Assembly: GCA_016784025.1 (NCBI GenBank)
Contig: JADHVL010000003.1
Location: 1 to 64,000 of the forward strand
Direction of reading: 5' to 3'
Source: Fidelibacterota bacterium
Lineage (GTDB): Bacteria; Fidelibacterota; UBA8477; JABMPR01
Length of the DNA stretch: 64,000 nucleotides
The notes under the pieces: generated by a model
What the model saw: only the letters and a program-made list of their open reading frames with translations
Databases searched by the model: none
Told to the model about the DNA's origin: nothing
Shown: piece by piece, positions 1-64,000 of the stretch
Layout of the letters: every line of letters starts with the position of its first letter
Position numbering within the stretch: position 1 is the first letter of the stretch
Made by a program: the position numbers and the translations under genes

Positions 1-1
1 G

Positions 2-73
2 AGGGGACACATTGATAAAATGAGCAATATGCCCCTCGAGAGCGGGGATGATCAAAACAATGGAGGCCTTTAA
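2..73 (+). CDS. C-terminal fragment of a small CcoQ-like oxidase subunit
   Basis: The frame is open from base 2 to a TAA at 71-73 and ends in KMSNMPLESGDDQNNGGL. A basic stretch followed by NMPLE(D/S) resembles the tail of small CcoQ-type subunits of cbb3 oxidase, which usually end with an LPLED-like motif. The stop lies two bases before the ccoP start, as expected in a ccoNOQP operon. The alternative is an 18-codon leader peptide starting at the ATG at 20. The 5' part is outside the window, so the call rests on position and a short motif. Confidence 0.4.
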   Translation, partial: RGHIDKMSNMPLESGDDQNNGGL

Positions 74-75
74 TA

Positions 76-864
76 ATGGGCAAAGTCACAAACGAACTCA
101 TTGATCACGATTATGATGGAATTCAAGAATATGACAACGATCTGCCAGGTTGGTGGAAAGCATTATTCCTGATCACCATCGTCGTGGCAGTAATATATGT
201 ACCATACTATCACTTCTTCGGTGATTTACAGGATGCAGAGTATCAAAAGGAAATGGGTACTTATGTAGAAGCCAGCGTAGGTCGTGGTGCTTTTACATCC
301 TACTCATCCCCCTGGGCCAGCAACGGAGAAATTACGCCAGCCTTGCGGGCAGAAATGGATAAAATCCTGGACGCTCCCTTTGATGAGCAATTAATGCGGG
401 CCATGGCCAAAGCCGACCCTGATCAGCTGGCCAAACTACAAACTGCTTTTCCTGATATCATTGCAGCTTATGGAAGTGGAGCAAGCGCTTCTCCCGATCC
501 AGCACCTGCCAAAGAAGAAGAACCAGCAGCAACGCCTTCCAAAGGAATGGCCGCTCTCACAGATGATGCCAGTCTGGCTGCAGGGAAGAAAATTTGGGAC
601 ACCCAATGCTTTACCTGTCACCTTAACGATGGCGGTGGAAGTATTGGTCCAAATATGACTGATAACTATTGGATCCACGGTGGAGATATGGCATCAATTG
701 TCAACCTCATTAAAGTGGGTGTACCAACCAAGGGCATGATCCCATGGGAGGCCACACTCACCCCTGACCAAATCATGCAAGTTTCCAGTTATATCAAAGT
801 GAAGTTGGTTGGCACAACTCCAGCTGTTCCCAAGGCACCTCAAGGAGACCTGTTTGAGGGCTAG
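76..864 (+). CDS. ccoP: cbb3-type cytochrome c oxidase subunit III (CcoP/FixP), mono-haem form
   Basis: Membrane-bound cytochrome c subunit that feeds electrons to the cbb3 terminal oxidase, a high-affinity oxidase used at low oxygen. The N-terminus (residues 1-25, acidic, with YDGIQEYDNDLPGWW) and the single membrane helix at about 27-49 are the classic FixP N-terminal domain. A Pro/Ala/Glu-rich linker at about 137-155 leads to one cytochrome c domain, with haem site C178-x-x-C181-H182 and probable axial Met221 (GMIPW). Proteobacterial CcoP has two CxxCH sites; only one is present here, as is common in Bacteroidetes-like CcoP. The start ATG follows GGAGG (62-66). A terminator-like hairpin lies 26 bases downstream, separating it from ccoG. 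Confidence 0.93.
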   Translation: MGKVTNELIDHDYDGIQEYDNDLPGWWKALFLITIVVAVIYVPYYHFFGDLQDAEYQKEMGTYVEASVGRGAFTSYSSPWASNGEITPALRAEMDKILDAPFDEQLMRAMAKADPDQLAKLQTAFPDIIAAYGSGASASPDPAPAKEEEPAATPSKGMAALTDDASLAAGKKIWDTQCFTCHLNDGGGSIGPNMTDNYWIHGGDMASIVNLIKVGVPTKGMIPWEATLTPDQIMQVSSYIKVKLVGTTPAVPKAPQGDLFEG

Positions 865-889
865 GTTTAGCGAGGGATAATATATGGGG

Positions 890-921
890 AAGGAACTCAC
901 GTTTTAACGTGAGTTCCTTTT
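890..921 (+). terminator. hairpin terminator after ccoP
   Basis: A perfect inverted repeat has arms AAGGAACTCACGTT (890-903) and its complement (906-919), separated by two T bases, and ends in TTTT (918-921). The stem is long but the T-run is short, so it may be a partial terminator or an mRNA 3' stabiliser between ccoP and the assembly genes. Confidence 0.65.
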
Positions 922-966
922 GCCATATTAGTTTATAGTAAACAAATACTTGGAGATGGCATGTAA

Positions 967-2382
967 ATGAGTCAGCCCGACAGAAATCTCACCAACATAG
1001 ATGCCCCATCAGCATTCAGAGATAGAATTGCTTCCATGGGAGATGATGGTAAGCGAAAATGGGTATTCCCTCGTAAACCTTCCGGTCGTTTCTTCAATGC
1101 CAGGACCTGGTTCTCGTATTTGTTGCTCTTCATCATGTTCAGTGGACCATTTATAACCATAAACGGTCGCCCTTTTCTCCTTCTCAATATTATTGAGCGC
1201 AAATTTATCGTTCTGGGTATGGCCTTCTGGCCTCAGGACAGTTTTATCTTTGTGCTGGCCACACTGACCTTTGTGGTGGGCATTCTCCTGTTTACCGTCA
1301 TTTTTGGACGTCTTTTTTGTGGGTGGGCTTGTCCACAAACCATCTTCATGGAAATGGTCTTTCGCAAAATCGAATATCTCATCGATGGCAATGCCAACAA
1401 ACAGCGCAAGCTCAAGGCGCAGGATTGGAATACAGAAAAGATCTTCAAACGGATCCTGAAACACGGGATCTTCTGGGTATTATCCTTTATTATTGGAAAC
1501 ACATTTCTGGCTTACATCATTGGCAAGGATGAACTTTTCCAGATCATCACCTCGCCGGTTTCAGAGCATGCTGGTGGTTTTGCCATCATGGTTCTTTTTA
1601 CCACCATTTTCTATTACATCTACGCCTTTTTTCGGGAACAGATTTGCACCCAAATCTGCCCCTATGGTCGTTTGCAGTCTGTGCTTCTTGATGACAAATC
1701 CATCGTCGTGGCTTATGATTTTATCCGAGGTGAAAAACGAGGTAATCCCAAAAAAACCAGTGCAGAAGATCTGGGTGATTGTATTGATTGCAATCAGTGT
1801 GTCGAAGTATGTCCTACAGGTATTGATATCCGTAATGGCACCCAGTTGGAATGCGTCAATTGTACAGCCTGTATTGATGCTTGCGATACCGTTATGGATA
1901 GGGTTAAAAAGCCTCGGGGCTTGATTCGCTATAATTCATTTGATGGGATTCATACAGGGGAAAAACTTGGCTTAAATTTCCGCAATATTGGCTATTCTGC
2001 TGTATTAGTTGTTCTTGTGATTTTCTTCTTGCTCCTGCTGGTAACCCGCTCCGATGTGGAATCAACCATCCTGCGTTCATATGGTACCATGTATCAGGAA
2101 GTGGGGAATAATCACTTCACAAATTTGTATACGATTAAAGTGCTCAATAAAACCTTTGAAGATTTGCCGATCCGGCTTGAATTGCTGGAACCTGAAGGAA
2201 CTCTGACTATGGTAGGTAGTGATTTAGAAATAAGCGGCCAGGACAAAACTGAGGGTGCCTTTTTTGTTGACCTTTCAGGTGATTTATTGGATGGCACGGA
2301 AGCTAAATTAAAGATTGCGGTCTATAGCGGTGACCGTTTGCTGGAAACGGTAAAAACATCATTTATGGGACCGAGGAAGTAA
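967..2382 (+). CDS. ccoG: cbb3 oxidase assembly/accessory ferredoxin-like membrane protein CcoG
   Basis: CcoG (FixG/RdxA family) is a membrane Fe-S protein required for cbb3 oxidase assembly, implicated in reducing copper before insertion. The 471-residue protein has about five membrane helices (roughly 48-66, 94-120, 158-180, 200-220 and 340-358). It has the family motifs FCGWACPQT (about 117-125) and ICTQICPYG. Two clostridial-type [4Fe-4S] motifs are present: C272-x2-C275-x2-C278-x3-C282-P and C296-x2-C299-x2-C302-x3-C306. The C-terminal domain (about 370-471) is an Ig-like periplasmic fold typical of the family. The start ATG follows GGAG. Its stop overlaps the fixH start by one base, implying translational coupling. 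Confidence 0.95.
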   Translation: MSQPDRNLTNIDAPSAFRDRIASMGDDGKRKWVFPRKPSGRFFNARTWFSYLLLFIMFSGPFITINGRPFLLLNIIERKFIVLGMAFWPQDSFIFVLATLTFVVGILLFTVIFGRLFCGWACPQTIFMEMVFRKIEYLIDGNANKQRKLKAQDWNTEKIFKRILKHGIFWVLSFIIGNTFLAYIIGKDELFQIITSPVSEHAGGFAIMVLFTTIFYYIYAFFREQICTQICPYGRLQSVLLDDKSIVVAYDFIRGEKRGNPKKTSAEDLGDCIDCNQCVEVCPTGIDIRNGTQLECVNCTACIDACDTVMDRVKKPRGLIRYNSFDGIHTGEKLGLNFRNIGYSAVLVVLVIFFLLLLVTRSDVESTILRSYGTMYQEVGNNHFTNLYTIKVLNKTFEDLPIRLELLEPEGTLTMVGSDLEISGQDKTEGAFFVDLSGDLLDGTEAKLKIAVYSGDRLLETVKTSFMGPRK

Positions 2383-2849
2383 TGCAGGGACAAGATAAAT
2401 CCGGTAGATTATGGATGTGGGGTCTTACCGCCACAATAGTGGTCTTTATTGCTTTCTTTGTGGGATTTGCCATCTGGACCTTTCAAGACGATGTTGAGCT
2501 GGTTTACGATAACTACTACGATAAAGATGTGGTTTTTGATCAACAGATCAAGCGGGTCGCTAGAACACAAGCACTCCCTTTTAAACCCATTTTAACATAT
2601 CATCAAACCACGCAAGTTCTAGATGTGAAATTTCCACTGGCTCTGGGTCACATGCCTACGGATGGGGAGGTATTGCTCTTTCGTCCTGCGGATCTTCATC
2701 GGGATCGATTGTTTCGCCTGATATTGGAAGGTGATAGTCTTCAGCTCATCGAACTTCCGGATATGGATCAGGGGCTTTGGCGAATCAAGCTGAACTGGAC
2801 CAGCGGTGGAGAAGAGTATTATCTGGAACAATCTCTGATGGTGAACTGA
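2382..2849 (+). CDS. fixH: FixH-family oxidase assembly protein
   Basis: A small bitopic protein with a single helix at about 10-32 followed by a periplasmic beta-rich domain. It contains the DNYYDKDVVFDQQI segment typical of FixH (NYY-K--V-YD--I) and a C-terminal YLEQSLMVN. FixH works with FixG/I/S in cbb3 oxidase maturation. The start is in a TAATG overlap with ccoG, so the two are one operon. No FixI/CcoI copper ATPase or CcoS follows; the next gene is unrelated and sits 132 bases downstream. Confidence 0.85.
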   Translation: MQGQDKSGRLWMWGLTATIVVFIAFFVGFAIWTFQDDVELVYDNYYDKDVVFDQQIKRVARTQALPFKPILTYHQTTQVLDVKFPLALGHMPTDGEVLLFRPADLHRDRLFRLILEGDSLQLIELPDMDQGLWRIKLNWTSGGEEYYLEQSLMVN

Positions 2850-2981
2850 TGATTTCTGACGGGACAATTTAGCGATCAAAGAACTTCTTTGACAGGCTCG
2901 CCGGTGATTGTCTTCAACAAATAACCCTTGCTGAACATGTAGCTCAAGTTAATTTTTTCCAATTGGTTTAGGAGAGACACT

Positions 2982-4034
2982 ATGAGGCTGAAACGCGGGC
3001 TCATTCTTACAATTCTTGGTATGTTTATTCTGACTGCATGCAGTGAAGATCCAAATGTACTCTTCTCAAAAGCCGAAACAGAGGCAGCTTTAGGCTCACG
3101 CCAAAAAGCCCTGAACTATCTCCTGCAAATTCAACAATCCAATCCTGACTACACGGAAGCTTATTTGTTTGCAGCCCGTCTGTTCATGGAGGACAACAAC
3201 CTTACTGATGCGGTGAATCAGTGTAAACGTGGTTTGGATGCACAGGCTGATTCATCTCAAATATTGAGATACATTGGAGAAATCTATCATCAGAGTGGCA
3301 GCATGGATAATGCCTACCAATATTACCGCATGGCTGTTCAGGCCAATGGGGATGATGTGGATGCCCAGATCAGCATGGGATATATTCTTAATGAGAAAGA
3401 CTTATATGAACAAGCCCTGACTCACTTTGATAAAGCTCTTGAGTTGGATTCAGCCAATTATCAAGCCACCGTCGGCAAGGCAAAGACACTGAGTAATTCT
3501 GGTAAGACAGCGGCCTCAATTGAAATATTGCAAGAGGCGGTGAAGAGTGAACCTATGCTGGGTGCTGCCTATGGGGCGCTTGCAATGGCTCAGGAAAAAA
3601 CTGCCACCGAAGATAAAGACATTTTAGAAAATTATGCCCTGGCTGTCAAGCTATCCTCCAAAGACAAGTCTGTCTGGGATGCTTATGTCGATTTCATGAT
3701 GCAGGATCAGGATCAGAAAGAGGCTGTCAAAGTACTACAAAATTATCTCTATCATTTCCCCCAGGTCATTGAGGGAAGACACCGCCTGGCTGAATTATAT
3801 ATTGATCTGGCTAGATCTGAAAGCCTCTCCTGGTTGGATGCTGCACGACAACAGTGTGACCAAGCCTTAATCACGGACCAGGATGATCATTACAGTCATG
3901 CCTTGCTGGCCAAAATTTATCTGCTTCAGGAAAAGCCAAGGCTGGCAATCCTTGAGGCACAATTAGCATTTGAAATTAATCCAAATACTGAATATCGGGA
4001 ATTGGTGGATCAGGCCAAATTTTTTACGAAATGA
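2982..4034 (+). CDS. TPR-repeat lipoprotein
   Basis: The 350-residue protein begins with an SPII signal peptide (basic MRLKRG, hydrophobic core, lipobox LTAC with Cys20), so it is probably anchored to a membrane facing the periplasm. The rest is a run of about eight tetratricopeptide repeats, for example the units around DAQISMGYILNEKDLYEQALTHFDKALELD. It should act as a protein-interaction scaffold; no catalytic domain is visible. RBS AGGAGA lies eight bases before the ATG. A strong terminator follows at 4089-4125, so it is transcribed alone or as the distal gene of the cco cluster. The specific partner cannot be read from sequence. Confidence 0.8.
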   Translation: MRLKRGLILTILGMFILTACSEDPNVLFSKAETEAALGSRQKALNYLLQIQQSNPDYTEAYLFAARLFMEDNNLTDAVNQCKRGLDAQADSSQILRYIGEIYHQSGSMDNAYQYYRMAVQANGDDVDAQISMGYILNEKDLYEQALTHFDKALELDSANYQATVGKAKTLSNSGKTAASIEILQEAVKSEPMLGAAYGALAMAQEKTATEDKDILENYALAVKLSSKDKSVWDAYVDFMMQDQDQKEAVKVLQNYLYHFPQVIEGRHRLAELYIDLARSESLSWLDAARQQCDQALITDQDDHYSHALLAKIYLLQEKPRLAILEAQLAFEINPNTEYRELVDQAKFFTK

Positions 4035-4088
4035 TTTTGCTTCCATAAAAGCTTTCCCCATCGAGCCAGACATTTGGACACTCATTCC

Positions 4089-4125
4089 AAAGCCATCCAA
4101 GCAAACACGCTGGGGATGGCTTTTT
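4089..4125 (+). terminator. rho-independent terminator after the TPR lipoprotein gene
   Basis: The stem AAAGCCATCC (4089-4098) pairs with GGATGGCTTT (4114-4123), with a 15-base loop, and is followed by TTTTTAATTAATT. This is a clear intrinsic terminator on the plus strand. Confidence 0.8.
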
Positions 4126-4177
4126 AATTAATTCCCCATGTGGCGCAAGCCGGGGCAAAAAAAACAGGACTTTAGAC

Positions 4178-5311
4178 ATGCGCAAAAAAGTTGTCGTATT
4201 GGGTGCAGGCATGGTTGGAAGAGCCATGGCTATCGATTTGAGCAAACAACATGATGTGCATTCAGTTGACAGAGATGAAAGCGCCCTGGCACTTCTTTCC
4301 AATCATCCGAATCTGAGTACGGCTGCCGCCGATCTGGCGGACGCTGCTGCTGTCACAGATGTTATTGCTGAAGCAGATATTGTTGTAGGTGCCGTCCCTG
4401 GTTTTATGGGATTCAAAACGCTTGAAACCGTTATCAAAGCGGGGAAGAACATTGTAGATATTTCCTTTTTCTCGGAAGATCCTTTTGAATTGGATGCTCT
4501 GGCAAAATCCAAGGGTGTGATTGCTGTGATGGATGCAGGTGTTGCTCCAGGGATGAGCAATCTCATCCTAGGGGCCTATCAAAACGAAATGGACGTTACA
4601 GACTTCACCTGTTATGTCGGTGGATTACCTAAGGAGCGGACCTGGCCCTATGAATACAAAGCTCCCTTCTCACCCATTGATGTGATTGCAGAATACACCC
4701 GACCCTCTCGCATTGTTGAAAAGAGTGAAATTGTCGAAAAGGTAGCTCTATCTGAACCAGAGCTGATTGACTTTCCCGGCGTGGGTACACTAGAGGCTTT
4801 CAATACAGATGGCTTGAGAAGTTTGATTCACACCATGAAAATTCCCAATATGAAAGAAAAGACCCTACGCTATCCAGGACATATAGAACTGATGCGTATT
4901 CTTCGCGAAACAGGCTTTTTTGGGGAGCAAAAGCTTCAAATCGGAGACCAAAGTGTGAGACCACTTGACCTGACCACCTCACTGTTGTTTCCCAAATGGA
5001 AGCTTGGGGAGGAGGAAGAAGAATTCACCATCATGAATATCCTGATTGAAGGTTTGGATGGAGGTAAGCAATTCAAGCATAAGTATGAGTTACTGGATCG
5101 CTATGACCCCTCTACAAAAACATCTTCCATGGCCAGAACCACAGGATACACCTGTACAGCTGTCACCCAGCTCATATTAGATGGCCAATACGATCGCAAA
5201 GGGATCAGTCCACCTGAGTTTGTTGGTGAAGCATCGGGCTGTCTGGATACGGTTTTTAATTATCTCGAAGCACGAGGTGTTATTTATAAGAAAAGTTCAC
5301 AAGCGGATTAA
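4178..5311 (+). CDS. saccharopine dehydrogenase-family oxidoreductase, lysine 6-dehydrogenase-like
   Basis: The 377-residue NAD(P)-dependent enzyme has an N-terminal Rossmann fold (VVVLGAGMVGRAMA, glycines 9, 11 and 14) and a C-terminal saccharopine dehydrogenase-like domain. The order of segments (VMDAGVAPGMSNL, CYVGGLPKE, EYTRP, GVGTLEAFNTDGLRSL, KTLRYPGH, SSMARTTGYTCTAV) and the length match bacterial lysine 6-dehydrogenase. That enzyme oxidatively deaminates L-lysine to a semialdehyde/piperideine carboxylate. A bona fide saccharopine reductase for lysine synthesis is the alternative. The APC permease gene starts nine bases after its stop, so import and oxidation of one amino acid is a reasonable inference. 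The substrate is not proven. Confidence 0.8.
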   Translation: MRKKVVVLGAGMVGRAMAIDLSKQHDVHSVDRDESALALLSNHPNLSTAAADLADAAAVTDVIAEADIVVGAVPGFMGFKTLETVIKAGKNIVDISFFSEDPFELDALAKSKGVIAVMDAGVAPGMSNLILGAYQNEMDVTDFTCYVGGLPKERTWPYEYKAPFSPIDVIAEYTRPSRIVEKSEIVEKVALSEPELIDFPGVGTLEAFNTDGLRSLIHTMKIPNMKEKTLRYPGHIELMRILRETGFFGEQKLQIGDQSVRPLDLTTSLLFPKWKLGEEEEEFTIMNILIEGLDGGKQFKHKYELLDRYDPSTKTSSMARTTGYTCTAVTQLILDGQYDRKGISPPEFVGEASGCLDTVFNYLEARGVIYKKSSQAD

Positions 5312-5319
5312 GCGTCAGA

Positions 5320-6741
5320 TTGAAACTGTCTAAAACCACAAAAGGACTCTCTCTCTGGACATTGGTCATGTTGATCTTTGTCCCGACCTTTGGCTTTAAC
5401 AATATCACTACAAATGGTGTTGCCCTTGGACCAGCAGCCATTCCTTCCTGGATAATCGTCTGTATATTCTATTTTTTACCTCTCACGGCCATCATTGCGG
5501 AACTGGCCTCAGTAAACGAGAACAAGCGGGGTGGAATTTACAGTTGGATTGCCTTTAGCCTAGGTCATCGTTGGGCCTTTTTTGGCACCTGGTCTTATTT
5601 TATTTCGAATTTGTTCTATCTACAATTCGTCTTTGCCCGCATCCCTGTCATGGCTTCCTGGGCTCTGTTTGGAGAGAATCGTTTTACAGATGCCAATGTG
5701 AGTCTGCTGCCCTACTATTCCATTTTACTGTGTCTCATGTTGACCTGGATCGCCAGTCGGGGAGTCAAATCGTTTTCCAAATTGAGCAATCTGGGCGGAA
5801 AGTTGACCATCACTGTAACGGGTGGCTTTATTGTTTTTGCCTTTCTGGCCTATTTAAAAGGTACCCCCTCGGCGACAGAGTTTTCCATGGAAAGCATGAT
5901 GCCTGATTTTTCAACCAGCTACATTGCCACCTTTTCGTGGCTGCTTCTGGCAGTTTCAGGTGCCGAAGTTGCAGGTACCTACATTGATAAGGTCGACAGC
6001 CCCCTGCGTAATTTCCCCCGAGGAGTGATCATGGCCACCATGCTGGTGGGCGTGGCCTATATCCTGGGATCCTTTGCAGTGAGTCTGGTAGCTTCTCCAG
6101 CAGAATTGTCTGAAGCAGGCTTAAAAGATGCCCTTTTTGTGGTCCACAAACTGTTGGCTGAGAGTTTGGGGATCAATGGAGACATGGTGGTGCGTTTGTT
6201 CGCGATGATTTTCCTGGTGACGTCTGTTGCGGCTTATGTTGTCTGGATTGAATCTCCTTTGCGAGCCATGTTCTCAGAGGTCCCAGAAGGAACCTTCCCG
6301 GAAATATTGACCCGCAAAAACTCTGATGGTGGTCTGAGTCATGCTTTATGGATACAGGCAGGCGTGGTGATTGTTCTCATCGCGATTCCCTTGATCGGTT
6401 TGGAATCCATAGACGCCTTTTTTCGACTAATTACTGACTTGACTGCTCTGAGCCTGGTGATTCCCTATATGATTTTAGCGGCTGCATATCTGGTTTTTAG
6501 AATGAACAATACTCCTGGACCTTTTACCATGATGCGATCCAATAAGCTTGCTCATTCAGTGGCATTTGGGACACTAGTTATCAGTGTAGCCGCATTTTTC
6601 GGAGCAGGTATTGATTATTATGTAGATGCTGAAACCGGCTGGGAAGCCGCTAAGGCCATCCTGATGACTTATGGAGGTCCCATATTCCTCATTGCACTTG
6701 GATATGGACTTACCCATTTTCGCAGGCAATCCACTGGCTAG
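5320..6741 (+). CDS. APC-superfamily amino acid permease
   Basis: The 473-residue polytopic membrane protein has about 12 helices. The first helix segment FGFNNITTNGVALGPAAIPSW and the GGIYSWIAFSLGHRWAFFGTW region are typical of the amino acid/polyamine/organocation superfamily, closest in style to glutamate:GABA or polyamine-type antiporters. The reading frame starts with TTG at 5320 because no ATG lies near the N-terminal residues MKLSKTTKGLSLWTL, which look like a genuine permease N-terminus. It is nine bases downstream of the lysine dehydrogenase-like gene and probably co-transcribed. Lysine is a guess from context. Confidence 0.85.
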   Translation: MKLSKTTKGLSLWTLVMLIFVPTFGFNNITTNGVALGPAAIPSWIIVCIFYFLPLTAIIAELASVNENKRGGIYSWIAFSLGHRWAFFGTWSYFISNLFYLQFVFARIPVMASWALFGENRFTDANVSLLPYYSILLCLMLTWIASRGVKSFSKLSNLGGKLTITVTGGFIVFAFLAYLKGTPSATEFSMESMMPDFSTSYIATFSWLLLAVSGAEVAGTYIDKVDSPLRNFPRGVIMATMLVGVAYILGSFAVSLVASPAELSEAGLKDALFVVHKLLAESLGINGDMVVRLFAMIFLVTSVAAYVVWIESPLRAMFSEVPEGTFPEILTRKNSDGGLSHALWIQAGVVIVLIAIPLIGLESIDAFFRLITDLTALSLVIPYMILAAAYLVFRMNNTPGPFTMMRSNKLAHSVAFGTLVISVAAFFGAGIDYYVDAETGWEAAKAILMTYGGPIFLIALGYGLTHFRRQSTG

Positions 6742-6782
6742 AGAGGCACAATAATTCAGGGGGATCTGATGAAGGAGTTTGT

Positions 6783-7727
6783 ATGAAAAACATGGTATTC
6801 GGAACCGGTCCCCTGGCCTGGTGGGTCATGCAGACCTTACTGGAAAAAGGTGACACTGTTGCTCTGGCCAGTCGCAGCGGTAAAATCGATAAAACTTTAC
6901 CGGACAAAGTCAAAACACATGCCTGTGATGCCACTCAACCTGATGAGGTTGCCAAGGTCTGTCAGGATATGGATGCAGTATATTTTTGTGCCATGCCGCC
7001 CTATACCAACTGGCCTGACCTTTTTCCACCTCTGGTGGTTGGCTTTCTCAAAGGAGTTGCCAGAACCAAGGCCAAAGTGATTTTTGGCGATAATCTTTAC
7101 TTATATGGACCTACCCAGGGGACACGTATTAGCGAAATAGTGGCCCATGATGCAGCGGGTCATAAAGGTCGTACCAGGGAATTTGTGGCACGTCAGTTTA
7201 TGGCGGCCCATGAGCGGGAGGATAATCTGGTTACCATCGGCCGTGCTTCAGATTTTTACGGTCCATACACGCTGAATGCCCTTCTGGGCGAGATGTTTTT
7301 TAAGCCGGCATTTGCAGGTAAAACCGCCAATCTCCTCGGAGATATTGATCTACCACACACCTTTAGCTATATCAAAGATTTTGCAAAAGGACTGGTTACC
7401 CTGGGCAGTAACGACTCAGCCTTTGGCGAAGCCTGGCACACACCCAACGCCCCCACAGTTTCCACCCGTGACATGCTCAAGCTGGTTGAAGCAGAACTGG
7501 ATGGTAAAGTCAAGGTTCGAGTAGCCGGTAATACGATGATATCCATACTTGGGATCTTCAGTCCCATGATCAAAGAAACCCAGGAAATGATGTATACCTG
7601 GGAAGAGGCCTATGTGGTGGACCATTCAAAATTTGAAACCGCTTTTGGAGCTGATGTCACCAGTCATGAAGCCGCCATCAAAGAAACGGTTGCCTGGTTC
7701 AAAGACTATCTGGAGGTAAAAAAGTGA
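6783..7727 (+). CDS. extended SDR / NAD-dependent epimerase-dehydratase family protein
   Basis: The 314-residue protein has an N-terminal dinucleotide fold with an atypical glycine motif, MKNMVFGTGPLAWWVMQTLL (GTGPLAWW instead of GxxGxxG), which is seen in a subset of NAD-binding Rossmann proteins. The later segment IFGDNLYLYGP is epimerase-like (the position of the SDR tyrosine), followed by RASDFYGPYT and a substrate domain. The start has GAAGGAG eight bases upstream. The stop overlaps the next gene by four bases (GTGA). The substrate cannot be assigned. Confidence 0.75.
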   Translation: MKNMVFGTGPLAWWVMQTLLEKGDTVALASRSGKIDKTLPDKVKTHACDATQPDEVAKVCQDMDAVYFCAMPPYTNWPDLFPPLVVGFLKGVARTKAKVIFGDNLYLYGPTQGTRISEIVAHDAAGHKGRTREFVARQFMAAHEREDNLVTIGRASDFYGPYTLNALLGEMFFKPAFAGKTANLLGDIDLPHTFSYIKDFAKGLVTLGSNDSAFGEAWHTPNAPTVSTRDMLKLVEAELDGKVKVRVAGNTMISILGIFSPMIKETQEMMYTWEEAYVVDHSKFETAFGADVTSHEAAIKETVAWFKDYLEVKK

Positions 7728-8137
7728 AAAAGCTGAGCCAGGATCAAATCCTGAACTTTCTCCTCTATGCCGGCACGGTTTATTTCTTCGGGGTCGCAAT
7801 GGTTCATAGCATGGGATTAAAAATTCCAGGCTTTTATGTTTACTATAATGTGCCATCCTATGCCTACCAGGATAGGATCATTTCTTTTCTGGCTTTTGGC
7901 TGGGGAGGTCTCTTCCTGCTTGCCGCGAAAAAGATGGACAAGGATCTCATAAAACTCATTCTTTACATTGGCATGATTGCTGTTATTGCCCTGGTACTCA
8001 ACACCATCATAACCGATTTTAAACAGCTCGACCCCACTGTTAGCGGCTCTGATTTCAAGTGGATTATTGGTGGCCTGATCTTTTATTGGTTGGGTCTGGT
8101 AATGCATTCGAGACAGCACATTTTTAACAATAAATAA
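7724..8137 (+). CDS. small four-helix membrane protein, function unknown
   Basis: The 137-residue hydrophobic protein has four predicted helices (about 12-30, 48-67, 75-96 and 108-126). I do not recognise the family. It starts with GTG in a GTGA overlap with the stop of the SDR gene and has GGAGG ten bases upstream, so the two are translationally coupled. It may be a membrane partner of that enzyme or a DoxX/DUF-like small membrane protein. Confidence 0.7.
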   Translation: MKKLSQDQILNFLLYAGTVYFFGVAMVHSMGLKIPGFYVYYNVPSYAYQDRIISFLAFGWGGLFLLAAKKMDKDLIKLILYIGMIAVIALVLNTIITDFKQLDPTVSGSDFKWIIGGLIFYWLGLVMHSRQHIFNNK

Positions 8138-8194
8138 TGGCTTCAAATTGACAACCTACCTCCCTTGCAAACCCATGATTCCGGTGAAGAGCAA

Positions 8195-8710
8195 ATGAAA
8201 ATCAGACGCAGTGCTCGCACCATACTGGCAATCCTGTTGCTTTTGTCAGTATTTACACTGTTAACGGCATGGCATAATAAAGCCCCAGGGACCCTCTCAA
8301 ATCATGACAGGCAGGTGTTGATCAAAGCTCTCACCCTGAAAAATCATGGGCTATCACTTTTTCTGGAAAACATGAAGCTAGGGCGCGACAACCATGGCTT
8401 TTATGCTGTCAGTAATTCTGATAAACATCCATGGCCTGCGAATCTCTGGCGTGCTTCCTATCATGATCCCATTGTCAGGTCAACTCTTACTCCAGATGCT
8501 GAATTATGTATTCGATATCGAAGTGTGGAAGATTTTCTTCTCATCCTTGATAAAGTTGAAAGTCAAACCCCAGGCATCCTCAACGATTTCAATTTTCAGA
8601 ACTATCAAATTATTCCAGAAGCCCCAATCACCTTTTCACTTAGACTGTTATTATCTATTTTTACAGGCGTTGTGGGTCTTGTGATTGTGAGATCTATTAA
8701 TCGAAAGTAA
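8195..8710 (+). CDS. bitopic hypothetical membrane protein
   Basis: I take the ATG at 8195, giving 171 residues, over an upstream in-frame TTG at 8165, because MKIRRSARTILAILLLLSVFTLLTAW is a proper signal-anchor. A soluble segment (about 28-140) follows, then a second helix (about 146-166) and the tail RSINRK. No motif or family was recognised. It is separated from the previous gene by 57 bases and from the next by 186 bases. Confidence 0.55.
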   Translation: MKIRRSARTILAILLLLSVFTLLTAWHNKAPGTLSNHDRQVLIKALTLKNHGLSLFLENMKLGRDNHGFYAVSNSDKHPWPANLWRASYHDPIVRSTLTPDAELCIRYRSVEDFLLILDKVESQTPGILNDFNFQNYQIIPEAPITFSLRLLLSIFTGVVGLVIVRSINRK

Positions 8711-8896
8711 TCACCGTTTGGCTAGTCTTCACTACCGTTGGTCATAAAGCGCTTTCAAATCTCTGATACTGTTATTAAAACGCAAGGAAACTAACTATCA
8801 AAAGGTAGCCAAAACGGCATAAAAAATGTATGTTGAATGCTCAAATGAGTAGCTATAAACATCTAGTAAAAATTAAACGGAAATGAAGGTGTTCAC

Positions 8897-10855
8897 ATGA
8901 AACGAAATCAGATATTTGTTCTGTTAATTCTCGCTGTTTCCCTCATGTTTTGGTCATGCGGTGGTGGCGATAAACAAGCTGCAGAGACTGCTGGGGCTGA
9001 CAAAAGTGCCATAGTTAAAGACATGGCTACACCTGCTGAAGCTGGTGGTTATGGCTTTGAAAAATTAGCAGATGATTTAGGCTACACTACTTATGAAATG
9101 AAACCCCAGGAACAAATCTTCTTTGGTGATCCCCGGGCCAAAAAAGGCGGCCTGTTTCGTCATATCACTACTCGTTTCCCTGCTACCATGCGTACAGAGG
9201 GTCAAAATGCCAATTATGTTGAAAACAGTACTATTTCTGGGCTGTGCTATGAAGGTTTGATTAACACCCATCCGCTCACACTTGAATTTATTCCATCACT
9301 GGCCACCCACTGGAAAATTTCTGATGACAAGATGAAATTCTGGTTTCGCATCAATCCCGATGCCCGTTGGTCAGATGGACGCGAGGTGATCGCTGAAGAT
9401 GTAGTAGCTACCTGGGATCTCCATATGGATGAAACTATTTTGTCCCCCTCAGACCAGTTGACTTATGGCAAGTTTGAAAGACCGGTGGTTGAAGGTAAGT
9501 ACATCGTATCTGTTGTGTGTAAAGAATTAAGCTGGAGAAACTTCCTGTATTTTGGTGGTAGCATGGTCATTTTGCCATCTCATTATCTGAATCAAATAGA
9601 TGGCTCAGAATATCTCAAAGAATATCAGTTTAAGATGCTTCCCGGCACAGGACCTTACGAGATCAAAGAGGAAGACATCATCAGCCAGGAGTCGTTCACT
9701 CTGACACGTCGTACTGACTATTGGGGCAAAGAAGATCCCACCAATAAATACACCTCCAACTTTGACAAAATAAAGTTTATCGTTGTTAAGGATAATAACC
9801 CACTCATCTTTGAAAAATTCAAGAAAGGTGAAGCCGATTTCTATACTGTATCAGCTGCTCGGGAGTGGATCGAAGAGTGCGAAGCTGACTCGCTCAAATC
9901 AGGTGAAACGAACTGGCCATATGCACTTAAAAAAGGGTGGGTCCAGAAACACAAAATTTACTCAGAAAAACCAGCTGGAACCTCCGGTTTTGCCTTCAAT
10001 ATGAGAAAATGGCCTTTCGATGATAAACGGGTTCGCATGGCCTTTACTTATCTCTATAATCGGGAAAAAATGAACGAGGAAATGTATTACAGTGAATACT
10101 CCATGATGAACTCACTGTACTCTGGTTCAGTCTATGAAAACCCCGATAATGAGAAAGTGGTTTATAGTCCTGAAAAAGCGGCAAAGCTTCTTAATGAAGC
10201 AGGATATACTTCACGTAATGAAGATGGTTGGCTTGTCCATGAAGACGGTCGCATCTTAAGGTTTGAGCTGGCCATACAAAAGGGTTTGGACTATATGGTT
10301 ACACCCGTCCAGCAGATGATGAAAGAGTACGGCATCGATATGCAGATCAAGTATATAGATGGCAATGCCAACTGGAAAAATCTCATGGAGAGAAATTTCA
10401 CCATTTTTATGCAAGCCTGGAATGGTCTGGTATTTCCAAATCCTGAAACCTCTCTAAAATCTTCTTTGGCTGATGAAAATAATACTAACAATATTGGCGG
10501 CTTTAAGAATGACAGGGTTGATGAGCTCCTGGAAGAATATGATGTGACCTTTGACCAGGCAACTCGTGTGAAGATTATCCGCGAAATTGATGGAATTTAC
10601 TCAGATATTCATCCAGCAGCCTGGGGTATCGCCAGAAACTATCAACGCGTTCTGTTCTGGGATAAATTTGGTTATCCAGAGTATATGGTTGGTCGTTATA
10701 CTGGTGATTATCGTTCCGTGTTTACCCACTGGTGGTTTGAGGACGACAAAAAGCAGGCACTTGATGAGGCCATGGCCAATGAAACGGATCTACCTAAGGG
10801 TGAAGTTAATAACATGTTCTGGCCCGATTACCTAAAAGCAATGAATAGGGAATAA
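8897..10855 (+). CDS. periplasmic peptide-binding lipoprotein of a Yej/Opp-type ABC importer
   Basis: The 652-residue family-5 extracellular solute-binding protein has an SPII signal (lipobox FWSC, Cys21) and is therefore tethered to the membrane. The SBP_bac_5 features are clear: YEGLINTHPLTLEFIPSLATHWKISDD, FRINPDARWSDGREVIAEDVVATWD, and the late segments around LFWDKFGYPEYMVGR and HWWFEDD. The length (over 600) and the PRAKKGG N-terminal segment resemble YejA, the binding protein for microcin C and similar peptides. RBS GAAGGTG precedes the ATG. It heads the transporter cluster that runs to 16339, although an unrelated small gene intervenes before the first permease. Confidence 0.9.
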   Translation: MKRNQIFVLLILAVSLMFWSCGGGDKQAAETAGADKSAIVKDMATPAEAGGYGFEKLADDLGYTTYEMKPQEQIFFGDPRAKKGGLFRHITTRFPATMRTEGQNANYVENSTISGLCYEGLINTHPLTLEFIPSLATHWKISDDKMKFWFRINPDARWSDGREVIAEDVVATWDLHMDETILSPSDQLTYGKFERPVVEGKYIVSVVCKELSWRNFLYFGGSMVILPSHYLNQIDGSEYLKEYQFKMLPGTGPYEIKEEDIISQESFTLTRRTDYWGKEDPTNKYTSNFDKIKFIVVKDNNPLIFEKFKKGEADFYTVSAAREWIEECEADSLKSGETNWPYALKKGWVQKHKIYSEKPAGTSGFAFNMRKWPFDDKRVRMAFTYLYNREKMNEEMYYSEYSMMNSLYSGSVYENPDNEKVVYSPEKAAKLLNEAGYTSRNEDGWLVHEDGRILRFELAIQKGLDYMVTPVQQMMKEYGIDMQIKYIDGNANWKNLMERNFTIFMQAWNGLVFPNPETSLKSSLADENNTNNIGGFKNDRVDELLEEYDVTFDQATRVKIIREIDGIYSDIHPAAWGIARNYQRVLFWDKFGYPEYMVGRYTGDYRSVFTHWWFEDDKKQALDEAMANETDLPKGEVNNMFWPDYLKAMNRE

Positions 10856-10908
10856 GGAATAAGGAAAAAAGAGTTCAATCCCATGTGCAAGCAGTGTCAA
10901 GGGAAGAA

Positions 10909-11292
10909 GTGAAAGTTGGACTTCTCAATATTGCTGAAGCAGAAAAAGCCTGGGATTTAAAGGTTAGAACACGACAGTTTGCTCTGGATTGTATTTCACT
11001 GGTTGCAGATTTACCTAAATCAAAAACCGGACAAGTAATAGGACATCAATTACTACGATCCTTAACATCAGTTGGCGCTAATTATAGAGCCGCTAGTTTG
11101 GCCCAGTCAAAACCTGCGTTTAGGGCAAAACTGAGCATTGTATTAGAAGAGGCTGACGAATGTGCGTATTGGCTAGATCTCATCATAGCTGCATCCTTGC
11201 TTGACAGAGATAAAGTCATTGATATTTATTTAGAAGCGCAAGAACTAACAAAAATATTTGCTGCAGCACGAAAAAAAATAGAACAAAGGTAA
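10909..11292 (+). CDS. four helix bundle protein (S23 / 23S rRNA intervening-sequence family)
   Basis: The protein of about 127 residues has the hallmark KVRTRQFALDCISLVADLPKSKTGQVIGHQLLRSLTSVGANYRAA segment and EADECAYWLDLI, which define the four-helix-bundle family first named from ORFs inside 23S rRNA intervening sequences. Members form pentamers; the biological role is unknown. The GTG at 10909 follows AGGGAAGA; a longer GTG start at 10885 is possible. The gene sits between the binding protein and permease genes of an ABC importer, an unusual place that suggests insertion. An A/G-rich tandem (ATAAGGAATAAGGA) lies just upstream. Confidence 0.85.
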   Translation: MKVGLLNIAEAEKAWDLKVRTRQFALDCISLVADLPKSKTGQVIGHQLLRSLTSVGANYRAASLAQSKPAFRAKLSIVLEEADECAYWLDLIIAASLLDRDKVIDIYLEAQELTKIFAAARKKIEQR

Positions 11293-11346
11293 AATCACAT
11301 GTCCAACACAACTTATTCTTTAGTCCTTCTTACTTATTAATTTGCT

Positions 11347-12624
11347 ATGACTACGTATTTTATTCGACGCATTTTACTGATGATTCCAACTTTCCTGGGA
11401 TCAACCATCCTTATTTTTGTCATCCTCCAGATGGCGCCGGGTGGTCCACTGGAAAGGACGATCCAACAATTACAGGCTGGCGCCATGCAGCAGGGAGAAT
11501 CAGCTGGAAGTGTTGGTGATATCATGAGTGGGGGAAGTTCAGTGCTGCCAGAGTCTGCGCTACGGGAATTAAGAAGATTTTATGGATTCGACAAACCAGT
11601 TTATCAGAGATATTTGATATGGCTGGGTATTTGGCCCAGAGAAATTAAACATCGCGAAGTTGATTTTAGTGGCGGTGTAACAGAAGTCAGTAAAAATGTG
11701 GGACGTGGAAATTACATGACCCTCCGTCTAGAAGGTGAGGAAGTCGGTGTTTATGATACGGATGGCAGTACCAGCAAGATCTGGAAAGCAGCCATCGATG
11801 GGGATGCCTCTAAAGATGGAAAGATTGTAGCCACCATTTTTCAAACTGAGTTTTCAGGTATCCTTACAGGTAACCTGGGAACGTCTTATACCTATGATCA
11901 ACCAGTTACTGAGGTCATGGCACCCCGCTTTAAGATTTCCATGTTTTTTGGACTCACGGGATTATTCCTATCCTATATCGTCTGTATTCCTCTGGGAATC
12001 AGGAAAGCCTTGAATCATGGGTCTGCCTTTGACTTTCTCTCCAGTGTGGTAGTATTTGCAGCCTATTCTATACCAGGCTATGCTCTAGGTGCAGTTTTGC
12101 TTGTTCTGCTGGGAGGTGGATCTTTTTGGGACATCTTCCCTCTGGGAGGATTTCGGTCACCAACCGAAGTCTGGGAAAGCATGACCCTCTGGGAACAGAT
12201 AAAAGATCAACTGTGGCACGCCGTATTACCCATTATTTCCTGGTCAATTGGTAGCTTTGCTGGATTGACCATTTTGATGAAGAATAGTCTGTTGGAAAAC
12301 ATTTCACAGGACTATATCAGAACAGCTTTTGCAAAAGGATTACAGGAAAAAAGAGTGATTTGGGTCCATGCCATTCGGAATTCGGTCATTCCAATTGCTT
12401 CAAGTATTGGTGGTGTCATTGGAGTGGTTATCGCTGGATCATACCTCATCGAAAAAGTTTTCAATATTGATGGGTTTGGGAAAATGGGATTCCAGGCCAT
12501 TCTGGATCGTGATTACCCCATCACCCTGGGTTTTCTGGTGATTGTTGTCATGATTCGACTTGTCTCCAATATCCTTTCAGATATTGCCCTGGCAACTGTT
12601 GACCCAAGAATCAGATTTAAATAA
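11347..12624 (+). CDS. ABC importer permease 1 (YejB/OppB type)
   Basis: The 425-residue binding-protein-dependent permease has TM1 near residues 10-30 (RRILLMIPTFLGSTILIFVILQMAPGGP). A long extracytoplasmic insert of about 140 residues follows, and then the five-helix core carrying the EAA-type coupling loop (YIRTAFAKGLQEKRVIWVHAIRNSVIP). It ends TLGFLVIVVMIRLVSNILSDIALATVDPRIRF, the signature of OppB/DppB permeases. It is longer than OppB (about 306) because of the insert, as in YejB-type permeases. It is one half of the translocation pore with the permease at 12811. Confidence 0.92.
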   Translation: MTTYFIRRILLMIPTFLGSTILIFVILQMAPGGPLERTIQQLQAGAMQQGESAGSVGDIMSGGSSVLPESALRELRRFYGFDKPVYQRYLIWLGIWPREIKHREVDFSGGVTEVSKNVGRGNYMTLRLEGEEVGVYDTDGSTSKIWKAAIDGDASKDGKIVATIFQTEFSGILTGNLGTSYTYDQPVTEVMAPRFKISMFFGLTGLFLSYIVCIPLGIRKALNHGSAFDFLSSVVVFAAYSIPGYALGAVLLVLLGGGSFWDIFPLGGFRSPTEVWESMTLWEQIKDQLWHAVLPIISWSIGSFAGLTILMKNSLLENISQDYIRTAFAKGLQEKRVIWVHAIRNSVIPIASSIGGVIGVVIAGSYLIEKVFNIDGFGKMGFQAILDRDYPITLGFLVIVVMIRLVSNILSDIALATVDPRIRFK

Positions 12625-12670
12625 AGATGAAACAACAATCTCCATTCTTTGGCCAGAACCCAATATTTAA

Positions 12671-12748
12671 GTCTTTGCGAAGAAGAGGTTCGACTGAAGC
12701 AATCTCAGAATCGAGATCGCCACGGTCACTATGCTTCCTCGCGAAGAC
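12671..12748 (+). repeat. imperfect long-hairpin dispersed repeat between the two permease genes
   Basis: The outer arms GTCTTTGCGAAGAAG (12671-12685) and CTTCCTCGCGAAGAC (12734-12748) pair with two mismatches. Inner arms GCAATCTC and GAGATCGC pair around a short AGAATC loop. The same building blocks (TTGCGA, GCAATCTC, GAGATCGC, CTTCGCGAAGAC) occur at 33584-33706, so this is a dispersed family and not a private operator. It sits inside the importer operon and could alter expression between the genes. Confidence 0.7.
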
Positions 12749-12810
12749 TCACAATAATATTTCCCCTGATTTAACCTTAGTTCCAAAATTTAAGCAAGAG
12801 ACATACATTT

Positions 12811-13863
12811 ATGCCTGAACAACAAGATATATCCCTTTCCATTCTAAAGAAGCGCTGGCTCAAATTCAAAACCATGAAGCGGGGCTACTACTCCTTCGTA
12901 TTGCTGGTGATTCTCTATGTCCTCTCCTGGTTTCTTCCCGTACTTATTAATAATCGTGCGCTGATGCTCAGCTATGAAGGTGATTTATACTTCCCCGTCG
13001 CATCCGGCTATTATGCTGGCACAGACTTTGGTCAGGATGTCCCCGGTGAAGCCATCTATCGTCAACTAGAGGCTACCTGGGAAGCAGAAGACAGTGATAA
13101 TTGGGTGATCATGCCCCTCTATCCATATAGCCCTTACGAGGACATTACAGTCACAGGGAATAAAATGTATGACCCGCCATCGGGCACCCATTGGCTGGGC
13201 ACTGACAATACAGGAAGAGATGTATTCGCTCGTCTGTGCTATGGTTTTAATATATCCATATCATTTGCTCTGGTTCTCACCATCCTGAACTATATCATTG
13301 GTGTAATAATCGGTGGCAGCATGGGCTATTTCGGTGGCAAATTCGATCTCTTTTTTCAACGCATTATTGAAATATGGTCCAGTTTGCCCATGTTGTTTGT
13401 GATCATCATCATTAGCTCCATTATTCGTCCTTCCTTCTTCCTGCTGATTTTCATCTACACCATCGTCAACTGGATTGGTATGACCTATCTCATGCGAGCT
13501 GAATTTTATCGTGAAAAATCCAAGGATTATGTCGCAGCAGCCCTGTCAATGGGCCAGACTAGTTTCAAAGTGATGTTTAAGCACATTCTGCCCAACGCCA
13601 TGGTGCCTATTATCACCTTTTTCCCATTTGCTGTTGTCGGTGGAATCTCAGCCCTGGTGAGTCTTGACTATCTCGGATTTGGAATGCCACCACCCACACC
13701 CAGCTGGGGCCAGATGTTAGATGTTGGTCTGCAAAACATTACTAAAGCCTGGATGGTCTTCGCACCAATTTCGGCTCTCTTTTCTACACTGATAATGGTT
13801 GTCTTTATTGGGGAGGCCGTTCGTGAGGCTTTTGACCCCAAAGTATATTCGAGGTTAAGATGA
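12811..13863 (+). CDS. ABC importer permease 2 (YejE/OppC type)
   Basis: The 350-residue permease has the N-terminal helix at about 23-42. The following segment (YEGDLYFPVASGYYAGTDFG, then IMPLYPYSP) matches the periplasmic insert of YejE better than that of OppC. DPPSGTHWLGTDNTGRDVFARLCYGFNIS is the conserved OppC-family entry, and LSMGQTSFKVMFKHILPNAMVPII is the EAA coupling loop. It ends in the typical LIMVVFIGEAVREAFDPK. The stop overlaps the ATPase start by four bases (ATGA), coupling the two. Confidence 0.92.
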   Translation: MPEQQDISLSILKKRWLKFKTMKRGYYSFVLLVILYVLSWFLPVLINNRALMLSYEGDLYFPVASGYYAGTDFGQDVPGEAIYRQLEATWEAEDSDNWVIMPLYPYSPYEDITVTGNKMYDPPSGTHWLGTDNTGRDVFARLCYGFNISISFALVLTILNYIIGVIIGGSMGYFGGKFDLFFQRIIEIWSSLPMLFVIIIISSIIRPSFFLLIFIYTIVNWIGMTYLMRAEFYREKSKDYVAAALSMGQTSFKVMFKHILPNAMVPIITFFPFAVVGGISALVSLDYLGFGMPPPTPSWGQMLDVGLQNITKAWMVFAPISALFSTLIMVVFIGEAVREAFDPKVYSRLR

Positions 13864-15338
13864 GTCGGGAAAAACTGGTAGAAGTCAAGGGACTTAAAAC
13901 CCGATTCAAAGTTGGTGGAGAATGGGCCAAAGCCGTCGATGGTGTCAGTTTTGATATCTATGAAGGAGAGACACTTGGTATCGTAGGAGAATCAGGATCT
14001 GGTAAGTCTGTCTCGGTACTCTCCTTGATTCAGCTAATTCCCAACCCTCCCGGCGAAGTCTCCGATGGTGAGATTATCTTTAAGGGCCAGAAGATTTTTG
14101 ATGCTGATGATCTGGCTCGTGTCAGAGTAGAACCTCCATACAAATATTTCCCCAAACTTCCTGAAGAGAAACGTAACACAGCTGCCGGCTTCTTCTTTTT
14201 AGCCTGGATGCTCATCCACATTTCTTTACCAATAAGTGGTTTGGGCTGGGGTCTTTTATCTCTGGTCCTGAATCTATCAGTTATGGTCCATCTTTTTTAT
14301 AACTCACCCAGGAATGTCGCCATGGCTGAGTTCAGACAAAACATCTACAGTCGTATGTGGGATATACGTGGCTCTGAAATCGCCATGATATTCCAGGAAC
14401 CCATGACATCATTGAACCCTGTGTTCAACATTGGAATGCAGACCATGGAAGCGATCAGACCGACTAGCTTGAAGGACTCCCTGAAAGCCTGGTTTGTAAG
14501 TCGCGCCAAAAATTTAAAAAGCTATTCCTTCAAAAACAGGGCACAAACCTCAGGTGTTTTTGCTGTGATCGCCCTGGCCTTTTCTCAATTGGCTGCGGGA
14601 TGGAGTTTTAATCCCCTCTCCATGTTGATAAGCTTGATAGTCGGAGGTCTGGTGCCGACTGGTATCGCCTATTTTATTATAGGAATAGACAAGCTGATCA
14701 GCGATGAGTTCAAGAGTCGTCATCAGGAACTTTTTAATGCAGCGGTCAAATTGCTGGATACTGTGGGAATCCCCGATGCAGAACGTCGCATGGGTGACTA
14801 CCCCCACCAATTCTCGGGTGGTATGCGCCAGCGTGTCATGATTGCCATGGCCCTGGCAAAGAATCCATCATTGCTCATAGCAGATGAGCCAACTACTGCG
14901 CTAGATGTGACCATTCAAGCTCAGATTCTGGATTTGATGTTAGATCTCAAGAAGCATAACACAGAAGCCGCCGTGGTCTTGATAACCCATGATCTGGCTG
15001 TTGTTGCAGAAACCTGTGAACGGGTTATTGTCATGTATGGAGGTGTCATTCAGGAAATTGCTGAAGTGAATGACCTGTTTAGTAAACCCATGCATCCCTA
15101 TACAAATGGATTGCTAGGTTCAATTCCCAGGCCAGATATACACTCCAAGCGAGAACGTCTTGAGACGATTCCAGGCATGGTCCCCAATATTCTGGATTTG
15201 CCTGTGGGGTGTAAATTTTGTACTCGATGTACCGTGAAATTAGATAAATGTGATACAGAAGAACCGCCGCTTCAGGAGATTACTCCAGGTCATTTTGTAC
15301 GCTGTTTTGTGACCCAGGAAGAGCAGGTGTCAGCATGA
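13860..15338 (+). CDS. OppD-type ABC ATPase with two hydrophobic insertions in the nucleotide-binding domain
   Basis: ATP-hydrolysing subunit of the peptide importer. Motifs are intact and in order: Walker A GESGSGKS (43-50), Q-loop MIFQEP with Gln179, LNPVFNIG, signature FSGGM (318-322), Walker B/D-loop [12 protein letters not shown] (338-349), H-loop His377, and the oligopeptide C-terminal Cys cluster (C451, C454, C457, C464). The protein is 492 residues against about 330 for OppD. The excess lies in two inserts. Residues about 86-165 hold a hydrophobic hairpin at 109-147, and residues about 203-287 hold hydrophobic segments at 232-249 and 254-276. Both are in frame, with no stop or shift. 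Four-base overlaps link it to neighbours on both sides. Confidence 0.9.
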
Positions 15339-16339
15339 GCAAGAATACACTGGTAGACGTAAAAAATCTGTCCGTACACTTTCCCGTACATGGTGGTGTC
15401 TTTTCAAAGCGAGTCGCTACAGTCAAGGCTGTGGATGGAATAAATTTTTCAATCGATCGCAAACAGATTGTCGGCATGGTTGGTGAATCAGGTTGTGGTA
15501 AAACTACGGTTGGTAGGGCCATGATAAACATTCTGCGTCATGTGGCGCCAGATGTTGAAATCGGTGGCAGTATTGAATATCACTTTGGTGATGAAGTTGT
15601 GGATTTTGCCAGCCTAAGCTCCCGCCAGGTGAGAAAATATCGCTCAAGGGTTCAAATGATTTTTCAAGATCCTTATGCCTCATTGAATCCGCGCATGACG
15701 GTGGCTCAAATTATAAGTGAGCCTCTTCAGCTCCATACTGATATGACCAACAAGGAACAAACTGAACGCGTGGGCTGGTTACTTGACAAGGTTGGCTTGC
15801 AGCCAGAACAGGCCCGACGCTATCCTCATGAGTTTTCAGGTGGTCAGAGACAGCGTATTGGAATAGCCAGGGCTTTGGCCACAAACCCTGATCTCATTAT
15901 CTGTGATGAGCCGGTTTCAGCGCTGGATGTTTCTATTCAAGCCCAGGTAATCAACTTGATGCTGGATCTTCAGGAGGAGTTTGATGTTTCCTACCTGTTT
16001 ATTGCCCACGATCTTTCAGTTGTGGAGCATATTTCTGATAAAATTGCAGTCATGTATCTGGGAGATATGGCAGAATATGGCAATGCCCAGGATGTATACC
16101 ATCATCCCAGGCATCCCTATAGCAAAGCATTGCTTTCAGCAGTTCCCCTGCCTGATCCCAGTCGTAAAAACAGAAAAAGGATCGTGTTGCAGGGTGATGT
16201 ACCTACACCACTAAACAAGCCAAGTGGTTGTGCTTTCCGGACGCGTTGTCCTATTGCTCAACCCTCATGTGCAGAATCAAAACCGGAGTTTAAGGAACAG
16301 GCCAAAGATCATTTTGTAGCCTGTCCTCTAGTGGAGTAA
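15335..16339 (+). CDS. OppF-type ABC ATPase of the peptide importer
   Basis: The 334-residue second ATPase has Walker A GESGCGKT (50-57), Q-loop MIFQDPYASLNPR, signature FSGGQRQRIGIARAL (from 167), Walker B with Asp191-Glu192 (LIICDEPVSALD) and H-loop AHDLSVVEH. It also has the oligopeptide/dipeptide C-terminal extension with GCAFRTRCPIAQPSC. It has normal OppF length and lacks the insertions seen in its partner at 13860. It starts in an ATGA overlap. It pairs with the OppD-like subunit; E. coli YejF fuses both ATPases in one chain, whereas here they are separate. Confidence 0.94.
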   Translation: MSKNTLVDVKNLSVHFPVHGGVFSKRVATVKAVDGINFSIDRKQIVGMVGESGCGKTTVGRAMINILRHVAPDVEIGGSIEYHFGDEVVDFASLSSRQVRKYRSRVQMIFQDPYASLNPRMTVAQIISEPLQLHTDMTNKEQTERVGWLLDKVGLQPEQARRYPHEFSGGQRQRIGIARALATNPDLIICDEPVSALDVSIQAQVINLMLDLQEEFDVSYLFIAHDLSVVEHISDKIAVMYLGDMAEYGNAQDVYHHPRHPYSKALLSAVPLPDPSRKNRKRIVLQGDVPTPLNKPSGCAFRTRCPIAQPSCAESKPEFKEQAKDHFVACPLVE

Positions 16340-16384
16340 AACGTTTCAGGATCTATAACAACCTGAGTCCGCCGTATTAATTCT

Positions 16385-16846
16385 CTATTTCGCCCGGCTC
16401 TTCCTGGGTGAATGCACCTTCTTCACATGTTCTACAAAATCTGCCAGGGGGAGGGAGGCAATTGTTTTGCCGATGAGATCCAGGGGCAAGTTTTCTATTT
16501 TGCGGAAACGAACGCATGACTTACCCATATCTAAGCGTTTCCCGGTTTCTCGATAAGCAGCCTCAAAGGCTGTAGAACGCTCTTCAAACACATAAATCCC
16601 AGATAGATAGACTGCCATATGGTTTTTTTGTGAAGCCAGGGCGGCATATAGAAGTGGCTGTTTGTTGTAGGTATCTGGATACACACTTAGGGGTACCTGG
16701 TAGGCGATCATCCCCCAGTTCATAGTTTCCTCATAACCATCAGGCAGGTTCTCGAGGATGGTCTTTCTAACCTGGGCAATTTGCTCTGCTCTATCCTCAG
16801 GCAAGCCACTGATATATTCTTCTATGGTTTGGGCGTTTGATTTCAT
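16385..16846 (-). CDS. DUF1801 (YdhG-like) small protein
   Basis: The 153-residue soluble protein has the DUF1801 pattern: IEEYISGLPEDRAEQIAQVRKTILENLPDGYEETMNWGMIAYQVP, followed by HMAVYLSGIYV and a C-terminal MGKSCVRFRKIENLPLDLI. Function is unknown; related folds bind small molecules or iron-chaperone partners (frataxin-like). I use the ATG at 16846 because AAAGGA is eight bases upstream of it, whereas the ATG at 16855 would be too close to that site. It is convergent with the importer operon. Confidence 0.82.
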   Translation of the reverse strand: MKSNAQTIEEYISGLPEDRAEQIAQVRKTILENLPDGYEETMNWGMIAYQVPLSVYPDTYNKQPLLYAALASQKNHMAVYLSGIYVFEERSTAFEAAYRETGKRLDMGKSCVRFRKIENLPLDLIGKTIASLPLADFVEHVKKVHSPRKSRAK

Positions 16847-16876
16847 TATTAACATCCTTTAACTTGTAAAACGTAT

Positions 16877-16915
16877 CGAAGGTTTAGAGCCTTCGGAAGA
16901 TTAAACGTTAATCTT
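16877..16915. promoter_or_regulatory. two small inverted repeats in a divergent intergenic region
   Basis: Two hairpins lie between the divergent DUF1801 and transglutaminase genes: CGAAGG/CCTTCG (16877-16882 and 16890-16895), and AAGATTAA/TTAATCTT (16897-16904 and 16908-16915, 3-base loop). They could be operators or 5'-UTR structures of the minus-strand gene. There is no motif evidence for a specific regulator. Confidence 0.25.
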
Positions 16916-17034
16916 ACTTCCAATATTTGGAATCAGGCCTAAATTTGTGCCCAATATGCCCTGAGAAAACAAATATTTCTCTTTGAGATCTAGTTTGATA
17001 CGCCATGAATGAAAGGTCGCTTTAGAAGTTTTCA

Positions 17035-18492
17035 ATGAAGAAAAAAATATATCTCATCTCACTTGCTCTCGTCTGGCTTTTCCTGTCTGGCAGACTTTTC
17101 TATATGACCTATTTAGATGGAGGTTCTGGATCCTATCTTTCCCTGGCCTCAGGACTACGCGAACTCCCCAGTGAGTCGGAGTGGATGAATATTTATCTAG
17201 ATGGTAAAAAAATGGGACACACCGTTTATTCCATAGAAAACCAGGGAGCCAATGGCTATACCATTAAGAGTTCAAGCAACTTGAATGTGGTTTTTGGTGG
17301 TCTGGAATCAGAAATTCACCTTGAAAACACAGCCGTTATGGACACCTCCTTCCGACTGGAAGCTTTCAGTTTCTGGATGCTGTCTGATCAGTATTCAACC
17401 CATGTACAAGGGCAGAAGTATGGCACAACCATGGAGCTAGAATTCATTCAAGGCGAGGATACCACCAGAACTGAAATCACGGTGCCCAAAGATCTCTATA
17501 CCTATTCAGCAATTCAACCCATGGTCGCCAGCAAGGGTATCTTGGAAGGTCAGACCATCAGAGTGCCTGCCTATGACGCCATGTCCAATGAAATGGCCGA
17601 TGTGATGATCACCCATGAGGGCAAGGAGATCATTAGCGTAGCTGGTGAGAAGCATTTACTTAACAAACTTCGAATTGAGTTTAAGAGTATACCCTCCATT
17701 ATGTGGCTGGATGACAATGGTATCACCTACAAAGAAGAAACCATCATGGGGATGATGATGGAAAGAACCACTCCGGAACTAGCCTTGGCAAAATCTGATG
17801 CAGGTCAGGTAGATTTATTAAATGGTTTTGCTGTCATACCCAGCTATCCCATCTCCAACTCAAAGAGGCTAAAAGAGCTAAAAATTGGTCTCTCTGGCGT
17901 CACGGCAGACGTATTGGCGGGATTATCTTCAGAACGCCAGAAAATTGTAAGTATAGACCCTCTAGTGGTATCTTTGAGTCAAGTTACCACTCCCTTGAAG
18001 CCAAACGAGCTGGAGCTCAACCTTAGAGCTTCTGATATGGTCCAGAGTGATCATGAACAAATTCGTGCAAAGGCGAATCAGATTTTGGGTGATGAGAGTC
18101 AAGCCATCGCCATCAGTCACACACTGACCCAATGGGTCTACAACTTCCTGGAAAAAAAGCCAGTTGCCAGCATCTCTGGTGCCGTGGACATTCTAAATAC
18201 TGGGGTTGGTGACTGTACTGAACATACTACGCTCTATACGGCTCTAAGTCGTGCTGCAGGTGTTCCTACAAAAATTCATATTGGATTGGTTTATCTCCAG
18301 GGGCGCTTCCTGTTCCACGCCTGGCCTGTAGTTGCCATAGATGGTGAGTGGGTAGATGTGGATCCCAGTCTGAATCAATTCCCTGCTGATGCTACGCATA
18401 TCGCCCTGGTTGAAGGTGATTTTGAGAATCTAACAAATCTCATTCCTGTTCTGGGCAATGTTGAAATAGAGATTCTGGAACAAGTCTATTAA
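17035..18492 (+). CDS. transglutaminase-like (cysteine protease fold) exported protein
   Basis: The 485-residue protein has an N-terminal signal-anchor (KKKIYLISLALVWLFLSGRLF), a large N-terminal region of unknown fold (about 50-330), and a C-terminal transglutaminase core. The catalytic triad is visible: Cys394 in GVGDCTEHTTLYTALSRAAG, His428 in LFHAWPVV and Asp443 in WVDVDPSLNQ. Bacterial members are usually proteases or peptide-modifying enzymes; cross-linking is not implied. It is followed after 48 bases by an ATP-grasp gene on the same strand. The substrate is unknown. Confidence 0.85.
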   Translation: MKKKIYLISLALVWLFLSGRLFYMTYLDGGSGSYLSLASGLRELPSESEWMNIYLDGKKMGHTVYSIENQGANGYTIKSSSNLNVVFGGLESEIHLENTAVMDTSFRLEAFSFWMLSDQYSTHVQGQKYGTTMELEFIQGEDTTRTEITVPKDLYTYSAIQPMVASKGILEGQTIRVPAYDAMSNEMADVMITHEGKEIISVAGEKHLLNKLRIEFKSIPSIMWLDDNGITYKEETIMGMMMERTTPELALAKSDAGQVDLLNGFAVIPSYPISNSKRLKELKIGLSGVTADVLAGLSSERQKIVSIDPLVVSLSQVTTPLKPNELELNLRASDMVQSDHEQIRAKANQILGDESQAIAISHTLTQWVYNFLEKKPVASISGAVDILNTGVGDCTEHTTLYTALSRAAGVPTKIHIGLVYLQGRFLFHAWPVVAIDGEWVDVDPSLNQFPADATHIALVEGDFENLTNLIPVLGNVEIEILEQVY

Positions 18493-18540
18493 GTTTCTAA
18501 CTACAGCCAAACTTTTTTAGCATATCATCAAGATCTCCCC

Positions 18541-19710
18541 ATGTTTATAATCGATGCGCCCTTTGTTTCTAACTATCTGAAGCAAACACTTCAAGATCTC
18601 AAAATACCAGTTATCCAAACAGCTTACGCCGAAGAGACGCTGGCGGGATATACAGTAAATTTTATCTCTGAGTTTGAGGCGGTACAAGCCTATACGTCTG
18701 AGAAGAAGATTCAGTTTCATACAAATTCTGAAAACGCTCTGGAGTGGATCCTAGCCCAATTTCCAGCAAGCGAGCTTGCATTCACGGTAGGACAGGTGAA
18801 GGACAAGGTGCGCTTCCGAGATGTTTTGGCGCAGATTCACACCACCCATTACTATAAGGGATGCCCGTATCGTGAGCTGCAGAATATTGATTCAGCATTA
18901 CTTCCATTTCCAGTGATCCTGAAACCATCGATTGGTTTTTTTAGTTTGGGTGTGCAAAGAATAGATAGTCCTAGTCACTGGGTGGACACTTTATCAAAAC
19001 TGGATTCGCTGACCTCTAGCTATGAGGGCATTTATCCTTCAAGTGTTCTGGATAACTCCACATTCATCATAGAAGAAGTGATCCCCGGTGAAGAGTTTGC
19101 GGTGGACTGTTATTTTGATGAGCAGGGGCAGGCGGTTATTTTAAATATGATGAAGCATCTGTTTGCTTCTGGAGATGATGTAAATGACCGAGTTTATATC
19201 ACCTCATCAGCCATCATGGAGCAATATCTGGAACCAGTTCAGAATTACCTGAATAAGTTGGGCACCCTTTTTGAGCTCAGAAATTTTCAGGCACATATCG
19301 AAATCAGAATCGCTGCTGATGAGATTGTAGCTATAGAAATAAATCCACTACGATTTGGGGGCTGGTGTTCCACGGCAGATCTGGCTCAATATGCCTGGGA
19401 TATGAATCTTTATGAGGCGCTTGTCAAGGGGGTTAGACCGGACTGGGATCACCTGAAGAGACTTGATCCAGAGCTTGTATATGCCCTGGTTGTATTAAAC
19501 AACAGTACGGGAGTAGCGGGGAAAGAAATTGCCAGCTTCGATTATGACACCCTACTGACAATGGTCCATAATCCACTTGAATTAAGGAAAACAGATTTTC
19601 ATAAATTCCCCCTGTTCGGATTTCTCATGTGCAAGGTACCGGCAAATGATATGAGCGACTTGCATAAGCTGCTCCATTCAGACCTGAAGGAATTTATCAC
19701 ACTCAATTAG
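18541..19710 (+). CDS. ATP-grasp domain protein (carboxylate-amine ligase-like)
   Basis: The 389-residue soluble protein has the ATP-grasp fold in the carbamoyl-phosphate synthase/biotin carboxylase style. FPVILKPSIGFFSLGVQRI carries the ATP-binding Lys, FIIEEVIPGEEFAVDCYFDEQGQAVI is the central motif, and IEIRIAADEIVAIEINPLRFGG is the Mg/ATP-binding ExN-like motif. Such enzymes activate a carboxylate as acyl-phosphate and join it to an amine or thiol. No substrate domain is recognisable. Its stop overlaps the stop of the convergent amidase gene (19707-19710), so neither has room for a terminator. Confidence 0.8.
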   Translation: MFIIDAPFVSNYLKQTLQDLKIPVIQTAYAEETLAGYTVNFISEFEAVQAYTSEKKIQFHTNSENALEWILAQFPASELAFTVGQVKDKVRFRDVLAQIHTTHYYKGCPYRELQNIDSALLPFPVILKPSIGFFSLGVQRIDSPSHWVDTLSKLDSLTSSYEGIYPSSVLDNSTFIIEEVIPGEEFAVDCYFDEQGQAVILNMMKHLFASGDDVNDRVYITSSAIMEQYLEPVQNYLNKLGTLFELRNFQAHIEIRIAADEIVAIEINPLRFGGWCSTADLAQYAWDMNLYEALVKGVRPDWDHLKRLDPELVYALVVLNNSTGVAGKEIASFDYDTLLTMVHNPLELRKTDFHKFPLFGFLMCKVPANDMSDLHKLLHSDLKEFITLN

Positions 19711-20960
19711 TCGGGATAGTACTCCCTGATCCGAAATTGCTGGGCTTCAATCGCATCACTCAAATCATCTTCAATCAAAGCCTGCTTCTTTATAAGCAGG
19801 GCGAGGATTTTTTCTTCTGCAATCCTGGCCTTGGGATGAACAATCTGAATCTCCAAGCTTAATTGATAAAGATGTAAGGCTGAATCAAGGTTGTGTAACG
19901 CATTATTTTGAATCACCTGAGAGTAAAGGACTTCTGCCTCATCAAAGGCCTCAAACCACTTTTCATGGATAAACCACTCATAACCCGCTTTAGTTAAAAA
20001 TTTGAAGGGGATAGGATGTATGGCATTCCCCTGCAGGTTTCGAGCAAAGACCTGGAAGGAAACGCTCTTCTCAAGAGAAGAGTCCGGTGTCGCGGTGAGA
20101 ATTCCTGAATTCGAATCCCAGTTGGATTGAATGGGTACTCCATCCTGCAAAACCTTGAAGGTGTTTTCAACAAAAAAGGTGTTACCAAAACCATCATCCA
20201 GTTCGAATTCAATGGGCCTGAGCAGATCAATATATTCAAGCGAGTCAGGCAATAAGCACATGGCTGACGGTATCCCTCGATCAAAATATTCCAGTATGGC
20301 TTTATAATAAATTTCTGCTTCCAGCTTATTATAGGCTTTTGATTTAAGTCGTCCTTCCCCGGAGGGATTAGTGAAAAAACCACCTTCCCCTATGACACCC
20401 GGCATGTCATCAATGGTGTTCCTCAACACCGATGTTCCAGAGCTGAATATCAGATGGTCACTATAAACAGCACCAGCCCGCTGCTGTTGAAATGACATTT
20501 CAGCACGCATGCTGTCAATGAGAATTTTGGCAAAATCAACTGAGGCAGGATTCATGTCGCCCGAGCCATGAAAGTAGACGATGGGAAGATCTATGGAGGG
20601 GTCATTTACGGAGCCATTATGGTGGATGGAAACAAACAAATCACTATGATGCCCTGAAGCCATGGAAGCACGTCCGCCCAGGCTGACATCCCGGTCTTTG
20701 GTGCGCGTCATAAGTACATTGGCTCCGGCCAGGGTGAGTTTTCTACTTAGTATTTTGGCAACCCTGAGATTGATCCACTCTTCCCGTTCTCCAGTTTGAC
20801 CAATTCGAAATGAATCATAGGCCTGGGTTGCCCCATGACCAGGATCAATAGTGATGTTGATCCCCTTCAGGGGTTGGTCTTCAACAAGCATGGATTGAGT
20901 TCCCACACAAGCTGATAACACCAGCATGACGAGGAGAATAAGTGCAAATTTTTGGCTCAT
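19707..20960 (-). CDS. N-acetylmuramoyl-L-alanine amidase (Amidase_3) lipoprotein
   Basis: Zinc-dependent peptidoglycan amidase, acting in the periplasm. The ATG at 20960 gives a lipoprotein signal (SQKFALILLVMLVLSAC) after AGAGGT; the longer frame to 21020 would bury the signal peptide. Motifs are DPGHG (zinc His), REEWINL (zinc Glu), VSIHHNG (zinc His) and VIGEGGFFTNP, where the catalytic Glu sits. After the catalytic domain (about 35-245) there is an extension of about 170 residues with an Ig-like segment (about 250-330) and a helical TPR-like end. The extension has no recognised family. Confidence 0.87.
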   Translation of the reverse strand: MSQKFALILLVMLVLSACVGTQSMLVEDQPLKGINITIDPGHGATQAYDSFRIGQTGEREEWINLRVAKILSRKLTLAGANVLMTRTKDRDVSLGGRASMASGHHSDLFVSIHHNGSVNDPSIDLPIVYFHGSGDMNPASVDFAKILIDSMRAEMSFQQQRAGAVYSDHLIFSSGTSVLRNTIDDMPGVIGEGGFFTNPSGEGRLKSKAYNKLEAEIYYKAILEYFDRGIPSAMCLLPDSLEYIDLLRPIEFELDDGFGNTFFVENTFKVLQDGVPIQSNWDSNSGILTATPDSSLEKSVSFQVFARNLQGNAIHPIPFKFLTKAGYEWFIHEKWFEAFDEAEVLYSQVIQNNALHNLDSALHLYQLSLEIQIVHPKARIAEEKILALLIKKQALIEDDLSDAIEAQQFRIREYYPD

Positions 20961-21039
20961 GGTGACCTCTATAACTGTGTATGATATTCTTGGTTTGTCA
21001 TGAGCTTCTAATATGGTCATGAAACAGGAAGCCTTAATA

Positions 21040-21071
21040 AGAAAATCCCCGCTGAATAATCAATGGGGATT
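21040..21071 (-). terminator. intrinsic terminator of the homoserine/transsulfuration operon
   Basis: Read on the minus strand, AATCCCC (21071-21065) pairs with GGGGATT (21050-21044) around a loop of about 14 bases and is followed by a T-rich stretch (TTTTCTTATT). It lies between the PLP-enzyme stop (21097) and the downstream amidase start. Confidence 0.6.
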
Positions 21072-21096
21072 CATAGAGTTGTGCTGAGATTATGGT

Positions 21097-22287
21097 CTAG
21101 ATCAATGACAGAGCTTTTTCAAGATCAGCCTGTAAATCCTCAACATCTTCTGTCCCGATGGCAAATCGAATTAAGCCATCTGTAATTCCTGCAGCCACAC
21201 GTTCATCCTCTGGGATATTTGCATGAGTCATAGATGCTGGATGCTGGATAAGTGATTCATAACCGCCGAGCGAAACAGCCAGTTGCGGGATAGTTACATT
21301 GTTTAAAACGGTTTTTCCAGCTTCAACCCCGCCCTTGACTTCAAAGCTGATCATAGATCCAAAACCCTTCATCTGACGTTTAGCCAGGTCATGTTGAGGG
21401 TGAGATTTCAAGCCAGGGTAACGAACCCACTCGATCTTGGGATGGGCTTCAAGATATTCAGCCAGTTTATGGGCGTTCTCTTCACCCCGCTGAACTCTCA
21501 AAGACAGTGTCCGCATACCCCTTAAAACCAACCAGCTCTGATGGGGATCCATGGTACCACCGAGAGCGTTTATCACAGGTTTTAAACGACTATATTCTTC
21601 CTCGGTTTTGGTAATAATCACACCACCTACGACATCTGTGTGCCCGTTGATATATTTTGTGATGCTATGAAGGACCACGTCAGCTCCCAGATCCAGGGGG
21701 TTCTGAAGTATAGGACTCATAAAGGTATTATCCACAACCAGAACGGCGCCGTGTTCATGGGCTATTTCTGCACAAGCCTCAATATCTGCCAGCTTAATGG
21801 TGGGATTGGCAGGTGTTTCAATGTAGAGCATTTTGGTGTTGGGTTTCATGGAGCGTCGAATCAGATCCAGGTCTGAAGTATCAACAAAAGAACTCTCTAC
21901 ACCAAAACGACTAAACTCATTTTCAATAACCATTCTTGATGAACCATATACAGCATCTGTTCCCACCATATGGGCTCCGGCTCCCAGATAAGCCATATAG
22001 ACACTGCTAACTGCAGCCATTCCAGAGGCAGTAGCAATTCCACCATAACCATGTTCAAGTAGAGTGACAGCCTCTTCAAATGTATTGGTCGTTGGATTAC
22101 CAATACGAGTGTAAATGTAGCCCTTCTCTTCTCCTCCAAACAGTCGAGCACCATGGTCGGCGTCTTGAAACTTGAATGTGGATGTCTGGTAAATAGGAAC
22201 TCCAACACTACCATGAACCGTGTCGGGGTTTTCACCAGCGTGGGTAACCCGGGTATTGATACCCTTGTTTTTTAAATTTAGACTCAT
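21097..22287 (-). CDS. Cys/Met-metabolism PLP enzyme (cystathionine gamma-synthase/lyase or methionine gamma-lyase type)
   Basis: The 396-residue fold-type I PLP enzyme binds PLP at Lys211 in HSITKYINGHTDVVGG. Other family marks are YTRIGNPTTNTFEEAV (the phosphate-binding Tyr/Arg contributed to the partner subunit), ATASGMAAVSS, ETPANPTIKLADI and VVDNTFMSPILQNPLDLGAD. At the position where methionine gamma-lyases carry Cys (YGCT) this protein has YGSS, so synthase, lyase or sulfhydrylase activity cannot be separated from sequence. It overlaps homoserine dehydrogenase by four bases, which favours a role in homoserine-derived sulfur amino acid metabolism. Confidence 0.88.
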   Translation of the reverse strand: MSLNLKNKGINTRVTHAGENPDTVHGSVGVPIYQTSTFKFQDADHGARLFGGEEKGYIYTRIGNPTTNTFEEAVTLLEHGYGGIATASGMAAVSSVYMAYLGAGAHMVGTDAVYGSSRMVIENEFSRFGVESSFVDTSDLDLIRRSMKPNTKMLYIETPANPTIKLADIEACAEIAHEHGAVLVVDNTFMSPILQNPLDLGADVVLHSITKYINGHTDVVGGVIITKTEEEYSRLKPVINALGGTMDPHQSWLVLRGMRTLSLRVQRGEENAHKLAEYLEAHPKIEWVRYPGLKSHPQHDLAKRQMKGFGSMISFEVKGGVEAGKTVLNNVTIPQLAVSLGGYESLIQHPASMTHANIPEDERVAAGITDGLIRFAIGTEDVEDLQADLEKALSLI

Positions 22288-23333
22288 GAATGCACTCCAG
22301 TGTTTAATGTTAAAAGATCGGATAACACGGCATAACCGGTTTCTTTACCACCGGCTCCGGGTCCCGTAATAGTTATATCTCCAAGTAGATCAGTTGAAAA
22401 GGTGATGGCATTCAAGCTTCCATTCACCTGTGCCAGTGGATCAGAAAGCGCCAGCTTTTCTGGCATGACTTGAGCGATTATTTTGTCACCTCCAGTGGCA
22501 AGAGTGGCCACCAGTTTCCAGCGTTTACCCACACGGCGAGCATCTTCGATGTGCACCTGAGTAATGGTTGAAATTCCTTCCCGCTTGATATCTGCGAGAT
22601 CAATGGTCAAGTCAAAAAGCTCGTTAGCCAGAATAGCCAGCTTGGCCTGGGTATCTAAACCATCTACATCAGCAGTCTTATCTGCTTCGAGATACCCCAA
22701 TTTTTCGGCTTGCTGGATGGCCTCATCATAGCTTGAACCAGACTCCATTTCGCTGAGAATTAAATTTGTGGCTCCATTTAAAATTCCCCGCACACCTGAA
22801 ACAGGATTGCCTTTTAGAGAACTTTTAAAGAAACTGATGACAGGAGTACCGCTTAACACGGTTGCCTCATTGAGAAAAGCACATCCCCGTTTCCGGGCAA
22901 GCGTTTTCATCTCTGAATAAGCCAGGGCGGCAGGACCTTTATTGGCGGAAATGACGTGTTTTCCTGTTTTGAAGGCGGTTCGACAGTGGGTTAGAGCAGG
23001 CTCAGCATCAACCAGATTGGTGTGGGCGAGTTCTATTATCACCGTTGCGTTTGACTCTCGGATCATGTCTTCTGCATCCCAGTCTTTCACGTTTTCCACA
23101 AAGGGGGTTTCGTTTTGAGTGAGATAATTGAGATAGGAAAGGGACAAGCCTGCTGGATGGAACATTGTACCACGACTACGGGAACTCACAGCGACAATTT
23201 CAAACTCAAATTGGTGTTCCTGCTTGAGAACGTCACGTTTTTCCAGGAGAATCTTGCAAAGACCCTGGGCAACATGACCGAATCCCACCAGGGCAATGAG
23301 GTGTTTTCGGGCTGAACCCTTGTTGGTCAACAT
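22284..23333 (-). CDS. hom: homoserine dehydrogenase
   Basis: NAD(P)H-dependent reduction of aspartate semialdehyde to homoserine, the branch point to Met and Thr. The 349-residue form has an N-terminal Rossmann domain (LVGFGHVAQGL), then SANKGPAALAYSEM (catalytic region) and LNEATVLSGTPVISFFKS. GILNGATNLILSEMESG and YLEADKTADVDGLDTQAKLAILAN follow; these are the homoserine dehydrogenase signature with substrate-binding acids and the catalytic Lys. There is no C-terminal ACT domain, so allosteric threonine control is unlikely. It lies between an Lrp regulator gene (two bases upstream) and the PLP enzyme. Confidence 0.92.
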   Translation of the reverse strand: MLTNKGSARKHLIALVGFGHVAQGLCKILLEKRDVLKQEHQFEFEIVAVSSRSRGTMFHPAGLSLSYLNYLTQNETPFVENVKDWDAEDMIRESNATVIIELAHTNLVDAEPALTHCRTAFKTGKHVISANKGPAALAYSEMKTLARKRGCAFLNEATVLSGTPVISFFKSSLKGNPVSGVRGILNGATNLILSEMESGSSYDEAIQQAEKLGYLEADKTADVDGLDTQAKLAILANELFDLTIDLADIKREGISTITQVHIEDARRVGKRWKLVATLATGGDKIIAQVMPEKLALSDPLAQVNGSLNAITFSTDLLGDITITGPGAGGKETGYAVLSDLLTLNTGVHS

Positions 23334-23335
23334 GC

Positions 23336-23818
23336 CTATTTAGACCCTTGAATGTTTAGATCAGTGGGCATTCTGGTTTCGTGTTTCAGGGTAGAAAGAA
23401 CCACCATTGTTTTCAGATGTTGGACCTCTGGTAAAGCAGTCAATTTATGGAGCACGAAATTCTCATAATCCGGGATATCCTGGCTGGCTACTTTTAGCAG
23501 AAAGTCAGCACCACCGGTAATGTGATGACACTCCATCACTTCATCCAGTGCTGTGATAGATTTCATAAATCTCTCAACACCTTCACGACCATGTCGAACC
23601 AGCGTGACTTCAACATAAGTAAAACAGTTCAGACCGAGCTTGGCCGGGTTAGCAAGTGCTACATAATTTTGTATAATCCCATTACGCTCTAATTTTTTTA
23701 CACGCTCCAGTGTGGGTGGGGGAGACATATTTATGCGCCTGGCCAACTCAGCATTGGAGATACGACCATTCTCTTGTAGAATGTCTAGAATTTGTCTGTC
23801 AATCTTATCTAAACCCAT
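23336..23818 (-). CDS. Lrp/AsnC-family transcriptional regulator
   Basis: The 160-residue protein has an N-terminal winged helix-turn-helix (LDKIDRQILDILQENGRISNAELARRINMSPPPTLERVKKLERNGIIQ) and a C-terminal RAM/AsnC effector domain (VEVTLVRHGREGVERFMKSI, CHHITGGADFLLKVASQDIPDYENF). The ATG at 23818 follows AGGTGA; the GTG at 23824 overlaps that site. These regulators sense amino acids. As first gene of the operon with homoserine dehydrogenase and the PLP enzyme, it probably controls that pathway and itself. Confidence 0.9.
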   Translation of the reverse strand: MGLDKIDRQILDILQENGRISNAELARRINMSPPPTLERVKKLERNGIIQNYVALANPAKLGLNCFTYVEVTLVRHGREGVERFMKSITALDEVMECHHITGGADFLLKVASQDIPDYENFVLHKLTALPEVQHLKTMVVLSTLKHETRMPTDLNIQGSK

Positions 23819-23826
23819 AATCACCT

Positions 23827-23847
23827 AATAATAGTTATGTTATTATT
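23827..23847. promoter_or_regulatory. AT-rich inverted repeat upstream of the Lrp gene, candidate operator
   Basis: AATAATA (23827-23833) and TATTATT (23841-23847) form a perfect inverted repeat with a seven-base spacer, nine bases upstream of the regulator start. Lrp-family proteins bind AT-rich dyads and often autoregulate. The AT-richness of the whole region makes a chance match possible. Confidence 0.35.
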
Positions 23848-24007
23848 GTAAATATATGCTGAATATAACGGATTATCTGAAAAACACAATCGTTATGGTT
23901 TATCATTGAATTGTTTAATACTGAAATAGAATGAGTGAGCTTGGTCTTTATTCTTTAGAAAAATGGACTAAATTGCAGTTCATAAATTTAGAAAAAAAGG
24001 GGTCGGG

Positions 24008-24475
24008 ATGCTTAGAAAATATAGTTCAATCAGTATGCTTGTTTTGTTGAGTTTAATGGTCTCTCTGCTGAGTGCGCAGGTTGTCACCCAGGAATACGCA
24101 ATAGGTAAAGTTTTCCTGTCAAATGGTATGACGCTTGAGGGCAAAGATTTACGCATGACCATGGAATCTGTCACCCTTGATATTGGAGGACAGGATCAGG
24201 TATTCATGCTGTCTGAGGTCGTGCAGGTCATGGCAAAGTCTGGAAAAGCCAAAAAGTTTGGTCAAAACTGTGCAGGCGCCTGTGTAGGATTTAATCTCGG
24301 TACCTGGCTAGCATCGGGTGGGACGACCACAGACCTGGATGGAAATGAAGTTGATATTGAACCAGTCCAACAGTTGTTAGGCATTGCCCTTTGGGGTGGT
24401 ATTTCATACGGCATTGGGTATCTGGCGGGCAAGGTGAGTGATGACTGGCAGGTCGTCTATCTAAACAGGGGTTGA
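24008..24475 (+). CDS. secreted hypothetical protein with glycine-rich C-terminus
   Basis: The 155-residue protein has a signal peptide (about 1-23, ending SLLSAQ). A small beta-rich segment (about 24-75: GKVFLSNGMTLEGKDLRMTMESVTLDIGGQD) recalls short SH3- or LSM-like domains seen in other FCB lipoproteins, and a hydrophobic glycine-patterned stretch near 122-142 (LLGIALWGGISYGIGYLAGK) follows. I do not recognise a family. It stands 12 bases before arsC on the same strand. Confidence 0.6.
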   Translation: MLRKYSSISMLVLLSLMVSLLSAQVVTQEYAIGKVFLSNGMTLEGKDLRMTMESVTLDIGGQDQVFMLSEVVQVMAKSGKAKKFGQNCAGACVGFNLGTWLASGGTTTDLDGNEVDIEPVQQLLGIALWGGISYGIGYLAGKVSDDWQVVYLNRG

Positions 24476-24487
24476 GATACAAAATAC

Positions 24488-24904
24488 ATGAAACCTAAAG
24501 TTCTTTTTTTATGTACAGGAAATTCCTGTCGTTCACAAATTGGCGAAGGCTTAATGCGACATATGGCCGGAGATAGGTACGACGTCTTTTCAGCTGGAGT
24601 GGAACCAAGTCGAATTCACCCCATGTCCATCTTGGTGATGCAGGAAATAGGGATAGATATCAGTCATCAAACTTCTGATGATGTAAATGATTATCTGGAT
24701 TCAGGGATGGATATCGTCATCTCAGTATGTGACCACGCTGCCCAAACCTGTCCCACTTTCCCTGGTGATGTTCAACGAATTCATTGGAGTCTTAAAGATC
24801 CCTTTCATGGGTGGGACGTGGATGAGTCTAAGCTTCCTGATTACCGCAAGACCCGGGACGACTTAAAACAACGGATTCAGGGGTTTTTGTCAAGTCAGGC
24901 ATAA
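24488..24904 (+). CDS. arsC: arsenate reductase, thioredoxin-coupled type
   Basis: The 138-residue low-molecular-weight phosphatase fold carries P-loop C9-TGNSC14-RS, and a resolving cysteine pair Cys81 and Cys88 in SVCDHAAQTCP. It has the KDPFHGWDVDE segment holding the phosphatase Asp. The three cysteines C9/C81/C88 match the Staphylococcus/Bacillus ArsC mechanism, which passes electrons to thioredoxin to reduce arsenate to arsenite. No ArsR or arsenite efflux gene is nearby, so this is an isolated arsC. Confidence 0.88.
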   Translation: MKPKVLFLCTGNSCRSQIGEGLMRHMAGDRYDVFSAGVEPSRIHPMSILVMQEIGIDISHQTSDDVNDYLDSGMDIVISVCDHAAQTCPTFPGDVQRIHWSLKDPFHGWDVDESKLPDYRKTRDDLKQRIQGFLSSQA

Positions 24905-24913
24905 AGCTTCCCA

Positions 24914-25432
24914 ATGATCATTTACTACACTGCAGTGGATTCTCCCCTGGGACGTCTATATCTAGCTCAACATGAGAGTGGTTTGTGTTGTTTGAGCCTG
25001 GGTGAGGAAGCTAAAGACAAGCTGTTTGCCTATATCAAAAAAGCCTTCCCTACCGCTGAACTCCAAGCCTCCAAACCAATATTAAAGGAAGCCATTCTCC
25101 AGCTCTCTGAGTATTTCGCAGGAGAACGCACCAATTTTGACTTGAAAATGTATTTGTCTGGAACAGAATTTCAAAAGCAGGTCTGGAATGGTCTTGTGGA
25201 GATTCCCTATGGTAAAACAATTTCATATGGTGAACTGGCCACCTCGCTTAACTCACCAGGCGGCATGCGTGCAGTGGGAGCAGCAAATGGTCAAAACCCC
25301 ATCCCCATTATCATTCCCTGTCACCGGGTTATTGCTGCTGATGGCTCACTGGGTGGATACACGGGTGGATTGGGAATTAAGCGGAAACTCCTGGATCTGG
25401 AGCAGCAGAAGTACACTCCAACCCTGTTTTAA
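24914..25432 (+). CDS. ogt: methylated-DNA-[protein]-cysteine S-methyltransferase
   Basis: A suicide DNA-repair protein that moves methyl groups from O6-methylguanine onto its own cysteine. The 172 residues comprise an N-terminal RNase H-like domain and a C-terminal domain. Motifs are WNGLVEIPYGKTISYGELA (helix-turn-helix), GAANGQNPIPIIIPCHRVI with acceptor Cys136, and the terminal GYTGGLGIKRKLLDLE. It is nine bases after arsC and is followed directly by a 28-base perfect palindrome. Confidence 0.94.
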   Translation: MIIYYTAVDSPLGRLYLAQHESGLCCLSLGEEAKDKLFAYIKKAFPTAELQASKPILKEAILQLSEYFAGERTNFDLKMYLSGTEFQKQVWNGLVEIPYGKTISYGELATSLNSPGGMRAVGAANGQNPIPIIIPCHRVIAADGSLGGYTGGLGIKRKLLDLEQQKYTPTLF

Positions 25433-25441
25433 CAATGTTTT

Positions 25442-25469
25442 CTAGGCGGGGATTCGAATCCCCGCCTAG
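25442..25469. repeat. 28-base perfect palindrome, REP-like, distant copy of the RAYT-locus family
   Basis: The half-site CTAGGCGGGGATTC (25442-25455) is followed directly by its exact complement. The core AGGCnGGGATTCGAATCCC matches the palindromes at 61935-61956 and 62315-62338 near the RAYT gene. It lies between the converging ogt and AraC-family genes and may also act as a bidirectional transcription stop. The TTCGAAT core resembles a tRNA T-loop but there is no tRNA here. Confidence 0.8.
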
Positions 25470-25490
25470 CATGGTTCAAATCAATTATTA

Positions 25491-26498
25491 TTACAGCGGT
25501 TTTACAGGTATGCAGATATCCACAATATGTTTGTTCTCGGGATGCTTGTTTGGATCATTGAGATTGATTTCAAAACAGGTTCGATCATCGGGCTGATACC
25601 CGCTCTGTGGAAGCCATCCACCCATAACATGATTCCATGCTTCCGTATATTGATCCGCATTAATCTCAAAATGGCCCACAGCATAATCCCCAGCATCCAA
25701 GGTCATTTTCCCGATTTCTCCGTCCACAGTCATATCCGCAGGAATGGTGATACAGGCACTGGTCCTTAGCTTGTCTTCATCAGTAAGCTTGGGATCATCG
25801 TGGTAAACGGTTAGAACTTTTGTGTCAGGCTTGCTGAAGAGGCCGCGCGGTCCAGCCCAGCGACCCAATTTTTCAAACAGGCTCTGAAAGAGAGCGCTAT
25901 CTCCAGCATAAGGACCAATGTGGCGCACATAAGCCACATGCATCTCAGGAAAGTTTTTTACTTCAACGGTTACATCTTTCATCGAGGTCATATTCTTTTT
26001 ACTCCATTTTAGGGTTCTGGTTGCTGGATCCATCTCCAGTAGCCAATCACCCATAGAATATTCGGAACCCTGGGAAAAATCTTTCCCGCCATTGCGGTAT
26101 GTTTGCTGTGGGTTGCTATTCGTTTTACTATTCTTGCTGTGGTTGTCTTGCCCCTGTTCTCGCCAGTGGCTGGCACTCATAGAATAACGTTGCTTGAAAG
26201 CTCTTGCAAAAGCCGCGGAGCTGGAAAACCCGCAATCCAGGGCTATCTCGGTGATTGACTTGGTAGAAAGATCCAGGAGCTGTCGGCCGGCTTTGGTCAG
26301 CCGTAACCTCAAGATGAATTGATTGAGGGGTTCACCCATCATGGCGCTGAAGAGGCGATGAAAATGAAACCTGGAGAAGTTGGCCACGCCAGCTAATTCC
26401 TCCAGTGATAACTCCTGATCCAGATTCCGATCAATATGATCAATAACTCGATTTATTCGGGCAATGTACTCAGCGCGTTGTGCCGTTGGATTGCTCAT
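25491..26498 (-). CDS. AraC-family regulator with GyrI-like effector domain
   Basis: The 335-residue protein has an N-terminal AraC DNA-binding domain (about 10-110; two HTH units, LSLEELAGVANFSRFHFHRLFSAMMGE and SITEIALDCGFSSSAAFARAFKQRY). A polar linker follows (about 112-170), then a GyrI-like small-molecule-binding domain (about 178-335; FPEMHVAYVRHIGPY, ISM and LDAGDYAVGHFEI). This Rob/SbmC-like architecture senses amphipathic drugs or lipids in known members. The start is within a TAATG overlap with the upstream PhoH-like gene. Confidence 0.9.
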   Translation of the reverse strand: MSNPTAQRAEYIARINRVIDHIDRNLDQELSLEELAGVANFSRFHFHRLFSAMMGEPLNQFILRLRLTKAGRQLLDLSTKSITEIALDCGFSSSAAFARAFKQRYSMSASHWREQGQDNHSKNSKTNSNPQQTYRNGGKDFSQGSEYSMGDWLLEMDPATRTLKWSKKNMTSMKDVTVEVKNFPEMHVAYVRHIGPYAGDSALFQSLFEKLGRWAGPRGLFSKPDTKVLTVYHDDPKLTDEDKLRTSACITIPADMTVDGEIGKMTLDAGDYAVGHFEINADQYTEAWNHVMGGWLPQSGYQPDDRTCFEINLNDPNKHPENKHIVDICIPVKPL

Positions 26499-27811
26499 TA
26501 TAATAAATTGGATGCCAACTCAGCCAGGGCAGAACGCTCACCTTTCTCCAGGTTCATATGGGCATACAAACGCTGTCCTTTGAATCGGTCAATGAGATAG
26601 GATAGACCATTGGATTGGCTGTCCAGGAAGGGGTGGTCAATCTGGAAAACATCCCCAGTAAACACAACCTTGGTACCTTCACCCGCTCGGGTAATGATGG
26701 TTTTAATTTCATGAGGGGTCAGATTCTGAGCTTCATCAACTATAAAGAAAATTTTCTGCAAGCTGCGACCACGGATATAGGTCAGGGGCGCGATGACAAT
26801 CTTCTCCTCCTCAACCAGCTTGTTAATTTTCTCAAACTCGGAATTGTCATTTAAATACTGATTTTGAATCACCTTCAGATTGTCCCAGAGCGGTTGTAAA
26901 TAGGGATCAATCTTGGATTTGATATCACCTGGCAAGTAACCGATATCTTTATTGCTCAGGGGAACAATGGGACGGGCAATAAAGATCTGACGGTATGATC
27001 GTTTCTTCTCCATGGCCGCAGCTAGGGCCAGCAAAGTCTTACCGGTTCCCGCTTTTCCGGTGATGGAAACCAGAGGTATATCATCATTGGTCAATATATC
27101 AAGAGCAAACAATTGTTCTGCGTTGCGTGGGATAATTCCATGAGCCGCACGCTTGTCAAGTCGCTGTATGATATCTTGATTTGGATTGTAAACTGCCAGA
27201 GCCGACTTCTGCTCGTTTTTTAAAATAAAATGGTGCCAGGGAGCTGGCGTATCATCTATTCCTGTTTGATCTAAAGGCATTTCAAAGGGCGTTTTGTAAA
27301 GTGTATCAATAACGCCTGAGTCAACATGCTCCTGGGTTGATTTCCCAGTATAGAGTTCGTCTACGCTGGCGACTTTATCAGTGAAATAATCTTGGGCTTC
27401 CATACCCAGAGCCTTGGCTTTCATGCGCAGGTTCACATCCTTGCTCACCAATACGACGCGTTGCTTTTGAGCTTTTGAGAGCTCGTAAGCAGTATATAGA
27501 ATTCGATGGTCTGTAATATCTTCGGAAAAAACACCAGCCAACTCTTCACTGGTTGAATTTATTTCAACCCGAAAAACACCCTGCTTGGCTCCCAGTTTGA
27601 CCCCTTTTTCAAACATCTTCTCAGTAGACAGCTTATCAATGGCACGCACAAAGGCTCGAGCGTGAAAATTCAGAACATCATTACCCTTCTTGAAGTGATC
27701 GAGTTCTTCCAGGACAGCCATAGGCAACACGATATCGTTATCCTCAAAATGATAGATGCAGTCACTATCATGGAGAATGACATTGGTATCCAGAACGAGC
27801 GTCTTTTTCAT
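26498..27811 (-). CDS. PIN-domain/PhoH ATPase fusion (PhoH2 type)
   Basis: The 437-residue protein begins with a PIN nuclease domain (KKTLVLDTNVILHDSDCIYHFEDNDIVLPMAVLEELDHFK, ITDHRILYTAYELS, VVLVSKDVNLRMKAKALG; conserved acidic residues present). It continues with a PhoH P-loop ATPase (about 235-437; VSITGKAGTGKTLLALAAA Walker A, IFFIVDEAQNLTPHEIKTIITRAGEGTKVVFTGD). PhoH2 proteins act as ATP-dependent RNA helicase/RNases. It is unlike classical toxin-antitoxin PhoH2 loci, because no small antitoxin ORF is visible upstream. It is the first gene before the AraC regulator. Confidence 0.93.
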   Translation of the reverse strand: MKKTLVLDTNVILHDSDCIYHFEDNDIVLPMAVLEELDHFKKGNDVLNFHARAFVRAIDKLSTEKMFEKGVKLGAKQGVFRVEINSTSEELAGVFSEDITDHRILYTAYELSKAQKQRVVLVSKDVNLRMKAKALGMEAQDYFTDKVASVDELYTGKSTQEHVDSGVIDTLYKTPFEMPLDQTGIDDTPAPWHHFILKNEQKSALAVYNPNQDIIQRLDKRAAHGIIPRNAEQLFALDILTNDDIPLVSITGKAGTGKTLLALAAAMEKKRSYRQIFIARPIVPLSNKDIGYLPGDIKSKIDPYLQPLWDNLKVIQNQYLNDNSEFEKINKLVEEEKIVIAPLTYIRGRSLQKIFFIVDEAQNLTPHEIKTIITRAGEGTKVVFTGDVFQIDHPFLDSQSNGLSYLIDRFKGQRLYAHMNLEKGERSALAELASNLL

Positions 27812-27956
27812 GGGTGCTCCTTTCGAAAATGATTGGAATTAATCTAATATTTAGAAATGAACAATACATGTACGAATTTTGTCAGGAAGGATAGAACTGG
27901 AAAAAATTAGAGCCATGAATTGTTGGCTTCTTGCTGAAAAAAGAGACCTATTTAAC

Positions 27957-27990
27957 ATCACTTCGGTTATTTTAATGTTCTTGAAGTGAT
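27957..27990 (+). promoter_or_regulatory. 5'-leader hairpin before the HD-GYP gene
   Basis: ATCACTTC (27957-27964) pairs exactly with GAAGTGAT (27983-27990). The stem ends 20 bases before the ATG at 28011 and just upstream of the CGGAGA ribosome site. It could be an operator dyad or a leader structure; no T-run follows, so it is not a terminator. Confidence 0.35.
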
Positions 27991-28010
27991 AAAAACTCGG
28001 AGATTCCCAA

Positions 28011-29708
28011 ATGAATAAGAAAGCCTACATAAATCGATCTGAAGTGAAAAACTATCTCGCTACCGCTGACCCTACCGTATTGAATTACATAGAGCAATGT
28101 GAATTGCAAATTGATAAGCTGGCTGAAATCGGATTTCAACTCTCTGCAGAGCGTGATCTTCCAACGCTGCTAAATCTTATCATTGAGGAGGGCATGCGCA
28201 TCACCAATTCTGATGGTGGAACCCTCTATTTACGCACAGAAGATGATCGTCTCGCCTTTGAAATTATGAAGACCAAAACTCTTGGTACCGACTGGGGTGG
28301 TGTTAGTGGAACCCCCATACCTGACTTTATCTATCCTGTAAAACTTTACATGCAGGATGGTGAGCCCAATGACCATATGATTTCTGCCCATGTGGGATTA
28401 TCAGGAGAAACATTAAATATCCCGGATGCCTACGAGAATGAGGTTTATGATTTCTCCGGCACCAAGGCTTTCGACTCCAAAGCCAATTATCGATCGAAGT
28501 CTTTTCTCTGTATCGCCATGAAAAATCATGAAAGTGATATTATTGGTGTCCTACAACTCATCAATGCTGCTGATCCAATTACTGGTGAGATTATTCCTTT
28601 TTCAGAAGATATGCAGAAGCTGATTGAATCTTTGGCCGGCCAGGCAGCCGTGGCAATTACCACAGTGCGCCTCATTGAAGGTCTGGAATCATTGTTGGAG
28701 TCATTTATCCAATTGATTGCAGATGCAATTGATGAGAAATCCCCGTATACAGGCGGACACTGTTCCCGTGTTCCTGCCCTGGCTATCATGCTGGCCGAAA
28801 AAGTCAACCAGACCAAAGAAGGTCCCTTTGGCGATGTCCAATTCTCACGGGAGGATATGGATGAACTAAGGATTGCGGCCTGGCTTCACGATGTTGGAAA
28901 AATTACCACGCCAGAGTATGTGGTTGATAAGGCCACCAAACTGGAAACCATTTATGATCGTGTTCATGAGATGAATACCCGGTTTGAAGTCATCATACGT
29001 GATGCTGAAATCAAATATTTGCAGGCTGTTCTGGCAAACCCGGAAAAACAAGCTGAACTGGAAGCTGAAAAATTGGCAGAGATCGCTCAGATTGAAGAGG
29101 ACCAGCAATTCCTCAATGAATGCAATACTGGTGGCGAATTTATGGCCGATGACAAAAAGGAAAGAGTCACCAGTATATCTAAGCGCCAGATTGTGCTCAA
29201 AGGTGAAAAGCAGAACCTGCTGAGCGATGACTGGGTTCTGAACTTGAACATTTCCCGCGGTACCTTGAATAATGACGAGCGAGATAAAATTAATGACCAT
29301 ATCGTGGTCACCATCGACATGTTAGAGAAGCTACCCTTTCCCAAACATCTCAAACGGGTTCCAGAATTTGCCGGCGGTCATCATGAGACCATGATCGGCA
29401 CAGGATATCCAAAGGGATTAACCAAAGCAGATATGTCAGTTCAGGCACGCATCATGGGAATTGCTGACATTTTTGAGGCGCTGACAGCCAGTGACCGTCC
29501 CTATAAAAAGGGCAAGACGCTTTCAGAGGCCATGCGGATCATGGGCTTTTTTAAAGCAGATCATCACATCGATGCCGACCTGTTTGATGTCTTTCTCTCC
29601 GAAGGTGTATTTCAAGACTACGCCGATCAATTTCTGGATGCTAAGTATATCGATGAAGTCAATGTTCAACAGTACCTGGAGATTCAGCCCAAGCCATTAA
29701 GTAATTAA
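28011..29708 (+). CDS. GAF domain plus HD-GYP phosphodiesterase
   Basis: The 565-residue soluble signalling protein has a GAF sensor domain at about 40-215 (RDLPTLLNLIIEEGMRITNSDGGTLYL to AGQAAVAITTVRLIEGL). An HD-GYP domain follows, with His in YTGGHCSRVP, HD pair His293-Asp294 (LHDVGKITTPE), HHET and G465-Y466-P467, typical of c-di-GMP hydrolases. Between HD and GYP lies a charged helical insert of about 110 residues (about 310-420), also known from other HD-GYP proteins with the VVDKATKLETIYDRVHEM motif. No output or membrane domain is present. Confidence 0.92.
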   Translation: MNKKAYINRSEVKNYLATADPTVLNYIEQCELQIDKLAEIGFQLSAERDLPTLLNLIIEEGMRITNSDGGTLYLRTEDDRLAFEIMKTKTLGTDWGGVSGTPIPDFIYPVKLYMQDGEPNDHMISAHVGLSGETLNIPDAYENEVYDFSGTKAFDSKANYRSKSFLCIAMKNHESDIIGVLQLINAADPITGEIIPFSEDMQKLIESLAGQAAVAITTVRLIEGLESLLESFIQLIADAIDEKSPYTGGHCSRVPALAIMLAEKVNQTKEGPFGDVQFSREDMDELRIAAWLHDVGKITTPEYVVDKATKLETIYDRVHEMNTRFEVIIRDAEIKYLQAVLANPEKQAELEAEKLAEIAQIEEDQQFLNECNTGGEFMADDKKERVTSISKRQIVLKGEKQNLLSDDWVLNLNISRGTLNNDERDKINDHIVVTIDMLEKLPFPKHLKRVPEFAGGHHETMIGTGYPKGLTKADMSVQARIMGIADIFEALTASDRPYKKGKTLSEAMRIMGFFKADHHIDADLFDVFLSEGVFQDYADQFLDAKYIDEVNVQQYLEIQPKPLSN

Positions 29709-29736
29709 GCATAGAATATTTTAGGGGAGGAATATC

Positions 29737-30339
29737 ATGGAATTAAAACCAGATCTTGGTCGATTGATGAGACGTGAAATTTACACCTTTCTCACCATCA
29801 CGACTGTTATTGTCATCTGTACACTCATTATTCAGGCCCTTGTCGTGATCCTAGATCCTGAAGTGACAAACGATGAATTCGTTCGATATGTCTGGTCCTG
29901 GGTGGCCGGGCTTCTCATTGCTGGCTGGGTAATTGTGCCCTGGTTTCAATACCTATGGATAATTAATTTGAAATATGTAGTTGATGATGAACGTCTCGTC
30001 ATTCACAAAGGCATTCTCTTCAAAAAAAGCGTGAGTATTCCATATTCAGCAATAACAGATTTCACTCTGGCTCGTTCTCTCTATGAAAGATGGCTGGAAA
30101 TTGGAACCCTGCTCGTTCAAACGGCTGGTCAGGGGGCTCAGGCAGGGGGGCACGAAGGCAGACTGGAAGGTCTGGTTGAGTTTGAAGCTCTACACACAGA
30201 ACTGAGAGCAAAGATTAAAGTCTATCAGGGAAATCTAAGGGGCGGAAAAACAGCTCCATCAGAAGTCGTTGAGGGTGATGATGTCGTCCTCGTGTCCATA
30301 CTTGAAGAAATAAAAAAGATTAACCGTAAACTGAAATAA
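29737..30339 (+). CDS. bacterial PH-domain (bPH2/DUF304) membrane protein
   Basis: The 200-residue protein has two membrane helices (about 20-42 and 50-74), then a bacterial pleckstrin-homology-like domain (WIINLKYVVDDERLVIHKGILFKKSVSIPYSAITDFTLARSLYERWLEIGTLLVQTAGQ). Its C-terminal segment ends in a charged tail. Family members are of unknown function in membranes. It starts 28 bases after the HD-GYP gene with GGGGAGG upstream, so it is probably in the same transcript, and converges with the ABC exporter genes. Confidence 0.83.
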   Translation: MELKPDLGRLMRREIYTFLTITTVIVICTLIIQALVVILDPEVTNDEFVRYVWSWVAGLLIAGWVIVPWFQYLWIINLKYVVDDERLVIHKGILFKKSVSIPYSAITDFTLARSLYERWLEIGTLLVQTAGQGAQAGGHEGRLEGLVEFEALHTELRAKIKVYQGNLRGGKTAPSEVVEGDDVVLVSILEEIKKINRKLK

Positions 30340-31062
30340 CTACTGCTTTCTCAGAAAGACTCGCAGAAAATATAGTAGTACAAGAAGATGTACTGCGGTA
30401 CCTAAAAAAAAGTCACCCCAGATCCAGATAGATGATAACTCACTATGTACAAACGCTTTGGCTATCCAGAAGGGTGGTAGAAAAGCTGATAACCAGTGCC
30501 AACTCGAATTCCAGAAAAACACGAGAGGTATGGCCAAATACATAATCCCCAGCACCTTGCTAAAAGCAAGACCCTCAACCTTATTCTCTGAGAATGCCAC
30601 CAGAAATAGAGTCCCAATAGCAGCCTCAATTGCCACCATAATTGCAATACCCAATGCATGAATTGGATTGAGGTGAATAAGGGATGTTGCGTATATAATA
30701 AAAAGAAAAAAGACCGCACTGAGCAACATGGGCATGATGAGTTTATAGGTTAGATAGCCTTCTTTCCTCAAGGGGGTGATACTGATAAAATCAATCACAT
30801 CTTCATCCCGTTCATCAAGAATAATGAAGCCATAAATCATGGCGAAAAGCATTCCAGGAATCAGGCTGAGAAAACTGACAATAAATAGACGAAAGGGACT
30901 GAGGTCAAAACTAAACCTGGTCAGGATGAGTGCCTCAATCGATGGAAGAAAGAACAATAGGATCGTGATAGCCAAGGGACCAAAGACAGCCATGACCAGA
31001 GTAGAGTCGCGTACAATAAGCTTCAGATCTCCCTGAGCCAGAACAGTAACAGGCGTTTTCAT
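30340..31062 (-). CDS. ABC exporter membrane subunit B (ABC-2-like)
   Basis: The 240-residue hydrophobic protein has six predicted helices. The DERDEDVIDFISITPLRKEGYLTYKL segment between helices 2 and 3 is typical of ABC-2-type permeases that accompany single ATPases (for example the Rv2686c-Rv2688c-type drug exporters). It is last of three overlapping minus-strand genes; the start overlaps the stop of the preceding permease by one base. The substrate is unknown. Confidence 0.82.
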   Translation of the reverse strand: MKTPVTVLAQGDLKLIVRDSTLVMAVFGPLAITILLFFLPSIEALILTRFSFDLSPFRLFIVSFLSLIPGMLFAMIYGFIILDERDEDVIDFISITPLRKEGYLTYKLIMPMLLSAVFFLFIIYATSLIHLNPIHALGIAIMVAIEAAIGTLFLVAFSENKVEGLAFSKVLGIMYLAIPLVFFWNSSWHWLSAFLPPFWIAKAFVHSELSSIWIWGDFFLGTAVHLLVLLYFLRVFLRKQ

Positions 31063-31754
31063 TATGCGGGATGTCTCACATGTTTATCAAAGCGTTGATA
31101 AGTCAAGCCACTGAGGATGAAAAACCAGATTAACAGACTGGCGACTGAAAATAATTTTTCGAGAATCGTATAGTCAGTGGCCAACACATCCAGCAATATC
31201 AGAGTTGCTCGAGTTGGGAAAACATAGAATATCGGTGTGTCAAAAAGACGTAAATAGGCGAAGATGGGGAGACTAATTAATAGACCAACACCTAAAGCCT
31301 TTACAAAGTAATCGTTCACATGCCGGGCTCTTGCTGCGAAGACGAGACCGAAGAGCGTATAGATCAAGGTACTCATAATGGCACCAAAGATGAACCAGAT
31401 CAGATCCTGACCCCCGACGAAAGCACCGAGCATGATGAGAAACGCAGAGGTGATAGACAGGAGCAGAAAGGAGAAAATTTTAGCCAGTAGGTATTCATGG
31501 AGTCTTAAGGGGGTTACAAACAGACTCTGGGCCAAATTTTGTCCGCGCTCAAGAAGGACAATGGCTCCAACAAAGAAAAATCCCAGTGCACAAATATCAG
31601 TAAAAAGGATCAGGGTCAGGGCTGGATGCACCATGGCATCTGGTAATAATCTCAAGACGATGATATAAAGGATGGTAAGGACTGCATAGGCATAATAGAA
31701 TCCATGCCTGAATTGAAAGCGAATATCCTGACCCACAGCTGCCAGCAATCTCAC
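31062..31754 (-). CDS. ABC exporter membrane subunit A (ABC-2-like)
   Basis: The 230-residue protein has six helices and the same inner motif as its partner (LLERGQNLAQSLFVTPLRLHEYLLAKIFSFLLLSI), so the two permeases are paralogous halves of one transmembrane channel. It overlaps the ATPase gene by four bases and the next permease by one base. Confidence 0.82.
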   Translation of the reverse strand: MRLLAAVGQDIRFQFRHGFYYAYAVLTILYIIVLRLLPDAMVHPALTLILFTDICALGFFFVGAIVLLERGQNLAQSLFVTPLRLHEYLLAKIFSFLLLSITSAFLIMLGAFVGGQDLIWFIFGAIMSTLIYTLFGLVFAARARHVNDYFVKALGVGLLISLPIFAYLRLFDTPIFYVFPTRATLILLDVLATDYTILEKLFSVASLLIWFFILSGLTYQRFDKHVRHPA

Positions 31755-32605
31755 TGTAGTGATCTCCCTGTAGTCTTGACAAAAACGTCCTCCAGACTGG
31801 CTTCTCTGCTGTGAATGGTCTCGATGTACTGATTGTTCAGGATGTTTTGAAAGGCGTCATTTGTGCCCAGTTTTTCCATGGATATGGATTTAGTCTGTAG
31901 TGAATCCCCTTCACGATATTCTATATCCACAAATCTTTCACCATGCTGGAGTTTGAGGTCCCTGGGTGAATCAATCAAACTGACCTCACCATCTACAATA
32001 AAGGCGACACGATCGCACAGGGTATCAGCGACATGCATGTCATGTGTGGTGATGCAAATAGTGTTACCCCTGGTTTTTTCAGCCAGAATTAGAGCTTCCA
32101 TCTTGCGCAGATTAACAGGATCAAGACCAGCCGTGGGTTCATCCAAGAATAGGAGTTTGGGGTTGTTTAGCAGGCTGCGGCAAAAATTTAAACGGACCTT
32201 CATCCCTTTGGAGAAATCACTGACACGGGTTTTTGCGGCCTCCTCAAGTCCAACAGCAGCCAGAAGCTCCAGGGGATTCCTGGCTTCGCTGGAATAAAAT
32301 TGGGCAAAGAAATCAAGATTCTCCAGAGCCGTAAATTTTGAATACAAATTAGGGGTTTCAAAAGCAACACCAATGGACTCATAGAATTCAGAGTTCAGTT
32401 GTTGAAGATTTAGGCCATTGACTTGTACTGCACCTCTGTAGTTATTCAGAATACCAATGAGTATTTTTTGAGTTGTACTTTTTCCAGCGCCACTGGGACC
32501 GAGAAAACCAAAGATTTCACCAGTATCAACATGAAAATTTAAACCCCTGAGAGTGTCGTGAGAATTGGAGCCATAAGCAAAGTGAAGATCATTTACCTGA
32601 ATCAT
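31751..32605 (-). CDS. ABC exporter ATPase
   Basis: The ATPase is about 284 residues from the ATG at 32605 (GAGG upstream; the frame extends to a TTG at 32632 but without a better site). Walker A is GPSGAGKS (GFLGPSGAGKSTTQKILIGIL), the Q-loop region is GVAFETPNLYSKFTALENLDF, the signature is FSKGMKVRLNFCRSLL, Walker B is LLFLDEPTAGLDP and the H-loop is ITTHDMH. The signature FSKGM in place of LSGGQ is common in ABC-2 exporter ATPases. It drives the two membrane subunits encoded downstream. Confidence 0.92.
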   Translation of the reverse strand: MIQVNDLHFAYGSNSHDTLRGLNFHVDTGEIFGFLGPSGAGKSTTQKILIGILNNYRGAVQVNGLNLQQLNSEFYESIGVAFETPNLYSKFTALENLDFFAQFYSSEARNPLELLAAVGLEEAAKTRVSDFSKGMKVRLNFCRSLLNNPKLLFLDEPTAGLDPVNLRKMEALILAEKTRGNTICITTHDMHVADTLCDRVAFIVDGEVSLIDSPRDLKLQHGERFVDIEYREGDSLQTKSISMEKLGTNDAFQNILNNQYIETIHSREASLEDVFVKTTGRSLQ

Positions 32606-32628
32606 GAGGAGTGCCTCATTCCTTGAAA

Positions 32629-33468
32629 TCAATTGTCGTCTAGGAGTTCAATTCCTCGCGGTTCCAGCTTGATCAAACGTTTTTTGTAGAGAGCCCCAAT
32701 AGAACGTTTAAATACCTTCTTGCTCAGACCGAATTCGCGATAAATGACATCGGGTGGTGTTTTGTCATTAAAGGGCAGAAAGCCCTGATGCTCTTTTAGT
32801 AAATCCAGAATCTTTTGACTCGCAGCATCCATGTGCTGTACGCCAGGTTCCTGAAGGGTAAGATCAATCTTACCATCCTCGCGAATATTCTTGATGTAGC
32901 CTTCAAGCTGTTGACCCTGTTGCAGGGGTTGAAATACTTCATCTTTGAAAAGCAGTCCCCAGTAACCATTTTCTATAATGGCTTTATAACCCAGGTCTGT
33001 GCGATTGACGATAAACAGATCAACCTTATCACCTGCAGAGAAACGTGGGTTCTCGTTACTTAAAAATTTATCAAGTTTTGTACTGGCAGCGATGCGGTTG
33101 CTGACAATGTCAAGATAGGTGTGAACCACATAATGACGACCTTCGAGAAGCTTATGGCTTTGCTCGCGAAAGGGAACCAGCAAGTCTTTGGGCAGACCCC
33201 AATCCAGAAAGGCACCCATTTCATTATTATCAATGACCTTCAGGCTGGCAAATTCACCCACCATGGTTTTGGGTTTCAGAGTAGAGGCGATAATCGTGTC
33301 GGTGGAGTCAAAGTAGACAAATACCTCAAGCATATCGTCAACTTTTGTACCGGCTGGGACTTCACGCTTTGGTAAAAGAATATCACCCAGTTCTTCACCA
33401 TCCAGATAGATACCAAAGTCTACTTCCCGCATGACATGGAGTGTATTCATTCTTCCGATTTGAGACAT
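32629..33468 (-). CDS. CvfB/YitL-like S1 RNA-binding protein
   Basis: The 279-residue protein contains S1-like OB repeats (about 5-65 MREVDFGIYLDGEELGDILLPKREVP; about 66-135 VIDNNEMGAFLDWGLPKDLLVPFREQ; about 150-220 IENGYWGLLFKDEVFQPLQQGQQLEGYIKNIREDGKIDLTLQ). A C-terminal winged helix follows (DKTPPDVIYREFGLSKKVFKRSIGALYKKRLI). This is the architecture of conserved virulence factor B, an RNA-binding post-transcriptional regulator in staphylococci. It is likely cytoplasmic and sits immediately upstream of the ABC exporter ATPase gene. Confidence 0.92.
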   Translation of the reverse strand: MSQIGRMNTLHVMREVDFGIYLDGEELGDILLPKREVPAGTKVDDMLEVFVYFDSTDTIIASTLKPKTMVGEFASLKVIDNNEMGAFLDWGLPKDLLVPFREQSHKLLEGRHYVVHTYLDIVSNRIAASTKLDKFLSNENPRFSAGDKVDLFIVNRTDLGYKAIIENGYWGLLFKDEVFQPLQQGQQLEGYIKNIREDGKIDLTLQEPGVQHMDAASQKILDLLKEHQGFLPFNDKTPPDVIYREFGLSKKVFKRSIGALYKKRLIKLEPRGIELLDDN

Positions 33469-33583
33469 AGAACCCTTTCTAAAATTGTGGATGAAGTTAA
33501 GGATGGGGAAATGGGATGAAACTGGAAACTAGTCATAGAGTGCTTAACCAAGAACGAAAAGGTAGCCAATAGAACCCAGGTGC

Positions 33584-33706
33584 ATCATTGCGAGCCTGCC
33601 TAAGCCGTAGCGGCTTCGCGCAGGCAGGCGGAGCGCGGCAATCTCTAAAGTATTGGAACATCCCTGATTCGAGATCGCTTCATTCGTTTCACTTCTTCGC
33701 GAAGAC
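33584..33706. repeat. dispersed long-hairpin repeat, second copy of the 12671 family
   Basis: Part of the 390-base gap between the CvfB and dtd genes. It shares ATTGCGA, GGCAATCTC, GAGATCGC and CTTCGCGAAGAC with the element at 12671-12748 and in the same order. It is longer because it holds an extra hairpin (GCCTGC/GCAGGC around AAGCCGTAGCGGCTT). No coding frame fits the region. Confidence 0.7.
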
Positions 33707-33718
33707 GGAAGTTGTTGA

Positions 33719-33817
33719 CCGGTGGCTGAGCCTCTGTCATCCCGAGCGGAGTCGAGGGACAAAATGTCCGATGCATTTCATGAATCCACCTCTGGCTTCG
33801 ATAAACTCAGCCGCCGG
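33719..33817. repeat. 99-base element with 12-base terminal inverted repeats
   Basis: The terminal arms CCGGTGGCTGAG (33719-33730) and CTCAGCCGCCGG (33806-33817) pair with one mismatch. Inside are GGACA/TGTCC (around 33757-33769) and fragments (GGAGTCGAGGGAC, GGCTTCGATAAACTCAGCC) that resemble the dispersed palindromes common in FCB genomes. It sits 13 bases after the previous element and 40 bases from the dtd stop. No ORF is present, so it may be a non-autonomous mobile remnant. Confidence 0.5.
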
Positions 33818-33857
33818 TTTTAGCCCAAGTAATAAGAGAGGTTCAATGTCCGAGGAT

Positions 33858-34313
33858 TTAACGGGGGAATTTTACTGTGCTGTCCATTACAAGTGTAACA
33901 GGTCCTTCATTCATGATATGAACCTGCATCTCGGCTCCAAACTCACCCTTTTCAACTTCAATCCCCTGATGCCAGAGCTGGTCCATAAAATGTTCATAAA
34001 GTGGGACCGCTTTTTCAGGTCGTGCCGCCTTAGTGAAGCCTGGTCTGCGACCCCGCCTATAATCAGCTAAAAGAGTAAATTGGGAGATAACCAGGGCCTT
34101 CCCCTCAACATCCTTGATGGACAAATTCATCTTTTCATTTTTATCTTCGAATATTCTTAAGCCGACGATTTTTTCTGCCAGCCAGTCGGCATCCTGCTGT
34201 GAATCATCCTCTGCAACCCCTAGAAGGATGACAAAGCCAATGCCAATTTTCCCCCTGCTGCGGCCAGATATTTTCACTTCCCCGCTACTGACTCTTTGAA
34301 TAACTGCGATCAT
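33858..34313 (-). CDS. dtd: D-aminoacyl-tRNA deacylase
   Basis: Chiral proofreading enzyme that hydrolyses D-aminoacyl-tRNA (and Gly-tRNA-Ala). The 151-residue protein begins MIAVIQRVSSGEV and has both cross-dimer active-site motifs, the SQFTLLADYRRGRRPGF region and NEGPVTLVMDS (the canonical NxGPVT). It has full family length. It lies 19 bases downstream of dnaE on the same strand and may be co-transcribed. Confidence 0.95.
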   Translation of the reverse strand: MIAVIQRVSSGEVKISGRSRGKIGIGFVILLGVAEDDSQQDADWLAEKIVGLRIFEDKNEKMNLSIKDVEGKALVISQFTLLADYRRGRRPGFTKAARPEKAVPLYEHFMDQLWHQGIEVEKGEFGAEMQVHIMNEGPVTLVMDSTVKFPR

Positions 34314-34332
34314 AGTTTTAACTCAAGATAAA

Positions 34333-37300
34333 TTAGGTCAGCCAGACATTTTCATCGCCATAGGATTCACGTAAAGTTCTAATAAAACCTCGGTTTGCAG
34401 AAACCCGGGTACTCCTGGCCATCATGATCCTTTCCCGCTTCTCTCCTTCACGGAGGTGGAAAATCAGTGTACAGGCACCAGAATAGCGTCGGGCTAGAAC
34501 CTGGGTCTCATCAAGGACATTGCCAGCCAGAAGCGCTGGATCAAAAGCGATATGAACTTCACGAGCGTATTCATTCTGACCCTCTTCCAGAGGGATCACT
34601 TTGTTCACCAGAACTTTCAAGTCGTCGTCACTTCTTTTCGAAATCCGACCTTCCATATAGACCCTGGAATCATTGGCTATATATTCTTTATACTTTGTAA
34701 AGGCATCTGAAAAGGCCAGCGCTTCGATGGAGCCGTCCAGACCATTCAAGGTGAAAAATGCCATCTGGTTATTGCGTTTATCATAGTGAATTTTCATGCC
34801 TGAGATAATGCCGCCAATGCGGATATCTTGCTCATCCCGAGTTGCAGTCAGATCAATGAGATCCACATTGGAGAAGGCATTGATTTCACTTTCAAAACCA
34901 TGTAAGGGATGCCCGGTAAGATAGAATCCAATGTATTCACGCTCACGATTGAGCATATCCATGTTGTTCCAGGCTGGTGCATCGCCGAGTTCTGGCTCAC
35001 GGATCATGGCTGAATCACCGCCACCACCAAAGAGATCAGTCTGGTTGGTGTTTTTCAAAGTTTGAACGCGTTGGCCGTGATAAACTGCATCTTCAACGCT
35101 AAGGAATTTTTCCCAACGTGTTCCTGGGAGCGTATCCATGGCGCCGCTACCTACAAGGGCTTCTACCACACCTTTGTTGGTACTTTGAGAATCCACACGC
35201 GAACAAAAATCAAAAATGGATTCGAAGGGGCCATTGTCCAGGCGCTCCTGCATGATGACTTCTGCAGCCTTGGAGCCTACCTTCTTGATGGCGTTCAGTC
35301 CGTAAATAATACTTTTATCTTGGCCTGGTGCAAAGTGAACCATACTGGCATTAACATCAGGCGGAACCGTTTTGATATCCAGCTTGCGACATTCGGCCAG
35401 AAGCATCTGAATCTTTTCAGTGTTGTCCTTTTCTGAACTCATATTAGCAGCGAGGAACTCCACTGGATAATGGGTCTTCAGGTAAGCCGTCTGGTAAGCA
35501 ATAACTGAATAAGCTGCGGAGTGACTTTTGTTAAAGCCATACTCTGCAAACTTTTCAATCAAATCCCAGATTTTGCTGGCGAGCTTCTCATTAATATCAT
35601 TTTTACGAGCGCCACTAATGAATTCTTCCTTCATCTCGTCCATGAGAGACTTGATTTTCTTACCCATAGCCCGACGCATTAAATCAGCTTTTGAGAGGGA
35701 GAAGCCAGCGATTACCGAGCCCAGCTGCATGACCTGTTCCTGATAGACAATAATTCCGTAAGTTTCTTTTAAGATCTCTTCCATTAAAGGATGGAGAGAG
35801 GTCACTTTCTGCTCGCCATGCTTACGAGAGATAAAGTCATTGATATTGCCCATGGGACCAGGACGATACAGGGCATTCATAGCAAACAAATCTTCCAGGA
35901 CGGTTGGTTTGAGTTTCTTCAAATACTCCCGCATGCCTGTAGATTCAAACTGGAATAGGCCAATGGTCAGACCATCGGCAAAGAGTTTATAGACAGCAGG
36001 ATCATCCATGGGGATAGTGGCTATATCAATTTCCACACCATGAAACTTCTTGATGAGTTCTACGGCTTCCTGGATAACAGTTAGCGTTCTTAAACCGAGG
36101 AAGTCAAACTTGATAAGCCCTACATCTTCCAGGGCCTTCATATCGTATTGACTGGTTACAGAGCCGTCCTTGGCAGATTTATAAAGGGGAATGTAATCCG
36201 TGAGCTGTCCTGGTGCGATAACCAGACCGGCAGCATGCTTTCCAGCATTACGGTTCATGCCTTCCAGCACTTCGGAGTAGTCAAACAATTGCTTGTGGAC
36301 TTCATCCAGTTCGGAAGCCTGTTTCAGCTCAGGACTTTTCTTCAGGGCCTGGGGCAGTTTGATGCCTAGCTCCTCAGGAACAAGCTTGGCAATTCGGTCC
36401 GTCTCCTTGATAGGAACTTCCAGAACTCGGCCTACATCACGAATAACTGCACGGGCTTTCAGCTTATTAAAAGTGATGATCTGGGTAACTGAATCATGGC
36501 CAAAGCGATCACGCATGTAATCGATAACCTCTTCACGTCTATCATAACAAAAATCGATATCAATATCAGGCATACTCACACGATCGGGATTCAAAAAGCG
36601 CTCAAACAGTAAATCATATTGCAGCGGATCGAGATCAGTAATACCCAATGAATAGGCCACCAGGCTTCCAGCTGCTGAACCACGTCCCGGTCCCACAGGA
36701 ATGCCTTCTTTTTTGGCATAATTTACAAAGTCATGTGTAATGAGAAAGTATCCAGGGAAGCCCATTTTTTTAATGACATCAAGCTCATAATCCAGGCGTT
36801 CTTTGTAGCGGGTGTCGATTTGCTTGACCCGACGTTCCATGCCTTCCCAGGTGATTGCATCGAGGTGATCATTCAGAGAACGACCTTCAGGAATGGGAAA
36901 TTCAGGCATGTGGTTTACACCAGTTTCCAACTTGAACTGGCACATTTCATTAATACGTAGCGTATTCTCGATGGCTTCTGGAACATCTTTGAAGAGCTCA
37001 ACCATTTGCTCAGCACTTTTGATGTATATATCCTTGGTGTCGTATTTCATGCGATTGGTATCGCTGACATACTTACCCCGGCCGATACAGATCAAGGCAT
37101 CATGGGCTTTGTGGTGTTCGGCGCTGACATAATGAGAATCATTGGTTGCCACCAGTGGAATGCCAGTATCTTTGGAGACTTTCTGAACCACTTCACGTGC
37201 AATGGCCTCCAGCTCAAACTCACGACCTTCAAGGGTGAAGTGTCTTTGCATTTCCAGGAAGAAATTACCTCTACCAAATATTTCGTCATATTCAATAGCC

Positions 37301-37776
37301 TGCTCCTTGGCGCGGTCGTAATCCCCTCTAGCAGCATGATAGGTAACCTGTCCACTGAGACAGGCTGTGGTGGCGATGAGGCCCTCAGAGTACTTTCTAA
37401 GCATATCTTTATCAACACGGGGGACAAAATAGAAGCCATCCTGGTAGGCCATGGAGGTCAATTTCATGAGGTTCCGATAGCCCGTGTTATTTTTGGCCAG
37501 TAATACGAGATGGTAGGCTCGCTTCCCTTCAGTAGGCAAGCGCTTTTCGGTGTGTAGCCCTGGGGAGACATACGCTTCCATCCCGATGATGGGTTTGATG
37601 TTGGCTTTAGTAGCAGCCTTATAGAATTCTACTGCACCAAACATGTTGCCATGATCAGTCAGGGCGAAACTTTTCATCTCCAGCTCAGAGACTTTTGATA
37701 TGATTTGATCTATACGAGCAGCGCCGTCCAGAAGCGAATAATGAGAGTGATTGTGAAGGTGAACGAATTCAGCCAC
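34333..37776 (-). CDS. dnaE: DNA polymerase III alpha subunit
   Basis: The 1147-residue replicative polymerase has an N-terminal PHP domain (FVHLHNHSHYSLLDGAARID, then ALTDHGNMFGAVEFY). The palm carries catalytic aspartates in PDIDIDFCYDRREEV (about 403-417), the fingers region includes YRPGPMGNINDFISRKHG and EQVMQLGSVIAGFSLSKAD, and ADLMRRAMGKK is conserved. A tandem helix-hairpin-helix follows and then an OB-fold domain near 985-1060 (IRIGGIISGMKIHYDKRNNQMAFFTLNGLDGSIEALAF). It is of the DnaE1 length class and appears intact. Confidence 0.97.
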   Translation of the reverse strand: MAEFVHLHNHSHYSLLDGAARIDQIISKVSELEMKSFALTDHGNMFGAVEFYKAATKANIKPIIGMEAYVSPGLHTEKRLPTEGKRAYHLVLLAKNNTGYRNLMKLTSMAYQDGFYFVPRVDKDMLRKYSEGLIATTACLSGQVTYHAARGDYDRAKEQAIEYDEIFGRGNFFLEMQRHFTLEGREFELEAIAREVVQKVSKDTGIPLVATNDSHYVSAEHHKAHDALICIGRGKYVSDTNRMKYDTKDIYIKSAEQMVELFKDVPEAIENTLRINEMCQFKLETGVNHMPEFPIPEGRSLNDHLDAITWEGMERRVKQIDTRYKERLDYELDVIKKMGFPGYFLITHDFVNYAKKEGIPVGPGRGSAAGSLVAYSLGITDLDPLQYDLLFERFLNPDRVSMPDIDIDFCYDRREEVIDYMRDRFGHDSVTQIITFNKLKARAVIRDVGRVLEVPIKETDRIAKLVPEELGIKLPQALKKSPELKQASELDEVHKQLFDYSEVLEGMNRNAGKHAAGLVIAPGQLTDYIPLYKSAKDGSVTSQYDMKALEDVGLIKFDFLGLRTLTVIQEAVELIKKFHGVEIDIATIPMDDPAVYKLFADGLTIGLFQFESTGMREYLKKLKPTVLEDLFAMNALYRPGPMGNINDFISRKHGEQKVTSLHPLMEEILKETYGIIVYQEQVMQLGSVIAGFSLSKADLMRRAMGKKIKSLMDEMKEEFISGARKNDINEKLASKIWDLIEKFAEYGFNKSHSAAYSVIAYQTAYLKTHYPVEFLAANMSSEKDNTEKIQMLLAECRKLDIKTVPPDVNASMVHFAPGQDKSIIYGLNAIKKVGSKAAEVIMQERLDNGPFESIFDFCSRVDSQSTNKGVVEALVGSGAMDTLPGTRWEKFLSVEDAVYHGQRVQTLKNTNQTDLFGGGGDSAMIREPELGDAPAWNNMDMLNREREYIGFYLTGHPLHGFESEINAFSNVDLIDLTATRDEQDIRIGGIISGMKIHYDKRNNQMAFFTLNGLDGSIEALAFSDAFTKYKEYIANDSRVYMEGRISKRSDDDLKVLVNKVIPLEEGQNEYAREVHIAFDPALLAGNVLDETQVLARRYSGACTLIFHLREGEKRERIMMARSTRVSANRGFIRTLRESYGDENVWLT

Positions 37777-37814
37777 GGTGTATCCTTATTATGATTCCCC
37801 GAAGGGAAAAGCAG

Positions 37815-38741
37815 TTAAAAAGTCTGGCCGAAATATAGAGCGGCGAGACCCACAAAAATATCGAGTTTTAAAAACAATTGTACTCTGGAGTAATTTTTTT
37901 TGATGGGTTGTTTCCACAGGGTAAAAGCGAAAACCAGAAGGGGCAGATTTATCCCCAATATGACTATCCAGAGATAGGCTTGATTATAGACACCCAGAGC
38001 ATAGGGCAATAGATCAAGAAGTATAAAAGCGACCATGAGAAATAAGACCAAATTCAGGGTTTTATTTTCTCCCCAGACCAGGGGCAGTGTTCGCGCTTCA
38101 TCCTGGGCATCACCTTCCATATCCTCCAGGTCCTTGACTATTTCACGGATGAGTGTGAAGCCAAAAGCCAAGGCAGCCATCACCAGGGTTGCCTGAATAT
38201 TATCAAAAGCAGCCCCCACGTAGATGAAGGCCAGTCCCAACATAAATGAAACAGCCAGATTACCAATAAGGGGCTGACGTTTAAAACAAGCGCTGTAGGC
38301 GATGAGTGTTGGGATGGAAATGGGACCAGCAATAATGAAGGCCTCTACTGATATAAACCATGAGAGTAACATGCCAGCTGCAAAAAGAAAAACGAGGTAA
38401 ATACGAGCTTGAACCACACTCATCGCACCTGATGGCAGAGGACGCTCCGGTCTATTAATACGGTCAATTTCCAGATCATAAACGTCATTAATGATGTTTC
38501 CCCCGGCATTGATGGTGACCACCGATAGAATGAGTAAAAGAAGGACATTGACTTGTTCGGTTTCTCCCAAAAATACAGTGGTAAGGACAACTGCCAGGGT
38601 GGCTTGAAGCAAATTAAGAGGTCGCAAAATGGTAATCCAGGGCAGCATGGCGCAAGCTAACAAACATGCCACTTGGGGGAAGAGAAAATGATGGTTCGAG
38701 TTGATATGTGACATTTCTTGTGTTATTATGATCTTGCTCAT
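37815..38741 (-). CDS. UbiA-family prenyltransferase
   Basis: The polytopic membrane enzyme is about 308 residues with eight or nine helices. It has the first Asp-rich motif NDVYDLEIDRINRPERPLPSG and a second at about REIVKDLEDMEGDAQDEARTLPL. The family transfers polyprenyl groups to an acceptor: quinone head group, haem, or glycerol phosphate as in archaeal-type geranylgeranylglyceryl transfer. The NRPERPLPSG variant is shared with geranylgeranylglycerol-phosphate transferases and (bacterio)chlorophyll synthases. The acceptor cannot be settled here. The start is ATG at 38741 or 38714. Confidence 0.87.
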   Translation of the reverse strand: MSKIIITQEMSHINSNHHFLFPQVACLLACAMLPWITILRPLNLLQATLAVVLTTVFLGETEQVNVLLLLILSVVTINAGGNIINDVYDLEIDRINRPERPLPSGAMSVVQARIYLVFLFAAGMLLSWFISVEAFIIAGPISIPTLIAYSACFKRQPLIGNLAVSFMLGLAFIYVGAAFDNIQATLVMAALAFGFTLIREIVKDLEDMEGDAQDEARTLPLVWGENKTLNLVLFLMVAFILLDLLPYALGVYNQAYLWIVILGINLPLLVFAFTLWKQPIKKNYSRVQLFLKLDIFVGLAALYFGQTF

Positions 38742-38779
38742 CAATTTATTGAATCACCTGTCTACTGAAAGACCCCGAT

Positions 38780-41700
38780 ATGAGGCAGAATATGCCACAA
38801 CAAATTCAAGGGTTTAAGTCTGCTTCGAAGCCTGTTGTATGGGTCACTTTTCTGATGCTTGCTATCCCATATCTTCGAGGTGACAGTGATCTAAACACAG
38901 CTGATTTCGATTTAAATTCAGATCTGAAGTTCACAACTTATTCTGCTGAGGATGGCCTGCCAGGTATGTCAATGACAGCTGTGATGCAGGATAGTAAGGG
39001 CTTTATTTGGGTTGGGTCCAGTGACGGATTGTTTCGTTATGATGGATACAACTTCAAACCATACTCTAATATTCCTGGAGACAGTACTTCATTGAGCCAC
39101 AACGCCATCTGGGAAATCATGGAAGACCATTCCGGCATCTTGTGGATTGGGACTGAAGAGGGTGGAGTCAACGCCTTCAATCCTGCTACCGAAGTTTTTA
39201 CTCGATATACTCATGACCCAAACGATAACACCTCTCTAAGTGACGGTTACATCATGAATATTGTTGAGGATAGTGACCATACTATTTGGGTGGGAACCAC
39301 AAAGGGTGGTCTCAATCGCCTGAATAAAGAAACAGGTAGGTTTGATCGATTTACCCATAACCCTGAAGATTCAACCAGTATATCAGGTAATTATATTGGG
39401 GCTATCTACGAAGATATGAACCACAATCTCTGGATTGGTACCAGGGGTGGACATGGAATAAATCTGTTTGATCGAGAAACAGACACTTTTACTGAATTGG
39501 TCCTCGATCCATCTGGTGAAGTCGAAACTCCGCCGGCTTTTGTTACTGGTATCCTTGAGGATAAACCAGGTCATTTTCTCATATCATCTTTAGGACGTGG
39601 GATGTATAAAATGATACCGGACTATCAGGGGAATACTATAACCATCCGCTATGAGCATATTCCTTTGAGCCAGGAGATAGAAGGTACAGCGTCCATTTTT
39701 CGGGTCATAAAGGGTCCTTCAGGAAATTTTTGGATATCCACCTGGGGAGCTGGCATTCTCAAATTCAATCCAGTGGATCACACATTTATCCAATATACCA
39801 TTGGACCTGAGAGTGGAACGCTTTCCAATATTTTCGTTTTCGATATAGCTATTGATAGATCAGGTACTTTGTGGGCGGCAACCGATGATGGTCTGAACAA
39901 GGCTGATCTGAGACGAAAACAGTTCTGGCGCTATGAAATAGATCCTGAACTCATGCTCCAGGAAGATGTGCATAAAATCATTGAAGGTCAGGATGGTACG
40001 ATTTGGTTGGCTTCGGGCAGCCTTGGCAGGATAAAAGGGGGCATTGTTCCAGGTGAGGAACCAGAAATTATCGTCTATTTGAATGACCCGAAAGATAAAC
40101 ATAGCCTGCCTGAGGGAACTGTCCAAACCATCTTTGAGGACAGCAAGGGGAGTATCTGGCTGGGTATGCGTCTAGGGGGATTGGCTCGTTTTGATCCCCA
40201 AACAAATCAATTTACCAGCTTTAAACGCGACCCTGAAGACTCTACCAGCCTTAGCCATGATATTGTGGCTTCCATTTACGAAGATAGATGGGGGACCTTA
40301 TGGATTGGAACACTTGGATTAGGAATAGATCGGCTAGACTCCTGGGATAAATCGGGGAACGCATCCTTCAGCCATTTCAAGTTTCATGTTGACGAGTCCC
40401 TCGATGAAGACAACTTACGTATCTGGACCATGTTGGAGGATCAGGAGGGGTTGCTCTGGATTGGCACCCGAGGCGGCTTGATCCACTACGATCAGATCAA
40501 TAATATCGTTCTTGAAAACTTCAGATTTGATGAAAATGACCCCAACAGCCTGGGTGATTCCAATGTGAATCATCTCTATCTGGATACTTCAGGTAACCTC
40601 TGGCTTTCAACTTTTAGTGGCGGTTTGAATAAATATCTGCCTGCTGAAAAAAAGTTCCGTCGCTACAAAATGGAAGATGGCCTTTCAAGCAATTTAGTCG
40701 GTGGAGTCTTTGAAGATGATTTGGGCTATTTATGGGTACCCACCAACAAGGGTTTCTGTCGATTTGATCCAGAGACTGAAACGTTCAGACAGTATTACAA
40801 TACGGATGGGATAGGGACTCAAAATTTTACTACTGGGGTTCACAGTACATCGGGTCTCATCTATATGGGAGGCTCCCAGGGGATAACTCTATTTGATCCT
40901 GCAAAAATTCAGGATAATCCCATTCCACCTCAATTAGAACTCACCAATTTTTTGCTCTTTAACGAATCAGTGAGTATCAGGAGTGACGATTCGCCCCTTC
41001 CCAGAAATATTGCCTATGTTGACACATTGACACTCTCCCATAGAGAAAACGTCTTCAGCTTCGAATTTGCAGCCCTCCACCACAGCAATCCTGAGCACCA
41101 CAGCTATGCATATCAATTGGAAGGGTTTGATGAGGATTGGTTTTATGTGGGTGACAAGCGTGAAATTACCTTTACCAATCTGGATCCAGGCGATTATGTC
41201 TTCAAAGTGAAGGGAAGCAATAGTGATGGTTTGTGGGGTGACAGAGAGAGAAGCTTAACCCTGATTATTGATCCCCCCTGGTGGAAGACCTGGTGGGCAT
41301 ACTTAATCTACTTGTCATCGGCTCTTCTCCTCTTGGCCTTTATTCGACGCTACGAGTTAAACCGCCAACAATACAAGCGTCGTTTGGAACTGGAACAGAT
41401 TGAGGCACAAAAACTGCTTGAAATCGATGCCCTTAAATCCAGGTTTTTTACCAATATTTCCCACGAATTCAGAACTCCCCTCACCATCATTTTGGGTCAG
41501 CTCGATATACTCATGGAAAAATCCAGAGATGCAGACCTAAAGCAAAAGCTGGGAGTTGCCCACAATAATGGGAAGCGATTACTCCAACTTATCAATCAAC
41601 TTCTAGATCTTTCCAAGTTGGAAGCCAAGCGGATGAGATTGAAGGTGTCTCGTAACGATTTAATACCTCTCACTAACAACTTGCTGAGCTCATTTCAGTC

Positions 41701-43009
41701 TCTCGCCCAACAGAGAGGCCTAGCACTTGAATTTTCAAGTGATACCCCAAATTTAGAGATGTATTTCGAACCAGAACTTCTTGAGCGTGTTTTTCTAAAC
41801 CTCATATCAAATGCAATTAAATTTACACCCTCGGATGGTCAGATAAAGGTAGTCATACAATCCCAGGAACCAGCTTTGGTCGCCAAGAATACCGTCTCAA
41901 TTTCAGTTATAGATACTGGCGTGGGTATTCCTCAGGATCGAGTCGCACAAATTTTTGATCGCTTTTATCAGGTGGATGATACTCAGACTCGCGAATACGA
42001 AGGCACTGGAATTGGCCTGGCTCTGGTCAAGGAACTGGTGGAGTTACACCATGGAAGTGTGCACTTGACAAGCGAGGAAGAAGTCGGAACCACATTTAAA
42101 GTTCTGCTCCCAACAGATGAACAACAATTTTCAGTATCAGAAATCTCAAATGAGAATGACACGGTAGCTATCTCCGGACCACTTCCAGTAGAGTACGATA
42201 TTCCTGTCGCAAAGGAAGAGCCGGATGCAAAGGACTCTGAACGGCAGGAAGTCGTTTTGCTGGTGGAAGACAACCAGGATATTCGCCAGTACATCAAGGA
42301 AGTGTTGGAAGATCAATACCAAATTGTGCAAGCGAGTGATGGAGTTGAGGGTATTCAGGTAGCCAATGAGACGATTCCAGACTTGATAATTACCGATGTA
42401 ATGATGCCCCGTATGGATGGGAATACATTTGTTAAACGTATTCGCAGCGATGAGCGGAGTAGTCATGTCCCCATTATCATGCTCACAGCTCGAGCTGAAG
42501 CTGAAGATAAAATTGGGGGTCTGGAACTGGGAGTAGATGACTATCTAACAAAACCATTTAACCCCAGAGAGCTCCGAGTCAGGGTTCAGAATCTGCTTGA
42601 TATGCGAGCCAAACTGAGAAAACGATTCTCCGGCGCGCTGGTCATCAAGCCAGAGGAGGTCAGCACCATTCCTGCTGATAAGAAATTCATGCAGCGATTG
42701 ATCGTTGAAATCGAGAGTCACATTGCTGACGAACAGTTTTCAACTGAGACACTAAGCAGAACAATGGGTGTGAGCAGCCGGACATTATCTCGCAAGCTCA
42801 ACGCACTAATTGATCAATCACCGGCTCACCTGATACGATCCATGCGTCTACAGAGAGCTGCGGAACTGTTGGAGAAGCAGACCGGTAATATTGCTGAGAT
42901 CGCCTATGAGGTGGGTTTTAGTGATCAGGCTCATTTTACCCGCACATTCAAGAACGAGTTCAAGGTCTCCCCTTCAGAATACATGAAATCCAAACAACAA
43001 TCTGATTAA
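38780..43009 (+). CDS. hybrid two-component system regulator (HTCS)
   Basis: One polypeptide of 1409 residues holds sensor, kinase, receiver and DNA-binding output. N-terminal membrane segment about 18-33. Two periplasmic beta-propellers built from Reg_prop repeats (about 45-725; units such as GFIWVGSSDGLFRYDG, GILWIGTEEGGVNAFNP) are followed by a Y_Y_Y domain (about 755-832) and a membrane helix at about 838-857. HisKA carries phospho-acceptor His895 (NISHEFRTPLT), then an HATPase (NLISNAIKFTP, DTGVGIP, GTGIGLAL). The receiver has Asp1206 (ITDVMMPRMDG) and KPFNPRE; an AraC-type HTH is at about 1300-1405. Such proteins usually sense oligosaccharides, but no SusCD or glycosidase genes are adjacent. 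Confidence 0.95.
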   Translation: MRQNMPQQIQGFKSASKPVVWVTFLMLAIPYLRGDSDLNTADFDLNSDLKFTTYSAEDGLPGMSMTAVMQDSKGFIWVGSSDGLFRYDGYNFKPYSNIPGDSTSLSHNAIWEIMEDHSGILWIGTEEGGVNAFNPATEVFTRYTHDPNDNTSLSDGYIMNIVEDSDHTIWVGTTKGGLNRLNKETGRFDRFTHNPEDSTSISGNYIGAIYEDMNHNLWIGTRGGHGINLFDRETDTFTELVLDPSGEVETPPAFVTGILEDKPGHFLISSLGRGMYKMIPDYQGNTITIRYEHIPLSQEIEGTASIFRVIKGPSGNFWISTWGAGILKFNPVDHTFIQYTIGPESGTLSNIFVFDIAIDRSGTLWAATDDGLNKADLRRKQFWRYEIDPELMLQEDVHKIIEGQDGTIWLASGSLGRIKGGIVPGEEPEIIVYLNDPKDKHSLPEGTVQTIFEDSKGSIWLGMRLGGLARFDPQTNQFTSFKRDPEDSTSLSHDIVASIYEDRWGTLWIGTLGLGIDRLDSWDKSGNASFSHFKFHVDESLDEDNLRIWTMLEDQEGLLWIGTRGGLIHYDQINNIVLENFRFDENDPNSLGDSNVNHLYLDTSGNLWLSTFSGGLNKYLPAEKKFRRYKMEDGLSSNLVGGVFEDDLGYLWVPTNKGFCRFDPETETFRQYYNTDGIGTQNFTTGVHSTSGLIYMGGSQGITLFDPAKIQDNPIPPQLELTNFLLFNESVSIRSDDSPLPRNIAYVDTLTLSHRENVFSFEFAALHHSNPEHHSYAYQLEGFDEDWFYVGDKREITFTNLDPGDYVFKVKGSNSDGLWGDRERSLTLIIDPPWWKTWWAYLIYLSSALLLLAFIRRYELNRQQYKRRLELEQIEAQKLLEIDALKSRFFTNISHEFRTPLTIILGQLDILMEKSRDADLKQKLGVAHNNGKRLLQLINQLLDLSKLEAKRMRLKVSRNDLIPLTNNLLSSFQSLAQQRGLALEFSSDTPNLEMYFEPELLERVFLNLISNAIKFTPSDGQIKVVIQSQEPALVAKNTVSISVIDTGVGIPQDRVAQIFDRFYQVDDTQTREYEGTGIGLALVKELVELHHGSVHLTSEEEVGTTFKVLLPTDEQQFSVSEISNENDTVAISGPLPVEYDIPVAKEEPDAKDSERQEVVLLVEDNQDIRQYIKEVLEDQYQIVQASDGVEGIQVANETIPDLIITDVMMPRMDGNTFVKRIRSDERSSHVPIIMLTARAEAEDKIGGLELGVDDYLTKPFNPRELRVRVQNLLDMRAKLRKRFSGALVIKPEEVSTIPADKKFMQRLIVEIESHIADEQFSTETLSRTMGVSSRTLSRKLNALIDQSPAHLIRSMRLQRAAELLEKQTGNIAEIAYEVGFSDQAHFTRTFKNEFKVSPSEYMKSKQQSD

Positions 43010-43038
43010 TTCAAGCTGACCTCCTAGCATGGAGGTCT

Positions 43039-43142
43039 AGCGTGACAGAAATGGAAAGTCAGCTTGTCTTCCTGAGGTGCCCGCAGGGCAGTCTCGAAAG
43101 ATGATATACATTTGACTCACGCTTCGAGAGCCTCAGCGTGAC
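43039..43142. repeat. dispersed palindromic repeat in the gap after the HTCS gene
   Basis: The 320-base gap 43010-43331 holds this element and a short promoter region. The octamer AGCGTGAC occurs at both ends as a direct repeat (43039-43046 and 43135-43142). Complementary blocks lie between them, for example GTCTCGAAAG and CTTCGAGAG, with CCTGAGG and CCTCAG outside. It is the CTGAGG/TTCGAGA type of dispersed repeat common in FCB genomes. No ORF longer than a shadow is present. Confidence 0.5.
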
Positions 43143-43331
43143 GATTTCATAAAAGAGTGTATTCCCCCATAGAAACCCCCCAAAAAGCGCGATTTGTCCA
43201 GAATTGACAAACATTTGTCCCGTATCTGCAAGAAGCGGGTTGCCCAATTTCAGCATATTAGGCCAGACAGAGAAAGCCACGGTGTCTTTCTCAATCACCC
43301 AAAGGCTTAAGAAGCCTAGAAGGAGTTCAAC

Positions 43332-44840
43332 ATGCCTAAATACAATTTTTCAATCCTTGCCATCTATGTCACGCTTTTTGTTTTGGCAGCCAGAGTGGCC
43401 GGAGCTGAACCATTGCTCCAAAATCACCTCACCTCACCAGAATCATACAGAATGGGACGGTATTACCAGCCAGAAACTCAGGCTGGAATATTAAATCTTG
43501 ATGGAACTCTGAGAAGCGCGTACTCACCTGTACAGCACAAAAAGAATATCGACCTAATCAATCAGATCGAAGACCTAAGGGTTGCTTCTATTCATCCACA
43601 AGGAGGGTTAATCCAGATCTTTCCTCAAAATAATGCTCCTGCGTTATTAAAAACGGCGACGGATCAGTATCTGCTCATGGAGGAGACTCAGACCTATTAT
43701 TTTGATGAAATTCCATCCATTGAGCGGAAGGTCTTTAGCTACGATGAGCATGCTAACAATATTAGAATGGAACTCACCGTAGAAGAGAATTCAGCCTGGC
43801 GAAATCAATGGATGGAGACTTCCAGCTACGATGCATCTAATTCTCTTGATACCCTAACGGGTCATAGGTGGGTAAATTCAAATTGGGAACAGGCTCAGCA
43901 AAGAACTATGAGCTACAATATTGAAATGGATCTACTGGAAGAATATGGCTACTACTGGGAAAATGGAGATTGGGAGACTAGCACTAGAACACTGTATACC
44001 TATGATACAGAGCATCGTGAATTGATTGAGTTATCTCAGTATCTTGAGAATGGAAACTGGGTTGATAGCTATGAAGTTCTCTCAAGTTATGATTCTACAG
44101 GTAATCTCACCCAGGAAATGTGGAGATTTAATAATGGCGCCGGTTTGGAAAACGCTTCGCTCAACGAATATAGCTACAATGATAATAATGCCCTTATTGA
44201 AGATTTGTTCAAGTATAGTGAAAATGGTGCATGGCTCAACGGCGAAAGATATGCCTATGGGTATGATGTTGCCGGAAACAGAACTGAACTCCTGATAGCA
44301 ATCTGGGAAGATGGTAGCTGGGAAAACAGCTATCGATCCTTCCTTAGCTACAATGTCAATAATAATCAAACAGGGGCATTGGGATCAGTCTGGACAGGTT
44401 CACGCTGGACCCAAACGGTACAGATTTCATTCACTTACGATGAAAACCAGAACAATACAGCTTATCTCATGCGACAAAACTGGGATGGTTCGGGATGGCA
44501 GACTTTTATGGAATATACCAGAATCTATGCAATTCTGGGGACCACTGGCGTAGACCAAAAAGTTGATCAAACCCCAGCCACATTTGAATTGCAGGGTAAC
44601 TATCCAAACCCCTTTAACCCTTCAACGACCATTGATTTTTCTCTGAATCGTCAGGCTCAGGTTGAATTGCAGATTGTTGATCTGAAGGGAAAAACGCTGG
44701 CAACCTTAATCAGTGGCTCACAATCAGCAGGACAATACTCCATTCAATTCAATGCTGAAAATTATGCCAGTGGCGTCTACTTATACCGCCTGGCAGTAGA
44801 CAACTCGGTCCAAACGAGGAAATTAACCCTCCTTAAATAA
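43332..44840 (+). CDS. secreted surface protein with tandem WxxG/YD-like repeats and a type IX-style sorting domain
   Basis: The 502-residue protein has a signal peptide (about 1-24). The central region (about 130-405) is made of roughly seven repeats of about 38 residues with the pattern SYD-x-x-G/N-N-x-x-x-x-x-x-x-W-x-NGxW, for example YGYDVAGNRTELLIAIWEDGSW. These resemble YD/RHS-type strand repeats. The C-terminal domain (about 415-502) starts FELQGNYPNPFNPSTTIDFSL and ends in GVYLYRLAVDNSVQTRKLTLLK, a textbook Por/type IX sorting domain. The product is probably exported across the outer membrane and attached to the surface. It follows the HTCS gene on the same strand. Confidence 0.85.
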   Translation: MPKYNFSILAIYVTLFVLAARVAGAEPLLQNHLTSPESYRMGRYYQPETQAGILNLDGTLRSAYSPVQHKKNIDLINQIEDLRVASIHPQGGLIQIFPQNNAPALLKTATDQYLLMEETQTYYFDEIPSIERKVFSYDEHANNIRMELTVEENSAWRNQWMETSSYDASNSLDTLTGHRWVNSNWEQAQQRTMSYNIEMDLLEEYGYYWENGDWETSTRTLYTYDTEHRELIELSQYLENGNWVDSYEVLSSYDSTGNLTQEMWRFNNGAGLENASLNEYSYNDNNALIEDLFKYSENGAWLNGERYAYGYDVAGNRTELLIAIWEDGSWENSYRSFLSYNVNNNQTGALGSVWTGSRWTQTVQISFTYDENQNNTAYLMRQNWDGSGWQTFMEYTRIYAILGTTGVDQKVDQTPATFELQGNYPNPFNPSTTIDFSLNRQAQVELQIVDLKGKTLATLISGSQSAGQYSIQFNAENYASGVYLYRLAVDNSVQTRKLTLLK

Positions 44841-44863
44841 AAGTATATCAGAACCGTTTAGGC

Positions 44864-44900
44864 AGAGGAGGATGTGGCCATGTGTTGCATCCTCTTTATT
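44864..44900 (+). terminator. intrinsic terminator after the sorted surface protein gene
   Basis: GAGGATG (44868-44874) pairs with CATCCTC (44888-44894) around a 13-base loop and is followed by TTTATTTATT. It lies 24 bases after the stop codon. Confidence 0.6.
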
Positions 44901-45056
44901 TATTCAACCCTTGTTAAACAATCCTATCCATTGAAGCACCTTGCGAATTATGAGCATCATCAAAAGACATGCTAATAATTAATAGATGCTATTAATCAAC
45001 ACTTTTTAAAGGGCTGCTCTCGTATATATTTGCAAAAACATATAAGCAGGAAAAGA

Positions 45057-45977
45057 ATGATGAAAACCAGGGTTGTTGTATATGGGGGAACTGGATACTA
45101 TGGACGACATGTCGTCAGACAACTACTGACCAAGGGGCAAAATGTTCGTGTGGTCAGTCGACATGCGGAACATGCCAGAGAAATTGTTGGTTCCAAAGTC
45201 GATATATTTGAAGGGGACGTGACCCGCCGAGAAGATATTATCAAATCTTTACAGGATGTGGATGCCATCGTCATCTGTCTGTCTGCCATGTCCATAAAGC
45301 TGATCCGCAAAATGAAAGCCATCGAGCGGGATGCCGTGTTGAACATCATGTTTGAGGCAAAAAAACTGAACATTTCCCGTTTGATCTATATGTCTGGTTA
45401 TGAAATGCGGGCCGACTTACTGGATGAACTGAAAATCCTCGAATTTGGAGCTGTTAAGATTGAAATTGAAGCAGCACTTCTCGCGTCAGATCTAAACTGG
45501 ACCGTTCTTGGTGATGCCCCAGCTTTCGATCTCTTTTTTGCTTTTATCAAGGGGCGTAAAATGGCAGTTCCAGGAGGAGGACTCAAAGCGATCCCAACCA
45601 TCTCGGCAGAAGATGTTGGTGAGATCACGGCACAGACAGCTTTGAGAGAAGATTTAGGAGGGCAACGAATCAGACTTACTGGACCGCGAGCTTATACCTT
45701 TCCGGAAGTTGCTGAATTGGTCTCTGATATCACCGGTGTTGCCGTGCAGCATCTCGCGATTCCGCTTACGGTGGTGCGTGTGGTTTCGGCACTGCTCTAC
45801 CCGTTTACGCCCTTCCCCAGATTTCTATACAAAAGTTTGATACTGTTGAACAATTTCCCCTCGGATCTGGCAGATGAAGTGCCCCAGGACCACCAAAAAT
45901 TATTAGGGTTGTTTGACTATGAGCCTCGAACGCTAGAACTTGAGATAGAACGTCGTCTCGGTCCGAAGGATGAGTAG
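45057..45977 (+). CDS. NmrA/atypical-SDR NAD(P)-binding protein
   Basis: The protein is about 306 residues and the N-terminal motif VVVYGGTGYYGRHVVRQLL is the GGTGxxG of atypical SDRs, followed by VRVVSRHAEHAREIVG, GDVTRREDIIKSL and VDAIVICLSAMS. The region LIYMSGYEMRADLL and TISAEDVGEITAQTALRED (DV-D-A pattern) match the NmrA/UDP-sugar-epimerase-like group that lacks the catalytic Tyr-Lys pair. It may be a redox sensor or an enzyme; the substrate is unknown. I use the ATG at 45057 after GCAGGAAAA in place of the TTG at 45030. Confidence 0.78.
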   Translation: MMKTRVVVYGGTGYYGRHVVRQLLTKGQNVRVVSRHAEHAREIVGSKVDIFEGDVTRREDIIKSLQDVDAIVICLSAMSIKLIRKMKAIERDAVLNIMFEAKKLNISRLIYMSGYEMRADLLDELKILEFGAVKIEIEAALLASDLNWTVLGDAPAFDLFFAFIKGRKMAVPGGGLKAIPTISAEDVGEITAQTALREDLGGQRIRLTGPRAYTFPEVAELVSDITGVAVQHLAIPLTVVRVVSALLYPFTPFPRFLYKSLILLNNFPSDLADEVPQDHQKLLGLFDYEPRTLELEIERRLGPKDE

Positions 45978-46128
45978 AACCCTTAGCTCAGGTCATTTAC
46001 GTAGGTGTGATTAACAATCGGGGTGATTGATAGAGAAGCTGCTACTTGTCATTGTTAAGCAGTAATATAAGTTCACACATTGAAACGAATATTGTAAGCA
46101 TCATGATTAAACAGGTGGGGTGCACACG

Positions 46129-47478
46129 ATGAAGATTGATCGCATAGAACTTTTTTATGTAAAAATACCTCTAGAAAAAAACAAGCCCGGTTTTTTTGCA
46201 CAACCCGCTTACTTCAACCCGAGTTGGATTCCTGGATTTAGACAATCTGAAGTCAGGTTTTATCTCCTGAAGTTGGGTACGGATACTGGCCTGGAAGGTG
46301 TAGCCGCAACCGTGGGAATGGGACCGGAGCGCAGTGGTCTGGGCTCAATTCTGGGGAACTATCTTATGGGACTCAATCCACTGGATATTCGCCTGATGAA
46401 TCAGCGGATTCAGGAATTTTCATACATCGGTATGCGCAATGGCTGGATCGATGGAGCGATTTGGGATATCATCGGGAAAAGTCGCAATGAACCCCTCTGG
46501 AAAGTGTTAGGGGGCAGCGGTGGATATGTGTCACCCTATATGTCCACAGGCGCAAACCACAGTCATGATCAGGACAAGAGTCGAGAACTCAGCGCATGGG
46601 CCCAAAATCAAGCCTACAAGGGCATCAAATTGCGAGTGAAGGGCATAGATGTAAATGAGATGGTGGATTATGTAGGTGCCGCACGTGATAAGGTGGGACC
46701 AGATATGAAAATCATGGTGGATGCCAACCAGGGTTGGCCAGTGGATCTCATTGATGAAACACCCAAATGGAATCTAGAAATGGCCCTGAGTTTTGCAAAG
46801 GGACTTGAGCCACACAATGTTTACTGGCTGGAAGAGCCCTTAAACCGAGGCAATTTTGAAGGACTGGCTGAACTTCGCCAAAACACAAAGACACCTATTG
46901 CAGGTGGGGAACTGAATTCTACCTGGCGAGATTTTAAAGCCATGCTGGATCTGGGGAGTCTGGATATCTATCAACCTGATGCTGTCATGGCTGGTGGCAC
47001 CTATGCTGGTGGAATTTCCAATGTTTATTGGTTAATCAAGGAGATTCGGAAGCGTAATTTGGAAAACAAATCAGAAAAAATAAAATTTTGCCCTCATACC
47101 TGGACCACTGGTCTTGGATTCGCAATAGCCTTGCAGCTGGTTGGTGTGATTCCTGAGGCAGAACGCAGTCTTTTGGAATATCCCCTGGAGGGAAACTGGA
47201 CAGTAGAGGCCTGGGCACGTTTTATTAAGGGCGGATTTCCCCGCGATTTTGAGGGAAGGATAAAAATCCCCGACACGCCTGGTCTGGGAATAGAAATTGA
47301 TTGGGATGTGATCCGACGTTTTGGAAAAAGAATTTATAAGGGAACTGCGGCCACAGTGGGAATAAGTGCCCTGAGAGACCGTGGATTCAAACAGGCAATG
47401 TATCTAAAGAAAAAGAAAAGTGAGCAATTCAAACGTTCAGCTAAGGCTGAATTCAGCATCCCAGAGGCACCATTCTGA
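46129..47478 (+). CDS. enolase-superfamily enzyme (mandelate racemase/muconate lactonizing type)
   Basis: About 449 residues from the ATG at 46129 (AGGTGGGG upstream). N-terminal capping domain (about 1-130), then a TIM-barrel. Probable acid/base Lys in YKGIKLRVKG, metal ligands in VDANQGWP (Asp), WLEEPLNR (Glu) and IAGGELN (Glu), and a His in FCPHTWTTGLGF, the pattern of the mandelate racemase subgroup. The GxKxRVKG site fits proton abstraction from a carboxylate substrate. Family members dehydrate sugar acids or racemise acids. The C-terminal extension of about 50 basic residues is unusual. Its stop abuts the next gene. Confidence 0.87.
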   Translation: MKIDRIELFYVKIPLEKNKPGFFAQPAYFNPSWIPGFRQSEVRFYLLKLGTDTGLEGVAATVGMGPERSGLGSILGNYLMGLNPLDIRLMNQRIQEFSYIGMRNGWIDGAIWDIIGKSRNEPLWKVLGGSGGYVSPYMSTGANHSHDQDKSRELSAWAQNQAYKGIKLRVKGIDVNEMVDYVGAARDKVGPDMKIMVDANQGWPVDLIDETPKWNLEMALSFAKGLEPHNVYWLEEPLNRGNFEGLAELRQNTKTPIAGGELNSTWRDFKAMLDLGSLDIYQPDAVMAGGTYAGGISNVYWLIKEIRKRNLENKSEKIKFCPHTWTTGLGFAIALQLVGVIPEAERSLLEYPLEGNWTVEAWARFIKGGFPRDFEGRIKIPDTPGLGIEIDWDVIRRFGKRIYKGTAATVGISALRDRGFKQAMYLKKKKSEQFKRSAKAEFSIPEAPF

Positions 47479-48729
47479 ATGATAAAAAATTATACCAGGT
47501 CAAGAAGCAACTCATTTACAATTTTATCAACTATCCTGTTTTTGGCCCTATTAGCGGCATCAGGCAAGGCTTATGTAACTGACCATGTGGTTCTGGTTAT
47601 CATCGATGGCTTGCGCTATAGTGAAGGTCTGGGTGATCCGACTTTTGAGCATGTGCCAAGAATGGGTGCCCTGGCAACAGAGGGCGCTCTCATCAATGAC
47701 TTTCAAAATGATGGGGACACTTATACCAGTCGAGCAATTCCGGCGATATGGTGTGGTGCCTGGACTGATATTAACACCTTTAGCGATCCTGATTGCAATG
47801 GTAGCTCTAATAACACAACCGAACTTCCCACTTTCTTTGAGTATTATCGTAAACAACTATCCCGGCCAGCCGAGGATTGCGTTTACACATTGAAAGCGCT
47901 ATGCCCGTGGAAAGCGAGTCTCGACCCAGATTATGGCACAGATTTTTGGCCCCTATATCATAGTGTTGGCTCCACCGACATAGATGTAGGGCATGAGACG
48001 GAGCAAGTGATCTCCGATCTGGCACCTCATTTCCTGCTTATGTATCTGGCAGACGTGGATTCAAAAGGGCATTCAGGTGATTGGGATGATTATCTGGTGG
48101 CCATCAGTACTGCTGACAGTCTTGTCGGGGCATTGTGGGATGTCCTACAGGCAGACACTGCTTATGCAGGAAAAACAACCCTGCTGGTAACCAATGACCA
48201 TGGCAGGCATGATTATGATTTCACAGGGCATGGAGATGGCTGTGCTGGATGCCGCCAGATTCAATTACTGGCAATTGGTCCCGATATCCAGAGCGGATTG
48301 GCTTCAGATATTCCCCGGACCATACCAGATATCGCACCAACCATTGGTGAGCTGCTTGGCTTCACCACCGAAGATGCAACAGGGACGGCCATGCTGGAAT
48401 TGTTGGATCCAACTGCAGGGATAGAAAGAAATGTTGAGGTGATGACTCCTTCCTCCATTTCACTGAAGCGTCTGTTTCCCACACCATTTAACTCAGAGCT
48501 GAGTATTGAGTATGAGATGCTAGATTCACATCTCGCCAGCATAAGTATCTTCAACCTCCAGGGAAAACAAGTTTGGACAAGAAATGTTTCATCTAGAGGT
48601 GAAGGCATGCACACCTTGAAGTGGGATGGCAGAGATCAAAGCCAAAACGGTTTACCTTCGGGGATATTTATTGTACAACTTTCGAATCAGAGACTTTCAC
48701 AATCGCAAAAAGTACTATTGCTTAAATGA
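47479..48729 (+). CDS. secreted alkaline phosphatase-superfamily phosphodiesterase with sorting domain
   Basis: The 416-residue protein has a signal peptide (about 1-32, ending GKAYV). The type I phosphodiesterase/nucleotide pyrophosphatase core is at about 35-315: HVVLVIIDGLRYSEG (metal Asp), a TYTSRAIPAIWCG segment with the candidate nucleophile Thr/Ser, YLADVDSKGHSGD (metal Asp/His) and LLVTNDHGRHDYDFTGHGDG (metal Asp/His). The C-terminal sorting domain (about 332-416, SLKRLFPTPFNSELSIEYEM ... QSQKVLLLK) marks it for the type IX route. The start ATG directly follows the TGA of the enolase-superfamily gene. Confidence 0.85.
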   Translation: MIKNYTRSRSNSFTILSTILFLALLAASGKAYVTDHVVLVIIDGLRYSEGLGDPTFEHVPRMGALATEGALINDFQNDGDTYTSRAIPAIWCGAWTDINTFSDPDCNGSSNNTTELPTFFEYYRKQLSRPAEDCVYTLKALCPWKASLDPDYGTDFWPLYHSVGSTDIDVGHETEQVISDLAPHFLLMYLADVDSKGHSGDWDDYLVAISTADSLVGALWDVLQADTAYAGKTTLLVTNDHGRHDYDFTGHGDGCAGCRQIQLLAIGPDIQSGLASDIPRTIPDIAPTIGELLGFTTEDATGTAMLELLDPTAGIERNVEVMTPSSISLKRLFPTPFNSELSIEYEMLDSHLASISIFNLQGKQVWTRNVSSRGEGMHTLKWDGRDQSQNGLPSGIFIVQLSNQRLSQSQKVLLLK

Positions 48730-48741
48730 CAAGGGTTGAAA

Positions 48742-49545
48742 ATGAGTGACTTCAAAAAATTCACAGAAGCAAATCGGGACGCCTGGAATGAGGCCATGCC
48801 CCATCACCAAAAATCCAATGCTGACAAATGGGATAATGCATTTTCTACCAAAGGGTTTTCTGTCATCAAAGAACCGGAACTCTCATTGATTAAATCTTTG
48901 AATATCCAGGGACAGAAAATTGCTCATGTATGCTGCAACAATGGAGTTGAGCTGATGTCCCTTAAAAACATGGGGGCTGGTGAATGTGTGGGCTTTGATA
49001 TATCAGACGAGGCCATCCAGGAAGCTCGAGCCAGAGCCGCAAGAGTTGGAATATCCTGCGAGTTTGTTCAAACTGATATTTATGACATCCCTGAGCAATA
49101 TCATGACGCATTTGACATCGTTTATATCAGCATCGGTTGTCTGGGTTGGATGCCGGCCATACAGCGCTTTTTTGGCAAGGTGGCTGAGCTCCTTAATGAA
49201 GATGGAGAACTGTTTATCCACGAATCTCATCCCTTTTCCGAAATGCTCCCATCTGATGATTTGGATAATGTGGAACCTATGAAAATTATAGAACCCTACT
49301 TTAAAAAGGATCCCTATATCGACAATGATGGCATCGACTATGTTGGAGGAACGACTTATAAATCAAAAACGATGTATTGGTTTGTCTGGACGCTCAGCGA
49401 TATCCTCATGGGAATTATTGACAACGGGATGAAAGTGAGACATTTCTCAGAATACCCCGATGATATTTCAACACTCCATAACAAGAATCAGGAAGCGGGA
49501 CCTGATATTCCCCTCAGCTATATACTGATTGCAGAGAAGGAATAG
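48742..49545 (+). CDS. class I SAM-dependent methyltransferase
   Basis: About 267 residues from the ATG at 48742 (TTG at 48736 is less likely). AHVCCNNGVELMSLKNMGAGECVGFDISDEAIQEARARA is the SAM-binding motif I/II region, though motif I lacks the usual GxGxG (CCNNG instead). DIVYISIGCLGWMP is post-II and GELFIHESHPF is motif III. The N-terminal segment FTEANRDAWNEAMPHHQ is found in small-molecule methyltransferases. It has its own 12-base spacing from the phosphodiesterase gene. The acceptor is unknown. Confidence 0.85.
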   Translation: MSDFKKFTEANRDAWNEAMPHHQKSNADKWDNAFSTKGFSVIKEPELSLIKSLNIQGQKIAHVCCNNGVELMSLKNMGAGECVGFDISDEAIQEARARAARVGISCEFVQTDIYDIPEQYHDAFDIVYISIGCLGWMPAIQRFFGKVAELLNEDGELFIHESHPFSEMLPSDDLDNVEPMKIIEPYFKKDPYIDNDGIDYVGGTTYKSKTMYWFVWTLSDILMGIIDNGMKVRHFSEYPDDISTLHNKNQEAGPDIPLSYILIAEKE

Positions 49546-49557
49546 AAAGAGCCCTTC

Positions 49558-50265
49558 ATGACAAACATGATTAAATCGATCCATAGTGCTACCAATTTTT
49601 TAAGCCACGATCTCTTTGGAGGACCCAGAGTTTTAAGTTTTAACTGGGTCATCAATTTTCAAAAGGGCATGACCTTGTTCTGGGTATTGGGATTAATGTT
49701 TTTTTACGACAATTATTCAATGCAAGCCTGGGTCTATCTTGCTTTACACGGAAGTTATGGAGTGATATGGATTCTTAAGGATGTCATCTTTCCAGATAGC
49801 AAATGGCAGACTAAGATCACCTTTGGTGGTGCAATCACATCAATCGTTGCAGTTCTGGGACCCTATTGGGTAGCACCTTATCTGCTGATTTCACCTGTCC
49901 TCGGTGAGGCCCATACTGGTGCGAACTGGATCTGGACAGCAACATCAATATTAATTTATGCCATCGGTCTGGCGCTGATGCTCACAGCTGATGCCCAGAA
50001 ATATTTTACTCTCAAACACCAAAAGGGACTGATCACGTCTGGCATGTTCCGTCTGATCAGACATCCCAATTATCTAGGTGAGATGCTGATTTATGGTTCC
50101 TTTGCTTTACTGGCCTGGCATTGGATTCCATGGGCTATTCTGGCCTGGGTTTGGCTGGGATATTTTTCCATAAATATCATCATGAAAGAAAGATCCATGT
50201 CCCGCTATGAGGAATGGTCCGAGTACAAAAAGCACTCGAAGTATTTACTTCCATATATTTTTTAA
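49558..50265 (+). CDS. isoprenylcysteine/DUF1295-type membrane methyltransferase
   Basis: The 235-residue polytopic protein has five to six helices. The C-terminal GLITSGMFRLIRHPNYLGEMLIYGSF and IIMKERSMSRYEEWSEYKK segments are the DUF1295/ICMT SAM-binding fold (RHPNYLGE). Such enzymes modify lipids or thiols in the membrane; DUF1295 members also include steroid 5-alpha-reductase-like proteins. It is 12 bases downstream of the soluble methyltransferase gene and likely in the same operon. Confidence 0.82.
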   Translation: MTNMIKSIHSATNFLSHDLFGGPRVLSFNWVINFQKGMTLFWVLGLMFFYDNYSMQAWVYLALHGSYGVIWILKDVIFPDSKWQTKITFGGAITSIVAVLGPYWVAPYLLISPVLGEAHTGANWIWTATSILIYAIGLALMLTADAQKYFTLKHQKGLITSGMFRLIRHPNYLGEMLIYGSFALLAWHWIPWAILAWVWLGYFSINIIMKERSMSRYEEWSEYKKHSKYLLPYIF

Positions 50266-50311
50266 AGCCATCCCGGACAGAACCAGTCTAACCCATCAGA
50301 TAAGAAGCGGT

Positions 50312-50764
50312 CTATTGAGCGCCCTGTTTTGAGATCGAAAACACACCCTGTTCCCAGAACACCTTGCTACTAACCAGCAGCGCAGTACCAATGCTGATAT
50401 CAAGGGTGGCAACAAAGACCAGAAAGGTATGATTCCCCTGGGAAACTCTGGAAAGGAAAGCCCCAAGAGCTATCATTGCCGCCAGGGCAAAAAAGAACTG
50501 GACCCGATAAAACTGACCAAGTTTTGGTGAAGTCAGCGCATCGATGCGAGCCAGATTTTTGCGACAGCTTTTGAGAAAGATATAGCGAGTTTTCACCAGC
50601 CCAATGGCTATACCGGCAGTCCAGCTAAAGAGACGTCCCCAGCCTTGTGATTCTATATTATATGCTTCATTGGCCAGATCTGCCCCTTTATTAAAAAGGA
50701 TGACAGGACCTATATACCAGATTAAAGCAGCGAGTAACTTTAAGGTTTTATGTGATACATTCAT
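50312..50764 (-). CDS. four-helix hypothetical membrane protein
   Basis: The 150-residue protein has helices at about 9-24, 47-60, 86-103 and 112-133. The conserved-looking segment GWGRLFSWTAGIAIGLVKTRYIF precedes a charged loop. I do not recognise the family. It is a single minus-strand gene between two plus-strand genes, convergent with the DUF1295 protein and divergent from the nucleotidase. Confidence 0.6.
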   Translation of the reverse strand: MNVSHKTLKLLAALIWYIGPVILFNKGADLANEAYNIESQGWGRLFSWTAGIAIGLVKTRYIFLKSCRKNLARIDALTSPKLGQFYRVQFFFALAAMIALGAFLSRVSQGNHTFLVFVATLDISIGTALLVSSKVFWEQGVFSISKQGAQ

Positions 50765-50902
50765 AGTGGCTCAAAGTAAGCACATTATCTAGCGAGTAAA
50801 GAAAATCCGGTTTTGCCGAAGGAGTATTTGAAATGAGCCATGCACAATTTCTTGTATGAAGGACAAATGTGAAAGGTTAACCTTGGGTGGGATGATGTTT
50901 GT

Positions 50903-52357
50903 ATGCCAATGAGAGCCATCAAATTTACCATAATTTCGCTAACATTTTGTTTTCTACTTCAGTCATGCACCAGGGAAGAGGATACACCAGGCCTTGGCCC
51001 CTCGGATCTGACCATCCTGTATACCAACGATGAACATGGTTGGATATCTGAGACTGATGATACAGATGGCGCTGCAAAATTAATGGGTGTCTGGAGAGAT
51101 GAGGAAGGCTATACAGAAAACAGTTCCTATCTGATTCTCAGTGGGGGAGACAATTGGACAGGTCCAGCCATATCAACCTGGTTCCAGGGAGAATCTACAG
51201 TCGAGACAATGAACGCCATGGGCTATAGTGCTGCAGCCATCGGAAATCATGAATTCGATTTTCAAGTTGCTGGATTGCAGAAACGAGTTGCTCAGGCATA
51301 TTTCCCTTACCTTTCAGCAAATATTCGTCTGAAATCAAATGACAGTATTCCTGATTTTGCTACACCATATGTGGTAAGAGAAGTGAATGATATTCTGGTG
51401 GGAATCATTGGTTTAACCACCCAGAGCGCCAGCTATACAGCATTTCCAACCTATGTTGAAGGTTTTAATTTTATTGCTTACGACGAAGCTCTTGAGGAGT
51501 ATGTACCTCAAATCTGGGCTGAGGGTGCAGAGATCATATTATGCATTGCTCACATTTGTGAATTTGAAATGATGGGAATGGTGCTACTGGCCCAAGAGCT
51601 CGGTATAAGTATGATTGGTGGCGGGCATTGTCATGCATTGGTCAGCGAAATACATGGGGCTGGAACGGTTGCTCTCATTGAGGGGGGCTCAAGAATGGAT
51701 CAATATGCCCGTCTGGATATCTGGTATAACCCAGAGACAATGACTGTAACTAACCTGGAGGCTGCAACCTTTGAAAATCAGGGTGGTACCACAGATCCAG
51801 AGGTAGCAAGTGTCGTGAATAGCTGGGAAACAGCCACAAATGAAGCGCTGGGAGAGGTCATTGGCTATACCGATAACCAGATTGCCAGATCTTCCCCTGA
51901 AATGCATAACCTGGTCACAGATTCATGGCTATATAATTATCCCAATGCGGATATTGCCATCACAAACACTGGTGGGATTCGCCAGGACATCGAGGCTGGG
52001 GAGATTACCAAAGGTGATATTGTTGGTGTATTGCCATTTAACAACAACATCCTGGAACTCAGACTGACAGGACAACAGGTTATTGATTGCCTCCAGAACC
52101 ATGTGGTGGCTGGGATGACAACCTCAGCAGGATATCAGCATAGTGATGGAACCGCCTTCAACCTGGACAGTATCTATTCCGTTTTGACCACAGATTACCT
52201 ATACATCCAGGAAGATAATTACTTTCAGGTCTACGATACTGATCCCTATTATACGGAGATGAATTATCATCAACCCACAGTGGACTATATCCTGTCCCTG
52301 AATACTGACTCATCCAATCCATTGGATACTTATTTAGACTATTCCCCCCGCCGATAG
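50903..52357 (+). CDS. 5'-nucleotidase/UDP-sugar hydrolase-family lipoprotein (UshA-like)
   Basis: The 484-residue protein has an SPII signal (FLLQSC, Cys22). N-terminal metallophosphatase motifs are ILYTNDEHGWI, LSGGDNW, GNHEFD, LCIAHICEFE and GGGHCH, which supply the two-metal centre. The C-terminal nucleotide-binding domain (about 320-480) contains NTGGIRQDIEAGEITKGDIVGVLPFNNNILELRLTGQQ. It should dephosphorylate extracellular nucleotides in the periplasm. One deviation from the usual NDxHG/GHDH set is NDEHG and GGGHCH, as seen in several lipoprotein members. Confidence 0.92.
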   Translation: MPMRAIKFTIISLTFCFLLQSCTREEDTPGLGPSDLTILYTNDEHGWISETDDTDGAAKLMGVWRDEEGYTENSSYLILSGGDNWTGPAISTWFQGESTVETMNAMGYSAAAIGNHEFDFQVAGLQKRVAQAYFPYLSANIRLKSNDSIPDFATPYVVREVNDILVGIIGLTTQSASYTAFPTYVEGFNFIAYDEALEEYVPQIWAEGAEIILCIAHICEFEMMGMVLLAQELGISMIGGGHCHALVSEIHGAGTVALIEGGSRMDQYARLDIWYNPETMTVTNLEAATFENQGGTTDPEVASVVNSWETATNEALGEVIGYTDNQIARSSPEMHNLVTDSWLYNYPNADIAITNTGGIRQDIEAGEITKGDIVGVLPFNNNILELRLTGQQVIDCLQNHVVAGMTTSAGYQHSDGTAFNLDSIYSVLTTDYLYIQEDNYFQVYDTDPYYTEMNYHQPTVDYILSLNTDSSNPLDTYLDYSPRR

Positions 52358-52439
52358 ACCAAGCTCAATTTTTTTTCATGGGAGGATTCTTCGCCTTATA
52401 TTGAATTGGGGGTTTCATTCAGTCAGAAAGGATATACTC

Positions 52440-53036
52440 ATGAGTAATGAGATCAAAGATATTGAAATGCAGATCTATGAGCTGAACGAAAAGCTCACCG
52501 CCCTGCGCAAGTCAAACCCAACTACAAAAGTTCCTAATTATACATTTAACACCGTTGAGGGTGAAATTACCCTCCTGGAGCTCTTTGGTGAAAATGACAA
52601 ATTACTCATGATTCACAACATGGGACAGGGCTGTCGTTATTGCATGCTCTGGGCCGATGGGTTTAATGGATTTCTTCCCCATCTGGAGTCGGCCATGTCG
52701 GTTGCTCTCGTATCTAAAGACGCGCCAGAACTGCAACGTCGTTTCGCCAATGAGAGAGGTTGGCGCTTTCGTCTTGCTTCACATGGTGGCGGTGAATACA
52801 TCCGTGAACAAACTGTAACAGAAGGTGAGGCTAACTCACCAGGAGCAGTGGTTTATGAACGGATCGGTGATGAAATATTTCGCAAAAACTCCAGTGAATT
52901 TGGACCAGGTGACATCTATTGTTCGATGTGGGGACTACTGGGTCTTGCTGGTATGGGTGAGAACGAGTGGACACCACAATACAATTATTGGAAACGCCCC
53001 CTGAAGCTTGATGATGGGGGCTTGAACGTATTGTAG
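52440..53036 (+). CDS. DUF899/thioredoxin-fold protein
   Basis: About 198 residues from the ATG at 52440 (AAAGGAT upstream; the ORF extends to 52401 in a less likely frame start). Core: KLLMIHNMGQGCRYCMLWADGFNG with a C-x-x-C redox-like pair, and WTPQYNYWKRP at the end, characteristic of the DUF899/peroxiredoxin-like family. A coiled-coil N-terminus precedes the fold (SNEIKDIEMQIYELNEKLTALRK). The physiological reaction is unknown. Confidence 0.85.
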   Translation: MSNEIKDIEMQIYELNEKLTALRKSNPTTKVPNYTFNTVEGEITLLELFGENDKLLMIHNMGQGCRYCMLWADGFNGFLPHLESAMSVALVSKDAPELQRRFANERGWRFRLASHGGGEYIREQTVTEGEANSPGAVVYERIGDEIFRKNSSEFGPGDIYCSMWGLLGLAGMGENEWTPQYNYWKRPLKLDDGGLNVL

Positions 53037-53086
53037 TCCCATGTTGGACTAAGAGGTCTTACAAATAAATAGGGGGAAAAGATTTC

Positions 53087-53521
53087 ATGATATGGGGCTT
53101 TAAAACTGTAGCTGCAATTGATATTTGGACAGTGGAACATTTCTTGAGCGGCATCTCAATTGGCATGTTGGTTTTGAGTATCAATTCAAAACTCATGCTG
53201 AAGCACTTCAATGTGAGTCGTGAAAAGATCAGGACCAGTCACTTTGATATCATTGCTGTTTTGTTGTTGGCGTACTTGTGGGAAACTCTGGAGCATTACC
53301 TTGAAACTGGTCTGGCTGGCGCAATGGTGGAATATTGGCTTCAGGGGGTTGAGTTCTGGGCAAACAGACTCATCTTTGATCCTCTGGTAACCGTGGTTGG
53401 TTACTACCTTGCAAAATCATACCCCATCTTAGTGAATCCTGCCAGAGCCTTATCTTTATTGTGGTTAATTGTTCACATCTTCGTATTTCCACACAGCATG
53501 TATCTCCATGATTTCTTTTAA
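53087..53521 (+). CDS. small membrane protein, homologous to its convergent neighbour
   Basis: The 144-residue protein has about four helices. Motifs DIWTVEHFLSG, LLLAYLWETLEHYLE and EFWANRLIFDPLVTVVGYYLAK align with the 81-residue protein encoded at 53543-53788 (NLYSLTHFF, ILSLGWEGLEM, EEWMGNKLADIAVNVVGFYLG). The WExLE plus N-x-x-D-x-x-V-x-x-x-G layout recalls VanZ/DUF2238-like membrane proteins. I do not assign a function. RBS GGGGGAAAAG precedes the ATG. Confidence 0.68.
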   Translation: MIWGFKTVAAIDIWTVEHFLSGISIGMLVLSINSKLMLKHFNVSREKIRTSHFDIIAVLLLAYLWETLEHYLETGLAGAMVEYWLQGVEFWANRLIFDPLVTVVGYYLAKSYPILVNPARALSLLWLIVHIFVFPHSMYLHDFF

Positions 53522-53542
53522 TGTGCTGATGTGAAGTTGACC

Positions 53543-53788
53543 TTAGTTGGCCTGGTTTAGAGAACGTGACCTCAGTCGATTACCCAGATAGAATCCCACC
53601 ACATTGACTGCGATGTCAGCCAGCTTGTTGCCCATCCATTCCTCAGCAAATTCGAAGGGCAAAATCATTTCCAGACCCTCCCATCCAAGGGAGAGGATCA
53701 AGAAGAGTGGCCAGCCCATCCTCATATAGCGGCCTGCTAAAAACCAGATAAAGAAATGAGTGAGCGAGTACAAATTTAAAAGTGTCAC
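53543..53788 (-). CDS. small membrane protein, paralog of the 53087 gene product
   Basis: The 81-residue protein shares the WExLE and NKLADIAVNVVGFYLG motifs with the product of 53087-53521 but lacks its N-terminal and C-terminal extra helices. It overlaps the upstream nitronate monooxygenase-like gene by four bases, so it is translated from that operon. Confidence 0.68.
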   Translation of the reverse strand: MTLLNLYSLTHFFIWFLAGRYMRMGWPLFLILSLGWEGLEMILPFEFAEEWMGNKLADIAVNVVGFYLGNRLRSRSLNQAN

Positions 53789-54777
53789 AGAGCGTGCCGA
53801 TAGCTCGCCATTATCTCCTGGACCGACTGTATCCTGTTAATCCCACCAACACTTTTGCCAGCCTGGAGAAAATGTTGATAATCCCCGGCTTTTACACGAT
53901 CATTTCTAAGGGTTCTGAATGAGCGTACGGAATAGAACATACGCATATATTTTTTCGTTTTGGATCCTCGCAGTAGCCTCCGAGCCAAGGGTCCCGCTTT
54001 AAGACCCATCTTTTTAATTTGGTCAGTTTCAATCACAGAAACAGGCACGCCTGAAAGTTTATCTGTGAGAACGATCTGGTTTTCACCAGCATCCAGGATG
54101 GCTTGTTTATAATCGGGATGTGCCGTGCATTCTTCCGAGGCGATGAAGCGAGTACCCATCTGGATACCTGAATAACCCAGGTCCAGCATGTTGGCAACAT
54201 CCTGAGGTGAGCTGATACCTCCAGCACAAATAAGTGGCTTTCCGCAGTCAACCAGATCCTCATATAGTTTTACCGCTTCCTCGGTTCCTGCATGTCCCCC
54301 TGCGCGATCATTGACACAGATGAGACCGTCTACATCCCCTAGAATTGCTTTCTCAGCCCACTTTCGATTTGTGGTGTTGTGATAGACCACCCCACCCTGA
54401 GCATGAATCTTCTCTGCGTAATGTTTGGGATTGCCCAGAGCTGTGACAAAGAATTTGATTCCCTCCTCAAGAGCAATATCCAACCAGTCATTTATTCTGT
54501 CCAGATAACGCTGAGAACTTTTCTCTATAAGTAGATTTAAACCAATGGGTTTTGAGGTGAGGCTGCGAATGTAGCATAGTCCTTCTCGAAAATCATAACC
54601 ATGGACGTAAGTCAGGCTAAGGGGTTGGACAATACCTATGCCTCCGGCCTCTGAAATTGCTGCGACCAGCTCTGGATTGGAGCAGGGATACATGGCGCCC
54701 CCGATGATGGGGAGGGCGATATCCAGATCATTGCAAAAGGTTTTGAAGCCCTTCTGCGATTCCCCCGTCTGTATCAT
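53785..54777 (-). CDS. nitronate monooxygenase / FabK-like FMN flavoprotein
   Basis: The 330-residue TIM-barrel flavoenzyme shows the 2-nitropropane dioxygenase (NMO) features: GGAMYPCSNPELVAAISEAGGIGIV at the N-terminus, GLNLLIEKS, GGVVYHNTTN, DGLICVNDRAGGHAG (FMN phosphate region and active-site His), KPLICAGGISSPQDVANMLDLGYSGIQMGTRFIASEE and a basic C-terminal tail. It could oxidise nitronates or reduce enoyl-ACP (FabK type). It overlaps the next gene on each side by four bases. Confidence 0.87.
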   Translation of the reverse strand: MIQTGESQKGFKTFCNDLDIALPIIGGAMYPCSNPELVAAISEAGGIGIVQPLSLTYVHGYDFREGLCYIRSLTSKPIGLNLLIEKSSQRYLDRINDWLDIALEEGIKFFVTALGNPKHYAEKIHAQGGVVYHNTTNRKWAEKAILGDVDGLICVNDRAGGHAGTEEAVKLYEDLVDCGKPLICAGGISSPQDVANMLDLGYSGIQMGTRFIASEECTAHPDYKQAILDAGENQIVLTDKLSGVPVSVIETDQIKKMGLKAGPLARRLLRGSKTKKYMRMFYSVRSFRTLRNDRVKAGDYQHFLQAGKSVGGINRIQSVQEIMASYRHAL

Positions 54778-55112
54778 TCATTCATCCCATAGACTTCTTT
54801 AATTTTATCAGAACGTAGGAAAAAGCCAGTCCAGGCAGTGTAGAGAGCCACACAACCCATGATGATCAAAAGCCTCATCCAATCATCGCCGCTGGCGATT
54901 CGAAGTTGAATATATTGATAGGCGCCAAACAACCAGACCAAAGCAGATAGATAGGCAAAGACCTCCAGACCGATAATAATCCATTTCTGCTTAATGAAGA
55001 AGAGAAAGGGAATCAGCAAAGTTAACACGGCAAGGATGTCGTTCCCCCCACGGGAAAAATGGGCGGCTAACAGGATGATCATAAAGATGTAGGGGATAAT
55101 TCGAGATTTCAA
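54774..55112 (-). CDS. small four-helix membrane protein, function unknown
   Basis: The 112-residue hydrophobic protein has helices at about 7-22, 28-46, 50-66 and 78-98 and the ending RSDKIKEVYGMNE. No family was recognised. The start lies 21 bases downstream of prmC and the stop overlaps the NMO-like gene by four bases, so it belongs to the prmC-NMO operon. Confidence 0.65.
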   Translation of the reverse strand: MKSRIIPYIFMIILLAAHFSRGGNDILAVLTLLIPFLFFIKQKWIIIGLEVFAYLSALVWLFGAYQYIQLRIASGDDWMRLLIIMGCVALYTAWTGFFLRSDKIKEVYGMNE

Positions 55113-55133
55113 TTTTGCTTCCTTTCAAAAAGT

Positions 55134-55991
55134 TCAGGGGAGGTATTTGCCTGAGATAATACGGGGATCACCATTATAGTCCTGGATGATTTCCAGGTCA
55201 TGGAAGCCCTTCTCCATAAAAATATTTAACACAGCATTTTCTTGTGGACTGCCGCCAAATTCAAAGAGAAAATGACCGCCGGGAATAAGTAAATCTGGTA
55301 GAATCTCGGCAAACCGATGATAAAATGAAAGACCATCACCTCCCTCAAACAGGGCCAGCTCGGGATCAAACTGTGCAACCTCCGCCTGGAGTTGATCCTT
55401 TTCGCTGAGAGCGATGTAGGGTGGGTTTGAGACAACCACGTCAAAACGCTCATCAATCTTCGGGAGTGATGTGAGAATGTCAATTTCCTGGAAGACCACT
55501 TGCGTTTTATTGAGTTCTGCATTTTCTTTGGCCAAGACCAATGCTTCTATGGAAACGTCGATACCCAGGACCTTTACATCCTCAAGGGACTGAGCTAAAG
55601 CAATGGCGATACATCCAGACCCTGTGCCGACATCCAGTATACGCGCTCCAGGCTTGATGTTTAATGCCAGGGTCTTCTCAACCAATATCTCTGTCTCAGG
55701 GCGTGGAATTAAGGCTGCTGAAGTCGTTTTGAGGACAAGGTTCATAAAACCAGTCTCACCCACAATATGCTGGAGCGGTTCTCTGGTTCCCCTGCGTTTG
55801 ATGTAATCTCGATAAATGTCCATCTCGCCTTTACCCATGGGTCGATCAAAAAAGAGATAGAGCTCCAGACGATTTATTTTAAGGACTTTCCCCAGGAGAA
55901 TCTCTGCATCCAGACGGGCATCAGGAACACCCTTCTTTTCCAGAAAATCAGTACTTGTCTTGATAATGTCTACAACACGCCAATTGGTCAT
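55134..55991 (-). CDS. prmC: peptide chain release factor N5-glutamine methyltransferase
   Basis: Methylates the GGQ glutamine of RF1/RF2. The 285-residue protein has the helical N-terminal domain (about 1-80) and the Rossmann methyltransferase domain with VGTGSGCIAIALAQ (motif I) and the diagnostic NPPYIALSEKDQ (residues 188-191 NPPY). The end segment is typical (EFGGSPQENAVLNIFMEKGFHDLEIIQDYNGDPRIISGKYL). It is usually near prfA, but here it heads a small minus-strand operon instead. Confidence 0.95.
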   Translation of the reverse strand: MTNWRVVDIIKTSTDFLEKKGVPDARLDAEILLGKVLKINRLELYLFFDRPMGKGEMDIYRDYIKRRGTREPLQHIVGETGFMNLVLKTTSAALIPRPETEILVEKTLALNIKPGARILDVGTGSGCIAIALAQSLEDVKVLGIDVSIEALVLAKENAELNKTQVVFQEIDILTSLPKIDERFDVVVSNPPYIALSEKDQLQAEVAQFDPELALFEGGDGLSFYHRFAEILPDLLIPGGHFLFEFGGSPQENAVLNIFMEKGFHDLEIIQDYNGDPRIISGKYLP

Positions 55992-56045
55992 AAGATGAAA
56001 ATAGTTTTTGAGGGTTAATTGTTAACTATAAAATAAGTGGGATGT

Positions 56046-59000
56046 TCAATTATACAGTATAATATTTATCAATGATACCAGATCCTGGACATTAATAAAT
56101 TCATCACCATTCACATCTGCAGTTTCATACTGGGCGTCAGTGGGAGTGATCTCACCAATGATGATGTTCACCAGAATCACGATATCACTGATTGAGTTTT
56201 GTCCATCCAAATTGAGATCACCAGGCAAGTATTGAGAAAAAACCCGTATCAGTTCTTGACGCGTTTCTGTTTGAAGGGCTCCAGTATGATCTCGAACAGA
56301 AAGACTAATATCATATACACCTGGCTCAGTATATATATGAGTGGGGTGCTGTTCCACACTTTGATTTCCATCACCAAAACTCCACTCCCACCAACCCACC
56401 GGTCCCGTTGATAGGTCAGTAAAGTGAATTTCCGTGTCAATGAGTTCGATATTACCATCTGTTTCAAAATCTGGTGTCACCACCTGGGGATCTGTATAGA
56501 CCGTTTCGATAAATTCAATGGAGAGGTCCTGGGCGATAATTCCATTCTTGAATTGAACAAAATAATAATCATTGGGTGATTTGACATCTGTCTCAGGAGC
56601 ATCTTGCCAGTCGGTCCATTCAATAAAATGCACATCATCAAACCAACCAAATCCATCACCTGCAGACGGGGTATCCGTGTTCAGCCGAATATCGAAATGG
56701 GTGGCATTGGATGGTGGCATAGTCTCCTGGTGGAAATATGTCCACTCCGTTGTGCCGTTTACTCCGGAATTCATATCATGGGTAGCCAGGATGGTCGAGG
56801 TGGTGCGGCCAGCATAATATCTCACCTGGATTTTGACATTGCTGGCGTTACGTGTCATGAGGTAGGCCGAAATATGATGCGTCTTGGATGCATCGAGACG
56901 AATGCGATTTTCCAAATTGGTGATGACATTATCACCTGAGCTGGATGTGCGATGCTGTCCAATAGAACGCTCTCCTGAATGTGCTTCAGTCAGATCAAAC
57001 CACTCAGAACTGCTGTTTGTATTCCACTCACTGGCACCTTCGTCCTCCATGTTACCATACCAGAGGAGTTCACGTCCCAGACGATACTCCCAGCCTGTTC
57101 CTGGAGGCGAATCCAACGATGAAAGGTTCCCCAGCTTGTGTATCTCCATGGGCTCTGAAACCCAGGTAGTTCCAACGAGGTGGAGATCAAAAGCACGTCG
57201 ATTATATATGGTGGTGCGTGGCATGGAAAGGGTGTCCAGCCAGACGGAAGCGGAACTATTTTCACGGTCCACGTAAAGATAGGTGTCCAGATCTTTGGAC
57301 TTGCTGGCCAGATAATCCAGCAGGTGAACACCGAGATCACCATAGGCTGGCACGGGGATATAATCATCCAGATAGACAGGCGTTGCTGAGTAGGCTGCAA
57401 ATCCACTGGCATCCACTTCAGCATTGAGAATGACCGAGGGGAAGGTTTCATGATAGTTCAAATCGAAGATGAAATTACCCAGGGAATGGGCAATCAGCTT
57501 CCCGTTGTAGGCCTCAAAACCCTGAATGATATGAGGATGATGAACGACCACCAAATCTGCCCCACCATCAATAGCGAGGTGACGAATTTCACGGTCCCAC
57601 ATATGGGGGACATCCAGGAAGGGTGAATAATTTTCATCTTCAGCAATATCTTCTTCTTGATCCATATTATGAATTAACTCTCGTGGAGCGATCCAATCTT
57701 CAGCCGCAATATTGGACCCGAAATAGCCATCATAACCTGCTCCAGGGGATGTGGAATACTCACTTCCCGCATGCATCTCCATAACGACAAGATCAGCTAC
57801 ATCTCGAACCGTATTGATTTGCTGCAGGAGGTAATAAGGGGTCAGATAGGCAAAACCTGGCTTGTTATATCCGGCATTCAAATAGGGTTGGTAATTATTG
57901 TATTGACCAGTACGATCACAATTGGCTAACCAGGCGATGGATACCCCCAGATTGTTGGTGAAAACGGGTTGATAGGCTTCATCACTACCTTCTCCAGAAC
58001 CTGAGTAAAGAATATTGTTTGCCTCAAGGGCTTCCTGTGTGGTCTGTAGCCCAACCAGACCATAATCCAGGGTGTGGTTGTTGGCCAGTGAAACAAGATC
58101 AATACCGGCATCTGCCAGAGCCGACACATATTCGGGACGACCTTTGTAGGTCACAGATTTAGTAGGATGCTCCTCACCATTAATGGTCATGACGCATTCG
58201 AGATTGGCGACACTTAGATCAGCGGCGTCTCCAAAATATTCACGGGTAGGGTCGAAAAGGGCATTTATGCCCTGGGTTTCTATGATGCCCCCAGCGTCCT
58301 CATAGCGTCTGGCGATCATGATATCACCGACAAAATTAAGATTCAGTGGGAAGCTGTCATTTCCTTGATCAACGGTGATCCGAGCCCTGGCCTGTCCCAT
58401 GGTTCCCGATTCATCAGTAACCTGCAAAAGAACAGTATAGTCATGATCATCTTCTACTAGATATGTATGAGAGGGATTGGGAGCTTGGCTGGTTTCACCG
58501 TCGCCAAAATTCCACATATAGCTGTGGTTTTCGCTATCAGGATCATTTATCACGGACTGGAAGCTGACATCCACACTACGTTGATTAGAACTGTTTCTAT
58601 ATAGCGCGTTCTGAGAGTGTTGAATTTCTACTTCAGGGGCAAAGGCAATGGCATTTGTGATATCAAAAATTTCATCAAAAAAGATGCGACTATATGGATC
58701 ATCATCCCTGTCATTGATATAGATAATGTTGGTCAGGGTGGGGTAGTAATCAAAACGTGCAAACCAATCATCTCCCACAGGCAGGCGAAACAGATTCCAG
58801 GTATCTTCTGGAAAATAGCCCTGATAAACCGTGATCCATTCCTCGATATCCAATTGCTGACTGCCATCAAAGGCATAAAAAAGTGTATTAAGTGAATCCT
58901 GAAATGCAATCCCTTGAATTTCACCAACGCTTTGGATATAAGCGGCCATCTGAAAAACCGAACCCTCAGAAACCGGATGTGGATCAATACTTTGAGACTT

Positions 59001-60800
59001 CCAGGTATTGCCCCAGATTTCCAGTGAGTATTCCGAATTCATGAACGTTCTATCAGAATCCAAAACCCAGGATAGGGGATGCTGATCTTCATTCGGATAA
59101 GATTGCAGGTTGATCACTCCTGAATCAAAATTTTCCAGGACAGTGATGGGCTCGTGCCCGGGAATATTATCATTTATGATATCGCTGGTGGGACTGAAAT
59201 TTCCAAAATGATCTTCAACCTCAATTCTGAAAACATAGTCTCCATCAGGATCAAGATTTTCCATCATGATATGGTCCATGTTGGGATTGGCGAAATGCAT
59301 GCTTGTAGAAGCATCCATGAAATGAGATTCGGATGTGAGGCTGTCTAAATCATATATAATGCGATAGGTCTTATGATTGGTATCGTAGACAGGATCCCAC
59401 CTCAAGCTGACATAAGTTTGTCCATCAAATTCAGTTCTCCAGTTGGGAATAGCCGGGGGAGGGGTTTCATCTGGGACCGTCATCCAGTTTGTGAGGTAAG
59501 CCTCCAGAGCATCAATAAAGGGCTGATAGTATTCAAGAAGGATACTGTGATTTTGATAAGAGCTTGGATACTCACCGGCATAGAGCTCGGTGAGTGGCAT
59601 GTCCATATCCTGGAACAGCATGGGTTTTTCAAAAAACTCGATCTGCACCCAGGGTTCATACACCTCATTATTATTGAAAAATTGTCTGAGATAATTCATT
59701 TGCACACCCGTATTGGGTCCTAGCAGCGTGTAGGTGTGTGGTATTTCGATATCGCCATGAAGACCATGATAGATAAAACTGCCACCGTAATGGACACGGT
59801 AAAATTCATCAACTCGCAGCTGGTCGTGTTCACCAAACTGCCCTGCTTCTATGGGGTATTCCGCCGTAAAGTTTACCAGGTCAAGATTGTCGTCAGAAAT
59901 ATCCCTGATAGGCTTATTGGCATTCTCCGCATCCCACCCACCTGAGAGCACAATACTTTGAAAGTCTGCATGTGCAGCATTGTCATCATAGCTATGGGTA
60001 TGCAGGATCAGAGGTGAATGAGGCCCTAACTGCATCAGAGAATCAGCCAGAACTTCATGAAAGACATGAAAAACGCTATTGCTGTTGCGGGCCGGGTCTG
60101 ATAATGATTTATTGTTGGAATAATTCCCAGATTCTGTCCACTTGACCTCTCTGCCGGCTCCTGAGATCATCATGGCAAGAGCATCTGTTTGGAGAAACAT
60201 TTCAGTCCCCAGATAGGGTGAAATAAAATCATCACAGGGATGTGGTATTTCGACAACCACGTGTTGTCTACTTGCATTTGGATTAAGAACATATAGCCCC
60301 CATCCATTGGCAAAACTACCGGTTACCTCGTCGCCAAGAACCCCTTCCTGGTTGTGGTCTACATAAGACATGTCGAGACGTTCACGAATGAGGTAGTAGG
60401 TGCGGTCATAAACCACATCATCAAATTGAACCAGATCGTAGTGAAAGGTGTCGAGAGAATCTGTGAGCATCTGGTCTGCTAGTATCAGATCATTCTGGAG
60501 CAGAGCTTCAAAAATATTGCGCCAGTGTCTCAGGGTATTACTTGACTCTGGAATAATACGATAGTCGCCAAAGCCATCTGTTTGTACATCTACCCAATCA
60601 GGGCCATAATCATTGTAACCCTCATCAGCGATACCTTCTGAAACGTGACTGACATAATTATCATAGGCAGTACTGGGTGAGCTACCACCAATAAACTCCA
60701 TGAGGTCGCCTGACTCATATACAATATCAGCTCTGGCACTTAACACAAGGCTAAGGGAGATGAAGACCAGGAAAAAAGGATGTCGTTTGATATTGTTCAC
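56046..60800 (-). CDS. giant secreted multidomain protein: CapA hydrolase-like domain, PKD domains, CBM-like and dockerin-like repeats
   Basis: The 1584-residue protein has a signal peptide (1-24). The N-terminal domain (about 25-440) has motifs such as HVVVEIPHPCDDF and LILHTHSYDD and is unassigned; it vaguely recalls N-formylglutamate amidohydrolases. Then Fn3 (about 443-545), a jelly-roll-like region (about 547-715), PKD 1 (about 721-811, WNFGDGETSQ), CapA metallophosphatase-like domain (about 815-1155; NFVGDIMIARR, VANLECV, LANNHTLDYG, VVHHPHIIQGFEAYNGKLIAHSLGNFIFD), a CBM-like jelly roll (about 1237-1393), PKD 2 (about 1440-1520), and two dockerin-like calcium repeats (about 1525-1584, GDLNLDGQNSISD, ADVNGDEFINVQD). 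CapA relatives act on poly-gamma-glutamate or capsule. It is a single-gene unit. Confidence 0.85.
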   Translation of the reverse strand: MNNIKRHPFFLVFISLSLVLSARADIVYESGDLMEFIGGSSPSTAYDNYVSHVSEGIADEGYNDYGPDWVDVQTDGFGDYRIIPESSNTLRHWRNIFEALLQNDLILADQMLTDSLDTFHYDLVQFDDVVYDRTYYLIRERLDMSYVDHNQEGVLGDEVTGSFANGWGLYVLNPNASRQHVVVEIPHPCDDFISPYLGTEMFLQTDALAMMISGAGREVKWTESGNYSNNKSLSDPARNSNSVFHVFHEVLADSLMQLGPHSPLILHTHSYDDNAAHADFQSIVLSGGWDAENANKPIRDISDDNLDLVNFTAEYPIEAGQFGEHDQLRVDEFYRVHYGGSFIYHGLHGDIEIPHTYTLLGPNTGVQMNYLRQFFNNNEVYEPWVQIEFFEKPMLFQDMDMPLTELYAGEYPSSYQNHSILLEYYQPFIDALEAYLTNWMTVPDETPPPAIPNWRTEFDGQTYVSLRWDPVYDTNHKTYRIIYDLDSLTSESHFMDASTSMHFANPNMDHIMMENLDPDGDYVFRIEVEDHFGNFSPTSDIINDNIPGHEPITVLENFDSGVINLQSYPNEDQHPLSWVLDSDRTFMNSEYSLEIWGNTWKSQSIDPHPVSEGSVFQMAAYIQSVGEIQGIAFQDSLNTLFYAFDGSQQLDIEEWITVYQGYFPEDTWNLFRLPVGDDWFARFDYYPTLTNIIYINDRDDDPYSRIFFDEIFDITNAIAFAPEVEIQHSQNALYRNSSNQRSVDVSFQSVINDPDSENHSYMWNFGDGETSQAPNPSHTYLVEDDHDYTVLLQVTDESGTMGQARARITVDQGNDSFPLNLNFVGDIMIARRYEDAGGIIETQGINALFDPTREYFGDAADLSVANLECVMTINGEEHPTKSVTYKGRPEYVSALADAGIDLVSLANNHTLDYGLVGLQTTQEALEANNILYSGSGEGSDEAYQPVFTNNLGVSIAWLANCDRTGQYNNYQPYLNAGYNKPGFAYLTPYYLLQQINTVRDVADLVVMEMHAGSEYSTSPGAGYDGYFGSNIAAEDWIAPRELIHNMDQEEDIAEDENYSPFLDVPHMWDREIRHLAIDGGADLVVVHHPHIIQGFEAYNGKLIAHSLGNFIFDLNYHETFPSVILNAEVDASGFAAYSATPVYLDDYIPVPAYGDLGVHLLDYLASKSKDLDTYLYVDRENSSASVWLDTLSMPRTTIYNRRAFDLHLVGTTWVSEPMEIHKLGNLSSLDSPPGTGWEYRLGRELLWYGNMEDEGASEWNTNSSSEWFDLTEAHSGERSIGQHRTSSSGDNVITNLENRIRLDASKTHHISAYLMTRNASNVKIQVRYYAGRTTSTILATHDMNSGVNGTTEWTYFHQETMPPSNATHFDIRLNTDTPSAGDGFGWFDDVHFIEWTDWQDAPETDVKSPNDYYFVQFKNGIIAQDLSIEFIETVYTDPQVVTPDFETDGNIELIDTEIHFTDLSTGPVGWWEWSFGDGNQSVEQHPTHIYTEPGVYDISLSVRDHTGALQTETRQELIRVFSQYLPGDLNLDGQNSISDIVILVNIIIGEITPTDAQYETADVNGDEFINVQDLVSLINIILYN

Positions 60801-60963
60801 AAGGCCTGAAAATTAAGCTATAATTAGCAGGATGGATACTGGCATTATCTAACAAATTTAATTGGATCAGGACTTGAGTCAGAGGTCCCCAATACATTTA
60901 TTTTCCTTCGAAGGGATGGATTCCACTGCTATTTTAGCTGGACTTTTCTCATGAAGTTGTCGC

Positions 60964-60991
60964 TTTACAAGGGGGTTTCTCCGTTTATACT
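60964..60991 (+). promoter_or_regulatory. candidate vegetative promoter of sod
   Basis: TTTACA (60964-60969) and TATACT (60986-60991) are separated by 16 bases. They would give a leader of about 45 bases before the sod start, and AAGGAGA lies at 61032-61038. It fits a sigma-70-type promoter. Confidence 0.45.
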
Positions 60992-61041
60992 GTAAAGATG
61001 ATAAAATACGTAACGTTAAGCCCTTAAATTTAAGGAGATAA

Positions 61042-61626
61042 ATGATGAAACATGAATTACCAGCTCTGCCATTTGCACAGGACGCTTTAGCTCCAGTTAT
61101 CTCAGCCGAGACACTTGATTACCACTATGGCAAGCACCACAACGCCTATGTAACAAACTTGAACAACCTGGTCCCTGGAACTGAGTTTGAAAACTCAAGT
61201 CTGGAAGAAATTATTATGAAAGCATCTGGTGGTGTTTTTAATAATGCCGCCCAGGTCTGGAATCACACCTTCTACTGGAACTGTCTATCACCGAATGGTG
61301 GCGGCGTTCCATCAGGAGCCCTGGCTGCTGCAATTGATTCAGCCTTTGGTTCATTTGACAATTTTAAAGCCGAGTTTACCAAAGCTGCTGCTACCAATTT
61401 CGGTGCTGGTTGGACCTGGTTGGTTAAGAATGCTGATGGTTCATTAGCCATCGCTTCAACTTCCAACGCTGGAACACCTATGACCAGTGGTCAGACAGCA
61501 CTCCTCACGGTTGATGTATGGGAACATGCTTACTATGTGGACTATCGCAATGCGCGTCCAAAATATCTGGAAGAAATCTGGAAGATCTTCAACTGGGATT
61601 TTGTAGCTGAGCAGTTCGCAAAATAG
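61042..61626 (+). CDS. sod: iron/manganese superoxide dismutase
   Basis: Cytoplasmic or exported dismutation of superoxide to oxygen and peroxide. The 194 residues have the complete family layout: [17 protein letters not shown] (metal His), [17 protein letters not shown] (metal His), [38 protein letters not shown] (metal Asp and His). No signal peptide is seen. A second ATG at 61045 is an equally possible start. It has its own promoter-like box and a strong terminator, so it is monocistronic. Confidence 0.96.
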
Positions 61627-61648
61627 TTAATTGTTCAACAGATTAATC

Positions 61649-61675
61649 AAAGGGTCGGTTCGCCGGCCTTTTTTT
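61649..61675 (+). terminator. intrinsic terminator of sod
   Basis: The stem from 61649 (AAGGGTCGG, loop TTCG) pairs with CCGGCCTT and is followed by seven T bases to 61675. It includes one G-T pair. Confidence 0.85.
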
Positions 61676-61707
61676 GTCCGGGAAATACAATTTTTGTTTT
61701 GATGCCC

Positions 61708-61731
61708 AGGCCAGAATTCGAATTCTGGCCT
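61708..61731. repeat. REP-like palindrome flanking the RAYT gene on its 3' side
   Basis: A perfect 24-base palindrome with half-site AGGCCAGAATTC. It differs from the other family members in the inner arm but has the same central TTCGAA and AGGC outer arm. It lies 30 bases beyond the RAYT stop codon. Confidence 0.75.
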
Positions 61732-61761
61732 TGATAACCACGCACCCAAATCCCACCCGAA

Positions 61762-62259
61762 TCATTTAAATTTGAAAACATGTCCATGGTCAACAAAACA
61801 AAATTTATTGTCCTCCAAATCGTGACGCTTTTGCTGTTTGAGGATATAATTGACGTGATTGTCAAAATCCCGTTTGCTGGTGATGAGGTGGGAGTGATAT
61901 GAGGGCTGCCATTGGAATTTATTAATCTTTTCGAGGTCAGGATTCGAATCCCGACCAGGGGAATATCGATGATGGAGAAAAACATTTACCTGTCGTGAAA
62001 ATTGTCGCTTCCATGATGCCATATAGTCAGAGATTGTACCGCACTGTCCAATTTGAGCTACGAGATGGACATGATCAGAGTTGAGTTTAAAGGCAATCAC
62101 CTGAACAGAGTGAATACTGGCCGCATAAAAAATAATATGTTCCAACAGATGTCCATATTCATACTGATCGAGAATGGAAAATCCCTCGCTCACATTGGTG
62201 GTAATGAAATAATATCCAAAACGACGATAGGGCCGTCGCCGTGTATTGCGATGTCGCAT
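61762..62259 (-). CDS. RAYT, REP-associated tyrosine transposase (Y1, HUH superfamily)
   Basis: The 165-residue protein has the HUH Y1-transposase core: FGYYFITTNVSEG at the N-terminus, LDQYEYGHLLEHIIFYAASIHSVQVIAFKLNSDHVHLV with the HUH pair His63 and His65, and WQPSYHSHL with candidate catalytic Tyr121 followed by DFDNHVNYIL. RAYTs nick and rejoin single-stranded REP hairpins and seldom mobilise themselves. Here a REP-like palindrome (61935-61956) encodes residues about 101-109 (PGRDSNPDL) in frame, in the loop just before the catalytic-Tyr motif. Palindromes flank the gene on both sides. The ATG at 62259 has AAGGATC upstream. Confidence 0.88.
   Translation of the reverse strand: MRHRNTRRRPYRRFGYYFITTNVSEGFSILDQYEYGHLLEHIIFYAASIHSVQVIAFKLNSDHVHLVAQIGQCGTISDYMASWKRQFSRQVNVFLHHRYSPGRDSNPDLEKINKFQWQPSYHSHLITSKRDFDNHVNYILKQQKRHDLEDNKFCFVDHGHVFKFK
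61935..61956. repeat. REP-like palindrome inside the RAYT coding sequence
   Basis: GGTCAGGATTC/GAATCCCGACC, a 22-base palindrome with a single A-C mismatch, matches the cores GGGATTCGAATCCC of the copies at 25442 and 62315. On the minus strand it is translated in frame as part of SPGRDSNPDLEK within the RAYT protein. Confidence 0.85.
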
Positions 62260-62314
62260 GGTGGATCCTTTTTATTGGGGTTACGGTAAGTTAAAATGGA
62301 TTTGTGCCAGTCCT

Positions 62315-62338
62315 AGGCTGGGATTCGAATCCCAGCCT
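62315..62338. repeat. REP-like palindrome flanking the RAYT gene on its 5' side
   Basis: A perfect 24-base palindrome with half-site AGGCTGGGATTC, about 56 bases upstream of the RAYT start codon. It is very close to the 25442 copy (half-site AGGCGGGGATTC). Confidence 0.8.
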
Positions 62339-62346
62339 GGAATATC

Positions 62347-62380
62347 GCAATCCCGATATGATATGGCAATCCCGACCAGG
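62347..62380. repeat. two degenerate half copies of the REP-like element
   Basis: GCAATCCCGA occurs at 62347-62356 and 62366-62375; the second continues CCAGG, and the preceding GGAATATCG also appears next to the internal copy (GGGGAATATCGA around 61959-61970). The arrangement looks like rearranged pieces of the internal RAYT copy. Confidence 0.5.
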
Positions 62381-62407
62381 TAAAACAAGTTCCATGAAAT
62401 AAACAAA

Positions 62408-62456
62408 GCCAGGATTGCCTGCGCTCCGCTCGGCTTACTCCGTTTCGAATCCTGGC
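62408..62456. repeat. REP-like palindrome interrupted by about 30 bases
   Basis: GCCAGGATT (62408-62416) and AATCCTGGC (62448-62456) are the two arms of the family. They are separated by about 31 bases (GCCTGCGCTCCGCTCGGCTT and following) that resemble the GC-rich dispersed repeats seen near 33590 and not the RAYT family. This looks like one repeat inserted into another. The rest of 62260-62569 holds no gene. Confidence 0.6.
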
Positions 62457-62569
62457 CTGGATTACCCCCTACCCTCATACTCCCGGCTTGGTGATACACC
62501 CACAACAACCCTTGCCACGATTTCATTTCTGAGCATATTTTGAGGATAAATTTTATTCAGGAGAGCAGC

Positions 62570-64000
62570 ATGCGTTTTACGGTAAGATCTATATACTTTC
62601 TGGTTCTGATCTCAACAGGTTTGTGGGGAAAAGGTGTTCATTACACACTTTCCATGTCAGAACCCCACACCCATCTATTTGAGGTTGAGATGCGGCTTGA
62701 AGGAGCCAAGGGAACTGAAGTGGTTGCACTTCCTGTTTGGACACCCGGCTCCTATCTCGTGAGAGAATATGCCAAAAATGTCCAGGATATCAGTGCCCGA
62801 AGTGAAGATGATACTGTTTTAAAGATCAAGAAGATTGACAAGAATCACTGGCAAGTCAAAGGTAAGGGCAGTCAAGATATCATTGTTTCTTACCGTGTAT
62901 ATTCATACGAACACAGTGTCCGGACCAGTTATTTGAATGCTGATCATGCCCTAGTTGTACCGGCTAGCGTCCTTATGTACTGGCAGAAAAACCAACAGCG
63001 AAAACATCATCTTCATATCAATATGCCCCAGAACTGGTCAGAGATTACAACAGCCCTGGAACCGATTAATAAGCCGGGGAATGTGGACTTCATTGCAAAA
63101 GACTATGATGAATTGGTTGACTCTCCCCTTGAGTTGGGAAATCAGCATGTGGTGAATTTCGAAGTTCTGGGAAAACCCCATGTCATGGCTCTGTACGGAG
63201 CCAGCAATTATGATGATTCGGTGCTGGTCGGTGATATTACAAAAATTATTGAAGCTGAAACAAAAATCTTCGGTGACCTGCCCTATGAACACTACAGTTT
63301 CATCTTTCATGTAGAAGAAGGGCGCGGTGGTCTGGAACATGCTAATTCCTCAGTCAACTTTATTAGACGCTGGTCTTTTAATGATGAGAAACGCTATAAA
63401 AGCTTTCTGTCTTTAGTAGCTCATGAATTTTTCCATACCTGGAATGTGAAACGCATTGTTCCAAAGGGCGTGGCCAGTTTTGACTATGACAAAGAAAACT
63501 ATCTGGAGGAGCTCTGGATGGCTGAGGGATTTACCAGCTACTATGATGAACTCATACTTCAAAGGATTGAGCACATCGATAGAGAAGCATATCTGGAAGT
63601 TTTGAAGGATGAAATCAATACACTGGAAAGCCGTCCTGGAAGGCTTCACCAATCCGTGGCAGAAGCCAGTTATGATGCTTGGATCAAATATTATCGCTCG
63701 AATGAGCACTCCAGCAACTCAACCATATCCTATTACAATAAGGGACACTTGCTGGGACTGCTTTTGGATATCAAAATCATTGCTGCAACAGATGGCAAAT
63801 CCAGTCTGGATGATGTCATGTTCAGATTGAATCGCGATTTTGCCCAGAAACAGAAGGGCTATACCAGTGATGATGTACGTAAGGTCTGCGAAGCTGTGAG
63901 CGGCTTGAAGTTGACCAGCTTTTTCGAAGATTTTGTGTTTGGTGTCGAGCCTCTGCCCTATGATGATGTCTTTGCTCTGGCCGGTCTGGATGTAGACTCA
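62570..64000 (+). CDS. M61-family glycyl aminopeptidase-like peptidase, truncated by window end
   Basis: The frame is open from ATG 62570 (AGGAGAG upstream) through base 64000, 477 codons so far. Signal peptide about 1-20 (FLVLISTGLWG). The N-terminal beta domain has LPVWTPGSYLVREYAKNV. The zinc site H285-E-F-F-H289 in VAHEFFHTWNVKRIVP and the downstream EELWMAEGFTSYYDEL with the third ligand Glu are typical of M61 (thermolysin-like fold), as is the late STISYYNKGHLLGLLLDI. M61 proteins usually also have a C-terminal PDZ domain, which would lie beyond the window. It is secreted to the periplasm or cell surface. Confidence 0.9.
   Translation, partial: MRFTVRSIYFLVLISTGLWGKGVHYTLSMSEPHTHLFEVEMRLEGAKGTEVVALPVWTPGSYLVREYAKNVQDISARSEDDTVLKIKKIDKNHWQVKGKGSQDIIVSYRVYSYEHSVRTSYLNADHALVVPASVLMYWQKNQQRKHHLHINMPQNWSEITTALEPINKPGNVDFIAKDYDELVDSPLELGNQHVVNFEVLGKPHVMALYGASNYDDSVLVGDITKIIEAETKIFGDLPYEHYSFIFHVEEGRGGLEHANSSVNFIRRWSFNDEKRYKSFLSLVAHEFFHTWNVKRIVPKGVASFDYDKENYLEELWMAEGFTSYYDELILQRIEHIDREAYLEVLKDEINTLESRPGRLHQSVAEASYDAWIKYYRSNEHSSNSTISYYNKGHLLGLLLDIKIIAATDGKSSLDDVMFRLNRDFAQKQKGYTSDDVRKVCEAVSGLKLTSFFEDFVFGVEPLPYDDVFALAGLDVDS

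Follow-up and report, generated by a model that had tools for sequence, protein, structure and literature searches.

In-frame REPs inside tnpAREP genes were described in 2018 as a unique feature of subclass 2.4, in a region judged to be peripheral (Quentin 2018, available text of PMC6006769). The same text places E. coli TnpAREP (rayT, PDB 4er8) in subclass 2.2, and describes subclass 1.2 as generally lacking typical terminal hairpins. Palindromic repeats are also known in frame in host genes, as in Rickettsia conorii, and REPs of the GTAG/CGTC type occur inside various ORFs (accessible part of PMC3733652). Moreover, clustered REPs retain their pairing via complementary mutations (PMC2817692, in the part available). 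Here, we analysed a 64,000-nucleotide stretch of DNA (the window) in contig C29 of the 3.5 Mb assembly of a Fidelibacterota bacterium (G000, the window genome), in which a transposase gene carries a REP-like palindrome within its own coding sequence. Unlike the cases in host genes, the palindrome here lies in the gene of its presumed cognate transposase. A preliminary description had called this arrangement less usual, which needs qualifying because of the 2018 report. The kind is already known; our contribution concerns the lineage that carries it, its position in the protein and the evidence on how it evolves.

The gene (61,762-62,259, minus strand) encodes a Y1 (HUH) transposase of 165 residues, as indicated by its ORF, a Pfam match, and structure-model and profile matches. 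It is flanked on its 3' side by a superoxide dismutase gene (61,042-61,626, plus strand) and on its 5' side by an M61-like peptidase gene (62,570-64,000, plus strand) that runs off the window, both named by eye. Using a protein search over 199 genomes, including all 19 of the genus, we found close orthologs, 63-90% identical, in the window genome and four congeners (G007, G009, G011 and G013), and weak matches at 27-41% identity in four other genomes of the phylum; L024 and L025, found by a contig search, were not counted again beside L015/L016 (G009, G013). The window protein passes the cut-off of Pfam Y1_Tnp (34.2 bits, cut-off 23), but scores 65.6 bits against NCBIfam REP_Tyr_transpos NF047646, below the cut-off of 80 that its orthologs miss as well, and 19.8 bits against the IS200/IS605 HMM NF033573, where 55 is required. 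With one full-length match to the transposase in its own genome, the mobile copies typical of IS200/IS605 elements were not seen.

The only PDB sequence matched by the profile of the window protein at E ≤0.01 is 4er8 (whole-sequence E 0.0039, 20.7 bits), and the profile alignment pairs residues 116-146 with 4er8 93-123. The HUH motif is His63/His65. The preliminary description had taken Tyr121 as the catalytic residue, but Tyr121 aligns with a Phe of 4er8, and the catalytic position, 115, is taken by Tyr138. In addition, Gln142 aligns with Asn119, a published metal ligand of 4er8 located about four residues past the catalytic Tyr. Judged by this alignment, the catalytic residue would be Tyr138 and the metal ligand Gln142. 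An AlphaFold model built from five sequences (mean pLDDT 73.8) resembles the solved structures of ISDra2, IS608 and E. coli TnpAREP, with an rmsd of 2.8 over 135 columns to the latter; outside the N-terminus, pLDDT falls below 50 solely at residues 101-112, between helix 76-99 and strand 122-126. Thus, Pfam, the fold and the 4er8 alignment all identify the Y1 HUH core of RAYT/TnpAREP proteins (HuH plus one catalytic Tyr), and the protein shares with E. coli TnpAREP the fold and the aligned positions of the catalytic Tyr and the metal ligand. However, the Y---NP motif of class 2, present in E. coli TnpAREP, is replaced by Y138-ILKQ, namely, Y---Q--RH in the window and Y---Q--HH in the other four orthologs, and the best dyad in the coding sequence of E. 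coli TnpAREP itself scores only 6. The gene product is a RAYT-like Y1 HUH transposase, and short palindromes of a family of its own stand on both sides of the gene.

All three palindromes named in the preliminary description were recovered. Those flanking the gene, 3' at 61,708-61,731 and 5' at 62,315-62,338, are perfect over 12+12 nucleotides. The inner palindrome (61,935-61,956) is of the same kind and, as proposed, keeps the reading frame of the gene, encoding (P)GRDSNPDL in a loop that joins helix aC to strand b4 and is disordered in the model; its position and frame stand, but its pairing is not perfect, ten of its 11 pairs being Watson-Crick and one being G-T on the coding strand. The letters of the 5' flanking copy recur identically in G009 over 22 nucleotides and in G013 over 24. 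Both flanks bear REPs, as expected of a RAYT gene, in the window and also in G009, G013 and, less perfectly, G011, while in G007 a split copy was seen on one side only. A fourth copy upstream of the window gene is likewise split (about 62,408-62,456), with its arms 31 nucleotides apart, and similar split copies occur elsewhere in the genus. As a side observation, the insert at the centre of the split REPs (62,408-62,456, L173-L177) begins with ACGnAGTnAGnCGAG; matches to this type number six in the window genome, five in G007, four in G006 and one in each of five others, with none in the remaining 11 of the 19 genomes. Separately, a 15-nucleotide direct repeat, ATATCGCAATCCCGA, lies at 62,342-62,375 with starts 19 nucleotides apart and adjoins the flanking REP.

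The palindrome of this family reads roughly CCAGGCNGGGATTCGAATCCCNGCCTGG. Its non-coding copies have CCAGG/CCTGG-like ends, a GATTCGAATC centre and a mid-stem that varies but pairs. The inner copies end in CAGG in four of the five orthologs (CTGG in the window) and have the GATTCGAATC centre in four (one base off in G009). The inner palindromes obey the same rule as the genomic copies, with near-constant ends and centre and a varied stem that pairs. At least four of the inner five pairs, allowing G-T, are formed in all 16 sites in G011; in G013 this holds for 25 of 29 sites, and in G000 for 17 among the 20 listed out of 23. These counts take in the copies within and beside the transposase gene. 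In two genomes without the gene, the figures are one of four and three of six sites. GTAG, the usual foot of RAYT-associated REPs, adjoins only two of the 19 non-coding copies examined in the window genome (L166 and L167). The palindrome is multicopy, as is typical for RAYTs, with 23 pattern matches in the window genome against 0 for the control and at least 17 of the 20 typed copies pairing, which is nonetheless fewer than the usual REP copy number of >100 (PMC2817692, available text). Although some matches in either group are expected by chance and four of the five gene carriers are closely related, the pattern was found 13-29 times in these five genomes, compared with 1-15 times in the 14 congeners that lack the gene (on counts, Mann-Whitney U 69 of 70, one-sided p 0.00095), or 3.8-7.4 versus 0.3-3.8 times per Mb (U 70 of 70, with genome sizes rounded to 0.1 Mb). 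Given the relatedness of the species and the incompleteness of their genomes, this relation is an association only. None of the 17 other copies that we fetched from the window genome, a subset, was judged to lie in the interior of a gene, with ORFs read by eye. One of the 17, at L155 1516-1542 (G000:C39), a palindrome near the inner one in sequence, forms the last codons of a nucleotidyltransferase-like ORF (named by eye).

The dyad is located at the same codons in all five orthologs of the genus. When the protein was held fixed and synonymous codons were redrawn 2000 times, dyads as good or better arose in 21 draws for the window, 32 for G009, 4 for G011 and 0 for G013 and G007. When the gene's own codons were permuted 200 times with G-T scored more mildly, none arose for the window, G013, G007 and G011, and 28 for G009, so the G009 copy alone is unremarkable. 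As single-stranded DNA, the five inner palindromes have z-scores of -4.0 to -6.3. Among the five sequences, four of the 11 stem pairs show two-sided changes and none does when the pairing is slid; the covariation is 0.382 versus a shuffled mean of 0.172, a value reached in one of 500 shuffles, and it is at most 0.064 when slid. Codons in the two arms change as CGG..GAC, CAG..GGC, GAC..CGC and GAG..CGC, encoding R..D, Q..G, D..R and E..R, with pairing kept. Since the stem codons swap amino acids while the pairing persists, it is apparently the DNA and not the peptide that is constrained. The present imperfections are one wobble pair in each of the window and G011 copies and one mismatch in the G009 copy. 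A chance origin, which we also considered, is disfavoured by the synonymous-codon null, the five orthologs and the covariation. The preliminary description had held that orthologs with the same residues and no palindrome would speak against its reading; the reverse was found, as the residues differ and the palindrome stays in all five. Its interpretation is supported in part; the self-recognition that it raised, with the enzyme binding its own gene or mRNA, would be a further possibility. Some constraint on the peptide is possible, because all five orthologs retain its PG, DS and L. The segment is not frozen: in nucleotide identity, the nine palindrome codons resemble the remainder of the gene in several pairs of orthologs (24/27 vs 428/468 for the window and G009), fall below it in some (17/27 vs 328/465 for G009 and G007) and exceed it in others (24/27 vs 343/480 for G007 and G011).

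We think it rather probable that the palindrome within the gene derives from the capture of a REP, that it is held as DNA and that it is putatively still recognised by the enzyme. In this explanation, one palindrome of the family would have been captured in frame in the aC-b4 surface loop, most likely before the five species diverged, and then inherited with the gene; its ends and centre would be kept nearly constant as DNA while the mid-stem varies in matched pairs, and the encoded residues would be a tolerated by-product in a disordered loop. We infer that the enzyme recognises the palindromes, putatively as single-stranded DNA, presumably by a constant foot and centre and any stem that pairs, and recognition, hairpin-templated correction, or both may keep the inner copy paired. 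Near-constant ends and centre with matched mid-stem changes are what would be seen if the inner copy still counted as a REP for the enzyme. The larger number of palindromes in the five gene-bearing genomes than in the 14 congeners adds support that is not independent. Several observations go against this explanation: the window, G011 and G009 copies pair imperfectly, the G009 dyad is reached in 28 of 200 permutations in one null, part of the peptide is invariant, and the gene carriers do not form one clade. Four of the five carriers have the gene in the interval that separates the superoxide dismutase gene from the M61-like gene (the G011 contig ends ahead of the dismutase), and the M61 locus was found in nine genomes without the gene, with the dismutase directly beside M61 in seven; in the other two, G001 and G016, no dismutase was seen at this locus. 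On an M61 tree of 14 genomes, presence of the gene requires three changes, and losses or transfer must therefore be assumed. In G012, which lacks the gene, two REP-like palindromes flank a terminator-like stretch in the dismutase-M61 gap (L114 1291-1395), a possible remnant or landing site.

The matched changes could equally well be produced by replication template switching, which alone could hold the arms matched by copying arm onto arm, so that a near-perfect palindrome would drift without any function. This process has been described at hairpins, where multibase compensatory changes are its hallmark (available text of PMC8794818). However, template switching by itself leaves unexplained both the near-constant ends and centre, in the gene and in the non-coding copies alike, and the concentration of inner dyads in certain Y1 clades (see below). 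We regard such neutral upkeep as a serious but less probable explanation.

To see how the locus compares with other Y1 proteins, we drew on a family search that gave RAYT-like matches in 98 of 244 genomes of the phylum, and examined 82 RAYT-like ORFs or fragments and 29 class-1 ORFs (leaving out one repeat of L020), of which 108 rows entered the dyad survey after three with masked stretches were set aside. A clade of 27 rows (support 99/100) was called 2.4-like on the basis of the published description, without reference sequences. Like subclass 2.4 (described in the available text of PMC6006769), the window gene has flanking REPs and an in-frame REP-like palindrome between the HuH and Y motifs. 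In contrast, the subclass 2.4 insert lies between b3 and aC, its Y motif is YIxNNP and its REPs end in GT[AG]G, whereas the window protein has the palindrome at aC-b4 and a Y---Q--[HR]H motif, and its family CCAGG-like ends. In a tree of 104 rows, from which insert columns were not taken out by hand, the best topology places the window family outside the 2.4-like clade, and a branch with support of 100/99 separates 30 class-1 rows from the rest; a union of the window family with the 2.4-like clade is not rejected (AU p 0.136), nor is one with L019 (p 0.426), and the branch joining it with class 1 has support of 23/53. The DH[IV]H and Y---Q--HH signature of subclass 1.2 (same source) is present in the family, with RH in the window itself. 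However, the family is not among the 30 class-1 rows and the window gene is REP-flanked; membership of subclass 1.2 is suggested by the Y motif and not shown by the tree.

Inner dyads scoring at least 8 were found in 34 of the 108 rows, 65 had none and nine had motifs that could not be placed. Among the 34, 24 are 2.4-like, five are the window family, one is L019 (G141), whose dyad lies within a long insert, and four are elsewhere (L053, L056, L075 and L090), with null counts of 2, 5, 6 and 46 of 200 that make them weak or chance dyads; the next weakest are L081 (7/200) and L001 (4/200). The dyad lies 6-8 residues before the conserved Trp in all five members of the window family, whereas in the 2.4-like rows it lies 32-47 residues before it in 21 (the b3-aC side) and 2-5 residues before it in L078, L081 and L082 (the aC-b4 side). 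The four weak or chance dyads are from the 38 other scored class-2 rows. As a separate observation by dyad pairing, L053 and L075 (G165 and G039, in another class-2 clade) have imperfect in-frame hairpins of 51-57 nucleotides shortly before the Trp motif, with 20 and 22 Watson-Crick pairs; the shorter dyads there have null counts of 2 and 6 of 200. Beyond the phylum, no relative was found among viral contigs (one scan with the window-family protein and one with a 2.4-type protein) or phages; plasmids gave one distant relative of the window protein, of the E. coli type (best inner dyad score 8), and four relatives of the 2.4-type protein, of which all but H4 were read (best dyads 5, 6 and 8, the last with a 5-nucleotide loop). 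Thus, no in-gene palindrome was confirmed outside the phylum in the relatives read.

These dyads also bear on a control function, in which the enzyme or the ribosome would meet the hairpin in the gene or its mRNA, limiting the protein's own synthesis or acting in cis on its own gene, with selection keeping the hairpin. In favour of it, a dyad lies between HUH and Y in 24 of the 27 2.4-like rows, a figure that gives no prevalence since L066-L105 were hand-picked from the family-search listing, versus none of the 28 class-1 rows with motifs placed (two more could not be scored). Moreover, 437 of 456 pairs are Watson-Crick in the 34 genes, although these were picked for their dyad score. The second RAYT of the window genome (L066) provides another argument, since its inner palindrome core, GTGTTTCGCGAAACAC, occurs (with at most one mismatch) once in G000 and once in G017, both times in the gene, and twice in G015, once in the gene and once elsewhere, and nowhere else among the 19 genomes of the genus; supply from a REP pool is therefore not needed there. 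However, three 2.4-like rows have no dyad, and no strand signature was seen, as the wobble test gave nine G-T versus five A-C pairs on the coding strand, including the doubtful rows L075 and L090, a result that favours neither the DNA nor the mRNA. We consider a control element possible but somewhat unlikely.

Slightly less likely still, fresh REPs may have re-entered the loop lineage by lineage, which would make each inner stem a reflection of the present genomic pool. The G013 inner stem equals another copy in the same genome (C131:1756), and a 28-nucleotide palindrome is read in two frames, frame 1 in L097 and L098 (GRDVACNVST) and frame 0 in L099 (VETLHATSLQ), which suggests in any case that the DNA and not the peptide is the unit. 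Repeated replacement may also account for G007 (L017), where, by eye, the loop is about ten residues longer and a half-REP-like stretch, perhaps an older copy, precedes the full palindrome. Against this, the G011 and window copies differ by single wobble steps from stems that occur elsewhere, as change in place would produce, and no pool was found for the second RAYT in G000 or G017, where the stems outside the core differ among G000, G017 and G015 and still pair; re-supply from a repeat pool is unlikely for this gene within the reach of the GTGTTTCGCGAAACAC pattern. Finally, a protein constraint on PGxDSNxxL that makes the DNA palindromic by chance is very improbable in spite of the invariant PG, DS and L, because the stem residues change with their partners in a loop disordered in the model, random synonymous codons for a fixed protein reach the dyad in only 0-32 of 2000 draws, and the arm codons change with pairing kept.

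In the literature searched (including PMC8266576 and PMC2817692 in their available text, supplements aside), we found neither the window family nor the aC-b4 site reported, nor any compensatory change in an inner REP. What appears new there is a separate lineage with a class-1 Y motif and the aC-b4 loop as a site, together with compensatory changes at one orthologous position that stays fixed, a single palindrome that different proteins read in two frames, and an inner core of a second RAYT that is found nowhere else in its genome. The locus offers a clean case of a coding stretch that apparently evolves by a DNA-pairing rule instead of a protein rule, with a transposase and its presumed substrate locked into one gene. 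The orthologs with different stems are ready test pieces for the roles of foot and centre versus stem letters in the reading of REPs, and could also show whether in-gene REPs are passengers or control elements. We raise, as a doubtful possibility, that several Y1 lineages keep their substrate hairpin in frame because it acts on the gene itself, which would mean recognition in cis, self-limiting synthesis or marking of the gene's own single strand. If so, such hairpins would have docked repeatedly in the aC-b4 and b3-aC loops, where the peptide would be free to change.
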